Source of the DNA: a virus | IMG/VR virus record: IMGVR_UViG_3300003323_000233 | Location: 1-36,745 of that record | Direction: 5' to 3' (one strand) | DNA length: 36,745 bases | In this document: positions 1 through 36,745 of the stretch, one piece after another | Layout: each line of letters starts with the position of its first letter | Position numbering within the stretch: position 1 is the first letter of the stretch | Position numbers and translations under genes: made by a program | The notes under the pieces: generated by a model | What the model was told of the DNA's origin: nothing | The model's database searches: none | What the model saw: only the letters and a program-made list of their open reading frames with translations

Positions 1-25
1 TCGAAGGCATGAAACGCGCATACCA
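1..25. repeat. Left copy of 25-base terminal overlap
   Basis: The first 25 bases are identical to the last 25 (36721..36745). An open reading frame continues in frame across the join when one copy is removed, so this is best read as the assembly overlap of a circular or circularly permuted molecule, not a biological end repeat. Confidence 0.9.
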
Positions 26-80
26 AGATGTATTATCGGAATTTTCAAAAGCAAAAGAACTAATTACAAAACACTCATGA
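1..80 (+). CDS. C-terminal part of wrap-around coiled-coil protein
   Basis: This is the end of the gene that begins at 36438. Counting position 36720 as joined to position 1, the frame enters at base 3 and runs to a TGA at 78-80. The joined product is 120 residues. This part supplies about the last 25 residues and ends in KELITKHS. The gene is whole in the circular genome and is cut only by the choice of window start. No function is known. Confidence 0.75.
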   Translation, partial: EGMKRAYQDVLSEFSKAKELITKHS

Positions 81-112
81 GAAAATTAACCCCCTGAACT
101 CGACTATTTTCT

Positions 113-140
113 CCGGACATTCCGGTTAAAGAGGCTTTTT
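113..140 (+). terminator. Weak candidate terminator
   Basis: A perfect 5-base stem (CCGGA, loop CAT, TCCGG, 113-125) is followed after about ten bases by a short T run at 136-140. It lies between the stop of the wrap-around gene and the next small gene. The stem is short and the T run is offset, so this is only a possibility. Confidence 0.22.
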
Positions 141-149
141 ATTAAACGC

Positions 150-308
150 ATGAGACAGGATAAATATTTCAGACCAGACACAAAAGTGGAAACACTCGCA
201 TGTGGATTCTTTTGGGGGTCTACTCCGGAGGGACATGAATTTTGGCTGAAATACAATATTCTATTTTGTGTCTGTGGGCTTTTTCCGGTACAAAGAAAAC
301 GGAAATAA
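150..308 (+). CDS. Small phage protein with TPEGHxFW motif (52 aa)
   Basis: A 52-residue reading frame runs from ATG at 150 to TAA at 306-308. Residues 19-32 contain GFFWGSTPEGHEFW. This motif recurs, in forms like W-x-x-TPEGHD-F/Y-W, in tiny proteins of many tailed phages, which is why I call the gene despite its size. The second half is hydrophobic and cysteine-containing, and the C-terminus is basic (QRKRK). The molecular role is unknown. It sits just upstream of the terminase genes and may be the last gene of the early operon rather than a packaging gene. Confidence 0.6.
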   Translation: MRQDKYFRPDTKVETLACGFFWGSTPEGHEFWLKYNILFCVCGLFPVQRKRK

Positions 309-317
309 AATTATTTA

Positions 318-325
318 TATATTTG
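318..325 (+). promoter_or_regulatory. Candidate -7 promoter box before terS
   Basis: TATATTTG fits the Bacteroidota -7 consensus TAnnTTTG. It ends 4 bases before the ATG of the terminase small subunit, so transcription would start at or very near the start codon (nearly leaderless). No convincing -33 TTTG element was seen upstream, which lowers confidence. Confidence 0.35.
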
Positions 326-329
326 CCCT

Positions 330-752
330 ATGCCAGCAGGACAACCAACAAAGTACAAATCTCAATACGCCAGCCAAGCGTATAAACTTGCGTTGCTTGG
401 GGCTACGAATGAGAAACTGGCGGATTTCTTTGAGGTTCATGTGGATACGATCGCGGAATGGATTAACGTTCAACCTGAATTCTCCGACGCTCTAAAAGAG
501 GGAAGGGACTTGGCCGACGCAAAAGTCTCCGAATCGCTATATAATCGGGCCATAGGATACTCACATAAGGCGGTTAAAATGCAACTTGACCGAACTGGTA
601 AATGGCAAACAATGGAATACACCGAGCAATATCCGCCCGACACACTCGCGGCAATATTCTGGTTAAAGAACCGACAGCCTGATAGATGGCGTGAAAAGTC
701 AGAAGTTTTAAACAAAACCATCACCGTAACGGTGGCGGATGAGGAAGAATAA
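330..752 (+). CDS. Terminase small subunit
   Basis: This 140-residue protein probably binds the packaging site on phage DNA and hands it to the large terminase subunit. The N-terminal half (about residues 1-60, from MPAGQPTKYK through LALLGATNEKLADFFEVHVDTI) is a helix-turn-helix typical of one common family of phage terminase small subunits. The middle has the family signature ADAKVSESLYNRAIGYSH, and the C-terminal half has YPPDTLAAIFWLKNRQPDRW, also conserved in the family. Length is usual. It is separated from the large subunit by about 730 bases holding a damaged small gene and a structured non-coding stretch, whereas these genes are usually adjacent. Confidence 0.88.
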   Translation: MPAGQPTKYKSQYASQAYKLALLGATNEKLADFFEVHVDTIAEWINVQPEFSDALKEGRDLADAKVSESLYNRAIGYSHKAVKMQLDRTGKWQTMEYTEQYPPDTLAAIFWLKNRQPDRWREKSEVLNKTITVTVADEEE

Positions 753-757
753 AAGTT

Positions 758-970
758 ATGCAAAAACCAACTATCGGCCGTATCGTTATGTTTAACGCCG
801 GCCTCGAAAAAGACCCAGACTTACGCGCTGCAATCATTGTACAGGTTCACAATGAAACATGCATTAACCTTAAAATATTTGGACGTAACAGTTCATAGGT
901 CGACCAAACATTAACATCGGTCGTTCAAGGAAACGGGGAATTTCAATGGAATTGGCCTGTGATGACCTAA
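758..970 (+). pseudogene. Small conserved phage gene interrupted by in-frame TAG
   Basis: From ATG at 758 the frame gives 46 residues (MQKPTIGRIVMFN... ending FGRNSS), then TAG at 896-898, then 23 more in-frame codons (VDQTLTSVVQGNGEFQWNWP...) to TAA at 968-970. The start (PTIGRIV), the middle (AAIIVQVHNETCINLKIF) and the post-TAG end (Q-W-N-W-P) all match a widespread family of about 70-residue phage proteins of unknown role. The whole family length is therefore preserved around one amber codon. Other genes here end in TAG, so the code is not reassigned. Either the gene is recently broken, the base is a sequencing error, or the stop is read through. Confidence 0.65.
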
Positions 971-978
971 AGATAAGA

Positions 979-1160
979 CGGATTTGGCGTCCGAATGCTC
1001 ACCTACCCGGTTATAACCTTGAGCAGTGACACCCGGCAAGGCAGTACAGAAAGCCAGATCCGTTTAAAATTAACAGGCGCTACACCGGCAAGGACGTTGC
1101 CGTGCTTTACCGATAATGTTTGTGCTACTTCTTTAGTTTTGATCAAAGCGTAGCGCCTGT
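979..1160. ncRNA. Candidate structured RNA or cis element between terS and terL
   Basis: This non-coding stretch holds two nested stem systems. Stem I pairs 979-988 with 1053-1062 (CGGATTTGGC with GCCAGATCCG, ten pairs including one G-U) and encloses hairpin 996-1001/1020-1025 (TGCTCA/TGAGCA). Stem II pairs 1073-1083 with 1150-1160 (ACAGGCGCTAC with GTAGCGCCTGT, eleven perfect pairs) and encloses hairpin 1086-1091/1097-1102 (CGGCAA/TTGCCG). The G-U pair in stem I fits a plus-strand RNA. I recognise no known RNA family and no tRNA. A packaging site recognised by the terminase is an alternative. The strand is inferred only. Confidence 0.4.
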
Positions 1161-1321
1161 AAAACATAAAGGGCGTGTGGGTGGTTTTTAGAGAGAGGGT
1201 CTTTTCCACCTCGCGTCCTTTTACCTTAAATTGACACTATAACCGACCGCCAAAGGTGAAACATCCTACGGATTAGCGGGTAGTGGCCGCCGGCGGTTAT
1301 TTTGTCCAAATTATCAAATAT
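1161..1321. other. Non-coding stretch upstream of terL region
   Basis: No convincing gene was found. An imperfect inverted repeat links ATAACCG at 1239-1245 with CGGTTAT at 1294-1300, so the folded region may extend beyond 1160. A TTGACA-like hexamer occurs near 1231. Reading frames on either strand here lack family-like sequence. Confidence 0.4.
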
Positions 1322-1522
1322 ATGAAGTCCAAACACGACGAGACAATCGAAGAAATCCAGGCCCGTACAATGCACTGTACCGCCTGTAAAAACGTCAAAT
1401 TCGGCATTAAAACCCGTTACGCCGTCCCTCATACTTGCGGCATAGATTCGCCAATGGCAATTATTCGGAAAGCAAGTATTTATTATGGAGGTAAAGTGGC
1501 CGGCCTGGAAGAAAATCATTAA
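1322..1522 (+). CDS. Possible small cysteine-containing protein (66 aa)
   Basis: From the ATG at 1322 this frame gives 66 residues with a charged N-terminus (MKSKHDETIEEIQ) and a CTAC pair followed later by HTC (residues 18-39), which could bind zinc. It overlaps the start of the large terminase gene by 38 bases. A GTG further upstream (1283) would add 13 residues. I do not recognise a family, and the last 20 residues look less protein-like because they share DNA with the terminase start. It may be a remnant or a chance frame. Confidence 0.35.
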   Translation: MKSKHDETIEEIQARTMHCTACKNVKFGIKTRYAVPHTCGIDSPMAIIRKASIYYGGKVAGLEENH

Positions 1523-2933
1523 TGAGCATTTTATTCCGTCGGTTCATAATACCGACAGGTATCTAATCGAATGGGGAGGGCGCGGCGCCGCCAAGTCTGA
1601 CGCCATCGCCAAAAAACTCATATTCCGGTGTTTGAGTGAGCGATATTTCCGTTACTTGCTTGTCCGGGAGAATTACAATACCGTCAAGAATAGCCAGTGG
1701 CAAACCCTGAAAGACATTATCCACGATCTTGGCCTCGAGACGCTGTTTATATTCAACATCACGCCACTTGAAATCAAATGTGTAAACGGCAACAAGTTTA
1801 TTGCTGTCGGTTGTGATAATGTAGCTAAAATCAAGTCGGTTAAAGATCCATCCGGAGCATGGTATGAGGAAGATATTCCGGATGAAGATGATTGGACAAC
1901 GATCACCACCTCGATCCGAACCTCAAAGGCAGACTACCTACAGGAAGTATTTACGATTAACCCGGAGGTCAAGGGCGCTTATGAAGATAATTGGTTTTGG
2001 AAGCGGTTTTTTAAAGATCACGCCGAAAAGACGTTCAGCGACTACACAACGATTATGATCGATAAAACACCGGTCAAAATCGGATACACCTCACACCACT
2101 CCACCTATAAAAACAATCGCTGGATACCCAACGAATTTAAGGCGTTTTTGGAGGACATGAAGCGAACCAACCCATATTACTACACCATTTACACCCTTGG
2201 CGAATGGGGCAATAAAATGTCCGGCGGCAGGGCTTATAAAGCCTTTGACCGTTCCAAACACATTGCCGGCAATACATACAATCCAAATTTTGCCATTCAT
2301 GCCGCGTTTGACTTCAATGTTAAACCGTATATGACTATGACGTTGTGGCAAGTATACACTTATCCAGACGGAATGAGACGAGCGTTCCAGATTGATGAGA
2401 TCCTGGGAACCGAGCCGCTAAACAACACGAAAGGCGTTTGCAGGATGTTCCGGGATAAGTACTATGCCCATACCGCTGGTTTGTTCATTTATGGGGATCC
2501 AGCCGGACGACATCAGGACACCAGACAGGAACGAGGATTCAACGATTTTTCCATTATCGCTAAGGAATTAAGGGCCTACACACCCCGAATTCGGGTCGCT
2601 GATATAGCGCCGCCGGTTGTTCAGCGTATTGCATGGATTAACTCCATGCTGGACGCACCAGAGATCTATAAAATCGCGCTGTACATCAATGACAAGTGCC
2701 AACACACCATAATGGATTACATCTATGGAAAGGAAAACGCCGACGGAACTAAATTCAAGGAGAAGGATAAAGACGATGGCGGTGTGTCATTCGAGCGATA
2801 CCACCATATAACCGACGCGAACGATTACTTTTTAACGATGTTGTTCCGTTCGGAATTTAATTTATACCTTCGTGGGAACCGACAACGTGAATATCTTGCC
2901 GGGAAAGAACGTTCGGATTTTAACCACCGATAA
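1485..2933 (+). CDS. Terminase large subunit
   Basis: This 482-residue protein is the ATP-driven DNA packaging motor and nuclease that fills the prohead. The ATPase domain begins with an adenine-binding-like segment and Walker A at residues 31-38 (GGRGAAKS). The Walker B region is at about 125-129 (AWYEED). The C-terminal RNase H-like nuclease shows acidic residues in AAFDFNV (D276), FQIDEI (about E305) and YGDPAG (D338). Order and length match the PBSX/Terminase_3-type large subunits common in Bacteroidota phages. The start at 1485 (MEVKWPAWKK) gives the usual short leader before Walker A. The stop is immediately followed by the next ATG. Confidence 0.93.
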   Translation: MEVKWPAWKKIINEHFIPSVHNTDRYLIEWGGRGAAKSDAIAKKLIFRCLSERYFRYLLVRENYNTVKNSQWQTLKDIIHDLGLETLFIFNITPLEIKCVNGNKFIAVGCDNVAKIKSVKDPSGAWYEEDIPDEDDWTTITTSIRTSKADYLQEVFTINPEVKGAYEDNWFWKRFFKDHAEKTFSDYTTIMIDKTPVKIGYTSHHSTYKNNRWIPNEFKAFLEDMKRTNPYYYTIYTLGEWGNKMSGGRAYKAFDRSKHIAGNTYNPNFAIHAAFDFNVKPYMTMTLWQVYTYPDGMRRAFQIDEILGTEPLNNTKGVCRMFRDKYYAHTAGLFIYGDPAGRHQDTRQERGFNDFSIIAKELRAYTPRIRVADIAPPVVQRIAWINSMLDAPEIYKIALYINDKCQHTIMDYIYGKENADGTKFKEKDKDDGGVSFERYHHITDANDYFLTMLFRSEFNLYLRGNRQREYLAGKERSDFNHR

Positions 2934-3419
2934 ATGGCGTACCTTGTTAAATCGGATTTTTCGCGTCTTATCGCTATCAATCTACTCGACGAAATACTAA
3001 CTCAAGCCGTTGAAACGTCAGGATTAACGGCAGACGAATGTTTGTCCAATGCCATAGATATGGCAATAGCCGAGGTTAAAGGATACTTGAGTGTTAGGTT
3101 TGATATGTCGACAGAGTTCGCAAAGACCGACAACACCAGGAATCCAAATGTAATTCGGGTTACGATTCACATCGCATTGTACAACTTACATTTCACATTG
3201 AATCCGCATGATATTCCGGAAATGCGGCAAAAAATCTACGACCACATTTGTGGAAAGGACGGCGAATTAGCGCAAGTCCGAGACGGCGTTTTGATTTGGG
3301 ATCTGCCGGAAAAAGCAGTGGAGGACACGGCAGGCAAAAACCGCATTGAAATCTATTCCGCTTACAAGTTCATAAGCAAAGAATTTACCGACCCACAACT
3401 CAATCCGAACATACCATGA
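2934..3419 (+). CDS. Mu gp36-like (DUF1320-type) head completion protein
   Basis: This 161-residue protein resembles the Mu gp36/DUF1320 family of head-tail connector or adaptor proteins. Supporting features are the position directly after terL and before the Mu-type portal, and the sequence pattern: an N-terminal helix, ECLSNAIDMAIAEVKGYLSVRF (a helix leading to Y-L), and a segment that covers a short all-helical core before an acidic tail with VEDTAGKNRIEIYSAYKF. It starts at the base after the terL stop and its own stop overlaps the portal start as ATGA, so translation is probably coupled. The exact structural role is inferred from the family. Confidence 0.7.
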   Translation: MAYLVKSDFSRLIAINLLDEILTQAVETSGLTADECLSNAIDMAIAEVKGYLSVRFDMSTEFAKTDNTRNPNVIRVTIHIALYNLHFTLNPHDIPEMRQKIYDHICGKDGELAQVRDGVLIWDLPEKAVEDTAGKNRIEIYSAYKFISKEFTDPQLNPNIP

Positions 3420-4657
3420 GCCAAACCAATAGCACGGTAAGGAAATCCACTCCCGCAAACTACATCACGCAAAAGCAAAAGTATCGCATGCGTGAGGATA
3501 TGCTAAGGCTTAAATGGGCCTTGGATGATTGTGAGAATATCGTAACCTATAACCGGGAGCAACTCCACCGGATTTACCGCGAGATCTACCGCGATCCGCA
3601 ATTAAGATCCCAATGGACAACCCGGAAGTTAAAAACGATCGAAAAGGAATTCCGGATCCTGGATAAAAACGATAATCCGGTCGACGATGCAAAGGCTATA
3701 TTAGAAACACAATGGTTTATGGATCTCATGGACGAGATCCTGGAATCTAAATTATGGGGATTCCGATTGATTGAGTTTGGCCCGGTTGTGAATGGGAAAC
3801 TTACATCCTATAGGGATGTAAATAACCGTGTCCATGATCCAATTAATGTGATTGAGCCAGACAACGTAAAACCTGAATTCGGGGTAATTGTTAAAGATCC
3901 TGCCTTTGTTGACGGGATTCCATTTGAGGGTGGCCCATGGGATAAAAATCTCCTTTTCGTCGGCCGACGCCACGACATGGGAATCATGGTTTCGGCTGTT
4001 AAATACGTCCTGTTTAAGAATAATTGCGCGGAGAATTGGAGTGAATGGGCGGAAGTATTCGGGATGGATATTCGATACGGCAAGACGTACGCGGAGGGTG
4101 ACGCACGCCAAGCCTTTTTGGATACGCTTAAAAAACTTGGTTCAAGTGGTTACGGTGTGATCGATAAAGAGGACGAGATCATTTTCGGTGGCACATCCAG
4201 AACAGACGCGTATAAGGTTTACGAGTCGTTAATGGACACGACCGACAAGAACCTGGCAAAACTGATTTTTGGGCAAGATGTGGTAAGCAATAACACTGGC
4301 CGGGTAGTGGGAGAGGTTGGGGAAAACGTGGCTAACCTATACGGTGATTCGGACGCTAAGTTTGTGTCCAGGATCATTAATTACTACGTATTACCAAAGC
4401 TAACGGCGTTGGGGTTGTATAACTTTGAAAATCTTAAATTCAAATGGGATACATCCGAAAAACTCACCCTGGACGAACAAAGCCAGATCGATTTACGAAT
4501 CGCACAAATGGGCTACAAGCCAGCCAAACCATACCTTGAGGAAAAGTATAATATTAAACTCGAGGATGCGCCAGATCCGGTTAAAATCGATCCTAATAAG
4601 CCGGTAAAAGTAAAAGTTAACTCCGCCCTCCGGGAATTGTATGCTACCGCTCAATAG
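3416..4657 (+). CDS. Mu gp29-like (DUF935) portal protein
   Basis: This 413-residue protein should form the twelve-subunit ring through which DNA enters and leaves the head. It matches the Mu gp29/DUF935 portal family by length and pattern: YREIYRDPQLRSQWTTRK near the N-terminus, a middle with WGFRLIEFG, GRRHDMGIMVSAVKYVLFKN and WAEVFGMDIRYGKT, then KLIFGQDVV followed by a long C-terminal helix region and a lysine/proline-rich tail. The start overlaps the previous stop (ATGA) and the end overlaps the next gene by 17 bases. Together with the gp36-, gpF- and gpG-like genes it forms a Mu-type head module. Confidence 0.88.
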   Translation: MSQTNSTVRKSTPANYITQKQKYRMREDMLRLKWALDDCENIVTYNREQLHRIYREIYRDPQLRSQWTTRKLKTIEKEFRILDKNDNPVDDAKAILETQWFMDLMDEILESKLWGFRLIEFGPVVNGKLTSYRDVNNRVHDPINVIEPDNVKPEFGVIVKDPAFVDGIPFEGGPWDKNLLFVGRRHDMGIMVSAVKYVLFKNNCAENWSEWAEVFGMDIRYGKTYAEGDARQAFLDTLKKLGSSGYGVIDKEDEIIFGGTSRTDAYKVYESLMDTTDKNLAKLIFGQDVVSNNTGRVVGEVGENVANLYGDSDAKFVSRIINYYVLPKLTALGLYNFENLKFKWDTSEKLTLDEQSQIDLRIAQMGYKPAKPYLEEKYNIKLEDAPDPVKIDPNKPVKVKVNSALRELYATAQ

Positions 4658-5441
4658 TACTGAATTACCACCGGATCCTCCGTTTTCCGATGAATACGAG
4701 GACGATTATGTCCGTAGGATATACAATGAGGAAATCACCAAAAACACCCTGGATAAGACCTACCACGAATTGACTGGTGGGTATCTGCAGAGCGGAGCGG
4801 AGAAAGGATTTAAGGGTAAAGTGGCCGACTTTGGCGACTTCTCACCAGAGGGTATTACAATCCGCTCGATCCGTAAAAACATCTTTCAATTTTCAGCCGC
4901 CAAGCAATATCAACAAGTCGTAACAATGAGCGACTTTATTTATGAAAACGGCCTGAAAAGCCCATACACCGAGTTTAAAAAACTGGCTAAAACGGTGTTT
5001 GATGTGTATAATAAAAATTACCTGAAAACCGAGTACGCTACCGCGGTTGGTCAGGCTCAAAGTGCCCGCGACTGGTTGCACTTTGAAAAGAACAAAGAGG
5101 AATTTCCATGGCTTAAATATCATACACAATTAGACGGACACGTCAGGGATCAACACGCAGCGCTCGAGGGACTGACCGCCCGCGTTGACGATCCAATTTG
5201 GAGGCATTACGCCCCAAAAAATGGATGGAACTGCCGTTGTTTCCTGACTCAAGAAATGAAGGGTAAGCGCTCAAACCGCGAATTGCCTGAATTCGGGACG
5301 CCGGAATTTCCGGAGGTGTTCGATATGAACCCAGGAATAGATAAGTTAATTTTTGATCCCGCGAAACACCCGTATTTCTTTGTAGAGAAAGGTGACAAGG
5401 ATCTCAAGGACAATAATTTTAACTTATATGTACCGAACTAA
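4641..5441 (+). CDS. Mu gpF-like head morphogenesis protein
   Basis: This 266-residue protein resembles the SPP1 gp7/Mu gpF minor head protein family, which associates with the portal inside the prohead. The diagnostic C-terminal half reads ARDWLHFEKNKEEFPWLKY, then QLDGHVRDQHAALEGL, then APKNGWNCRCF, the conserved G-W-x-C-R-C segment of the family. The N-terminal half is helical (NNTL... FKGKVADFGD). It begins 17 bases before the portal stop. In this family the protein is injected or helps DNA ejection; that role is inferred. Confidence 0.85.
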   Translation: MLPLNSTELPPDPPFSDEYEDDYVRRIYNEEITKNTLDKTYHELTGGYLQSGAEKGFKGKVADFGDFSPEGITIRSIRKNIFQFSAAKQYQQVVTMSDFIYENGLKSPYTEFKKLAKTVFDVYNKNYLKTEYATAVGQAQSARDWLHFEKNKEEFPWLKYHTQLDGHVRDQHAALEGLTARVDDPIWRHYAPKNGWNCRCFLTQEMKGKRSNRELPEFGTPEFPEVFDMNPGIDKLIFDPAKHPYFFVEKGDKDLKDNNFNLYVPN

Positions 5442-5619
5442 CGGGAGGGGCAAATGGGATATGAAACATGGCGTACGTTATGGCTCTGCGCGCTCACGAA
5501 TCCTAACGGAGAAAACGGCCTCCCGGCTTGCTTGCAAGAACTATGAAGTTTTCCCCGATTTGGATAAACCGACCCTTGCCACAAACTCTCATTTGATCGG
5601 AATTCGTGAGAAAACGTAA
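5428..5619 (+). CDS. Possible small basic protein (63 aa)
   Basis: The frame from ATG at 5428 overlaps the end of the gpF-like gene by 14 bases and runs to TAA just before a terminator-like hairpin. It is rich in arginine and lysine (residues 1-30) and has no recognised family. A second ATG at residue 12 (5461) is possible. A competing 30-residue frame at 5454..5546 (MGYETWRTLWLC...) covers the same DNA, so which frame is used, if any, is uncertain. Confidence 0.35.
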   Translation: MYRTNGRGKWDMKHGVRYGSARSRILTEKTASRLACKNYEVFPDLDKPTLATNSHLIGIREKT

Positions 5620-5621
5620 AC

Positions 5622-5642
5622 GGGGACGGGTTCCCCTTTTTT
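5622..5642 (+). terminator. Candidate intrinsic terminator
   Basis: A GC-rich hairpin (GGGGA, loop CGGGT, TCCCC; 5622-5636) is followed at once by six T bases up to the next ATG at 5643. The stem is only five pairs, so it may attenuate rather than stop transcription between the head-assembly and connector genes. Confidence 0.4.
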
Positions 5643-6044
5643 ATGAAACAGTTTGGCAAAATAGATCTTAAAGCGAAACTCCAAAAGTTTTACCGGGCCC
5701 GACAGTCCGCGTTAAGGGCTATTGCCAATAATTCGGTTAACTTCTTTAAAGTTAATGTATTCGAGGCACAAGGCTTTATAGACGTAACGGTCAGCCGGTG
5801 GGCGCCTAAGAAAAAGCCAGAACCAAGCCGTAAGATATTGGTAAAAACCGGACACGGCCGACAGTCGATCCATGTTAAATCGATTATAGGAACCAAAATC
5901 ACCATCGAGGCGGAGGCATATTACATGAAATACCACAACGAAGGAACCAAGAACCTACCCAAGCGCCAGTTTATGGGCAACTCCGACACCCTGAACAAAC
6001 AGAATATTCGTATTTTTAAACAAAAAATGAAACGGGTATTATGA
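5643..6044 (+). CDS. Mu gpG-like virion morphogenesis protein
   Basis: This 133-residue basic protein matches the phage virion morphogenesis / tail completion family (Mu gpG, P2 gpS type; HK97 gp10-like fold). The key segment is AEAYYMKYHNEGTKNLPKRQFMG (residues about 91-113), a pattern of Y-x-x-x-H-x-x-G followed by P-x-R-x-F/M that is typical of this family. Another typical segment is ILVKTGHGRQSIHVKS (a K/R-TG-x-L/G-R-x-S pattern). It probably joins the head connector to the tail. It starts directly after a terminator-like hairpin and ends with an ATGA overlap to the next gene. Confidence 0.75.
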   Translation: MKQFGKIDLKAKLQKFYRARQSALRAIANNSVNFFKVNVFEAQGFIDVTVSRWAPKKKPEPSRKILVKTGHGRQSIHVKSIIGTKITIEAEAYYMKYHNEGTKNLPKRQFMGNSDTLNKQNIRIFKQKMKRVL

Positions 6045-6538
6045 AAGCGCTTTTTAATTTCCTCAAGGCCAGGATTAACAGCAAGCTACCGCAGATTAAA
6101 ACGGTGGAAATGTGGCGCGGGCAGACTACCAGGGAGCGGATTGATAAGAAACAAAACCCATATCGTACGCCTGCCATCTTCATTGAGTTCATTGTGGATG
6201 ATGTGAAAAGCTATTCCCTCGGGATAAAACGTGTTGATTTAACGATCCGATTTCGGTTCGCAATGCAACACATGACGTTCGAGCGCTTGGATGATTTGGA
6301 TTTTCAGGATAATTTTGATGAGTTTATACAGACACTACGTGGCAACCCGAACGACAGCGTCCAATTTTCCTCTCTTTGCGAAGTCCTTACCGATCTCGAC
6401 GAGGAATTTGATAACGTCAACGAGCCTTATATTGATTATACGACTGTTTACACCAAGACATCGGCGTACACTCGTAAAACCGATTCTATCCGCGTGGGTG
6501 TGGAACCTGACATAACCGTAACCCAACTCCACGAATAA
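6041..6538 (+). CDS. Probable tail terminator-like protein
   Basis: This 165-residue protein is of unknown family. Its position directly after the gpG-like protein and before the baseplate J-like protein, its length, and a mixed alpha/beta pattern (TPAIFIEFIVDD, then VDLTIRFRFAMQHM, an acidic helix, and a C-terminal strand DSIRVGVEPDITVTQ) fit the tail terminator/completion proteins that cap the sheath and tube. That role is inference from gene order, not from a motif. The start overlaps the previous stop (ATGA) and its stop abuts the next ATG. Confidence 0.5.
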   Translation: MKALFNFLKARINSKLPQIKTVEMWRGQTTRERIDKKQNPYRTPAIFIEFIVDDVKSYSLGIKRVDLTIRFRFAMQHMTFERLDDLDFQDNFDEFIQTLRGNPNDSVQFSSLCEVLTDLDEEFDNVNEPYIDYTTVYTKTSAYTRKTDSIRVGVEPDITVTQLHE

Positions 6539-7408
6539 ATGGCGCGAAGCAAAGACGAGATTTTAACCGGAATGAAGGCCACGGTAAGGACTTACCCGAG
6601 CCTAAACGCTTTCAAGTTCCCGGAGGACGGCGGATCGGCCGTTAGCGTGTTTAACCTCATCCTCGAGATCGTGGCTATTTGTGTATTCACGTTTGAGGTG
6701 ATACTCGACAAAACAAAGTCGGATATTCAGAAAGTAGCCGACACGACAGCGCCAGGGAATAACAAGTGGATCCAAGCCCAAATGTTTAAATTTCAGTTTG
6801 GCGATGTAATTGATTTGGTGGATTTCGTTCCGGTGTACGATGTGATCGATCTAACGAAACGCATTATTACCCAATGCGCCGTAAAAGATATAGGATCGGG
6901 AGTGGTGGGGATAAAAATTGCAAAAGGCAGCGCGCCCCCATTTTTACCCTTAACAAATACTGAATTACAAGCCGTAAAGGATTATTATTATGGAACTGAC
7001 ACCACGGAGGGAATCGGGTTTTCTGGCGTAAAGGCCCAATTTATTACGATGGATCCCGACAGGATCAGGATAGAGGCGAACGTATTTTATTTCGGACAAT
7101 ATGTGGAAAACGATGTTAAAACTAATGTGGTTGCGGCTATTAACGCTTTCCTACAAAGTTTTGCAAACGATTCATTCGGTGGCCGCGTATATATTATCCG
7201 ACTGGTAGACGCCATCCAGCAAGTTCCGGGCGTTAATCGCGTTGAATTAATCGCGTTGGATGGTCGGTCGTCGGCCACTGCTTTTGGATCCGGAATCTCA
7301 ATCCCAATTCAGGGTTATTACGATCCGGTCGCCGGACACATTATTTCAGAGGATCACGCCGGCGATACGCTGGACGACACAATCACAATGGTACAAGAAC
7401 CAGTATAA
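6539..7408 (+). CDS. Baseplate J-like wedge protein
   Basis: This 289-residue protein resembles Mu gp47/P2 gpJ/T4 gp6 baseplate wedge proteins. The C-terminal domain shows the characteristic order: DRIRIEANVFYFGQYV, a helix VVAAINAFLQSF, FGGRVYIIRLVDAIQ, and VPGVNRVELIALDG, the 'initial sites then V-x-GV' segment of the family. The N-terminal half is helical with two hydrophobic stretches (VFNLILEIVAICVFTFEVIL), seen in this family as packing helices. It would join the gp25-like wedge (17711) and the hub to start contraction. It is unusual that it lies in the head region, about 10 kb from the other baseplate genes. Confidence 0.72.
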   Translation: MARSKDEILTGMKATVRTYPSLNAFKFPEDGGSAVSVFNLILEIVAICVFTFEVILDKTKSDIQKVADTTAPGNNKWIQAQMFKFQFGDVIDLVDFVPVYDVIDLTKRIITQCAVKDIGSGVVGIKIAKGSAPPFLPLTNTELQAVKDYYYGTDTTEGIGFSGVKAQFITMDPDRIRIEANVFYFGQYVENDVKTNVVAAINAFLQSFANDSFGGRVYIIRLVDAIQQVPGVNRVELIALDGRSSATAFGSGISIPIQGYYDPVAGHIISEDHAGDTLDDTITMVQEPV

Positions 7409-7893
7409 TGGGATTTTTCCAAACAAATTGGCGTAATCAGGCTACCAAGAATTGCCCACCAGAGTTACGAGGCGTTTCGTTTCTGGACTGGCTGGCATCA
7501 TTGGTTTCAGGGCTACAAGTAGCAATGGATAATAATGCCGCATGGGAGTCTGATTTAAGACTACGTGCCAAATTCAATTCCCAAAAAATGGTAATGCAGG
7601 CGGCATTAAACACGATCTTTGCAACCACCGGCATAATCGTAGAGACACAAACCAGCGTCGCCACATTCAATTATTCTTACAATGAAGGGGAAGGGATTGA
7701 ACCTATTTTCACTTATAATGAAGATGAGGTAAAACCGACTTATATTTACAACGAGTCCGAACCGGTCGACACATACGATTTTATCGTCAAAGTTCCGATG
7801 GCTTTCTACTCTCCCGAGATCGACCGACGTGTTAGAGCGGAGGTAACTAAATTAAAACTCGGCGGCAAACTGTTTAACGTTATTAGCTACTAA
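7408..7893 (+). CDS. Probable baseplate/tail protein, internal repeats
   Basis: This 161-residue protein lies between the J-like protein and a fibre, the place held by tail protein I (P2 gpI) in other contractile phages, so a wedge or fibre-linking role is likely. There is no clear family motif. Residues 88-124 contain three degenerate repeats of about 13 residues built on aromatic-x-Y-N-E-x-E (NYSYNEGEG, FTYNEDEV, YIYNESEP), a pattern seen in fibre-attachment regions but not diagnostic. Start and stop both use TAATG overlaps with neighbours. Confidence 0.5.
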   Translation: MGFFQTNWRNQATKNCPPELRGVSFLDWLASLVSGLQVAMDNNAAWESDLRLRAKFNSQKMVMQAALNTIFATTGIIVETQTSVATFNYSYNEGEGIEPIFTYNEDEVKPTYIYNESEPVDTYDFIVKVPMAFYSPEIDRRVRAEVTKLKLGGKLFNVISY

Positions 7894-8708
7894 TGAAAAA
7901 ATATAACAACCCCATTCCTGACGGCGGCGCGCCACTGAATAACAACCGACTGAATACCGAACTCAATTTGGAGTTTTGGGATACGATCGAAGGATTAATG
8001 TCGAGATTCTTATCGGATTCGGAGGGTGTAATCCTGACAGGATGTGTAATTACAGGCGGCGGCCCGTACAATATTAGCGCCGGTATTGTGTTTCTGAATG
8101 GCGAATTCATGCGACTACCGGCACAAACCGGCGTAACGCTACCGACGTACATTCAGCCGGACGCGGTAAATAACATTACAAAGCAATTTGCCGACGGCGC
8201 AAACAAAACATTGATCATTGAAAAAGCCGCCAAGATTGGCGCGGCGCCAGGATCAGGCCAGAAAATCAGCATTACAACCACCACAGATCCAGACGATCGC
8301 AGGTTTAACGTGGGATTGAATCAGGACATACAATCCGAAATAACCCTGCGAAATGCCCAAAATCCAGGCGGATTGATCACGAAGGTTGTGAATATTGGCG
8401 ACTGGAATATGGATTCAACCGCCACAATAGCCGTTCCTCATGGATTGGCAGACTTTAAAAAGATCCGGAGTTTTCAGGTAATTGTAAGAGACGACGCGGA
8501 TACATTTTATAGTGATCTGCTTAGTCAGACAACACAAAGTGCATACCACAAGCCGTCCGGATACTCGAATGGCGTGGACTCAACAAATATTAACTTAGGT
8601 CGTGTTGCGTCACCTGACGGCGACGGGCACCTCGGCTGGTTTGATGGTACGGGATACGATTCCACAGGATATAATCGTGGATGGATTGTAATCCATTATG
8701 CGCCTTAA
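7893..8708 (+). CDS. Putative tail fibre protein
   Basis: This 271-residue protein has a fibre-like composition rich in G, N, T and D. The N-terminus (IPDGGAPLNNNRLNTE) resembles attachment ends of small phage fibres. A strand-rich middle (GCVITGGGPYNISAGIVFLNGEF) is a common fibre motif describing an 'initial condition' domain. The C-terminus (about residues 170-271) is a compact beta domain ending GWIVIHYAP, probably the receptor-binding tip. It follows the J- and I-like genes. No signal peptide is present, in contrast to the fibre genes at 18562 and 19497. Its stop overlaps the stop of the opposite-strand protease gene. Confidence 0.6.
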   Translation: MKKYNNPIPDGGAPLNNNRLNTELNLEFWDTIEGLMSRFLSDSEGVILTGCVITGGGPYNISAGIVFLNGEFMRLPAQTGVTLPTYIQPDAVNNITKQFADGANKTLIIEKAAKIGAAPGSGQKISITTTTDPDDRRFNVGLNQDIQSEITLRNAQNPGGLITKVVNIGDWNMDSTATIAVPHGLADFKKIRSFQVIVRDDADTFYSDLLSQTTQSAYHKPSGYSNGVDSTNINLGRVASPDGDGHLGWFDGTGYDSTGYNRGWIVIHYAP

Positions 8709-9250
8709 TTCGGGATCCTGAAAAGTTCCTGATTCATTAAATGGGTGGTGTCTGGCTTGTGCATGTATTGTAGTAAAAAGTCAGATCGAGCCGTCATAAT
8801 TGTAAGTGATCCCGGCGGAAGATGTCCCCGGTCGAGAAAATAGTGGGCTAATTCATGCCAAACTACATATTGAACCTCCATTGAATCGACGTGATCGTTG
8901 TACGGATGTCCAATATTGCTTCTGATAAGAGCCTCGTTTATAACGATGGATTTACGGTCATAGTATGTAATTCCCTCATGTGGATACTCGAGTTTGGCAA
9001 CACCCACAGAAAGATCTTGTTCTCCGCGAGCAAGTTTTAAATTCCTCGCTTTACATTCCTCCATGAAGGAATCGTAAAAAGGGCGCAAAACAGGGTCTAC
9101 ACCGAAATGATTTTGATCAACCATATCAGAACATGAGCATAAACCCAGGGCCATTAACCAGACCTTGAATCGGAGTAAAAAGGACACACGACGGATTTTC
9201 CTGGAAAATCGGTCTTTAACAGTGATTGAGCAGTGAGCGCCGTTAACCAT
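8705..9250 (-). CDS. Lipoprotein zinc metalloprotease (metzincin-like)
   Basis: This 181-residue protein is the only gene on the minus strand. Residues 19-40 form a basic then hydrophobic export signal ending in a cysteine pair (LGLCSC, C38/C40) that suits lipid attachment. Residues 132-143 read HELAHYFLDRGH: two zinc-binding histidines with the catalytic glutamate and a third histidine six residues on, one residue longer than the classic metzincin spacing. The following SLTIMTA (148-154) resembles a Met-turn. It would act at the envelope, in the periplasm or on the surface. Its substrate is unknown; a role in entry, release or superinfection exclusion is speculation. A later in-frame Met (M33) would remove most of the signal, so the long start is preferred. 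Confidence 0.7.
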   Translation of the reverse strand: MVNGAHCSITVKDRFSRKIRRVSFLLRFKVWLMALGLCSCSDMVDQNHFGVDPVLRPFYDSFMEECKARNLKLARGEQDLSVGVAKLEYPHEGITYYDRKSIVINEALIRSNIGHPYNDHVDSMEVQYVVWHELAHYFLDRGHLPPGSLTIMTARSDFLLQYMHKPDTTHLMNQELFRIPN

Positions 9251-9304
9251 GGATCAAAGAAATAAAAAGTAAATAATATTTACAAAACATTTTAAAAATA
9301 ATTT
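9251..9304. promoter_or_regulatory. AT-rich divergent promoter region
   Basis: These 54 bases separate the minus-strand protease from the plus-strand head protease and are almost all A/T. They include a 13-base palindrome (TAAATAATATTTA, 9270-9282) that could be an operator. On the minus strand a TTTG lies about 20 bases upstream of TTTCTTTG, one mismatch from the Bacteroidota -33/-7 pair, ending 4 bases before the protease ATG. Confidence 0.4.
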
Positions 9305-10525
9305 ATGGACAAGTCAATCGAACACATCGCAAAAGGCACCAAGTACACCCGGGCTTACGGCGTTCCTGGTGACGCTGGAACCACCGCTATAATGTTGCTT
9401 TATGATGAGATAGGATACAATCCAGAAACCGGAACAGGAATCCGTGGGTCATGGTTCGCGGAGGAAATGTATTACCATAAACAAGCCGGCCGACAAGTCT
9501 GTGTTTACATCAATTCCCCGGGCGGTCAGGTCTACGACGGGTTCAATATTATTCAGGCCATCGAGGATTGCGGCGCCGATACGCATATCGTAGGTATGGC
9601 GGCATCTATGGCGGGCATTATTTCGCAGTTTGGCAAAAAAAGAACCATGAATGATTTTGCCATCGGCATGATCCATGGAGTCGGTGGGTCTGACAAAGAC
9701 AGCAAGCTAACAACCATCACCCAGCAACAACTAAAGGAATGCCTTATGAAGCGCTCCAACCTGAATGAAAAGGCTATCGACAAGATGATGGCACCAGGAA
9801 ATGAGGAATGGATGGATTCGTCTGAAATGCTGGAAAAGGGATTAATAGACGAGGTTGTGATCACTGGAAAGTCGGTCGACAACGCACCAAAACTCAAGAA
9901 TTTGAAAAAGAATTTTGAAACAACGGCCGACGTATTCAAAATTTACACATCGATAGTCAACGAATTGACACTAAAACCAACTAACGACACCGACATGGAA
10001 GAACTTAAAAAGGTTGGCGCTGAACTCGGAATTGAGAACGCAACATCTGATTCAGTTGTGGCGAAAATCAAAGAATTGAAAACAGCGTCCACGAACGCCG
10101 CAGATCTTCAAACGAAACTGACGGCAGCCGAAAAAGGCAAAACAGACGCGGAAGCGGCAAAGAAAACCGCCGAAGATTCTTTGGCAACCGAACGTAAGGC
10201 GCGCGCCACTGAATTAGTGGAGAACGCAATCCTGGCGGGTAAGATCAAAGAGGATAGCAAACAGGAATTTATCGACTTGGCTAACACCAATTACGATCTG
10301 GCTAAAAAGACTCTGAATGCAATCCAGACAACCGCAGCCGCTGCAAGTACGGTTCATAATTTCCTCGGTGCGCCGGCTAATGGCGGAACCGCAGCTACGG
10401 AAGATTATGAGACGTTAGCACGAACCAACCCTGAAAAGCTGGCTAAGATCGCAAACGAAGAACCTGAAAAGTTCGCACGCCTACAGGCCGCATACATCCA
10501 AAAGCAACAAACCAACCAAAAATAA
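9305..10525 (+). CDS. ClpP-type prohead protease with scaffold domain
   Basis: This 406-residue protein processes and scaffolds the prohead. Residues about 25-200 are a ClpP/S14 protease: the SPGGQV oxyanion loop (71-76), nucleophile S101 in GMAASMAG, and H124 in GMIHGV. After about residue 230 the sequence becomes a long charged helical region (AAEKGKTDAEAAKKTAEDS, about 270-300), then a C-terminal part with repeats of E-P-E-K (ARTNPEKLAKIANEEPEKF). This is the arrangement of protease-scaffold fusions, where the scaffold is cut out during maturation. It sits just before the capsid gene, as expected. Confidence 0.88.
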   Translation: MDKSIEHIAKGTKYTRAYGVPGDAGTTAIMLLYDEIGYNPETGTGIRGSWFAEEMYYHKQAGRQVCVYINSPGGQVYDGFNIIQAIEDCGADTHIVGMAASMAGIISQFGKKRTMNDFAIGMIHGVGGSDKDSKLTTITQQQLKECLMKRSNLNEKAIDKMMAPGNEEWMDSSEMLEKGLIDEVVITGKSVDNAPKLKNLKKNFETTADVFKIYTSIVNELTLKPTNDTDMEELKKVGAELGIENATSDSVVAKIKELKTASTNAADLQTKLTAAEKGKTDAEAAKKTAEDSLATERKARATELVENAILAGKIKEDSKQEFIDLANTNYDLAKKTLNAIQTTAAAASTVHNFLGAPANGGTAATEDYETLARTNPEKLAKIANEEPEKFARLQAAYIQKQQTNQK

Positions 10526-10533
10526 ATACTGCT

Positions 10534-11589
10534 ATGCGCAAGAAACTTTTTTTATCTATCATTTTTGCAGCGTTCGGCCTGGTATCTGCCGGCCAATTCG
10601 CGTTAGCCGCTCTTTGCCTTTTCGCTCCATGGCAATTTTTTGAGGTGTCGGTTAAGAATTATGCCGCCGGCGCGGAACTTTTGACTCGGTATTTCCTCAC
10701 AGAAATCCAACCAAAACTATTCCCGGGACAAAGCTGGTTGCAACGCGCTCTTAATGACGATGCGTTCGTAAACAATAATTCGGTTGAATTGCCACACTCT
10801 GGAACAATTCCAGCGATAACCGTAAACCGCTCATCTTGGCCGGCATCTGCTTCTCAACGTACGGACGCGGCTACAAACTACCTTTTGGAAGAACTTTCTT
10901 CCGATCCGGTGCATATCCAGGATAGCGAAGCCCTTACAGTCGCTTACGATAAACGCGCGTCTGTTCTTACGCACCTTGCAAACAGCATTAACGCGAAAGC
11001 GGGTAACCGTGCTCTTTACAAGTGGGCCGCTGGCGCCTCTGGTGCCCGTGTGATTAAGTCCACAGGTGCGGCCCGTACGGCCGCCGGCCCTTCACAGACA
11101 GGTAACCGGAATGCGTTCACCTTGAACGATATTATCAAGGTTCGCCAAATGTTTTTCCAGGACGACGTAATCACAGAGAACGCGGATCTTATGGGTATCG
11201 CGATCCTTACACCGACACAATACGCCGACTTGTTGGCTCAATCCAACATCTTGGAAGCGCAAAAATATGGTCGCGCTAACTTCCCGTCTGGCGTGTTTGA
11301 TCGTGCACTCGGATTCGACATCTACGTGCGCTCGAGCGTCGTGGTGTACAGCAATGCGGACGCCCTTAAAGCAGAGGGAGCAAGCGCGGCAGCTACCGAC
11401 CAAGATGCGGCAGTGTTCTACCATCCGAACTTTGTACGTCGTGCAAAAGGAGCCCTGAAAATGTTTGTAAACCCTGACCGTGCCGAATACTATGGCACCT
11501 TAATGTCAGCTTTGCAACGTTTCGGTGCGGCACCTGCGAGAAACGACAACAAAGGTATTGCCGTGATCATCGAGGACGACGGGGTATAA
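10534..11589 (+). CDS. Major capsid protein
   Basis: This 351-residue protein is the probable shell subunit: it follows the protease-scaffold gene, has the expected length, and its body shows E-loop-like and P-domain-like segments (for example LPHSGTIPAITVNRSSWP, ILTPTQYADLL, FPSGVFDRALGFDIYVRSS). It is odd at the N-terminus: residues 1-20 (MRKKLFLSIIFAAFGLVSAG) look exactly like a signal peptide followed by Q21, and hydrophobicity goes on to residue 36. Such a leader would not be expected on a cytosolic capsid protein. It may be a delta-domain removed by the protease. There is no other in-frame Met near the body of the protein, so the annotated start is the only good one. Confidence 0.82.
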   Translation: MRKKLFLSIIFAAFGLVSAGQFALAALCLFAPWQFFEVSVKNYAAGAELLTRYFLTEIQPKLFPGQSWLQRALNDDAFVNNNSVELPHSGTIPAITVNRSSWPASASQRTDAATNYLLEELSSDPVHIQDSEALTVAYDKRASVLTHLANSINAKAGNRALYKWAAGASGARVIKSTGAARTAAGPSQTGNRNAFTLNDIIKVRQMFFQDDVITENADLMGIAILTPTQYADLLAQSNILEAQKYGRANFPSGVFDRALGFDIYVRSSVVVYSNADALKAEGASAAATDQDAAVFYHPNFVRRAKGALKMFVNPDRAEYYGTLMSALQRFGAAPARNDNKGIAVIIEDDGV

Positions 11590-11611
11590 TCGAAACTACT
11601 TTAATAAAATA

Positions 11612-11648
11612 AGATAAGCCACCATGTGGAAAATCGTGGGGCTTATCT
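11612..11648 (+). terminator. Strong hairpin after capsid gene
   Basis: AGATAAGCC (11612-11620) pairs perfectly with GGCTTATCT (11640-11648). No T run follows on the plus strand. It may be a weak terminator, an mRNA-stabilising or processing hairpin that keeps capsid expression above that of downstream genes. An 8-codon frame within it (MWKIVGLI) is probably chance. Confidence 0.4.
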
Positions 11649-11662
11649 AAACTAAAAATCTT

Positions 11663-12034
11663 ATGGCTAAAAAAGATCAAAAAGAAGGCGCGCCAGTCGT
11701 GCCACTTCCAGGTGAACAAGGACAAACACCAGACCCACAATCACCAACACCAAACGATCCTGGAATCGAGGATGCCGGCGAATCTCCTAAAGAGCCTGAA
11801 AAGGTAGAGGATAAAATTATCGAAGTGCCCGTAACAGCGGCGCCAGAGGATAAGAGTATCCTTAAAACGATTGATGATGTTATTAAGCACTTCAAGGATA
11901 ACGGATACGCAAAACCTGAAAATTATATCGGCCCCGTATACGCTACCGCTGACGGAAACATTTTCTACGAACAAAACGCAGCCTACACACACCACAGACA
12001 GGCAGGTGTAAAACTTTTCATTGTAAACCTGTAA
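11663..12034 (+). CDS. Small capsid-associated protein (proline-rich)
   Basis: This 123-residue protein has a disordered N-terminal half rich in P, E, G and D (residues 1-60) and a compact C-terminal domain (residues 65-123: ILKTIDDVIKHFKDNGY, then GPVYATADGNIFYEQNAA, HHRQ, KLFIVNL). Its place directly after the capsid gene suggests a head decoration or head-fibre protein. No family is named with certainty; a DNA-binding role in the head is an alternative. Confidence 0.5.
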   Translation: MAKKDQKEGAPVVPLPGEQGQTPDPQSPTPNDPGIEDAGESPKEPEKVEDKIIEVPVTAAPEDKSILKTIDDVIKHFKDNGYAKPENYIGPVYATADGNIFYEQNAAYTHHRQAGVKLFIVNL

Positions 12035-12035
12035 T

Positions 12036-13223
12036 ATGCTATCAGGAGTTACCACCGTAGTTCAACAAGGCGGCATAGGTCGCCGGGGCCCGTCTCGCGA
12101 TGGCGTGGCAGGTCTTTTATGGTATAGCGATACATTACCCGCCGGATTTTCATCCAGCACTCGGGAAAAACGAGTGTTGACTCTCGAGGACGCGGAAGCG
12201 CTCGGGATCCTGGATACTGTGTCGGCTGTACAGGTATTGCATTATCATGTGAGTGAATTTTTCCGGTTGAATCCGGAGGGTGAACTATGGATCGGTATTT
12301 ATGACGTTCCGGATACATACGACTTTACAGAACTCGAGGCTCTTTACAACGCGGCTCAAGGTGACATAAGAATCACCGGTATTTACGCCAATTTGCTCAC
12401 GTTCGTAGCGTCTCAAATCACCGCCATCCAGGCAGTGATCACAACCCAGGAAGCGTTAGGGTATCACTCAAGTGTACTTTATGCTCCAAACTTTGCATCC
12501 GGAACGGACTGGTCGGCAGTAGCCGACGCAAGGGCATTAACAGCGCCAAAGGTAACCACGGTAATAGGTCAGGACGGCGGCGGCGCTGGTGCGGCATTGT
12601 TCACCGCTAAAGGATTTTCGATTTCTTGCCTTGGCGCTGAACTCGGAGCGCTTTCACGCGCACAAGTACAACAGTCCATCGGTAATCCGGCAAACTTTGA
12701 TATTTCGGACGGAACTGAACTTGAAACGCTTGCACTGTCAAGCGGTAAGCTGCTTTCAACGGTTTCAAATTCGCTACTTAGCGACCTGAAAGGCAAAGGC
12801 TATTCAGTTGTCCGGAAATATACCCCTAAACTCGCAGGTAGCTACTTTGAGCGTGTTCCAACATCGGTATCCGCCACAAATGACTACGCATGGATTGAGT
12901 TTAACCGTACCATTGATAAGGCGCGCCGGAATATTGAGTCAATCCTAACCCCTCAATTACAATCCGGCGTACCAACGAAATCAGACGGTACATTGCGCGA
13001 CGATGTAATCGGATATTTCCAGAATCTCGTCGGCGGCGTTCTTTTGGATATGATGGCGGCCGGTGAAATATCCGGAGACGCTGGTGACATCAAAAAAATG
13101 GTGTTGATTGATCCAACGCAAAACATCCAGGCGACATCCACGCTCGAGATTACAGTTAAAATAATCCCTGTGGGTGTGGCTGAATTTATCACAGTTAAAA
13201 TAGGCTTTACAACTTCTTTATAA
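12036..13223 (+). CDS. Tail sheath protein (DUF2586-like)
   Basis: This 395-residue protein is the likely contractile sheath subunit. It resembles the DUF2586-type sheath-like proteins of Bacteroidota and some Mu-like phages: a glycine-rich start (QQGGIGRRGPSRDG), an internal domain with QGDIRITGIYAN, then KVTTVIGQDGGGAGAALF and GNPANFDISDG, and a C-terminal sheath-core domain (YAWIEFNRTIDKARRNIESILTP... ending in beta strands VKIIPVGVAEFITVKIGF). Its position right before the tube protein is the usual order in contractile tails. This is the main evidence that the phage is a myovirus. Confidence 0.82.
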   Translation: MLSGVTTVVQQGGIGRRGPSRDGVAGLLWYSDTLPAGFSSSTREKRVLTLEDAEALGILDTVSAVQVLHYHVSEFFRLNPEGELWIGIYDVPDTYDFTELEALYNAAQGDIRITGIYANLLTFVASQITAIQAVITTQEALGYHSSVLYAPNFASGTDWSAVADARALTAPKVTTVIGQDGGGAGAALFTAKGFSISCLGAELGALSRAQVQQSIGNPANFDISDGTELETLALSSGKLLSTVSNSLLSDLKGKGYSVVRKYTPKLAGSYFERVPTSVSATNDYAWIEFNRTIDKARRNIESILTPQLQSGVPTKSDGTLRDDVIGYFQNLVGGVLLDMMAAGEISGDAGDIKKMVLIDPTQNIQATSTLEITVKIIPVGVAEFITVKIGFTTSL

Positions 13224-13224
13224 T

Positions 13225-13656
13225 ATGGTAGGAGGCGTTCCATTAATTAACGGTGTAGCTTACGCGCACGCTGATATTACCCTCGAAATTTTCGGGGTTC
13301 CGATCATTGGTTTGACCGCCATTGAATACGGCGACGCGCAAGATATAACCCCGAATTATTCCACCGGACAACTGCCTACATCGGTAGGTTTTGGGGCGAT
13401 TAAGTTCTCCGCAAAACTGACATTAACAACCGAAGCGGTACAAGCAATTCAAAGAGTGGCCCCAGGCGGAAGGTTGCAAAATATTCAATTCTTCAATATC
13501 GGTGTAAACTTCTTACCTGATAGCGGTGTCCTGGTTCGTCACGCACTTAAAGCCTGTCGGTTTATGGGTCGTCAACTATCGTCCGCCGTTAACGGTTCAC
13601 AAATTGAGGAATCACTCGACATTTTCGTGGCGGACATAGACTATAACAACGCATAA
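13225..13656 (+). CDS. Tail tube protein
   Basis: This 143-residue, strand-rich protein fits the inner tail tube subunit: right length, right after the sheath and before the tail assembly chaperone. The core LEIFGVPIIGLTAIEYGDAQ... has the pattern G-x-x-I-x-G-x-x-x-I-x-Y of tube proteins (introducing strand 1 and the loop), and the end ESLDIFVADIDYNNA gives the last strand. It starts one base after the sheath stop codon. Function is inferred from order and fold pattern. Confidence 0.7.
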   Translation: MVGGVPLINGVAYAHADITLEIFGVPIIGLTAIEYGDAQDITPNYSTGQLPTSVGFGAIKFSAKLTLTTEAVQAIQRVAPGGRLQNIQFFNIGVNFLPDSGVLVRHALKACRFMGRQLSSAVNGSQIEESLDIFVADIDYNNA

Positions 13657-13658
13657 AA

Positions 13659-13943
13659 ATGTCAACCAACAAAACTTACACCATTCGAGTCCAAAAGGAT
13701 TTCGAATCGGACGAATATCTCGAAATGACAGTTCGCGAACTGGACGCACCTATATATTCAGCGGCGCGTGCCCTGTTTTCAAGGGATAAAGACATCGAGG
13801 CCGCAAAATTCTTGATCGAAAATCTCCGAATCGGCGGATGCGAGGCCAGCGAAATAACAGGTGATTTCAGACGGTTACAGGCGGCAATTTATCCACTAAC
13901 TCAATTACTGACCCCGTGGGATGGTGAGTTAAAAAAAAATTAG
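13659..13943 (+). CDS. Tail assembly chaperone, short form
   Basis: This 94-residue protein is the unshifted product of the chaperone gene, comparable to lambda gpG. It is small and mostly helical (ELDAPIYSAARALFSRDKDIEAAKFLIENLRIGG). It lies between the tube and the tape measure, the standard place. The frame ends with TTA AAA AAA AAT TAG, a run of nine A bases directly before the stop. The family normally has two products made by frameshifting, and a long extension in the -1 frame follows here (see the next entry). Confidence 0.75.
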   Translation: MSTNKTYTIRVQKDFESDEYLEMTVRELDAPIYSAARALFSRDKDIEAAKFLIENLRIGGCEASEITGDFRRLQAAIYPLTQLLTPWDGELKKN

Positions 13944-14134
13944 ATGAATATCGGATCCCTGTCGAATATGGCACGGATAAGAAGATAATTTTAAATGGAT
14001 TAGACCAGTACCGGGCGCTAATCCATTTTTATTTTGGAGTCGACCCGGATAAATGCTCCATTGATGAGTATGCAAAATTGTATAGCAGGCTAATTTTTGC
14101 GCTCGAATTTGATGGTAAACTCGCAAGACAATGA
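13659..14134 (+). CDS. Tail assembly chaperone, -1 frameshift product
   Basis: If ribosomes slip back one base on the nine-A run at 13931-13939, the frame avoids the TAG at 13941-13943 and continues as K-L-D-E-Y-R-I-P-V-E-Y-G to a TGA at 14132-14134, giving about 158 residues. The added 64 residues look like a real protein (DQYRALIHFYFGVDPDKCS, then YAKLYSRLIFALEFDGKL), contain no start codon of their own in that frame, and fill an otherwise empty 190-base gap before the tape measure gene. This matches the lambda gpGT arrangement. Confidence 0.78.
13931..13943 (+). promoter_or_regulatory. -1 ribosomal frameshift slippery site
   Basis: Nine consecutive A bases (13931-13939) precede TTAG. In the zero frame the codons read AAA AAA AAT TAG. 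Several A AAA AAA heptamers allow tandem -1 slippage at lysine codons. The stop right after the slippery run is the usual layout. I did not identify a definite downstream stimulatory hairpin. Confidence 0.72.
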
Positions 14135-15678
14135 GCGACGACAGGGCGATATATCTGATTGATCTCAAGGATCTATTTTCAAACAAACTGGACATTGCAG
14201 CCAGGAAAATGGACGCCTTTGATAAAAAGGCCGGTAAGATTGGAGGGCCCGGATCTGGCTTGTCTGGATTCGCCGGAATGATCACCCGTAACCTTGGATG
14301 GGCCACACTAATTGCAGGCGCGGCCGCCGGCACGAAAGAACTATCGAAACTTGGTGCCGCATTTGAACAGACCCGTATCTCCTATCAGGTAATGGTCGGA
14401 TCAGTTAAAGGCGGAAACCAGCTTTTAGCCCAAATAAAGGACTTCGCGGAGAAAACTCCATATATGTTCGGCGATGTGTCAGAGGCAGGGAAACTTCTTT
14501 TGAATTATGGTGTAAGCGCTCACAAAGTCCTGCCTACGTTAAAAATGCTCGGCGATGTAGCGGCCGGTAATGCTGAAAAACTGCATTTACTGACCCTTGC
14601 GTACAGCCAGATTCAGGCTACCGGCCGACTAATGGGTCAAGATCTTTTACAGTTGGTTAACTCGGGATTCAATCCATTAAAGATTATCTCCGAAAAAACC
14701 GGCGTATCCATGAAGGATCTAAAAAAGAAAATGGAGGATGGCGCGATTTCAGCCCGGGATGTGGAGCGCGCTTTCAAGATTGCTACCCAGGCGGGGGGAT
14801 TGTTCTATCAAATGACCGAAAAGCAATCACAGACCTTTGGAGGCCGCCTGTCGACGTTTTTTGACAAACTGGAAGCTAAGGCCACCGCATTAGGTGAAGT
14901 GCTTAACGCGGCGTTTGGGCCGGTTCTGGACAAGGTTAATAAGGCGCTGGACAACCTGGATAAAACCGACACACAAAAGAAGGTTGACGACTACAAAAAA
15001 GCCACCCAGGAACGTGGTAAGATCCTGGCGATGTATCAGAACCTTTTGGAGTACAACGGTTCAAAAAGCCCATTTGCGCAAGCTGCAGCGAAAACCCTGG
15101 AACAACAATTAGTAGAGGAATTCCCGCAGTTTGCTAAATCATTTGTTAATGGCAAAGCGGTTGGATTATCCGGCTCTAAGATACAATCATACTTAAAAGG
15201 CACTCAAGGACTCGACCGACAGTCGGTTCTAAAATCTATCGATAAAGATATCCAGGACAAGGTCTACATGATAGACAATCTCCAAAAGTTATTAGCGCAA
15301 AAAAACGGTGAAATGACACAAAAGGAGGTTCTTAAAGCCCAGGAATCTATCCAGGAATTTATCGACCAACAAAAGGAGTTGATCAAAACCCGCAACGAGT
15401 TAACAAAGAATACTCCAGGAAAAGGGTTTTTATCCTCTGCTTTCAGTAACGACGGTAAATTCGACTTTCAGAAGCCGGGAGGAGCGGGAAAGAAAGGCGA
15501 CAAAGTAGACGGTGAAGTCCGGAGCGGGGGGATTAAAAATATAACGATCAACATCACCCAATTAGTCGGCGAAATTAATTTCGAAAGCCTGAACAACTTG
15601 AGTGAAAATCAAGCCGTCCAAATCGTAGAACAAGCCCTTTTAACAGCTGTTAACGATGCAAATTTAGCCGTACCATGA
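14131..15678 (+). CDS. Tape measure protein
   Basis: This 515-residue protein sets tail length and lies inside the tube. The N-terminal domain (residues about 70-250) is the typical tape measure segment: EQTRISYQVMVGSVKGGNQ, KTPYMFGDVSEAGKLLLNYG, LTLAYSQIQATGRLMGQDL, LLQLVNSGFNPLKII. It is followed by helical, coiled-coil-like sequence (about 270-430) and a strand-rich end (GIKNITINITQLVGEINF). At about 1.5 angstroms per residue it suggests a short tail of under 80 nm, by the usual rule. Its start overlaps the frameshift-product stop (ATGA), and its end overlaps the next gene (ATGA). Confidence 0.87.
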   Translation: MSDDRAIYLIDLKDLFSNKLDIAARKMDAFDKKAGKIGGPGSGLSGFAGMITRNLGWATLIAGAAAGTKELSKLGAAFEQTRISYQVMVGSVKGGNQLLAQIKDFAEKTPYMFGDVSEAGKLLLNYGVSAHKVLPTLKMLGDVAAGNAEKLHLLTLAYSQIQATGRLMGQDLLQLVNSGFNPLKIISEKTGVSMKDLKKKMEDGAISARDVERAFKIATQAGGLFYQMTEKQSQTFGGRLSTFFDKLEAKATALGEVLNAAFGPVLDKVNKALDNLDKTDTQKKVDDYKKATQERGKILAMYQNLLEYNGSKSPFAQAAAKTLEQQLVEEFPQFAKSFVNGKAVGLSGSKIQSYLKGTQGLDRQSVLKSIDKDIQDKVYMIDNLQKLLAQKNGEMTQKEVLKAQESIQEFIDQQKELIKTRNELTKNTPGKGFLSSAFSNDGKFDFQKPGGAGKKGDKVDGEVRSGGIKNITINITQLVGEINFESLNNLSENQAVQIVEQALLTAVNDANLAVP

Positions 15679-16229
15679 GCAAAGTATTGATACCACGCGA
15701 ACCACCATTTATTATTCCTGCCGGCGGAATTCAAAACGTTGCGCGGTTTCTGCCGTCATTGCCTGCAGATCCGACCGACGACACGATTGCCACGTCGTAC
15801 CTCGGCACACCTATTTACGCAAACCTTATTTTTAACGCCGATCCAGACACACCAGAAAATGCCGACTTGGTTCTGGATACGGTTTTAATGCAGGTTGACA
15901 TTCCTAAAAATGTGATAATGACCCCGATTTCGGGCCGCGATGGGACTGTTAAGGAGTATATTAACCGTGGTGATTATGAGATCATGATCGAGGGGAAAAT
16001 TGTCTCCCCATTCCCGTATGTGTATCCAAAGGATTTAGCGATAGCCTTGAACAATTTATTGAATCTGCCGAAATCACTGGAAGTGAGTTCGAGTTTTTTG
16101 CAGATTTTTTCTATTCACAATATCGTGGTTTTGCGCGCCAGAATCATGGAGCAATACGCCACAAGGAACGAGATACCGTTTTTAATTACCGCCGTGTCCG
16201 ACGATCCGATTGAACTAAGGGAATTGTAA
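15675..16229 (+). CDS. Probable baseplate/hub protein
   Basis: This 184-residue protein lies between the tape measure and the hub protein. It resembles an uncharacterised family found in Bacteroidota phage tail clusters at this same place; I cannot give a family number with certainty. Features are a proline-rich N-terminus, a middle with LVLDTVLMQVDIPKNVIMTPISGRDGTVKEY, then DYEIMIEGKIV and a helical YPKDLAIALNNLL. The segment KNVIMTPISGRDGTVKEY recalls baseplate proteins that carry an I-x-G-R-x-G-T-V-K-E sequence. By position it could correspond to the LysM-less tail initiator (Mu gpN/T4 gp53 type). Confidence 0.5.
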   Translation: MSKVLIPREPPFIIPAGGIQNVARFLPSLPADPTDDTIATSYLGTPIYANLIFNADPDTPENADLVLDTVLMQVDIPKNVIMTPISGRDGTVKEYINRGDYEIMIEGKIVSPFPYVYPKDLAIALNNLLNLPKSLEVSSSFLQIFSIHNIVVLRARIMEQYATRNEIPFLITAVSDDPIELREL

Positions 16230-17215
16230 TGTTATTAGTATTAAAAAATATTACCACGTTAGATTCTTTCACGTTCGATTTTTTAACCGAACTCGAGTTC
16301 ACGCAGTCGGTCGAAAAATTAACCACGTTGGGCTCGTTGATCATCCCAAAAAAACTACAGTACAAAAGAAACGGGCAAATAATCACCAATGTGATCGAGG
16401 GAAAGGATCCGTTATTCAAACGCGGGACACCGGTTACTATTTCAGCTGGATACGATTCAACGGTTAACCAGATCTTCAAAGGATTTGTTTCGGATGTCAT
16501 TCCGCGATTGCCTCTCGAGTTCAGTATTCAAGACGAAATGTTTAAACTCAAACAGGTAACCATTTCCAATTACTCAAAAAATAACCTGACCCTTAAACAG
16601 CTGTTAACCGACATACTCCCAAGTGGGTATAAATTCAACGCGCTGGATGTTAATCTCGGTTGGTTCAGGATCAAGCGGAGCAATGTGGTTGCTGTTTTCG
16701 AGCACCTACGGACTCATTACGGATTAACCTGTAATTTCAGAAATGGGGTTTTGTACGCCGGATTAAGGTACATAACGACTAACCCACTGGAATTAAACAT
16801 CCATGAATTTGAGTTCGAAAAAAACATTATAGACGACTCCAAACTCATCTATAATCGGGAGGACGATGTGCTGATAAAGTTAAAGGCAATTTCCATAGAC
16901 GGTAAAAATCACAAGATTGAAACCGAGGTTGGTGACACTGACGGGGATCAACGGACAATGTATTTCTATGGGCTTGGTCTGGCTGATTTGAAGAAAATAG
17001 CCGCCGAAAACCTATCAAAAATGAAGTATGAAGGGTTTTTTGGTAGCTTTGATACGTTTTTATTACCCAAAGTTGTTCCGGGTGACGCGGTTAGAATGAT
17101 TAACAAGCGACTCCCGGAAAAGAATGGGGTTTATCTTGTAAAAGAAGTTACTACCAGGATAGGGCCCAACATTGGAGGCCGACAAACTATTCACTTAGAC
17201 CGTAAGGTGGCATGA
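16229..17215 (+). CDS. Baseplate hub protein (gpD/gp27-like)
   Basis: This 328-residue protein is the probable hub that joins tube and spike (P2 gpD / Mu gp44 / T4 gp27 type). The sequence follows the hub order: an N-terminal beta domain (FDFLTELEFTQSVEKLTTLGS), RGTPVTISAGYDSTVNQIFKGFVSDVIP (a gp27-like strand set), LTLKQLLTDILPSGY, an alpha/beta part with AVFEHLRTHYGLTCNFRNGVLYAG, and a C-terminal beta domain (KVVPGDAVRMINKRLPEKNGVYLVKEV). It starts at the last base of the previous stop (TAATG) and ends as ATGA with the spike gene. Confidence 0.72.
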   Translation: MLLVLKNITTLDSFTFDFLTELEFTQSVEKLTTLGSLIIPKKLQYKRNGQIITNVIEGKDPLFKRGTPVTISAGYDSTVNQIFKGFVSDVIPRLPLEFSIQDEMFKLKQVTISNYSKNNLTLKQLLTDILPSGYKFNALDVNLGWFRIKRSNVVAVFEHLRTHYGLTCNFRNGVLYAGLRYITTNPLELNIHEFEFEKNIIDDSKLIYNREDDVLIKLKAISIDGKNHKIETEVGDTDGDQRTMYFYGLGLADLKKIAAENLSKMKYEGFFGSFDTFLLPKVVPGDAVRMINKRLPEKNGVYLVKEVTTRIGPNIGGRQTIHLDRKVA

Positions 17216-17724
17216 GCAATATTGCGGAACTTATAAAACAACTGGCAGGACAAAATGACGAATTTTCGGAGATATATGCTGTCCCGTGTACGGTTAAGTC
17301 TTACGACGGTAGCGCCAAAACTTGCGTTTGTTCACCATCCAACGGAGACGCGGATTTGATAGATGTTCGCCTACAGGCAGACGACGGAAACAGTTTTTAC
17401 GTGGTTCCTCGGGTGGGCAGCGCTGTAATGGTTCAGCCGATCAACAACATGACCGGGTTTATTGTGATGTTTTCACAAGTGGAATCCATTCAGTTTTTGG
17501 ACGGATCATTCGGAGGACTAACCAAAACCCAGGAATTAAAAACGCAGCTGGACAAAACCAATGAAGTGATTAACGCGATTGTTAACTCTCTGCAAAACTG
17601 GACGCCAGTGTCCAACGATGGCGGCGCGGCGTTAAAAACTTATTTTGCGACTCAAATATCAGGAAAAACGATCGGTGATTATTCTGGCATCGAAAACGGT
17701 AAAATAACACATGGTGACATTTGA
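17212..17724 (+). CDS. Baseplate spike protein, OB-fold (gpV/gp45-like)
   Basis: This 170-residue protein fits the tail-tip spike family (P2 gpV, Mu gp45). Residues 20-85 form an OB-like beta barrel (VPCTVKSYDGSAKTCVCSP, LIDVRLQADDGNSFYVVPRVGSAVMV), including the family's P-x-V-G-S-x-V-M-V segment, and are followed by a helical and then a short beta C-terminus. It lies directly between the hub and the gp25-like wedge, as in other contractile tails. It would pierce the outer membrane on contraction. No metal-binding HxH tip motif was seen. Confidence 0.65.
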   Translation: MSNIAELIKQLAGQNDEFSEIYAVPCTVKSYDGSAKTCVCSPSNGDADLIDVRLQADDGNSFYVVPRVGSAVMVQPINNMTGFIVMFSQVESIQFLDGSFGGLTKTQELKTQLDKTNEVINAIVNSLQNWTPVSNDGGAALKTYFATQISGKTIGDYSGIENGKITHGDI

Positions 17725-18043
17725 CATTTTATTAAGCGATAACGAGGAATTACAAGCCACACCGAGCGGGGATTTTGTTTGTGGTGATTGCTCCAATAAG
17801 TATATAAAATATATCGTCCTGGCCGCTCCGGGGGCTTATAAAGCTACGCCAAATTGCGGGGTGGGTATTTATCAGTTTGTGAACGCGAATTCGTCACCAG
17901 CTCAAATTGAGCGCGCGATCCGCCTACAGCTGGAAAACGATGTATTCAAACGGCCAAGAATCAACACGGATAATTTTCCGGTAATTTATATCGACAGGGT
18001 ACAAATCACTTTAAACAATGGCTCAAATAACTCTACCGCGTGA
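17711..18043 (+). CDS. Baseplate wedge protein (gp25/gpW-like)
   Basis: This 110-residue protein resembles the T4 gp25 / P2 gpW lysozyme-like wedge family, small proteins that sit at the sheath base. Supporting sequence is KYIVLAAPGAYKATPNCGVGIYQFVN (with the conserved P-x-x-G-V/I-G), followed by SSPAQIERAIRLQLENDVFKRPRI and a last strand FPVIYIDRVQITLN. It follows the spike with a 14-base overlap and overlaps the next gene by 26 bases. The partner J-like wedge protein is far upstream at 6539, which is unusual. Confidence 0.65.
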   Translation: MVTFDILLSDNEELQATPSGDFVCGDCSNKYIKYIVLAAPGAYKATPNCGVGIYQFVNANSSPAQIERAIRLQLENDVFKRPRINTDNFPVIYIDRVQITLNNGSNNSTA

Positions 18044-18326
18044 TCCTTGGAAGGTTCGCCAAGACCAAAATATTTACGATTTAGCCATCCAGATTTATGG
18101 TGATATTGAGAGTCTGGCGAAGGTTATTTTCCAGCTGGATAACCTCGCAGACCCACCAACTGGATCATTAATCGAAACGGAGTTTACCGACAATTTCCTC
18201 GCCAACAATTTGTTTAACAAAAAATTGGTGGCAACTTCGCAATCGGAACTCATGCTAACAGTTGATTCCGACACAATAACGGCCGACGAAACAGATATAA
18301 CGGCCGACCAAACCATAACCGTTTAA
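18018..18326 (+). CDS. LysM-like baseplate protein (tail protein X type)
   Basis: This 102-residue protein begins with a LysM-like segment: RQDQNIYDLAIQIYGDIESL, then KVIFQLDNLADPP, the pattern of tail protein X/gp53 baseplate proteins that bind the wedge or the tube tip. The C-terminal end holds two copies of a seven-residue unit (ITADETD and ITADQTI), encoded by direct repeats of ATAACGGCCGAC at 18276 and 18297. It is probably the last structural baseplate gene. It overlaps the gp25-like gene by 26 bases. The family call is moderate. Confidence 0.5.
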   Translation: MAQITLPRDPWKVRQDQNIYDLAIQIYGDIESLAKVIFQLDNLADPPTGSLIETEFTDNFLANNLFNKKLVATSQSELMLTVDSDTITADETDITADQTITV

Positions 18327-18328
18327 CC

Positions 18329-18565
18329 ATGGAACACTTCAATTTTGACAATTTCCTGAAAGGCCCTGTAATGACGCTCGCAGGCCTGCTTATCATGAGC
18401 CACGCATATTACGGATGGTACATGGATGCCCTTACTAATTGGCAGGCTGGCGGTGCCGCTATGGCCGGTCTTGCGCTTATGTTTTTAAAGGATGAGTTCC
18501 CGTCCTTGTTGAAGGAATTTGCAAAATCCCTGATTGACAAGTTCAAAGGAGGCCCACAAAAATGA
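18329..18565 (+). CDS. Small membrane protein, holin candidate
   Basis: This 78-residue protein has two hydrophobic segments (about residues 12-32, GPVMTLAGLLIMSHAYYGWYM, and 38-53, WQAGGAAMAGLALMFL) and a charged C-terminus (FAKSLIDKFKGGPQK), the layout of small class II holins. It sits between the baseplate genes and the secreted fibre genes, not with the lysis genes, so it could instead be a membrane or tail-associated protein. Its stop overlaps the next start (ATGA). No family is recognised. Confidence 0.5.
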   Translation: MEHFNFDNFLKGPVMTLAGLLIMSHAYYGWYMDALTNWQAGGAAMAGLALMFLKDEFPSLLKEFAKSLIDKFKGGPQK

Positions 18566-19494
18566 AAAGACTGTTATTTTTGCTCGTTTGGCTATTTCCA
18601 TTGTTGGTCAATGGACAACAGCAAACTATAAACGTAGGCACCTCCGCCAATGATCATACAGGCGATCCGCTCCGCGATGCGTTCGTAAAGGTTAACCATA
18701 ACTTTACTGAATTATACAGCGGCGCCGGATCATCGAATTATACCGGCACCTCCCCAACGACTACCACAGTAGGCGGACTTCCGGCGGGATCTGACATTTC
18801 CAGCCATTCGATTTCCTCGATTTTACAGTCGATTTTGTGTCCTTACATTAACCCAACGTTCAGTTCGTTTTCGATTAACGTTAGCCCAACTGTCGAGGTT
18901 GGAACGGGTATTTCTTTATCAAAAACAGCCACCTGGAATATTGTTCTTGGTAGTGGAACCGTGGCTTTGTGCGACCTACTGGATGTGACAGCCGGAACGA
19001 CGTTGCTAACAAACACACCCAACGACGGAACGCAATCATTTACAGCCACAACGATCACACTAAACACCAATGGCGCCACACAAACGTGGAGAATGGTGGG
19101 ACACAACACGACCCCGGCTGGTGATTTTAATTCGAGTAATTATGTAGTAACATCCAGATTCTACCGGTTTTGGGATGCCGTCAGCGCATCGCCAACCAAT
19201 TCAGTCACGATAAGGGCGTATTCAAATAGCGCTTTTCATTCAGGCGCATCCACGTTTACGCTCGTAACCGGGACAAGTTTAACCAAATTCGTGGTGGCGC
19301 TTCCGCCGGGTGTAACAATAGCCTCGGTGTTTGATCAAACGGTAAACTCATTTGTAACCGGGGATTATGCTTTAACCGGAACCGTTAACGTGGTGGACGC
19401 TGGCGGCACTAATCGAGCATACAATATTTACGAAATGAACATCGTAACCCCGTATAGTTCATCACACAATCACGTCGTAACCACTACAAACTAA
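18562..19494 (+). CDS. Secreted fibre-like protein with Sec signal peptide
   Basis: This 310-residue protein has a clear signal peptide: residues 1-18 (MKRLLFLLVWLFPLLVNG) followed by Q19, matching the Bacteroidota Q-type cleavage. Right after it comes INVGTSANDHTGDPLRDAF and a V-N-x-N-F-x-E-L-Y segment, a motif common near the N-terminus of phage fibre and structural proteins. The remainder is T/S/N/G-rich beta-type sequence. A tail fibre with an export signal is unexpected, since virions assemble in the cytoplasm. It could be exported and act at the surface, or be added to virions after lysis. It overlaps the holin candidate (ATGA) and is 2 bases from the next gene. Confidence 0.6.
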   Translation: MKRLLFLLVWLFPLLVNGQQQTINVGTSANDHTGDPLRDAFVKVNHNFTELYSGAGSSNYTGTSPTTTTVGGLPAGSDISSHSISSILQSILCPYINPTFSSFSINVSPTVEVGTGISLSKTATWNIVLGSGTVALCDLLDVTAGTTLLTNTPNDGTQSFTATTITLNTNGATQTWRMVGHNTTPAGDFNSSNYVVTSRFYRFWDAVSASPTNSVTIRAYSNSAFHSGASTFTLVTGTSLTKFVVALPPGVTIASVFDQTVNSFVTGDYALTGTVNVVDAGGTNRAYNIYEMNIVTPYSSSHNHVVTTTN

Positions 19495-19496
19495 AC

Positions 19497-22100
19497 ATGA
19501 AAAAATTACTCTTTTTAATCTTTGCATTCGTAGCAATTTCAGCAACGGCGCAAACCGCTTTTGAGTATCCGCATCCTTACCGAAACATGGCGCCAACGCC
19601 GAATCCGGGAGATTATTACCTATACGATCAGAGCACAAAAGCGCCTTATACATCAACATCGGATGTGATCACAAAAATCCCGTTGTCTCTCCGTTATGTG
19701 AACATGGTCGTAAGTGTAAACGGATTGCTTTACCAGTTCTATCCAACGACTGCTGACGCTGATCTAAAAATATTCATTCCAAAACTTTACACCTCTGCAG
19801 GCTCCAACACAGACGGAACGATGGATCAAAATTCCATCACCACCGCATTGTCTGGCAAACAATCAACCTTAATAAGCGGGACTAACATAAAAACGATTAA
19901 TGGGAATTCAATCCTTGGAAGCGGCGATTTATCAATATCTGGCGGCGGCTCTGGTGCTGTAAATAGTGGCACATCTAATCAGATAGCTTATTACGCATCG
20001 AGCGGAACCACAGTTTCAGGAACCAACGCGCTACCGAGCAGCACAACCGCAACAACACAAGCCATTGGAGACGCCTCTACCAAAATAGCAACCGATGAGT
20101 TCGTTTCAACAGCAATAAACGGAGGAACATTGCCGACAATTACCGGGCTTAACATGAAAATCGTATCCGATGGAAATAGCAACTCCGTGGGCTACAATCT
20201 GCCGGCCGGTCAAGATTATCCTACGCAAGTATATAATGCATTGGGAGGTTCAGGTGCTGGATATTCGATAGCAAACTTCGGCGTAAGCGGGCAGACCACG
20301 CAAGACATGCAGGCCGATGCCGTTTCACAGATCGACGCTGCATATAATGGATCTAAAACCAGAAATTTTCTTTTCGCTTGGGAGGTCGAAAACGACATCT
20401 ATGTAAACAGTGTATCGGGCTCTACCGCAGCGACCAACATGCTTAACTATTGGTCTGGAAGAAAAACTGCCGGGTATTATGTTATCGGCGCAACCTCTCC
20501 GCTACGAGGGAATAATTTACTTGTAAATAGTAGAATCAAAACTGCTAACACTGCGCTGCTCGCAGGGACAAGTAACTACAATGCTATTATCGATATTCCG
20601 TCCATTCCGATGTTATCTAATACGCGCGCGTCAGGTTTTCAGTCGGATTTGACTCATTTCACATATAGCGGCGTTCTCGCGCTGCGGGATGCCTATGTCT
20701 CAAAAGTTCGTGCGTCACTAAGCCAACAGGACTATACGCCGCCAAATTTTGTAAGCTGGAACGGAAATGCTCCTGATAGAGGTATGATTGTCGGCCCTAC
20801 AAATTCTAATGCGCTTTCGTTCATAACAAACGGAAAGATCAGAGCAGAGGTAACGCCAAACGGAAGCCTTACAAGCGTTGGGGATGTTACCGCGGTTAAT
20901 GGACTGGGGATAGGTTTAACCGTGAATCCTGGCCTCACAGCATCAGCGAACAATGATAATTTAATGACCGCACTTTTCAAGCCTGCATATTTTGATAAAA
21001 ATGGCAAAACAGGCATAGTAAAAGATATTGTTCAATTCAGAGATTCAGCAGATGTCATTCAATCTCGTTGGGATGATAGAGGACGTTTCTTTCTACAGCC
21101 TACGTTCACAGCACTCAATAACAATGATCAAGGGTCTATAATGACCGGAACAACAACGGGTTATTCATCAGGAACATTTACCGCTTTATCAATAGCACCA
21201 AATCACAACTATGCCGGCAATTCTACCCGCTTTACAGCTGTCGATATCTCACCTACCGCAAACCGTGGCTCTTACACCGGCACGGTAACAACCGTTCTAA
21301 AAGTAAATTCTGGAGCGTTTGTGACATCACTTGACAAAGCTGTGGAAATAGACGCTAATGACGGAGTTGGCCTTTATATAAATCACGGGGGTAGTACATA
21401 TGCCGCAAACATTTCCTCCAGTACTTCGGGTACGATTGCGGCAATAGGTGGCACAAACGGATCTGCATTGGCATTGAATTGCTACAAAATAGATGGAACC
21501 GGCCAAACCGCATTATTTCAAAATCTTACCGGGTTAAATGCATCATCATCAATACCAATAATAACATTATCTCGCCCGGTGTCCCTTAGCAATGGTGGCG
21601 GGATAGCCTTGCCTTATCAAATTGGATCTTCAACTGGCTCACTTAGAACAGCTGGTCAATCATCCGCCTATTGGATAGACAATACTAATACTTCTGAAAC
21701 TGGCGGCATGAAATGGGAAACCATGCAGTCAGGCACCTTATCAGAAGGAATGAAGTTGGAGGGGAAAAACTTAACTGTAGATGGAACGATCACAGCATCT
21801 GGTGGATCGTACATCATTCCAACGTCACAGGCTGGTGGGCGAAATTTAACAGCATCAGATAATGGTACTTTGATTGTAACATCAAATTCAAGTCCGATCA
21901 GCATCACAATTCCAACAGGACTAACGACCGGATTCAATTGTAAAGTGGCTCAAGGAAATTCCGGAGCGGTAACCGTTTCAGGGGCAGGAGGCACAACCGT
22001 AACCGGTGGATCCTCCGGGACTGCCATCACAATAAACGCCGGTGATATTGTAGAGATCTACTGCACCGGCACAAATACCTACCTAATTAACCTACACTAA
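19497..22100 (+). CDS. Secreted tail fibre with SGNH-esterase domain
   Basis: This 867-residue protein is the largest in the genome. Residues 1-18 (MKKLLFLIFAFVAISATA) are a signal peptide with Q19 after the cut. Residues about 118-150 (ISGTNIKTINGNSILGSGDL) are a common fibre motif. Residues about 220-400 form an SGNH/GDSL hydrolase: SDGNSNS (nucleophile S228), NFGVSGQT (G262), WEVEND (N299), and DLTHF (D384 and H387), the four blocks in order. The rest is beta-rich fibre sequence with a C-terminal domain of short G/T/N repeats. It probably removes acyl groups from a surface polysaccharide. Export signals on a fibre are unusual. Confidence 0.68.
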   Translation: MKKLLFLIFAFVAISATAQTAFEYPHPYRNMAPTPNPGDYYLYDQSTKAPYTSTSDVITKIPLSLRYVNMVVSVNGLLYQFYPTTADADLKIFIPKLYTSAGSNTDGTMDQNSITTALSGKQSTLISGTNIKTINGNSILGSGDLSISGGGSGAVNSGTSNQIAYYASSGTTVSGTNALPSSTTATTQAIGDASTKIATDEFVSTAINGGTLPTITGLNMKIVSDGNSNSVGYNLPAGQDYPTQVYNALGGSGAGYSIANFGVSGQTTQDMQADAVSQIDAAYNGSKTRNFLFAWEVENDIYVNSVSGSTAATNMLNYWSGRKTAGYYVIGATSPLRGNNLLVNSRIKTANTALLAGTSNYNAIIDIPSIPMLSNTRASGFQSDLTHFTYSGVLALRDAYVSKVRASLSQQDYTPPNFVSWNGNAPDRGMIVGPTNSNALSFITNGKIRAEVTPNGSLTSVGDVTAVNGLGIGLTVNPGLTASANNDNLMTALFKPAYFDKNGKTGIVKDIVQFRDSADVIQSRWDDRGRFFLQPTFTALNNNDQGSIMTGTTTGYSSGTFTALSIAPNHNYAGNSTRFTAVDISPTANRGSYTGTVTTVLKVNSGAFVTSLDKAVEIDANDGVGLYINHGGSTYAANISSSTSGTIAAIGGTNGSALALNCYKIDGTGQTALFQNLTGLNASSSIPIITLSRPVSLSNGGGIALPYQIGSSTGSLRTAGQSSAYWIDNTNTSETGGMKWETMQSGTLSEGMKLEGKNLTVDGTITASGGSYIIPTSQAGGRNLTASDNGTLIVTSNSSPISITIPTGLTTGFNCKVAQGNSGAVTVSGAGGTTVTGGSSGTAITINAGDIVEIYCTGTNTYLINLH

Positions 22101-22101
22101 A

Positions 22102-22950
22102 ATGAAAAAACTATTACTCCTATTTATTTTAATTCCTGCCATCTGCTTTGGACAGATGAAACGCGAGGTACTGACCTACAACGGTATTCAGTACCTGAAA
22201 TACACTCCCACGACAATGGCGGTGAAAGGCGCCATATTGTACCTCCACGGTATTGGGGAAAAAGGAACAGATATTACGTTAGTTGAGAACAACGAAATTC
22301 CAAAGCAGTTAAAAAATGGCCTCGAAGTTCCCTACATCGTTGTAGCACCACAGCTTCCCTCCAACCAGGGCGGATGGTGGGCAAATACCACCGATCCGAT
22401 TATCTCCATGATGCAGACCTACAATCTTGACCTTCACCTGACGGGTATTTCCCTGGGAGGTATGGTGATTGCTACCCTGGTTTATCAGAAACCCGGCATC
22501 TTCAAAACGGCATCGTCTATCTGCGGTAAGTTCGATCCGCCAGATGGCCCGACCGGTGCATTGATGATTACTGCTATGTCGAAGATTCCTTCTATCCACT
22601 ATTATGACCCCAACGATGTTACAATTCCTTATGGTTACGGAAGTATCAAAAGTATGTGTGACCAGTTGAAAGCGCAGAGCGCCGACGTGACATTCGTAAC
22701 ATTGACAGGTAGTCCTTCTGCTCACGTTATCTGGCCCCAGGCGTATGCTACAAACCAATACTGGCAGTGGCTTAATAGTAAAGCGAGTCCGCCGGTGTTA
22801 GATCCAATCATATCGACGCAATTTGATGGCACAAACATCATATACACAACCCAATCAGGAAAGAAAATAACAGTCAGGCCGTTATCCATTGGATCCAATT
22901 GGAAGGACTTAGTGAAAAATGTATTTTTGCTAAACCTTGCCTCCCTATGA
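22102..22950 (+). CDS. Secreted alpha/beta hydrolase (esterase-like)
   Basis: This 282-residue protein has a signal peptide (residues 1-17, MKKLLLLFILIPAICFG, then Q18). It has an alpha/beta hydrolase fold: AILYLHGIGEKG (oxyanion HG at 49-50), GISLGG with nucleophile S117 (115-120), a likely acid in YYDPNDVTIP (D169 or D172), and a histidine in SPSAHVIWPQAY (H208). After residue 230 a short tail (about 50 residues) does not look like the hydrolase and may attach it to a partner. Such esterases de-esterify polysaccharides or plant cell-wall esters; the substrate is unknown. It reads unlike its neighbours in base use by eye and may be a transferred gene. A -7 box lies in its end. Confidence 0.72.
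   Translation: MKKLLLLFILIPAICFGQMKREVLTYNGIQYLKYTPTTMAVKGAILYLHGIGEKGTDITLVENNEIPKQLKNGLEVPYIVVAPQLPSNQGGWWANTTDPIISMMQTYNLDLHLTGISLGGMVIATLVYQKPGIFKTASSICGKFDPPDGPTGALMITAMSKIPSIHYYDPNDVTIPYGYGSIKSMCDQLKAQSADVTFVTLTGSPSAHVIWPQAYATNQYWQWLNSKASPPVLDPIISTQFDGTNIIYTTQSGKKITVRPLSIGSNWKDLVKNVFLLNLASL
22922..22929 (+). promoter_or_regulatory. Candidate -7 promoter box before lysis genes
   Basis: TATTTTTG is a perfect match to TAnnTTTG. It lies within the 3' end of the alpha/beta hydrolase gene, 17 bases before the ATG of the lysis-cassette membrane protein. A TTGG occurs near 22900, which is about the right distance for a -33 element. It would give the lysis genes their own start. Confidence 0.4.
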
Positions 22951-23153
22951 AAGAAAAAATTTTTTCACCTCTTGCCACACTTTTTTCCATTATTGTTTGG
23001 GTCGACGCTGTGGATTTTTTTTGGCGTTGTGTCTCTGGAATTGCGACTTTATTGATGCTTTTTTTCTACTATAAAGGGTGGAAGAAAAAACGCGTAATAT
23101 TGGATTTGGAGGAACAAAAGCTACGGGCCGAAATTGAAGCGTTAAAAAAATGA
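22947..23153 (+). CDS. Small membrane protein with coiled coil, holin candidate
   Basis: This 68-residue protein starts at the ATGA overlap with the hydrolase stop (22947); a longer frame from 22899 also exists but the overlap start is favoured. It has a membrane segment (about residues 5-18, then a second, CVSGIATLLMLFFYYKGW, 27-44) and a charged C-terminal helix (EEQKLRAEIEALKK). Its position directly before the endolysin and the two-segment layout fit a holin, or an antiholin/holin partner of the 23619 gene. Confidence 0.6.
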   Translation: MKEKIFSPLATLFSIIVWVDAVDFFWRCVSGIATLLMLFFYYKGWKKKRVILDLEEQKLRAEIEALKK

Positions 23154-23632
23154 CGAACGACCAATACATACCGCTTTTACACCCGAAAATCCGGGATATG
23201 GTGAAGGAATTCCTCAATCTATTGCTTGAGGCTGGAATCGAGGTAAAAATCACCTGTGGGATGCGTACGTTTGAACAACAAGACGCATTGTACAACCAGC
23301 CTTGTGACTGTAAGGACAATGACGGCGACGGAAAGATCGACGAGAGCGACGAAAAAGTCACCAACGCGAAAGCCGGGCAAAGTTTCCATAATTACGGGCT
23401 TGCCATCGATGTTGTTCCGATCATCAACGGAAAGGCAATGTGGGATATTAAAAACCCTGTCTGGCAAAAGATCGCACAAATAGGCCGTGAGGTAGGATTT
23501 CAGTGGGGAGGGGATTGGACTGGATTCAAAGATTACCCACATTTTGAATTCCCAAAGGCTACATCCTGGAAGGTTCTTTACAACATCAAAAAGGCCGGTA
23601 AAATAGACAAAGACGGTTATGTTTTACTTTGA
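23150..23632 (+). CDS. M15 endopeptidase endolysin with EF-hand-like loop
   Basis: This 160-residue protein is a peptidoglycan-cutting zinc peptidase of the M15 family (VanY/L-Ala-D-Glu endopeptidase type), the endolysin that opens the wall at the end of infection. Zinc ligands are H80 and D87 in SFHNYGLAID (S-x-H-x-x-G-x-A-x-D) and H131 in YPHFEF. Between the N-terminal helices and the catalytic site is an insertion, residues 56-67, DNDGDGKIDESD, which has the spacing of an EF-hand calcium loop. Some phage M15 lysins, such as that of T5, are regulated by calcium through an EF-hand-like loop. No signal peptide is seen. The start overlaps the previous stop (ATGA). Confidence 0.85.
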   Translation: MTNDQYIPLLHPKIRDMVKEFLNLLLEAGIEVKITCGMRTFEQQDALYNQPCDCKDNDGDGKIDESDEKVTNAKAGQSFHNYGLAIDVVPIINGKAMWDIKNPVWQKIAQIGREVGFQWGGDWTGFKDYPHFEFPKATSWKVLYNIKKAGKIDKDGYVLL

Positions 23633-23858
23633 ACTGATTTTTGGAATCGTTGTTACCACGATTGTAGTTAATAATTTCATCCATATTGCCGGCGTAAACC
23701 CGAAATGGATCGCCTTAGTAATCGGTGTTTTTGGCAGTGTAGTCCATTATTTCACCCATGAGAATAGCCAGATAATGGCGCTTGTCGGGTCGTTTGGTGT
23801 GGCTATGTTGTTGTACATCTACATCTATCAAACCATTAAATCCGCTCTAAAAAAATGA
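23619..23858 (+). CDS. Small membrane protein, holin candidate
   Basis: This 79-residue protein is almost all membrane sequence, with two or three segments (IFGIVVTTIVVNNF, WIALVIGVFGSVVHYF, IMALVGSFGVAMLLYIYI) and a lysine-rich end. It lies right after the endolysin, with a 14-base overlap, and before the spanin-like gene, the place and size expected for a holin. With the 22947 gene it may form a holin/antiholin pair; which one makes the hole cannot be said from sequence. Confidence 0.62.
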   Translation: MFYFELIFGIVVTTIVVNNFIHIAGVNPKWIALVIGVFGSVVHYFTHENSQIMALVGSFGVAMLLYIYIYQTIKSALKK

Positions 23859-24580
23859 CATTCCGCACGACTGTTATCGCCATTATATGGCTCGTCGCTT
23901 GCTATGGATGCGCATCCATTCAATACGGATCCGCCAAACGTAGCCTAAATCGAATTAAAGCCTACGCCAAGGATCACCCCGAATTCATGGACTCCCTTGG
24001 ATGGATTCAAAAAGACAGCCTGAAAACGTCCGGTCTACACGATGAAATTGATTTTGCAGGAACGGAGGACACGACCAAGATTGACAGCATGTCTATTCAG
24101 TTAACTAAGTTAATCGCCGGGTCTGCATTGCGAATCGGAGATAATTGGAATGAGCCGGTTTGGAATGACTCCGCCAGGGCTCAAATGGTGTTTACGAAAG
24201 GGAAATCAGGGTCATTGACTGATATTCTCGGCGGCACACTGGAAAAGTCGCCCGAGTTATTAAAAAAGCAAATTCGAGATTTACGGAAAGCCCTGGCAAC
24301 TGCCGGGTGTCCGAAATTCAAGAAAGACACAGTTTATAATTTCACAGTGATTTACGGAAAAGACACAATTAAGGTGCCGATAAATATTTCCGTGTCGGTT
24401 CAAAAAGACAAAGGCTCGGTTAAGATCGACGCCAACCAAACCAAAAAAGTCTACACAAAAAAGATCATCGAGGTGGATATAAAAAAACCGAAAGAGTTCT
24501 TTACAGATCCTTGGTTTTGGGCCTCGTCGGTAATGTTTTTGCTTTTTATCTTGCTGATTATCATTTCGTTAAAAAAATAA
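23855..24580 (+). CDS. Unimolecular-spanin-like envelope protein
   Basis: This 241-residue protein has the topology of a u-spanin. The N-terminus is a lipoprotein signal ending in LVAC (lipid-bearing Cys probably C16), the middle is a soluble, charged periplasmic part (residues about 40-210), and the C-terminus is one membrane helix (about residues 220-239, WASSVMFLLFILLIIISL) followed by KK. A single protein bound to the outer membrane by lipid and to the inner membrane by a helix fuses the two membranes at lysis. It ends the lysis cassette. The topology is observed; the function follows from the T1 gp11 type. It has no sequence motif of its own. Confidence 0.65.
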   Translation: MTFRTTVIAIIWLVACYGCASIQYGSAKRSLNRIKAYAKDHPEFMDSLGWIQKDSLKTSGLHDEIDFAGTEDTTKIDSMSIQLTKLIAGSALRIGDNWNEPVWNDSARAQMVFTKGKSGSLTDILGGTLEKSPELLKKQIRDLRKALATAGCPKFKKDTVYNFTVIYGKDTIKVPINISVSVQKDKGSVKIDANQTKKVYTKKIIEVDIKKPKEFFTDPWFWASSVMFLLFILLIIISLKK

Positions 24581-24670
24581 CGACCGACTACTAAAAAATA
24601 TTTTTCGAAAAGTTTGGTAATCTGACCTACTGTCGGTTATTTAGCGTTATAATTTAAACCACAAACGCTA
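24581..24670 (+). promoter_or_regulatory. Intergenic control region before AAA+ gene
   Basis: This 90-base gap separates the lysis cassette from the early genes. It has an AT tract (AAAAATATTTTT), a TTTG at 24613-24616 with a weak TATTTAGC about 22 bases on (a possible -33/-7 pair), an ACCGAC/GTCGGT inverted repeat, and an 8-pair perfect inverted repeat TTAGCGTT (24641-24648) / AACGCTAA (24664-24671), whose last base is the A of the start codon. The hairpin could control translation or be a repressor site. Confidence 0.5.
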
Positions 24671-25894
24671 ATGAGCACAACAGTAAAAATCAAATCACAA
24701 ACAGGCTCTATCCTTGAGTTTCCAACCCTGGATAATGCCCTAAGAAACCTTAAAGGAATCAACCCGACAGGGGCCCGGTTCGACAAGATCCTCCTAACAT
24801 CACCATCCAGGCGAACATTCAAAGAGGCGCATTACCTACTCACAACCAACGGTTTTGAAATCGTGCGCGAGGGCGCGGAAGCCGTTCCGGTTCGAATTGA
24901 GGGAACTATCGAAGAAAATGGGGATTTAAAAATCGAGGTTATCGGCGGCCAGCCAGAGGTCGAGGTCGACGATGCGGTGGAGTCAGAAAATCAAAACGAA
25001 CCATCGCCAGACGACGAGCATTTCAGGTACTTAGCGAAGCGTGTCGCCCCGTTTTTGGATCTTGAACAAAAGATCGAGGACATTGAAAAAGTTGTCCAAG
25101 ACGCCTTAAAAGACCACGTTAAAGAGGTTGTTATTCACAACGAGGAAACCGGAGAGGTTAAGAATATAGGCGCGCAACATTTCCAATTTGAGGATTTACT
25201 CGCGGCAATTAAAGCGCGTGTTAACGTTCTTTTGGTTGGCCCTGCCGGATCTGGTAAAACGCAATCCTCGCACAATGTAGCCAAGGCGCTGGATTTAAAT
25301 TTCTACTCTATTTCAGTTGGTCTACAAACTACAAAAACCGAATTCTTTGGCTACATGGACGCCACCGGAAAATATGTCCGCACCTTGTTCCGTGAGGCGT
25401 TCGAACACGGCGGTGTTTTCCTTTTGGATGAAATGGACGCCGGAAACGCAAATGTATTAACTGCAATTAATCAGGCTCTCGCTAACGAGTATTGCGCGTT
25501 CCCTGACGGCATGGTGGAAAAACATAAAGACTTTATAATCATCGCATCCGCAAATACCTACGGAACCGGGGCGAACCGTGAATACGTCGGCCGCAATCAG
25601 TTGGATGCCGCTACCTTAAACCGGTTTGTTGTAATTGATTGGGATTATGACGAGGACATTGAGGGTAAAATCTGCGATAATAAAGATTGGCTCCGATTTG
25701 TCCGCCACTGCCGCGGAAAAGCAGTTGAACACAAGATCCGCACGGTAATATCCCCTCGGGATTCGATACATGGTGCACGGCTTTTAAAACAAGGCATTCC
25801 CCCTAAAAAGGTGGCAAAAATGGTGATATACAAAGGTCTGAACGAGTTAGAGGTGTCTAAACTTAAAGAAAACTTTTCCGATGCGTCATTTTAA
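24671..25894 (+). CDS. MoxR/CbbQ-like AAA+ ATPase
   Basis: This 407-residue protein is an AAA+ ATPase. Residues 190-197 (GPAGSGKT) are Walker A; GGVFLLDEMDAG (247-258) is Walker B with D253-E254; sensor 1 is in IIASANTYG. The catalytic core fits MoxR/CbbQ/CobS-type chaperone ATPases, which remodel protein complexes. The first 170 residues are a separate region, acidic in the middle (EVEVDDAVESENQNE). In this class the ATPase normally works with a partner encoded next door, here probably the 25881 gene. It is the first gene of the early block and has a leader hairpin. Confidence 0.8.
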   Translation: MSTTVKIKSQTGSILEFPTLDNALRNLKGINPTGARFDKILLTSPSRRTFKEAHYLLTTNGFEIVREGAEAVPVRIEGTIEENGDLKIEVIGGQPEVEVDDAVESENQNEPSPDDEHFRYLAKRVAPFLDLEQKIEDIEKVVQDALKDHVKEVVIHNEETGEVKNIGAQHFQFEDLLAAIKARVNVLLVGPAGSGKTQSSHNVAKALDLNFYSISVGLQTTKTEFFGYMDATGKYVRTLFREAFEHGGVFLLDEMDAGNANVLTAINQALANEYCAFPDGMVEKHKDFIIIASANTYGTGANREYVGRNQLDAATLNRFVVIDWDYDEDIEGKICDNKDWLRFVRHCRGKAVEHKIRTVISPRDSIHGARLLKQGIPPKKVAKMVIYKGLNELEVSKLKENFSDASF

Positions 25895-26756
25895 ATTTAA
25901 TAGTTTCCATCATTTCCTTAGCGATATGGAGGAATACCACAGGGCAAACCTCCATGTACGTAGCCGTGACTCCATAAATGGTTCGCCGTCATGGAATAAA
26001 AGTACATCATTCGAGCACGCCTTGGAAATTGCCAAATACGGCGAAAAAACGAATAACACCGAAATCTACTCCGAAACAGAGGTTAAAAGTTCCATGAACG
26101 AGTTAACGCTCATTCAGGCCGTAAGCGGACAACACGTCGACATTGGCGATTACTTAATGGGGATCCCTGAATGTATGCGTGATTACGACATCGCCAACCC
26201 GATAAAGTTCGTGGATTTACTTGTGGATGTGGCTGAACCTGTAATTACTGGCCCTAAAGAAATGATGAACCGGGCGACCGCCATCGCATCACAAATCGAC
26301 AACCTTGAGAGTGACGGACACCGGGTTCGTGTATCGATTTCGATGTATGTCGATTTCGATCGTGCCGAACCGATTAGTGTTATGATTCCTGTAAAGGATT
26401 ATAGTGAAGTTTTTTCCATTGAGGAACTTTACGGGGCCCTACATCCAGCAACATTTCGCAGACTGCTTTTAGGTTGGATGGAAAAGATATTCAATAACCG
26501 TATTGAGCCAGGATATGGACATCCGTCAAGCCTCGAAAACAAAGTGGCCGCATCCAAAGTGCTATCCGGCAATCCGGAGGTAATCTTTATGCCATCCATA
26601 CACACCGGGCATCAATACAAGGATTTTGATTTAACCAACGTTGTTGGCGCCATTGAATTCGTTGAGCACTGGATAAAAAATCCGATTGCTAATGAGTTGA
26701 TGGGGGGGGGCAACCAAACGGAAACGGAAATAGATAGTGGAGAACTGGAATTATGA
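25881..26756 (+). CDS. Probable partner of the AAA+ ATPase
   Basis: This 291-residue protein overlaps the ATPase gene by 14 bases. The N-terminal part carries SPSWNKSTSFEHALEIAKYG, a W-x-x-x-T-S-x-x-E-A-L-x-x-A-x-x-G pattern seen in uncharacterised phage proteins next to MoxR-type ATPases. The middle (RVRVSISMYVDFDRAEPISVMIPV) looks like strands of a compact domain. A true VWA metal site (DxSxS), which partners of MoxR usually have, was not seen. The end has a G9 run (26702-26710) encoding part of MGGGN. Role: probably a substrate adaptor, but this is inference from the gene pair. Confidence 0.5.
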   Translation: MRHFKFNSFHHFLSDMEEYHRANLHVRSRDSINGSPSWNKSTSFEHALEIAKYGEKTNNTEIYSETEVKSSMNELTLIQAVSGQHVDIGDYLMGIPECMRDYDIANPIKFVDLLVDVAEPVITGPKEMMNRATAIASQIDNLESDGHRVRVSISMYVDFDRAEPISVMIPVKDYSEVFSIEELYGALHPATFRRLLLGWMEKIFNNRIEPGYGHPSSLENKVAASKVLSGNPEVIFMPSIHTGHQYKDFDLTNVVGAIEFVEHWIKNPIANELMGGGNQTETEIDSGELEL

Positions 26757-27039
26757 ACTCCAAAAAGCCTACGAGGATGGACGGAAAGCCGGTGTAACCG
26801 AGGGTTACAAAAATGGCTTTTCGGACGGCCAACGGGTAGCCAAAACCAAGACCGACGAGAGTTTCGGTTTCGGGGCATGTTGTGGGTACAATACCCACCT
26901 ACTCGATGTTCTCGATATTTTGTTCGAGTTGCTTGAATCCAACGACTCCCGTAAGATCGACGGGGATGAGTTAATGGATCGAATGGATCAAATCTACCAG
27001 ATAAGAAATCAGTTAAACATTTATATCAAACACCCATGA
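26737..27039 (+). CDS. Unknown protein, GTG start
   Basis: This 100-residue frame starts at GTG 26737 and overlaps the previous gene by 20 bases; no in-frame ATG lies near the start. The N-terminal half is rich in K, D and G (AYEDGRKAGVTEGYKNGFSDG), followed by a GACCGY pair of cysteines and a helical C-terminus (LLDVLDILFELLESND, then MDRMDQIYQIRNQL). No family is recognised. The stop is 4 bases into the overlap with the next ATG (ATGA). It lies in the early operon between the ATPase pair and a zinc protein. Confidence 0.55.
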   Translation: MENWNYELQKAYEDGRKAGVTEGYKNGFSDGQRVAKTKTDESFGFGACCGYNTHLLDVLDILFELLESNDSRKIDGDELMDRMDQIYQIRNQLNIYIKHP

Positions 27040-27245
27040 ACGAGACATTTATTTTCAGCTACGAGACTGGCGCCCGCGCAAAGGGCCAGATAGAAGAAAC
27101 GGCGCACATCAAAATTGACGCGACCGATCGCGGATCCCTTGAATTCTGTTTTACCAAGCTATTGGAAGCGGATCGTGGGGGGTTAATTCGTCAGATTATG
27201 CAGCGCGCTTTATTAAAATCGCAAGCCAGCGTTAACCAAAATTGA
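27036..27245 (+). CDS. Unknown small protein (69 aa)
   Basis: This 69-residue protein starts in an ATGA overlap. The sequence has a beta-like start (MNETFIFSYETGARAKGQIEE), an acidic middle, and a helical end with a basic patch (IRQIMQRALLKSQASVNQN). I recognise no family and no motif. The good overlap with the gene before and a single-base gap to the gene after support it as a real gene. Confidence 0.5.
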   Translation: MNETFIFSYETGARAKGQIEETAHIKIDATDRGSLEFCFTKLLEADRGGLIRQIMQRALLKSQASVNQN

Positions 27246-27246
27246 C

Positions 27247-27984
27247 ATGACTACAATACACAAACGTATCGAATCCGCGCGCGGATGTGGATACAGAAAA
27301 CCGGGCGGGATTTATCTCGTCGGGGGAAGTATAGCGAATGCGTGCGGCATGTTTCCTATCCCGCTAACGGTTTGTCCGTGTTGCTCCGCAGGCATAAAGC
27401 CGACGCGCGGATGGACTTGGATAGGACGACAAATTTTCGATGCGCCGTGTAAAAAAGCCGATTGCGGCAAGGGATGTGTGCCTGACACAATCGCGGCGGG
27501 TATGCTTTGGATTGGAGAGGCATTTTATCGAACACCTACCGAGTTTTTAAACGAGGCTTTTAAAGCTGGCGTTTCTCGTAGAATAGCCAGTGTTCCGAGA
27601 GGGTTTAGTATTGGAGATCCGGTATTTCTGGCCCACCGAAAAGCCATTGTACGGTATGAAGATAATCAGCCGGAATTTACCGCTGGAATATTTGCGGTGT
27701 TCTATCCATCCGCAATCGAGTACGTGGTTACAGGAAAAGAAAGTCCGGGCGAACTTGCTGATTTGGAAAAACGTGGGTTTATACTTGTTGAGGTTACCCG
27801 TGACATCGACGCGCAAATGGAGTTACAAGACCAATTAATCACTTTCAATATAAAGTATTCATTCACAGACATCCAAGGCGTGGAGATCCAAAAAATGGTC
27901 GGATTAAAAGCCATCACCAAAAAGGACGCCAGAAAGCAGTTCAAAAAAACTTTCCCGAATTGTGGAATTATTTCTATAAAATAA
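27247..27984 (+). CDS. Cysteine-rich zinc-binding phage protein
   Basis: This 245-residue protein has several likely zinc-binding cysteines in its N-terminal third: C14 in RGCGYRKPGG, then NACG, then VCPCCSAGIKPTRGWTWIG (about residues 43-61), then APCKKADCGKGC. The sequence RGCGYRKPGGIYLV...PIPL-x-V-C-x-x-C-x-x-GIKP-x-RGWTWI recurs in phages of many hosts, with unknown function. The C-terminal half (about 120-245) is strand-rich, with F-x-x-GDPVFLA and VTRDIDAQMELQD. The DNA-binding or nucleic-acid role is only a guess. It ends a coupled run of genes; a 19-base gap follows. Confidence 0.6.
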   Translation: MTTIHKRIESARGCGYRKPGGIYLVGGSIANACGMFPIPLTVCPCCSAGIKPTRGWTWIGRQIFDAPCKKADCGKGCVPDTIAAGMLWIGEAFYRTPTEFLNEAFKAGVSRRIASVPRGFSIGDPVFLAHRKAIVRYEDNQPEFTAGIFAVFYPSAIEYVVTGKESPGELADLEKRGFILVEVTRDIDAQMELQDQLITFNIKYSFTDIQGVEIQKMVGLKAITKKDARKQFKKTFPNCGIISIK

Positions 27985-28003
27985 AGAAAACTTTTTTACT
28001 TTT

Positions 28004-28690
28004 ATGAGTATGGAATTACCCGAATTATACCAACGATCACCAGCCACATGGAGGGCTGGGGTTATTGACTTTATAAACGCCTTAAAATCAGAGCCAGAGG
28101 ATAGGCAGATTAAACTAAATAAGTTTGCCGACAACTCGAAATATCTACCGATTGGATACGTGGAGGAAAAACTCGATTATTATTTTAATCTCTGGAAAAC
28201 CACCGATTTCCAATGGAGCGTAGTAGTTAATGAAATCGTTTGTTCTATCCAGCTTCACGTGTTTAACCCAATAGCTGGGATGTGGATCGAGCGCACCGGC
28301 ACGGCTGCGGTTCAAATTCAACTTTCTGCACAATATGAGGTGATCGACGGAAAACGTGTAAAAAAACCCGTGGATGTGATGGATGTATCGAAAAAAATCG
28401 CCAACACCTTACAAAAAGACTTTCCGCACGCCAAGGCCGAGGCAATTAAAAACGCCGCGAAGTCCCTGGGTAATATTTTTGGTCGTAATCTTAACCGAGA
28501 CATTGAGGATCAGACCAAGGAAAATATAAGTCTCGAGGACGCGGAGATTCAAATTCAATCCATCGACGACAAGATGGAGTTAAATAAATTCTATAAGGAT
28601 CTACCGTCAGCGATGCGCGACGATATACGGATCAGGAAGGCTCTAAAAGATCAAGAACAATTCATCAAAAACAACAAATCAAATGGATAA
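28004..28690 (+). CDS. Rad52-like single-strand annealing protein
   Basis: This 228-residue protein resembles Rad52/Sak-type phage annealing proteins, which pair single DNA strands during recombination-dependent replication. The order is LPIGYVEEKLDYYFNLWKT, DFQWSVVVNEIVCSIQLHVF, then GTAAVQIQLSAQ..., and the family-like segment AKAEAIKNAAKSLGNIFGRNL (compare A-x-T-x-A-x-K-R-A-x-x-x-x-G). The C-terminal third is charged and helical. The exonuclease gene overlaps its end, which makes a two-part recombinase/exonuclease pair. A second ATG lies at 28010. The fold call is a pattern match, not certain. Confidence 0.58.
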   Translation: MSMELPELYQRSPATWRAGVIDFINALKSEPEDRQIKLNKFADNSKYLPIGYVEEKLDYYFNLWKTTDFQWSVVVNEIVCSIQLHVFNPIAGMWIERTGTAAVQIQLSAQYEVIDGKRVKKPVDVMDVSKKIANTLQKDFPHAKAEAIKNAAKSLGNIFGRNLNRDIEDQTKENISLEDAEIQIQSIDDKMELNKFYKDLPSAMRDDIRIRKALKDQEQFIKNNKSNG

Positions 28691-29498
28691 GAACGAGTAC
28701 TTTAAACATCCGGGATTGAACCACAGTTCGCTATCTGATTTTGAGATCTCACCGGCGCATTATCTATATCGAAAAAACAATCCAGACCCCGACACAAAAG
28801 CCACGTTAATAGGATCGGCTTATCATTATCTTTGTTTTGAGCCCGGCAAATTTGATATGTACATGATCGTTTTGCACGAACACCAACGCCCGGTAAAGGA
28901 TAAAGACTACCGCAATACTGAAAACAAGGAATGGAAGGCCGCCAAGACTGCAGAGGCCGAACGAACCGGGAGACAAATAATTTCCTCCGACGATTACGGG
29001 ATCGCCTGTGATATGTACGAGGCACTGGAAAAATGTCCGGAGGCTTTTGAGTTGATCCGAAGCAAACATGCGGAATATGAAAAGTTCGCTACCTGGGAAT
29101 GGAATGGAATCGTTTTTAAACGCAAAACAGATATTTGGCATCCAGATTACCAAGCTGACTTAAAGTCCGTTGTATCGGCCGATATTAGGGCTGTAGAGCG
29201 TACAGTTTTCGAATACAAGTACTATCGTCAAGGTGGTATGTATGCCGATGGCGATCGGGTGATCAATGATTCTATTTTTTTTAATCCATTTTATATTATT
29301 GCCCAAGAAAAAACCCCTCCATACGGCGTCTCCCTACATCTTTTAACCGACGAGGTGCTGGATTATGGCGCGCAAGAATACCGGAAATTAGCCATCCAGT
29401 TTGACGAATGCAGAAAGACAAATAAATGGCCCGGGTATTCATATAAATATCAGGATTACAATAAAATTTCACTCCCCAAATACCTACGCAATGAGTAA
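28683..29498 (+). CDS. PD-(D/E)XK exonuclease (RecE/YqaJ-like)
   Basis: This 271-residue protein fits PD-(D/E)XK phage exonucleases of the exodeoxyribonuclease VIII-like kind. Residues 14-16 onward (NHSSLSDFEISPAHYLY, with a conserved S-x-S-x-x-x-F-x-x-x-P-x-x-Y) and LIGSAYHYLCFEP (the conserved G-x-x-x-H) match the family start. The catalytic core is IVFKRKTDIWHPDYQADLKSV (D of TDIW, then DLK) and YRQGGMYADG with a later Q-E-K in YIIAQEKTPP. It would make single-stranded ends for the Rad52-like protein, which it overlaps by 8 bases. Confidence 0.75.
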   Translation: MDKNEYFKHPGLNHSSLSDFEISPAHYLYRKNNPDPDTKATLIGSAYHYLCFEPGKFDMYMIVLHEHQRPVKDKDYRNTENKEWKAAKTAEAERTGRQIISSDDYGIACDMYEALEKCPEAFELIRSKHAEYEKFATWEWNGIVFKRKTDIWHPDYQADLKSVVSADIRAVERTVFEYKYYRQGGMYADGDRVINDSIFFNPFYIIAQEKTPPYGVSLHLLTDEVLDYGAQEYRKLAIQFDECRKTNKWPGYSYKYQDYNKISLPKYLRNE

Positions 29499-29871
29499 AG
29501 GCAGCGACCTACGCCACAAGATCCTCCAAAAATATGGTACGGTTTCCCGTTTCGCGGTTCTATCGGGGCTACCGTACCACACCATACAAAACGCCTGTCG
29601 GTTCAGTAACGACCGACAGATCGAAAACGTGGAAAAGTTTTTAGACAGAACACGCAACCGGGCAACGAAATGTGAAGTTTCAGAGGAAACCCGGAAAAAG
29701 ATCCATGATAAACTACTCAAAATTGATCCACAGTTAAATGATAGACTGTATGAGTGGTGCAAAAAGAACGGTATTTACCGGTCGTATATCCTGACGGTTC
29801 TAAAAGGAGAGGTTAAGTTTAAAAACTTCCGCGTCCGTCGGCTAATGTCTCTTTTGAAAATAGAAGAATAG
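29491..29871 (+). CDS. Helix-turn-helix regulator-like protein
   Basis: This 126-residue basic protein starts at the ATG at 29491, overlapping the exonuclease stop; a longer frame from 29401 exists but the overlap start is preferred. It shows two similar helix-turn-helix-like stretches: YGTVSRFAVLSGLPYHTIQNA (about residues 15-35) and the second half with NGIYRSYILTVLKGEVKFKN (about 91-110). Two DNA-binding units per chain suggest an early-gene regulator or an initiator of replication. No Cro/CI family is recognised. The gene before replication initiator 29886 is separated by 14 AT-rich bases. Confidence 0.55.
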   Translation: MSKGSDLRHKILQKYGTVSRFAVLSGLPYHTIQNACRFSNDRQIENVEKFLDRTRNRATKCEVSEETRKKIHDKLLKIDPQLNDRLYEWCKKNGIYRSYILTVLKGEVKFKNFRVRRLMSLLKIEE

Positions 29872-29885
29872 AAATTTTTTAACCT

Positions 29886-30716
29886 ATGCCGACACGATTA
29901 ACCAACACTGAAAAGTGGAAAGGATTCTTTTTCAAAAAACTTCCCCTCGAATACAAATTATTTTGGCAGTACATTAACGATGATTGCGATTTTTGCGGAC
30001 TCTGGACGGTTGATATTGAGGTCGCAGAACTCCGTGTTGGCGCTGAACTATCTGTCGATATAGCACTCGAATTATTCGGATCCAATGTACAGGTTTTACA
30101 AGACGGTCAGGTGTGGTTTATACCGGAATTTATTGCGACAAATTACGGGACTTTATCGCAAACGAATTCAGTCCATCGCAAGGTGGCAGCTATTCTTGCA
30201 TCAAAATGCGTTAACGTATGCGATCGCAATAATATTGAAAACACCCAAAAAACACCCCAAAAACGGGGCGACGCCGCCCCTAAAGACATGGATATGGAAA
30301 TGGACATGGAAAAAGAAAAAGACATGGACATTAAACCGCGATCGCAAAAAAAATCAAAACCGGAAACTATCCAGGGCGAAATAGATATTTGGCCCACGTT
30401 TGAGGACTGGTGGAACCTTTACGACAAAAAGATCGACAAGATCAAAGCCGAAAAGGCATGGCAAAAGTTAACCCAACTCGAACGAGAAACGGCAATGTTT
30501 CACGGGGAACAATACGTAAAGGCCACTCCCAACAAATCTTATCGAAAAGATCCAACCACCTACCTAAACAATAAAAGTTTTAACAATGAAATACCCTATC
30601 CAGAAACTCGACCAGAAAACCGGAATACCGGTGGAAATCAGTTCGACGAACAAGTTTCTCGAGAGATACAAGATCGATTTAATGAAGCTGCAAAGCGGAG
30701 AGGTTCAACTCCGTGA
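29886..30716 (+). CDS. Probable replication initiation protein
   Basis: This 276-residue protein resembles phage replication-organiser proteins. The N-terminal part (residues 1-110) is a winged-helix-type region (LFWQYINDDCDFCGLWTVDIEVAE). A low-complexity acidic linker at 133-147 is built of D-M and E-M units (DMDMEMDMEKEKDMD). The C-terminal module, residues 168-235, has F-E-D-W-W-N-L-Y-D-K-K...A-W-x-K-L and then RKDPTTYLNNKSF, a pattern that recurs in DnaD/replication-O-like proteins. The linker DNA is A/G-rich and repetitive, so an origin could lie in it, as in lambda O. The C-terminus overlaps the next gene by 131 bases. Confidence 0.55.
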   Translation: MPTRLTNTEKWKGFFFKKLPLEYKLFWQYINDDCDFCGLWTVDIEVAELRVGAELSVDIALELFGSNVQVLQDGQVWFIPEFIATNYGTLSQTNSVHRKVAAILASKCVNVCDRNNIENTQKTPQKRGDAAPKDMDMEMDMEKEKDMDIKPRSQKKSKPETIQGEIDIWPTFEDWWNLYDKKIDKIKAEKAWQKLTQLERETAMFHGEQYVKATPNKSYRKDPTTYLNNKSFNNEIPYPETRPENRNTGGNQFDEQVSREIQDRFNEAAKRRGSTP

Positions 30717-31374
30717 CGTATCAATGGCGTTGGCCCGTTGCCGAATGGATGATGCTATCGTGGCGCCGACCGTAACACAACTCGAACGAGAGATTGGAAC
30801 ACAAACAGTTTTAACGATTCTGCTTTTTGAACTCGAAAAGATCAATGAAATGTTCAACGCGAACCAGGGATTAAAATTAAAACATACTCAATGTGCGGAT
30901 ATTGCGGTTATGCTTATCGAGGAATTTCCACACGAATCCATTGAGGATTTTGTTCTCGCGTTCCGTAAAGGCATTACCGGGAAGTACAACGACAAGCTGT
31001 TACGACTGGACGTTCAAATAATTTTCGGATGGGTTAGATCGTTCCTCGATGAAAAATCCGAAAGAATTGAGTTGCTACATAAGGCAGAAAAAGAGATTGA
31101 AAACAAGCCATACACCGACGAGGAAAAGGAAAAAATTGCCAAAGTGATTAACGAATCATGGGTTGGCGATGAGATTAAACGCCAGAAATTCGATAAAGAT
31201 AATTACGAGCGTTTCCGTGCAGGGTATGCGGTAAAGGCGCAAGCTAAACGCGACGAATACGAAAAAAGACGGATACAAAAACAACAAAAAGACCATGAAC
31301 GCGCAACGAATCACATTGACGAATCTACATCACATGATGCACCCGGAGACGAGGAATCAAGAATTGATGTTTGA
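30586..31374 (+). CDS. Unknown protein overlapping the initiator (possible helicase loader)
   Basis: This 262-residue protein overlaps the initiator gene by 131 bases in another frame. The middle looks folded (CADIAVMLIEEFPHESIEDFVLAFRKGITGKYNDKLLRLDVQIIFGWVRSFLDE); the C-terminus is a long charged helix with many K, R and E. No Walker motif is present, so this is not a DnaC-type ATPase, but a DnaB-loading role is possible from its position. Start: ATG 30586 gives a protein-like N-terminus (MKYPIQKLDQKTGIPVEIS); a later ATG at 30682 would shorten the overlap to 35 bases. Confidence 0.55.
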   Translation: MKYPIQKLDQKTGIPVEISSTNKFLERYKIDLMKLQSGEVQLRDVSMALARCRMDDAIVAPTVTQLEREIGTQTVLTILLFELEKINEMFNANQGLKLKHTQCADIAVMLIEEFPHESIEDFVLAFRKGITGKYNDKLLRLDVQIIFGWVRSFLDEKSERIELLHKAEKEIENKPYTDEEKEKIAKVINESWVGDEIKRQKFDKDNYERFRAGYAVKAQAKRDEYEKRRIQKQQKDHERATNHIDESTSHDAPGDEESRIDV

Positions 31375-31783
31375 TGGACTGGTATTAACAGGTAATAAGG
31401 GCATTGCTTACGACAATATTTGCCGTGGCATGAATTCCGGAAAGGATTTTTATCTCCTTTGGCGTGATCCTAAAAAGACCCTCAATCAACTAAAATATTA
31501 TTGGGGCATCGTTCTTGAGGATATAGCCGACCAGACCGGTTACTGGCCGGACGAGATCCATGATTTTAACAAAAAACTTTTCGGAATAAAGTCGACCTAT
31601 TTCATCGGCAACGAGGCAGCCGAACTCATTAAAGGACTTTCCAAGATGGGCAAAAAACGGGCCGCTGAATTCATCACCAGGGTTATAGAGCACTGGACAA
31701 GCAAAGGTATAATTATCCGTGAGGCCGACCGGTTGACCGGGGAAGAAATTGTAACGGCTATAATGACTGATGAGCAAGATTAA
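31367..31783 (+). CDS. Phage protein with NinB-like segment
   Basis: This 138-residue protein starts at ATG 31367, overlapping the previous stop by 8 bases; a longer frame from 31295 exists but would overlap 80 bases. The segment KKTLNQLKYYWGIVLEDIADQTGYWPDEIHDFNKKLF resembles phage proteins with R-T-x-x-Q-N-x-Y-Y-W-G-x-V-L-x-x-I-A-x-x-T-G-Y-x-x-x-E-x-H, sometimes named NinB-like. The second half is helical. It precedes a NinG-like gene, so the pair mirrors the nin genes of lambda. The exact role in recombination is unknown. Confidence 0.5.
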   Translation: MFDGLVLTGNKGIAYDNICRGMNSGKDFYLLWRDPKKTLNQLKYYWGIVLEDIADQTGYWPDEIHDFNKKLFGIKSTYFIGNEAAELIKGLSKMGKKRAAEFITRVIEHWTSKGIIIREADRLTGEEIVTAIMTDEQD

Positions 31784-32168
31784 CGAAAACAAGCTATGGA
31801 AACACTTTTCCCTGTACATCCGTATGCGCGACGCGATGCCATTTTCGGGCGTCGCGCAATGTATCACGTGTGGAGCATACCGACATTATACAGGTGGAGA
31901 TTGCGGACACGGCATCGGAAGGCAGCACAAAGGAACCAAATACGACGAGCGGAATAATCACTTTCAATGTAAAACCTGTAATGGTTTTAATGGAGGAATG
32001 AGGGAGGTGTATGAACGCGAGGTTGATAAAAGATATGGGCCAGGGACGTGGAATAAACTACTCATCCAAAGCCGACAGGTCGTTAAGTGGTCACAATTTG
32101 AAGTAGACGCAATGGCGGAACATTACCGTAAACTGGCGGAGCAAATTAAACGAGAAAAAAATTTATAA
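31770..32168 (+). CDS. NinG/Rap-like recombination nuclease
   Basis: This 132-residue protein resembles lambda NinG (Rap), a Holliday-junction-type nuclease. It shows LWKHFSLYIRMRD at the start, then a zinc-binding set CITCG (C31, C34), DCGHGIGRQHKG, and FQCKTCNGFNGG, with residues DERNNHFQC typical of HNH-like NinG proteins. The last third is helical. Its start overlaps the previous gene by 14 bases. The zinc ligands and GH-x-x-x-R-x-H-x-G segment make the family call fairly safe. Confidence 0.75.
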   Translation: MSKINENKLWKHFSLYIRMRDAMPFSGVAQCITCGAYRHYTGGDCGHGIGRQHKGTKYDERNNHFQCKTCNGFNGGMREVYEREVDKRYGPGTWNKLLIQSRQVVKWSQFEVDAMAEHYRKLAEQIKREKNL

Positions 32169-32170
32169 AA

Positions 32171-32178
32171 TATTTTTG
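32171..32178 (+). promoter_or_regulatory. Candidate -7 promoter box before SSB operon
   Basis: TATTTTTG (TAnnTTTG consensus) lies in the 43-base gap after the NinG-like gene, about 33 bases before the next ATG. No clear -33 TTTG was found upstream. It may drive the group of genes that includes ssb. Confidence 0.35.
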
Positions 32179-32211
32179 TTTTGTTGAGTAAATTCCACGT
32201 AATTAGATGCC

Positions 32212-32550
32212 ATGATTAACGGATTTGAATACGAAACTGGCCCACTGGACGATACCGAACTACAAATGGTAGCGCAGTTTGTGAAGGGTTTTAGCGGGAA
32301 AATAGGCGCCGACAACGCCGTAACATCGGATCAGATTATTTTCGGAATGAAAGCACGCGGTTATAAAATCACCGGCGCCAGAGTGCGGAAAATTATCCAC
32401 TACATACGAATAAAAGGTTTGGTTAAAAACCTTGTGGCTACCTCTAAAGGATATTATATCGAAACCGATCCGGATAAAATTAAGGAGTACGTAAACGGCC
32501 TCAAACAGAGGGCGGCGGCGATAACCGCGGTCGCTAATTCTTACACATAA
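32212..32550 (+). CDS. Winged-helix-like phage protein
   Basis: This 112-residue protein has a wHTH pattern: VTSDQIIFGMKARGYKITGARVRKIIHYIRIKGLVKNLVATSKGYYIE, in which the second half is a recognition helix followed by a beta wing (LVATSKGYYIE). This arrangement recurs in early genes of Bacteroidota and Proteobacteria phages. The C-terminus (DKIKEYVNGLKQRAAAI) is a helix. It may regulate early genes or help replication; no family is certain. It follows the candidate box at 32171. Confidence 0.6.
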   Translation: MINGFEYETGPLDDTELQMVAQFVKGFSGKIGADNAVTSDQIIFGMKARGYKITGARVRKIIHYIRIKGLVKNLVATSKGYYIETDPDKIKEYVNGLKQRAAAITAVANSYT

Positions 32551-32559
32551 AATACAAAC

Positions 32560-33102
32560 ATGATGGAACAACCTATCCCGCGAATCCGAAAAGAGGATCG
32601 CGATCTAAAGACCCACAAGGAACGGGCGATGGATCTACTTAAAAATCTCAACGACGACAGTGAAATATTTCTGGCGTTCGTAAACCCAACGCCCGACGGC
32701 GGCGGAGATCTGGAACTCGTTCTAAGCATGGAGGTACAAACCACCATAACCATTATTCACACATGGTTAAAGCAATCGGGTTTATCTCCCATGCAGTTAT
32801 TACAAGGATTGGCATTTGAGGAATTAAACGAAAATGGCGCAATGATTCAACACGAACGAATGACGGAACAAGAATTCGAGGATTTCAAACGCCGGTTAAT
32901 TAACGAGATTAACGCCATAAAACACACCGACGATCCGCATATCGTAGCCTTTGTATCCAAGGGACACGACGAACCGCGCCGATTTGGACTTGGTTGCCCT
33001 GGATTTCTGCGCTCTATGGCTGTAGAACTCGTAAAGGTATCATGGGAGCCTCCGCAAAACGAACAACCGGTTAAAATTACAGGAAAGGGGGGCATGGCAT
33101 GA
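32560..33102 (+). CDS. Unknown protein upstream of ssb
   Basis: This 180-residue protein starts with a basic end (MMEQPIPRIRKEDRDLKTHKERAM). The core contains FLAFVNPTPDGGGDLELVL, a helical TTITIIHTWLKQSGLSPMQLLQGLAF, and a C-terminus ending in ITGKGGMA. It overlaps the ssb start (ATGA). No motif or family is recognised. Neighbours suggest a DNA metabolism role. A second ATG at 32563 (residue 2) is equally possible. Confidence 0.5.
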   Translation: MMEQPIPRIRKEDRDLKTHKERAMDLLKNLNDDSEIFLAFVNPTPDGGGDLELVLSMEVQTTITIIHTWLKQSGLSPMQLLQGLAFEELNENGAMIQHERMTEQEFEDFKRRLINEINAIKHTDDPHIVAFVSKGHDEPRRFGLGCPGFLRSMAVELVKVSWEPPQNEQPVKITGKGGMA

Positions 33103-33494
33103 GTGGAGTAAACAAAGCGTTTCTAATCGGTCGTCTCGGGAAAGATCCCGAGGTAAAGACCACAAGCAGCGGGAATAAAGTGGCAAACTTTTCATTAGCC
33201 ACCTCCGAGCGATACCGAGACAAAGTCACTGGAGAAACAAAAGAGTTAACCGAATGGCACAATATTGTCGTCTGGCGACAATTGGCCGAAATCGTCCAAA
33301 AATACCTACATAAAGGCGATTTAGTTTACATTGAGGGACGGATAAAAACCCGTTCCTGGGAAAAAGACGGCGTTACGCGATATACCACTGAAATAGTGGC
33401 CGACACGTTAACAATGCTGCATACCTCTAAGGAACGCGGCCAGCCACAACAAGCCCAAACATACACCACTAACGACGACGATTTACCATTCTAA
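33099..33494 (+). CDS. ssb: Single-stranded DNA-binding protein
   Basis: This 131-residue protein is a classic SSB: NKAFLIGRLGKDPEV at the start, NFSLATSERY, TEWHNIVVWRQLAEIV, YIEGRIKTRSW, the OB-fold order of bacterial SSBs, then a short linker rich in Q and T and the acidic tip DDDLPF. The tip binds SSB partners such as host helicases and recombination proteins. It protects single strands during replication and works with the Rad52-like and exonuclease proteins. It overlaps the previous gene (ATGA). Confidence 0.93.
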   Translation: MSGVNKAFLIGRLGKDPEVKTTSSGNKVANFSLATSERYRDKVTGETKELTEWHNIVVWRQLAEIVQKYLHKGDLVYIEGRIKTRSWEKDGVTRYTTEIVADTLTMLHTSKERGQPQQAQTYTTNDDDLPF

Positions 33495-33497
33495 CAC

Positions 33498-34022
33498 ATG
33501 ACCACTACAAACGTGCTTCTATTGCTGGCAGGCATCGGATTTGCCTCCCTGTCGAGGGTCTTAAACCAAGACCACGCCACCCATTCGGTTTATGGATACT
33601 TTAACGGTATTTGGCCGGGCCTGATTGGGTTTGTAATTGCAACGTTTACCCTGATCACCACGCAAGCTAAAGCGCATGCGGAAAAATTCAAGATGAACGA
33701 AACAATTAACCACACCACGGCATGGTTATTGCGCGTCATGTTTGCGATTGCCATTACGTCTATAATCCATATTTTCTACTGGAATTGGATGAAAATTGGT
33801 TTTATGCTATTGTTTGCGGTTGCTTATTGCAACATCGTTTTCAACATATCACTTTATCAGTACCGCAATCTAAAATTTGATTACCAACCGTTTCCAGGCG
33901 ACCCGAATTCCTCGTTTGAGGATCGGATATTCCAAAAATTCGGGCACGCCGGATCCACAATTTTAGACTTTACATGCCTTGCAATCGTGATTTTTGCGTC
34001 ATGGAAGTACGTGTCAGCATGA
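33498..34022 (+). CDS. Four-segment membrane protein
   Basis: This 174-residue protein has about four membrane segments (LLLLAGIGFASL; FNGIWPGLIGFVIATFTLIT; WLLRVMFAIAITSIIHIF; IGFMLLFAVAYCNIVFN) and another near the C-terminus (LDFTCLAIVIFASWKY). No family is recognised. It lies in the early operon after ssb and before small genes, which is a place for host-takeover or superinfection-exclusion genes. Its stop overlaps the next start (ATGA). Confidence 0.55.
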   Translation: MTTTNVLLLLAGIGFASLSRVLNQDHATHSVYGYFNGIWPGLIGFVIATFTLITTQAKAHAEKFKMNETINHTTAWLLRVMFAIAITSIIHIFYWNWMKIGFMLLFAVAYCNIVFNISLYQYRNLKFDYQPFPGDPNSSFEDRIFQKFGHAGSTILDFTCLAIVIFASWKYVSA

Positions 34023-34294
34023 AACGCACACCACATCTAAATATGTACCGTCGATTCATGGAAAGAAATGGAGAAATGGACGGAACTGGACTTTGCACGA
34101 CAAAAGAATTAGATTCTGTAGGCAAATTCTACAAGATCATGGCGCCAAATATTCACGATACGAGGCAGTTAATTGATGAGGGCAAAAATACCATGTTTTG
34201 GGGATCTGATTCGCCGACGTTCGAATCATTTCGATTCACACCACTACGCCAGACGCTGTTATTGTTTTGGGCCGCTTACAATGGGGAATTATGA
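34019..34294 (+). CDS. Small conserved phage protein (91 aa)
   Basis: From ATG 34019 (ATGA overlap; a longer frame from 33974 is not favoured) this gives 91 residues. The pattern M-Y-R-R-F-M-E-R-N-G-E-M-D-G-T-G-L-C near the start and FTPLRQTLLLFWAAYNGEL at the end match a common family of small phage proteins of unknown function in which D-G-x-G-L-C and T-P-L-R-Q-T-x-L-L-F are conserved. It is followed by an ATGA overlap to a tiny membrane protein. Confidence 0.65.
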   Translation: MKRTPHLNMYRRFMERNGEMDGTGLCTTKELDSVGKFYKIMAPNIHDTRQLIDEGKNTMFWGSDSPTFESFRFTPLRQTLLLFWAAYNGEL

Positions 34295-34416
34295 TGGCAT
34301 TAAAAGCGCTACAATGGGCCGCATTCACCGGCCTCGCAATGACGATTATTATCGTCTGGATGCTTTGGTTACTTTGTTTTCGATGGATTAAACGATCAAT
34401 TCTATGGCGGCGATAG
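34291..34416 (+). CDS. Tiny single-pass membrane protein (41 aa)
   Basis: This 41-residue frame starts at an ATGATG that overlaps the previous stop and ends with TAG inside the next gene's start region. One strong membrane helix is clear (about residues 10-31, AAFTGLAMTIIIVWMLWLLCF), with a basic end (RWIKRSILWRR). The double overlap with neighbours is the main support. Function unknown; small membrane proteins in this position may affect the host envelope. Confidence 0.55.
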   Translation: MMALKALQWAAFTGLAMTIIIVWMLWLLCFRWIKRSILWRR

Positions 34417-34874
34417 ACCTGGCAGAACTTATCAAGTCGGCCGCAAACGCGGCCTTCATACCACGGAATCCAGCCCTGTATGTTGAGTCAGTCGGCAGGC
34501 CATACCCATGGGAGGCTATCGAATATCCGAGAGGAAACTATGATCACGATAGTAACTTGCGATTAATCGAACGCGCGGAACACCCATTTTTGTACGATCG
34601 TTTACAACTCCTTCCGGATGATGTACTATGGAATGATAGACACTTACACCAAACTATTTACATTGATACATCGTGGAGGTGTGAATGTTGCGCGTCGTAT
34701 AATGTTATACAGTCCGTGACATACTGTCGGGCAACCGGAAAAATAACGTATCGGGAAGTGGATTATGAAGTCCGATTAATTGGCGGACGATGCAAAAATC
34801 ATCAATTATCCGACACGGAAATCCGGAAAATAAAAAACGGAATGGATCCGTTAATTATTGAGATAAATTATTAA
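34404..34874 (+). CDS. Unknown protein with CxCC cysteines
   Basis: This 156-residue protein has the segment SWRCECCASYNVI (about residues 90-102) and later GRCKNHQ, which could form a zinc site (C-x-C-C... C-x-x-H). The rest is mixed, with two acidic and basic helices (RAEHPFLYDRLQLLPDD). I recognise no family. It overlaps the tiny membrane gene by 13 bases. A gap of 27 bases follows, with TATCTTTA near a -7 position (one mismatch from TAnnTTTG). Confidence 0.5.
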   Translation: MAAIDLAELIKSAANAAFIPRNPALYVESVGRPYPWEAIEYPRGNYDHDSNLRLIERAEHPFLYDRLQLLPDDVLWNDRHLHQTIYIDTSWRCECCASYNVIQSVTYCRATGKITYREVDYEVRLIGGRCKNHQLSDTEIRKIKNGMDPLIIEINY

Positions 34875-34901
34875 TTTTCAACACTTTAAACCCATATCTT
34901 T

Positions 34902-35276
34902 ATGTTACATTCAAAATACAAAATTCTTAGCTTACTCCTTACCTGTGGATCCGCTGTCATATCCGGAATCCTGTTTTTGCTTGCTCCATTAGCATTCCAA
35001 ATAGTTGTTTTATTCTGGATTGCAGCCAGTTCCGCCGGTGTTACGCTTTTGATCATTGCCCATGAAGCGCGCACGCTTGACGCCAAACACGAGCAAGCGG
35101 TCAAACTCGGGGAATCTATAATTTCAAAGCATGACACATTTTTAACCGAATTAGCCAACAAAGAGGGCATTATTCGAATGAATAACCACGTTACCGTCTT
35201 ATTGAGTGAAAGGTGTCGATCATACGAAACTGAAATTGCAAGACTTCATGAGGTGATAAAGGAACTCGAGGAATGA
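34902..35276 (+). CDS. Membrane protein with coiled-coil tail
   Basis: This 124-residue protein has two membrane segments (residues about 7-27, KILSLLLTCGSAVISGILFLL, and 30-52, LAFQIVVLFWIAASSAGVTLLII) followed by about 70 residues of charged helix (EARTLDAKHEQAVKLGES... RLHEVIKELEE), probably a coiled coil facing the cytoplasm. No family is known. It may be a membrane-bound early protein. The next gene begins 3 bases later. Confidence 0.5.
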   Translation: MLHSKYKILSLLLTCGSAVISGILFLLAPLAFQIVVLFWIAASSAGVTLLIIAHEARTLDAKHEQAVKLGESIISKHDTFLTELANKEGIIRMNNHVTVLLSERCRSYETEIARLHEVIKELEE

Positions 35277-35279
35277 TCT

Positions 35280-35462
35280 ATGGTAGCTGACAAAATAATA
35301 CTTGCTTGCTCATTGATGTCGATTCTAATATCGGCGTTTTGTGTGGTTTGGGGGATGATAAACGACCACAATCCATCCAGTATGTTAATATACCCTACCG
35401 TGATAATACTTAACGCCTATACGGCAGGATCAGCGGCCGGACGATTAGCTAAACGCAAATGA
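35280..35462 (+). CDS. Small two-segment membrane protein (60 aa)
   Basis: This 60-residue protein has two hydrophobic segments (LACSLMSILISAFCVVWGMI and SMLIYPTVIILNAYTAG) and a basic end (AAGRLAKRK), a holin-like or envelope-active layout. It has an ATGA overlap with the next gene. No family is recognised; it lies far from the lysis genes, so an early-function membrane role is more likely. Confidence 0.5.
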   Translation: MVADKIILACSLMSILISAFCVVWGMINDHNPSSMLIYPTVIILNAYTAGSAAGRLAKRK

Positions 35463-35752
35463 TCATCTATAACGTACATGCGTACCGATGGGGTAGATTC
35501 GAGAACCACAATTATCCTGTCGGTACATTTTCAAAGCGCAGCGTGGCAATAGCGGCAGCCGAACGACACACCACATACAGAGGCGGAAAATACGCCGTTG
35601 TGGTTCGCGAATGTGAAGTGGACAAGCCAAAGGACGACGAATTTGAGGAATCAGGCGAAACACTCGACAAGATCGTGTACAGAACTTATTCATTACTTGA
35701 AACCGCTGGACTCGGATCCGATGATGATCCACGGCTAAAAATAGGACAATGA
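35459..35752 (+). CDS. Small conserved-looking phage protein (97 aa)
   Basis: This 97-residue protein reads as a compact beta/alpha fold: YNVHAYRWGRFENHNYPVGTF, then KRSVAIAAAERHTTYRGGKYAVVVREC. The pattern Y-R-W-G-x-x-E-N-H-x-Y-x-V-G and then A-x-x-A-x-x-H-x-x-Y-R-G-G-K-Y recurs in small phage proteins of unknown role. The C-terminal third is acidic and low-order. It overlaps both neighbours (ATGA). Confidence 0.6.
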   Translation: MIIYNVHAYRWGRFENHNYPVGTFSKRSVAIAAAERHTTYRGGKYAVVVRECEVDKPKDDEFEESGETLDKIVYRTYSLLETAGLGSDDDPRLKIGQ

Positions 35753-36126
35753 GACTAAAATTTAAAAATGTCGGATTGCGATTCGACACACATTACAAGC
35801 AGTGGTATGTAACACCAGCGCTATACGCGGTCAGGATACCAGGATTTAAGCCTGATTTTATGCCAGGATTCCAGATTCCGGGATTTTGGCACATTGAACT
35901 CACATGGTTAAAGTGGGCGTTTGTGTTTACTATCGATCGTAAAGATGAGCCTGGATTACCGGTTTATGAGCCGCAAGTTCCTGAATTGAAAAACCAGGAA
36001 CCAACAGAAGACCGACTACAAAAACTAATTGAAAAAAGCGCGCAATTACTGCGGTATCTAATTTTCATCTATGCCGCAATCGCCGTCCTGCAAGCGCTGG
36101 AAGTTATACTCAAACTATCGAAATAA
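35749..36126 (+). CDS. Unknown protein with C-terminal membrane helix
   Basis: This 125-residue protein starts with a basic beta-like domain (RLKFKNVGLRFDTHYKQWYV, IPGFKPDFMPGFQIPGFW, a G-F repeat stretch), then an acidic linker, then a helix ending in a membrane segment (RYLIFIYAAIAVLQALEVIL). The repeated P-G-F units (residues about 30-45) are notable. No family is known. It probably sits on the inner membrane. Confidence 0.5.
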   Translation: MRLKFKNVGLRFDTHYKQWYVTPALYAVRIPGFKPDFMPGFQIPGFWHIELTWLKWAFVFTIDRKDEPGLPVYEPQVPELKNQEPTEDRLQKLIEKSAQLLRYLIFIYAAIAVLQALEVILKLSK

Positions 36127-36130
36127 AACC

Positions 36131-36367
36131 ATGGACTTATTCAATCAGATTAATGAAAAAGTATTAGGCCATCCAGGCCATGAAATGATCGAAAACGAGC
36201 GGAAAAGCCATTTCACAAGGCATAACCGAACCATTGAGGATGACTTCAAAAACAACCACATGGGGCAATTATTTATTTGCCGCAAAATTTTTAGTCCAGC
36301 CCATTATATGGGAGCCAGACATTCCGGTACATTTACCATCCGAATGGAACCTGGAAATATGGCTTAA
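36131..36367 (+). CDS. Unknown small protein overlapping the next gene
   Basis: This 78-residue frame starts at ATG 36131, four bases after the previous stop. The first half is protein-like (MDLFNQINEKVLGHPGHEM, then RKSHFTRHNRTIEDDFKNN). The second half, rich in H, S and R, overlaps the next gene, and may be poorly conserved. A single +1 shift near 36250-36280 would join it to the next frame, so this may be the first part of a longer gene. Confidence 0.45.
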   Translation: MDLFNQINEKVLGHPGHEMIENERKSHFTRHNRTIEDDFKNNHMGQLFICRKIFSPAHYMGARHSGTFTIRMEPGNMA

Positions 36368-36425
36368 AATGTGCCGGAAGCCAATAATTGACCATTGGAA
36401 AGTGATGTGTTGCGTGAGTTCTTAA
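36240..36425 (+). CDS. Unknown small protein overlapping the previous gene
   Basis: This 61-residue frame starts at ATG 36240 within the previous gene, in another frame, and runs to TAA at 36423-36425. The sequence is well mixed with several Trp residues (TWGNYLFAAKFLVQPIIWEPDIP, LPSEWNLEIWLKMC, KPIIDHWKV) and looks more protein-like than the other frame over the same bases. It may be a separate overlapping gene or the true end of the previous one. No family recognised. Confidence 0.45.
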   Translation: MTSKTTTWGNYLFAAKFLVQPIIWEPDIPVHLPSEWNLEIWLKMCRKPIIDHWKVMCCVSS

Positions 36426-36437
36426 ATAAGAATCAGA

Positions 36438-36745
36438 ATGAAATTTGACTCCCTTCAAAAAGAACGCGAGGAATTGATTGTAAAGGTAAAGGATTTAGAA
36501 GAGCAAGTAGAATCAGGGTATCAAACCAATCTTGAATTAGGTAAAGATTGTAGAAGACTTTGCGATGAATTGCATGAAGCTAAAAAAGAACGCGATCAAC
36601 TGAAGGAGACAAACGAGCGCATGAAAGCATTTTTGATAGACCGAATTCGCAATTCATACATATCAATTGAAAACGGAGGCTGCGAGGCGTACCCATGGGA
36701 TAGCTTCGACACCCATCAGATCGAAGGCATGAAACGCGCATACCA
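36438..36745 (+). CDS. N-terminal part of wrap-around coiled-coil protein
   Basis: From ATG 36438 the frame runs off the window end. In the circular genome it continues at base 3 and stops at 80, giving 120 residues. The first 65 residues are a charged coiled coil (KEREELIVKVKDLEEQVE, then LHEAKKERDQLKETNERM). The C-terminal part has AYPWDSFDTHQIEGMKRAYQD, a mixed domain. The last 25 bases in the window duplicate the first 25. Function unknown. Confidence 0.75.
   Translation, partial: MKFDSLQKEREELIVKVKDLEEQVESGYQTNLELGKDCRRLCDELHEAKKERDQLKETNERMKAFLIDRIRNSYISIENGGCEAYPWDSFDTHQIEGMKRAY
36721..36745. repeat. Right copy of 25-base terminal overlap
   Basis: Identical to bases 1-25. Removing one copy closes the genome at 36,720 bases and restores an intact gene across the join. 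This argues for a circular or circularly permuted molecule of the headful-packaging type; it does not prove the physical ends of packaged DNA. Confidence 0.9.

Follow-up and report, generated by a model that had tools for sequence, protein, structure and literature searches.

Results

Gene content of the window

The sequence analysed here (the window) is the whole of an IMG/VR phage record of 36,745 bases. Its genes run in the order terminase, portal, head protease, capsid, sheath, short tape measure, baseplate, three leader-bearing genes and lysis genes, with an AAA ATPase and replication genes 3' of the latter; this order confirms the initial annotation, which had placed the three-gene block between the baseplate and lysis genes. 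The features of the block and its flanks are listed below.

18329..18565, + strand: small membrane protein, holin-like by appearance (sequence only), adjoining the 5' side of fibre A
18562..18615, + strand: Q-type Sec signal peptide of fibre A, MKRLLFLLVWLFPLLVNG (heuristic call; AGGAGG and stop/start overlap upstream)
18616..19494, + strand: predicted mature part of fibre A, a T4 gp9/10-like connector domain followed by a C-terminal beta-sandwich region
19497..19550, + strand: Q-type Sec signal peptide of fibre B, MKKLLFLIFAFVAISATA (heuristic call)
19551..22100, + strand: predicted mature part of fibre B, with N-terminal domain "B", an SGNH-esterase-like segment and a fibre-like C-terminus
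22102..22152, + strand: Q-type Sec signal peptide of the hydrolase, MKKLLLLFILIPAICFG (heuristic call; divergent signal peptide-like leader in the L004 homologue)
22153..22950, + strand: alpha/beta hydrolase, esterase-like, with a GISLGG elbow and no recognised virion anchor
23150-23632, + strand: M15 peptidase endolysin (Pfam and PHROG matches)
23619-23858, + strand: small membrane protein of the lysis region (23150..24580), by sequence appearance
23855-24580, + strand: spanin-like lipoprotein with a C-terminal membrane helix, by sequence appearance

The last of these proteins has a lipoprotein-type start (LVAC) and, lying beside the endolysin, resembles a unimolecular spanin. Directly 3' of the lysis genes, positions 24671-26756 encode a MoxR/CobS-like AAA ATPase (phrog_249) and then a phrog_1909 protein.

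The baseplate hub is 37% identical (91% coverage) to that of the Flavobacterium phages lotta8 and pippi8, and about 37% identical to that of the Winogradskyella phage Peternella; we therefore regard the window as a contractile-tailed Bacteroidota phage near the Winoviridae. The hub, the sheath, a Clp-like head protease and the gene order are all features of Winoviridae-like myophages, and the placement draws on these individual genes and their order rather than on a genome-wide phylogeny. The relatives suggest a host within the Bacteroidota, at the level of phylum only.

Q-type signal peptides of the three proteins

The proteins encoded at 18562 (fibre A), 19497 (fibre B) and 22102 (hydrolase) had been described as carrying Sec signal peptides with Gln after the cleavage site, and this observation holds. 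All three show the n-, h- and c-regions and the Gln at +1 expected of signal peptidase I substrates under the Bacteroidota Q-rule, with predicted cuts at MKRLLFLLVWLFPLLVNG/QQQTIN (G18/Q19), MKKLLFLIFAFVAISATA/QTAFEY (A18/Q19) and MKKLLLLFILIPAICFG/QMKREV. Scoring was by a purpose-made heuristic for these three regions, not by SignalP. It returned a signal peptidase I site with Gln at +1 for 4 of the 52 window genes (these three and the capsid gene 10534), compared with 1/412 antisense ORFs, which are mostly spurious, and 0/437 ORFs (100 aa or longer) from leaderless domain-B loci. Since Gln makes up 3.7% of the residues in window proteins, three consecutive genes with Gln at +1 would be expected by chance with a probability of about 5e-5.

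The start codons were considered for each gene separately. Gene 18562 has AGGAGG just upstream and an ATG that overlaps the stop of the preceding gene; no other in-frame starts are available to it than the TTG triplets at codons 7, 14 and 15. The next ATG of gene 19497 is codon 31, which lies within the conserved N-terminal domain, and in gene 22102 a possible alternative ATG is found at codon 19. The hydrolase homologue of L004 (60% identical) has a signal peptide-like leader of similar length and different sequence. Homologues of the fibres without a signal peptide do exist, which the initial annotation would have taken as a sign that the true start is downstream, but they carry Met right before the domain, and window fibres A and B have no ATG at that position.

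The capsid gene of the window (10534-11589) starts with a signal peptide-like hydrophobic leader, MRKKLFLSIIFAAFGLVSAG, and similar starts are found on the major capsid proteins of Winoviridae relatives (L006 20685-21767, L007 2361-3368 and L008 11142-12239). Two possible reasons for export were considered and set aside. Disulfide formation is unlikely, as the proteins have 0-3 Cys each. The O-glycosylation motif D[ST][AILVMT] occurs at 0.49 of expectation in fibres with signal peptides, against 0.65-0.83 in controls, a deficit judged unspecific because D[ST]x overall is also low (0.60).

Virion-type domains behind the leaders

The initial annotation recognised two fibre-like proteins and one hydrolase, and profile, phmmer and structure matches bear this out. 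In fibre A, residues 20-81 (about 18619-18804) form a gp9/10-like domain of the baseplate-fibre connector type, directly after the predicted G18/Q19 cut. It matches phrog_677 (E 2e-10, residues 20-60) and PF07880 (E 6e-5; 23.6 bits, just under the Pfam cut-off of 25 bits). The structural neighbours of the C-terminal region (AlphaFold model, BFVD) include crAss-like and other phage tail fibres, and Foldseek against the PDB gave generic immunoglobulin-like matches only.

Occurrences of the gp9/10 N-terminal domain were collected by a degenerate DNA pattern scan of viral contigs, which gave at least 121 matches. Among the matches listed, the domain begins at a bare Met in 120/121 and follows a signal peptide in 0/121, and Met plus exactly 15 residues precede the GDPLR motif in 115/121. 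Exactly 15 residues also separate the predicted cut of window fibre A from GDPLR. Four named controls (a Bradyrhizobium phage, P-RSM6, C48C1 and Syn19) likewise have the bare start. Judged by this register, the leader of fibre A is an addition to a normal virion-attachment module.

Domain B, which is common to many phage fibres, lies at about 19554-19775 in fibre B (domain alignment). It stands bare at the N-terminus in 75 of 77 loci and is preceded by a Q-type leader in two (L021 and L022, whose contigs are those of L011 and L014), so that here too the leader is an add-on to an ordinary N-terminal virion module. The SGNH-esterase-like segment (about 20160-20660) has no Pfam match; phmmer against SGNH structures gave E 5e-4 for the first block, and the motif DLTHF is visible. 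The C-terminus matches phrog_21978, and tblastn against named phages recovered one relative of fibre B.

The hydrolase matches the esterase 3doh (phmmer, E 4e-5) and, weakly, Abhydrolase_2; its AlphaFold model is poor (pLDDT 40) and tblastn found no relative in named phages. It would be either a soluble esterase acting on the envelope or capsule or an enzyme that assists the fibre.

Recurrence in other viral contigs

The initial annotation had proposed a search for the same three genes elsewhere. Contig L011 repeats the window order, with four consecutive Q-type leader genes of which the last encodes an alpha/beta hydrolase (AISRGG motif), and the leader set recurs in several other contigs. 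Within the family defined by the C-terminus of fibre A, the leader is present in the window, L003, L011, L014 and L018/L019, and absent from L002/L012, L013, L015, L017 and L020. Partial sets also occur: in L020 only fibre B bears a leader, and in L004 only the hydrolase does. A scan of genome contigs and 395 Bacteroidota genomes yielded a sole relative, prophage-like and with a bare fibre. Leaders are not universal, and many Bacteroidota phages have leaderless fibres: recognisable tail and fibre genes of lotta8, FPSV-S1, Peternella, fF4, 11b, FCL-2 (parts) and B40-8 carry no Q-type leaders.

Leader-bearing annotated virion proteins of Cellulophaga phages

Similar leaders were found in isolated Cellulophaga phages whose virion proteins are annotated in the public phage records; virion membership here means the MS/MS notes of these records, not raw peptides. 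Phage phi10:1 has four consecutive distal-tail genes with Q-type leaders, all four MS/MS-positive, and a fifth leader gene (47388) without an MS/MS note. Leader-bearing MS/MS-positive proteins number four in phi19:1 (one with Lys at +1), three in phi18:3 and two in phi39:1, where the leader MRKLILFFGLIFCLEMAA/Q was called by eye, the heuristic having missed it owing to a Glu. Taking the four isolates together, leaders occur on 13 of 25 distal-tail virion proteins and on 0/35 of the head and proximal tail (Fisher P 1e-6), a comparison somewhat favourable to the leaders, as the distal/proximal split is our own and phi18:3 contributes its fibre region only. No leader-bearing virion proteins were found in phi46:1 and phi18:1. 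Leaders are also present in phiSM, phi3:1, phi46:3, phi13:2, Nekkels_1 and Ingeline_1, for which MS notes are absent or given by similarity. The phages with leaders span the Assiduviridae, Pachyviridae and Duneviridae, and include the contractile-tailed phiSM.

The codons of the isolate leaders are under protein-level constraint. In a pectate-lyase leader (MKKTIYILSILLLTISGVSA) from five phages, 10 of 10 nucleotide changes are synonymous (P 2.6e-6), and in a tail-fibre leader, also from five phages, 7 of 12 (P 0.017); both P values are approximate, each change being counted once in sequences that are related. A leader and about 23 further residues (MKHTISIVLFFILSLGLNA/QTVEGTVGSDGSLIPYNVS) are common to fibres of Cellulophaga phages from different families, and because these fibres are otherwise unrelated in their distal parts, leader and anchor look like a single mobile cassette. 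The loci with this shared block are as follows:

L101 46438-47391: shared leader and block of about 23 residues
L233 6905-8584: the same
L234 2514-5691: the same
L235 5868-7844: the same
L237 7027-9003: the same
L108 26901-27812: the same
L238 6241-7194: the same

The leader protein of phiSM at L106 7209-10493, annotated as a hydrolase, has GDSL/SGNH and carbohydrate-binding-like domains and parallels window fibre B; its copy in phi3:1 is annotated as a pectate lyase. By tblastn, no homology links the fibres of the Cellulophaga phages to those of the window.

Discussion

The reading that we favour is that fibres A and B are components of the virion tail fibres, made with a cleavable Q-type Sec leader, exported, and docked on the particle at lysis; we would put its probability at roughly 0.6. 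The host Sec machinery would carry the pre-fibres into the periplasm, where signal peptidase I would cut at G18/Q19 in fibre A and A18/Q19 in fibre B, and the exposed N-terminal Gln could cyclise to pyroglutamate (in phi10:1, the predicted mature N-terminus is pyroGlu-TVEGTVGSDGSLIPYNVSGG...). Folding and oligomerisation of the fibres would then follow outside the cytoplasm. Once lysis mixes the compartments, the fibres would dock on the cytoplasmically assembled tails or baseplates; the hydrolase would be exported by the same route. Docking is placed at lysis because the inner membrane keeps Sec-exported proteins apart from cytoplasmic tails until it opens.

In its wider form, this reading describes a split assembly, with the capsid and tail built in the cytoplasm and Sec-exported fibres and enzymes gaining pyroglutamate N-termini and docking at or after lysis; as a corollary, free fibres might in addition be active at the surface of the host or be shared among particles. 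We give this proposal, corollary included, about an even chance of being correct.

Two interpretations had been put forward initially, namely that fibres join virions outside the cytoplasm and that the phage exports a surface-modifying set. The former is favoured by our results, with export, cleavage and docking as its inferred steps. According to the latter, the exported proteins would be non-virion modifiers of the cell surface in the periplasm or outside the cell, with fibre-like domains borrowed from fibres, and would block re-adsorption, de-acetylate the capsule or free progeny before lysis. The hydrolase, which has no anchor domain and may have such a role, suits this explanation, as does the leader-bearing gene 47388 of phi10:1 with no MS/MS note, and Q-rule genes of Porphyromonas gingivalis phages have been interpreted likewise (PMC10367356). 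We nevertheless consider an exclusively non-virion exported set unlikely, because the records of four isolates list 13 leader-bearing proteins as parts of the virion and because the attachment domain of fibre A lies in exact register after the cut. It should be noted that secreted protein may be carried over into Cellulophaga virion preparations, and that, besides the preferred role of the fibres in the virion, free fibres and the hydrolase may also act at the cell surface.

A signal peptide-like start need not mean export, since the capsid gene 10534 has one too. The hydrophobic start might instead anchor the protein to a membrane or to the virion, or be cut off by a phage protease, the protein staying in the cytoplasm. 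The capsid proteins of the window and of its Winoviridae relatives point in this direction, as do those of the P. gingivalis phages, which also have such starts and for which removal by the prohead protease has been suggested (PMC10367356). Against this, Gln at +1 three times running fits substrates of the host signal peptidase I, the attachment domain of the bare homologues works without a hydrophobic start, and the leaders of unrelated fibres have signal peptide features in common rather than one anchor sequence, so that we hold retention in the cytoplasm to be slightly less probable still than a purely surface-modifying set. The leaders could, finally, be annotation errors, with translation beginning downstream and the fibres being ordinary cytoplasmic proteins. 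The alternative codons of 22102 and 18562 and the homologues without signal peptides leave some room for this, but the AGGAGG and the overlapping stop and start codons of 18562, the position of the following 19497 ATG within the conserved domain, the protein-level conservation of the isolate leaders and the divergent leader kept by the L004 hydrolase make it very improbable.

The cytoplasm is generally understood to be the place where fibres of tailed phages fold and are attached. Known connectors of the T4 gp9/gp10 type (PF07880, phrog_677) have the N-terminal domain found in fibre A, but they are cytoplasmic proteins in which Met adjoins this domain at the bare N-terminus, whereas in fibre A a signal peptide stands in place of the Met. 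The coat proteins pIII and pVIII of the filamentous phages are also virion components synthesised with a Sec-type signal peptide; these phages, however, are extruded through the membrane without lysis, while the window phage is contractile-tailed and of lytic type. P22 tailspike or T4 gp9 added in vitro attaches to finished particles, and such fibres and connectors are thus able, as we propose for fibres A and B, to join otherwise finished particles outside the cell, but this is a laboratory reaction of proteins with no export signal. There is also a likeness with the Cellulophaga phages phi10:1, phi18:3, phi19:1, phi39:1 and phiSM, in which consecutive distal-tail genes have Q-type leaders and some of the products contain SGNH or carbohydrate-binding domains, albeit the proteins are non-homologous to the window fibres and the records carry no comment on the leaders. 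By analogy, we infer that the window phage behaves like these isolates.

The initial statement that no such system had been described needs to be amended in part. Q-rule signal peptides on phage genes are already known from P. gingivalis phages, in which five genes of unknown function were interpreted as modifiers of the host surface (PMC10367356). As in the window, these are genes of Bacteroidota phages in which cleavage of the signal peptide exposes Gln; the two fibre genes of the window differ in encoding virion-type fibres with attachment domains, and the leader-bearing Cellulophaga proteins in being annotated as belonging to the virion. Of signal peptide-bearing or exported virion fibres no report was found in the literature searched, the original Cellulophaga proteomics paper lying outside it.

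An export leader on virion fibres of unrelated families, in several phage families of one bacterial phylum, implies an extracytoplasmic step of assembly. If this is true, the annotation of fibres in Bacteroidota phages (start sites and mature N-termini) and their expression would change, and receptor-binding proteins and enzymes may, either ahead of lysis or following it, be active on the host surface. The export model predicts pyroglutamate N-termini in virions.

In two Winoviridae phages, Q-type leaders are also found on small genes that do not encode fibres, close to the lysis and tail region (L007 15072-15437 and L008 33331-33774); their products are possibly separate exported proteins.
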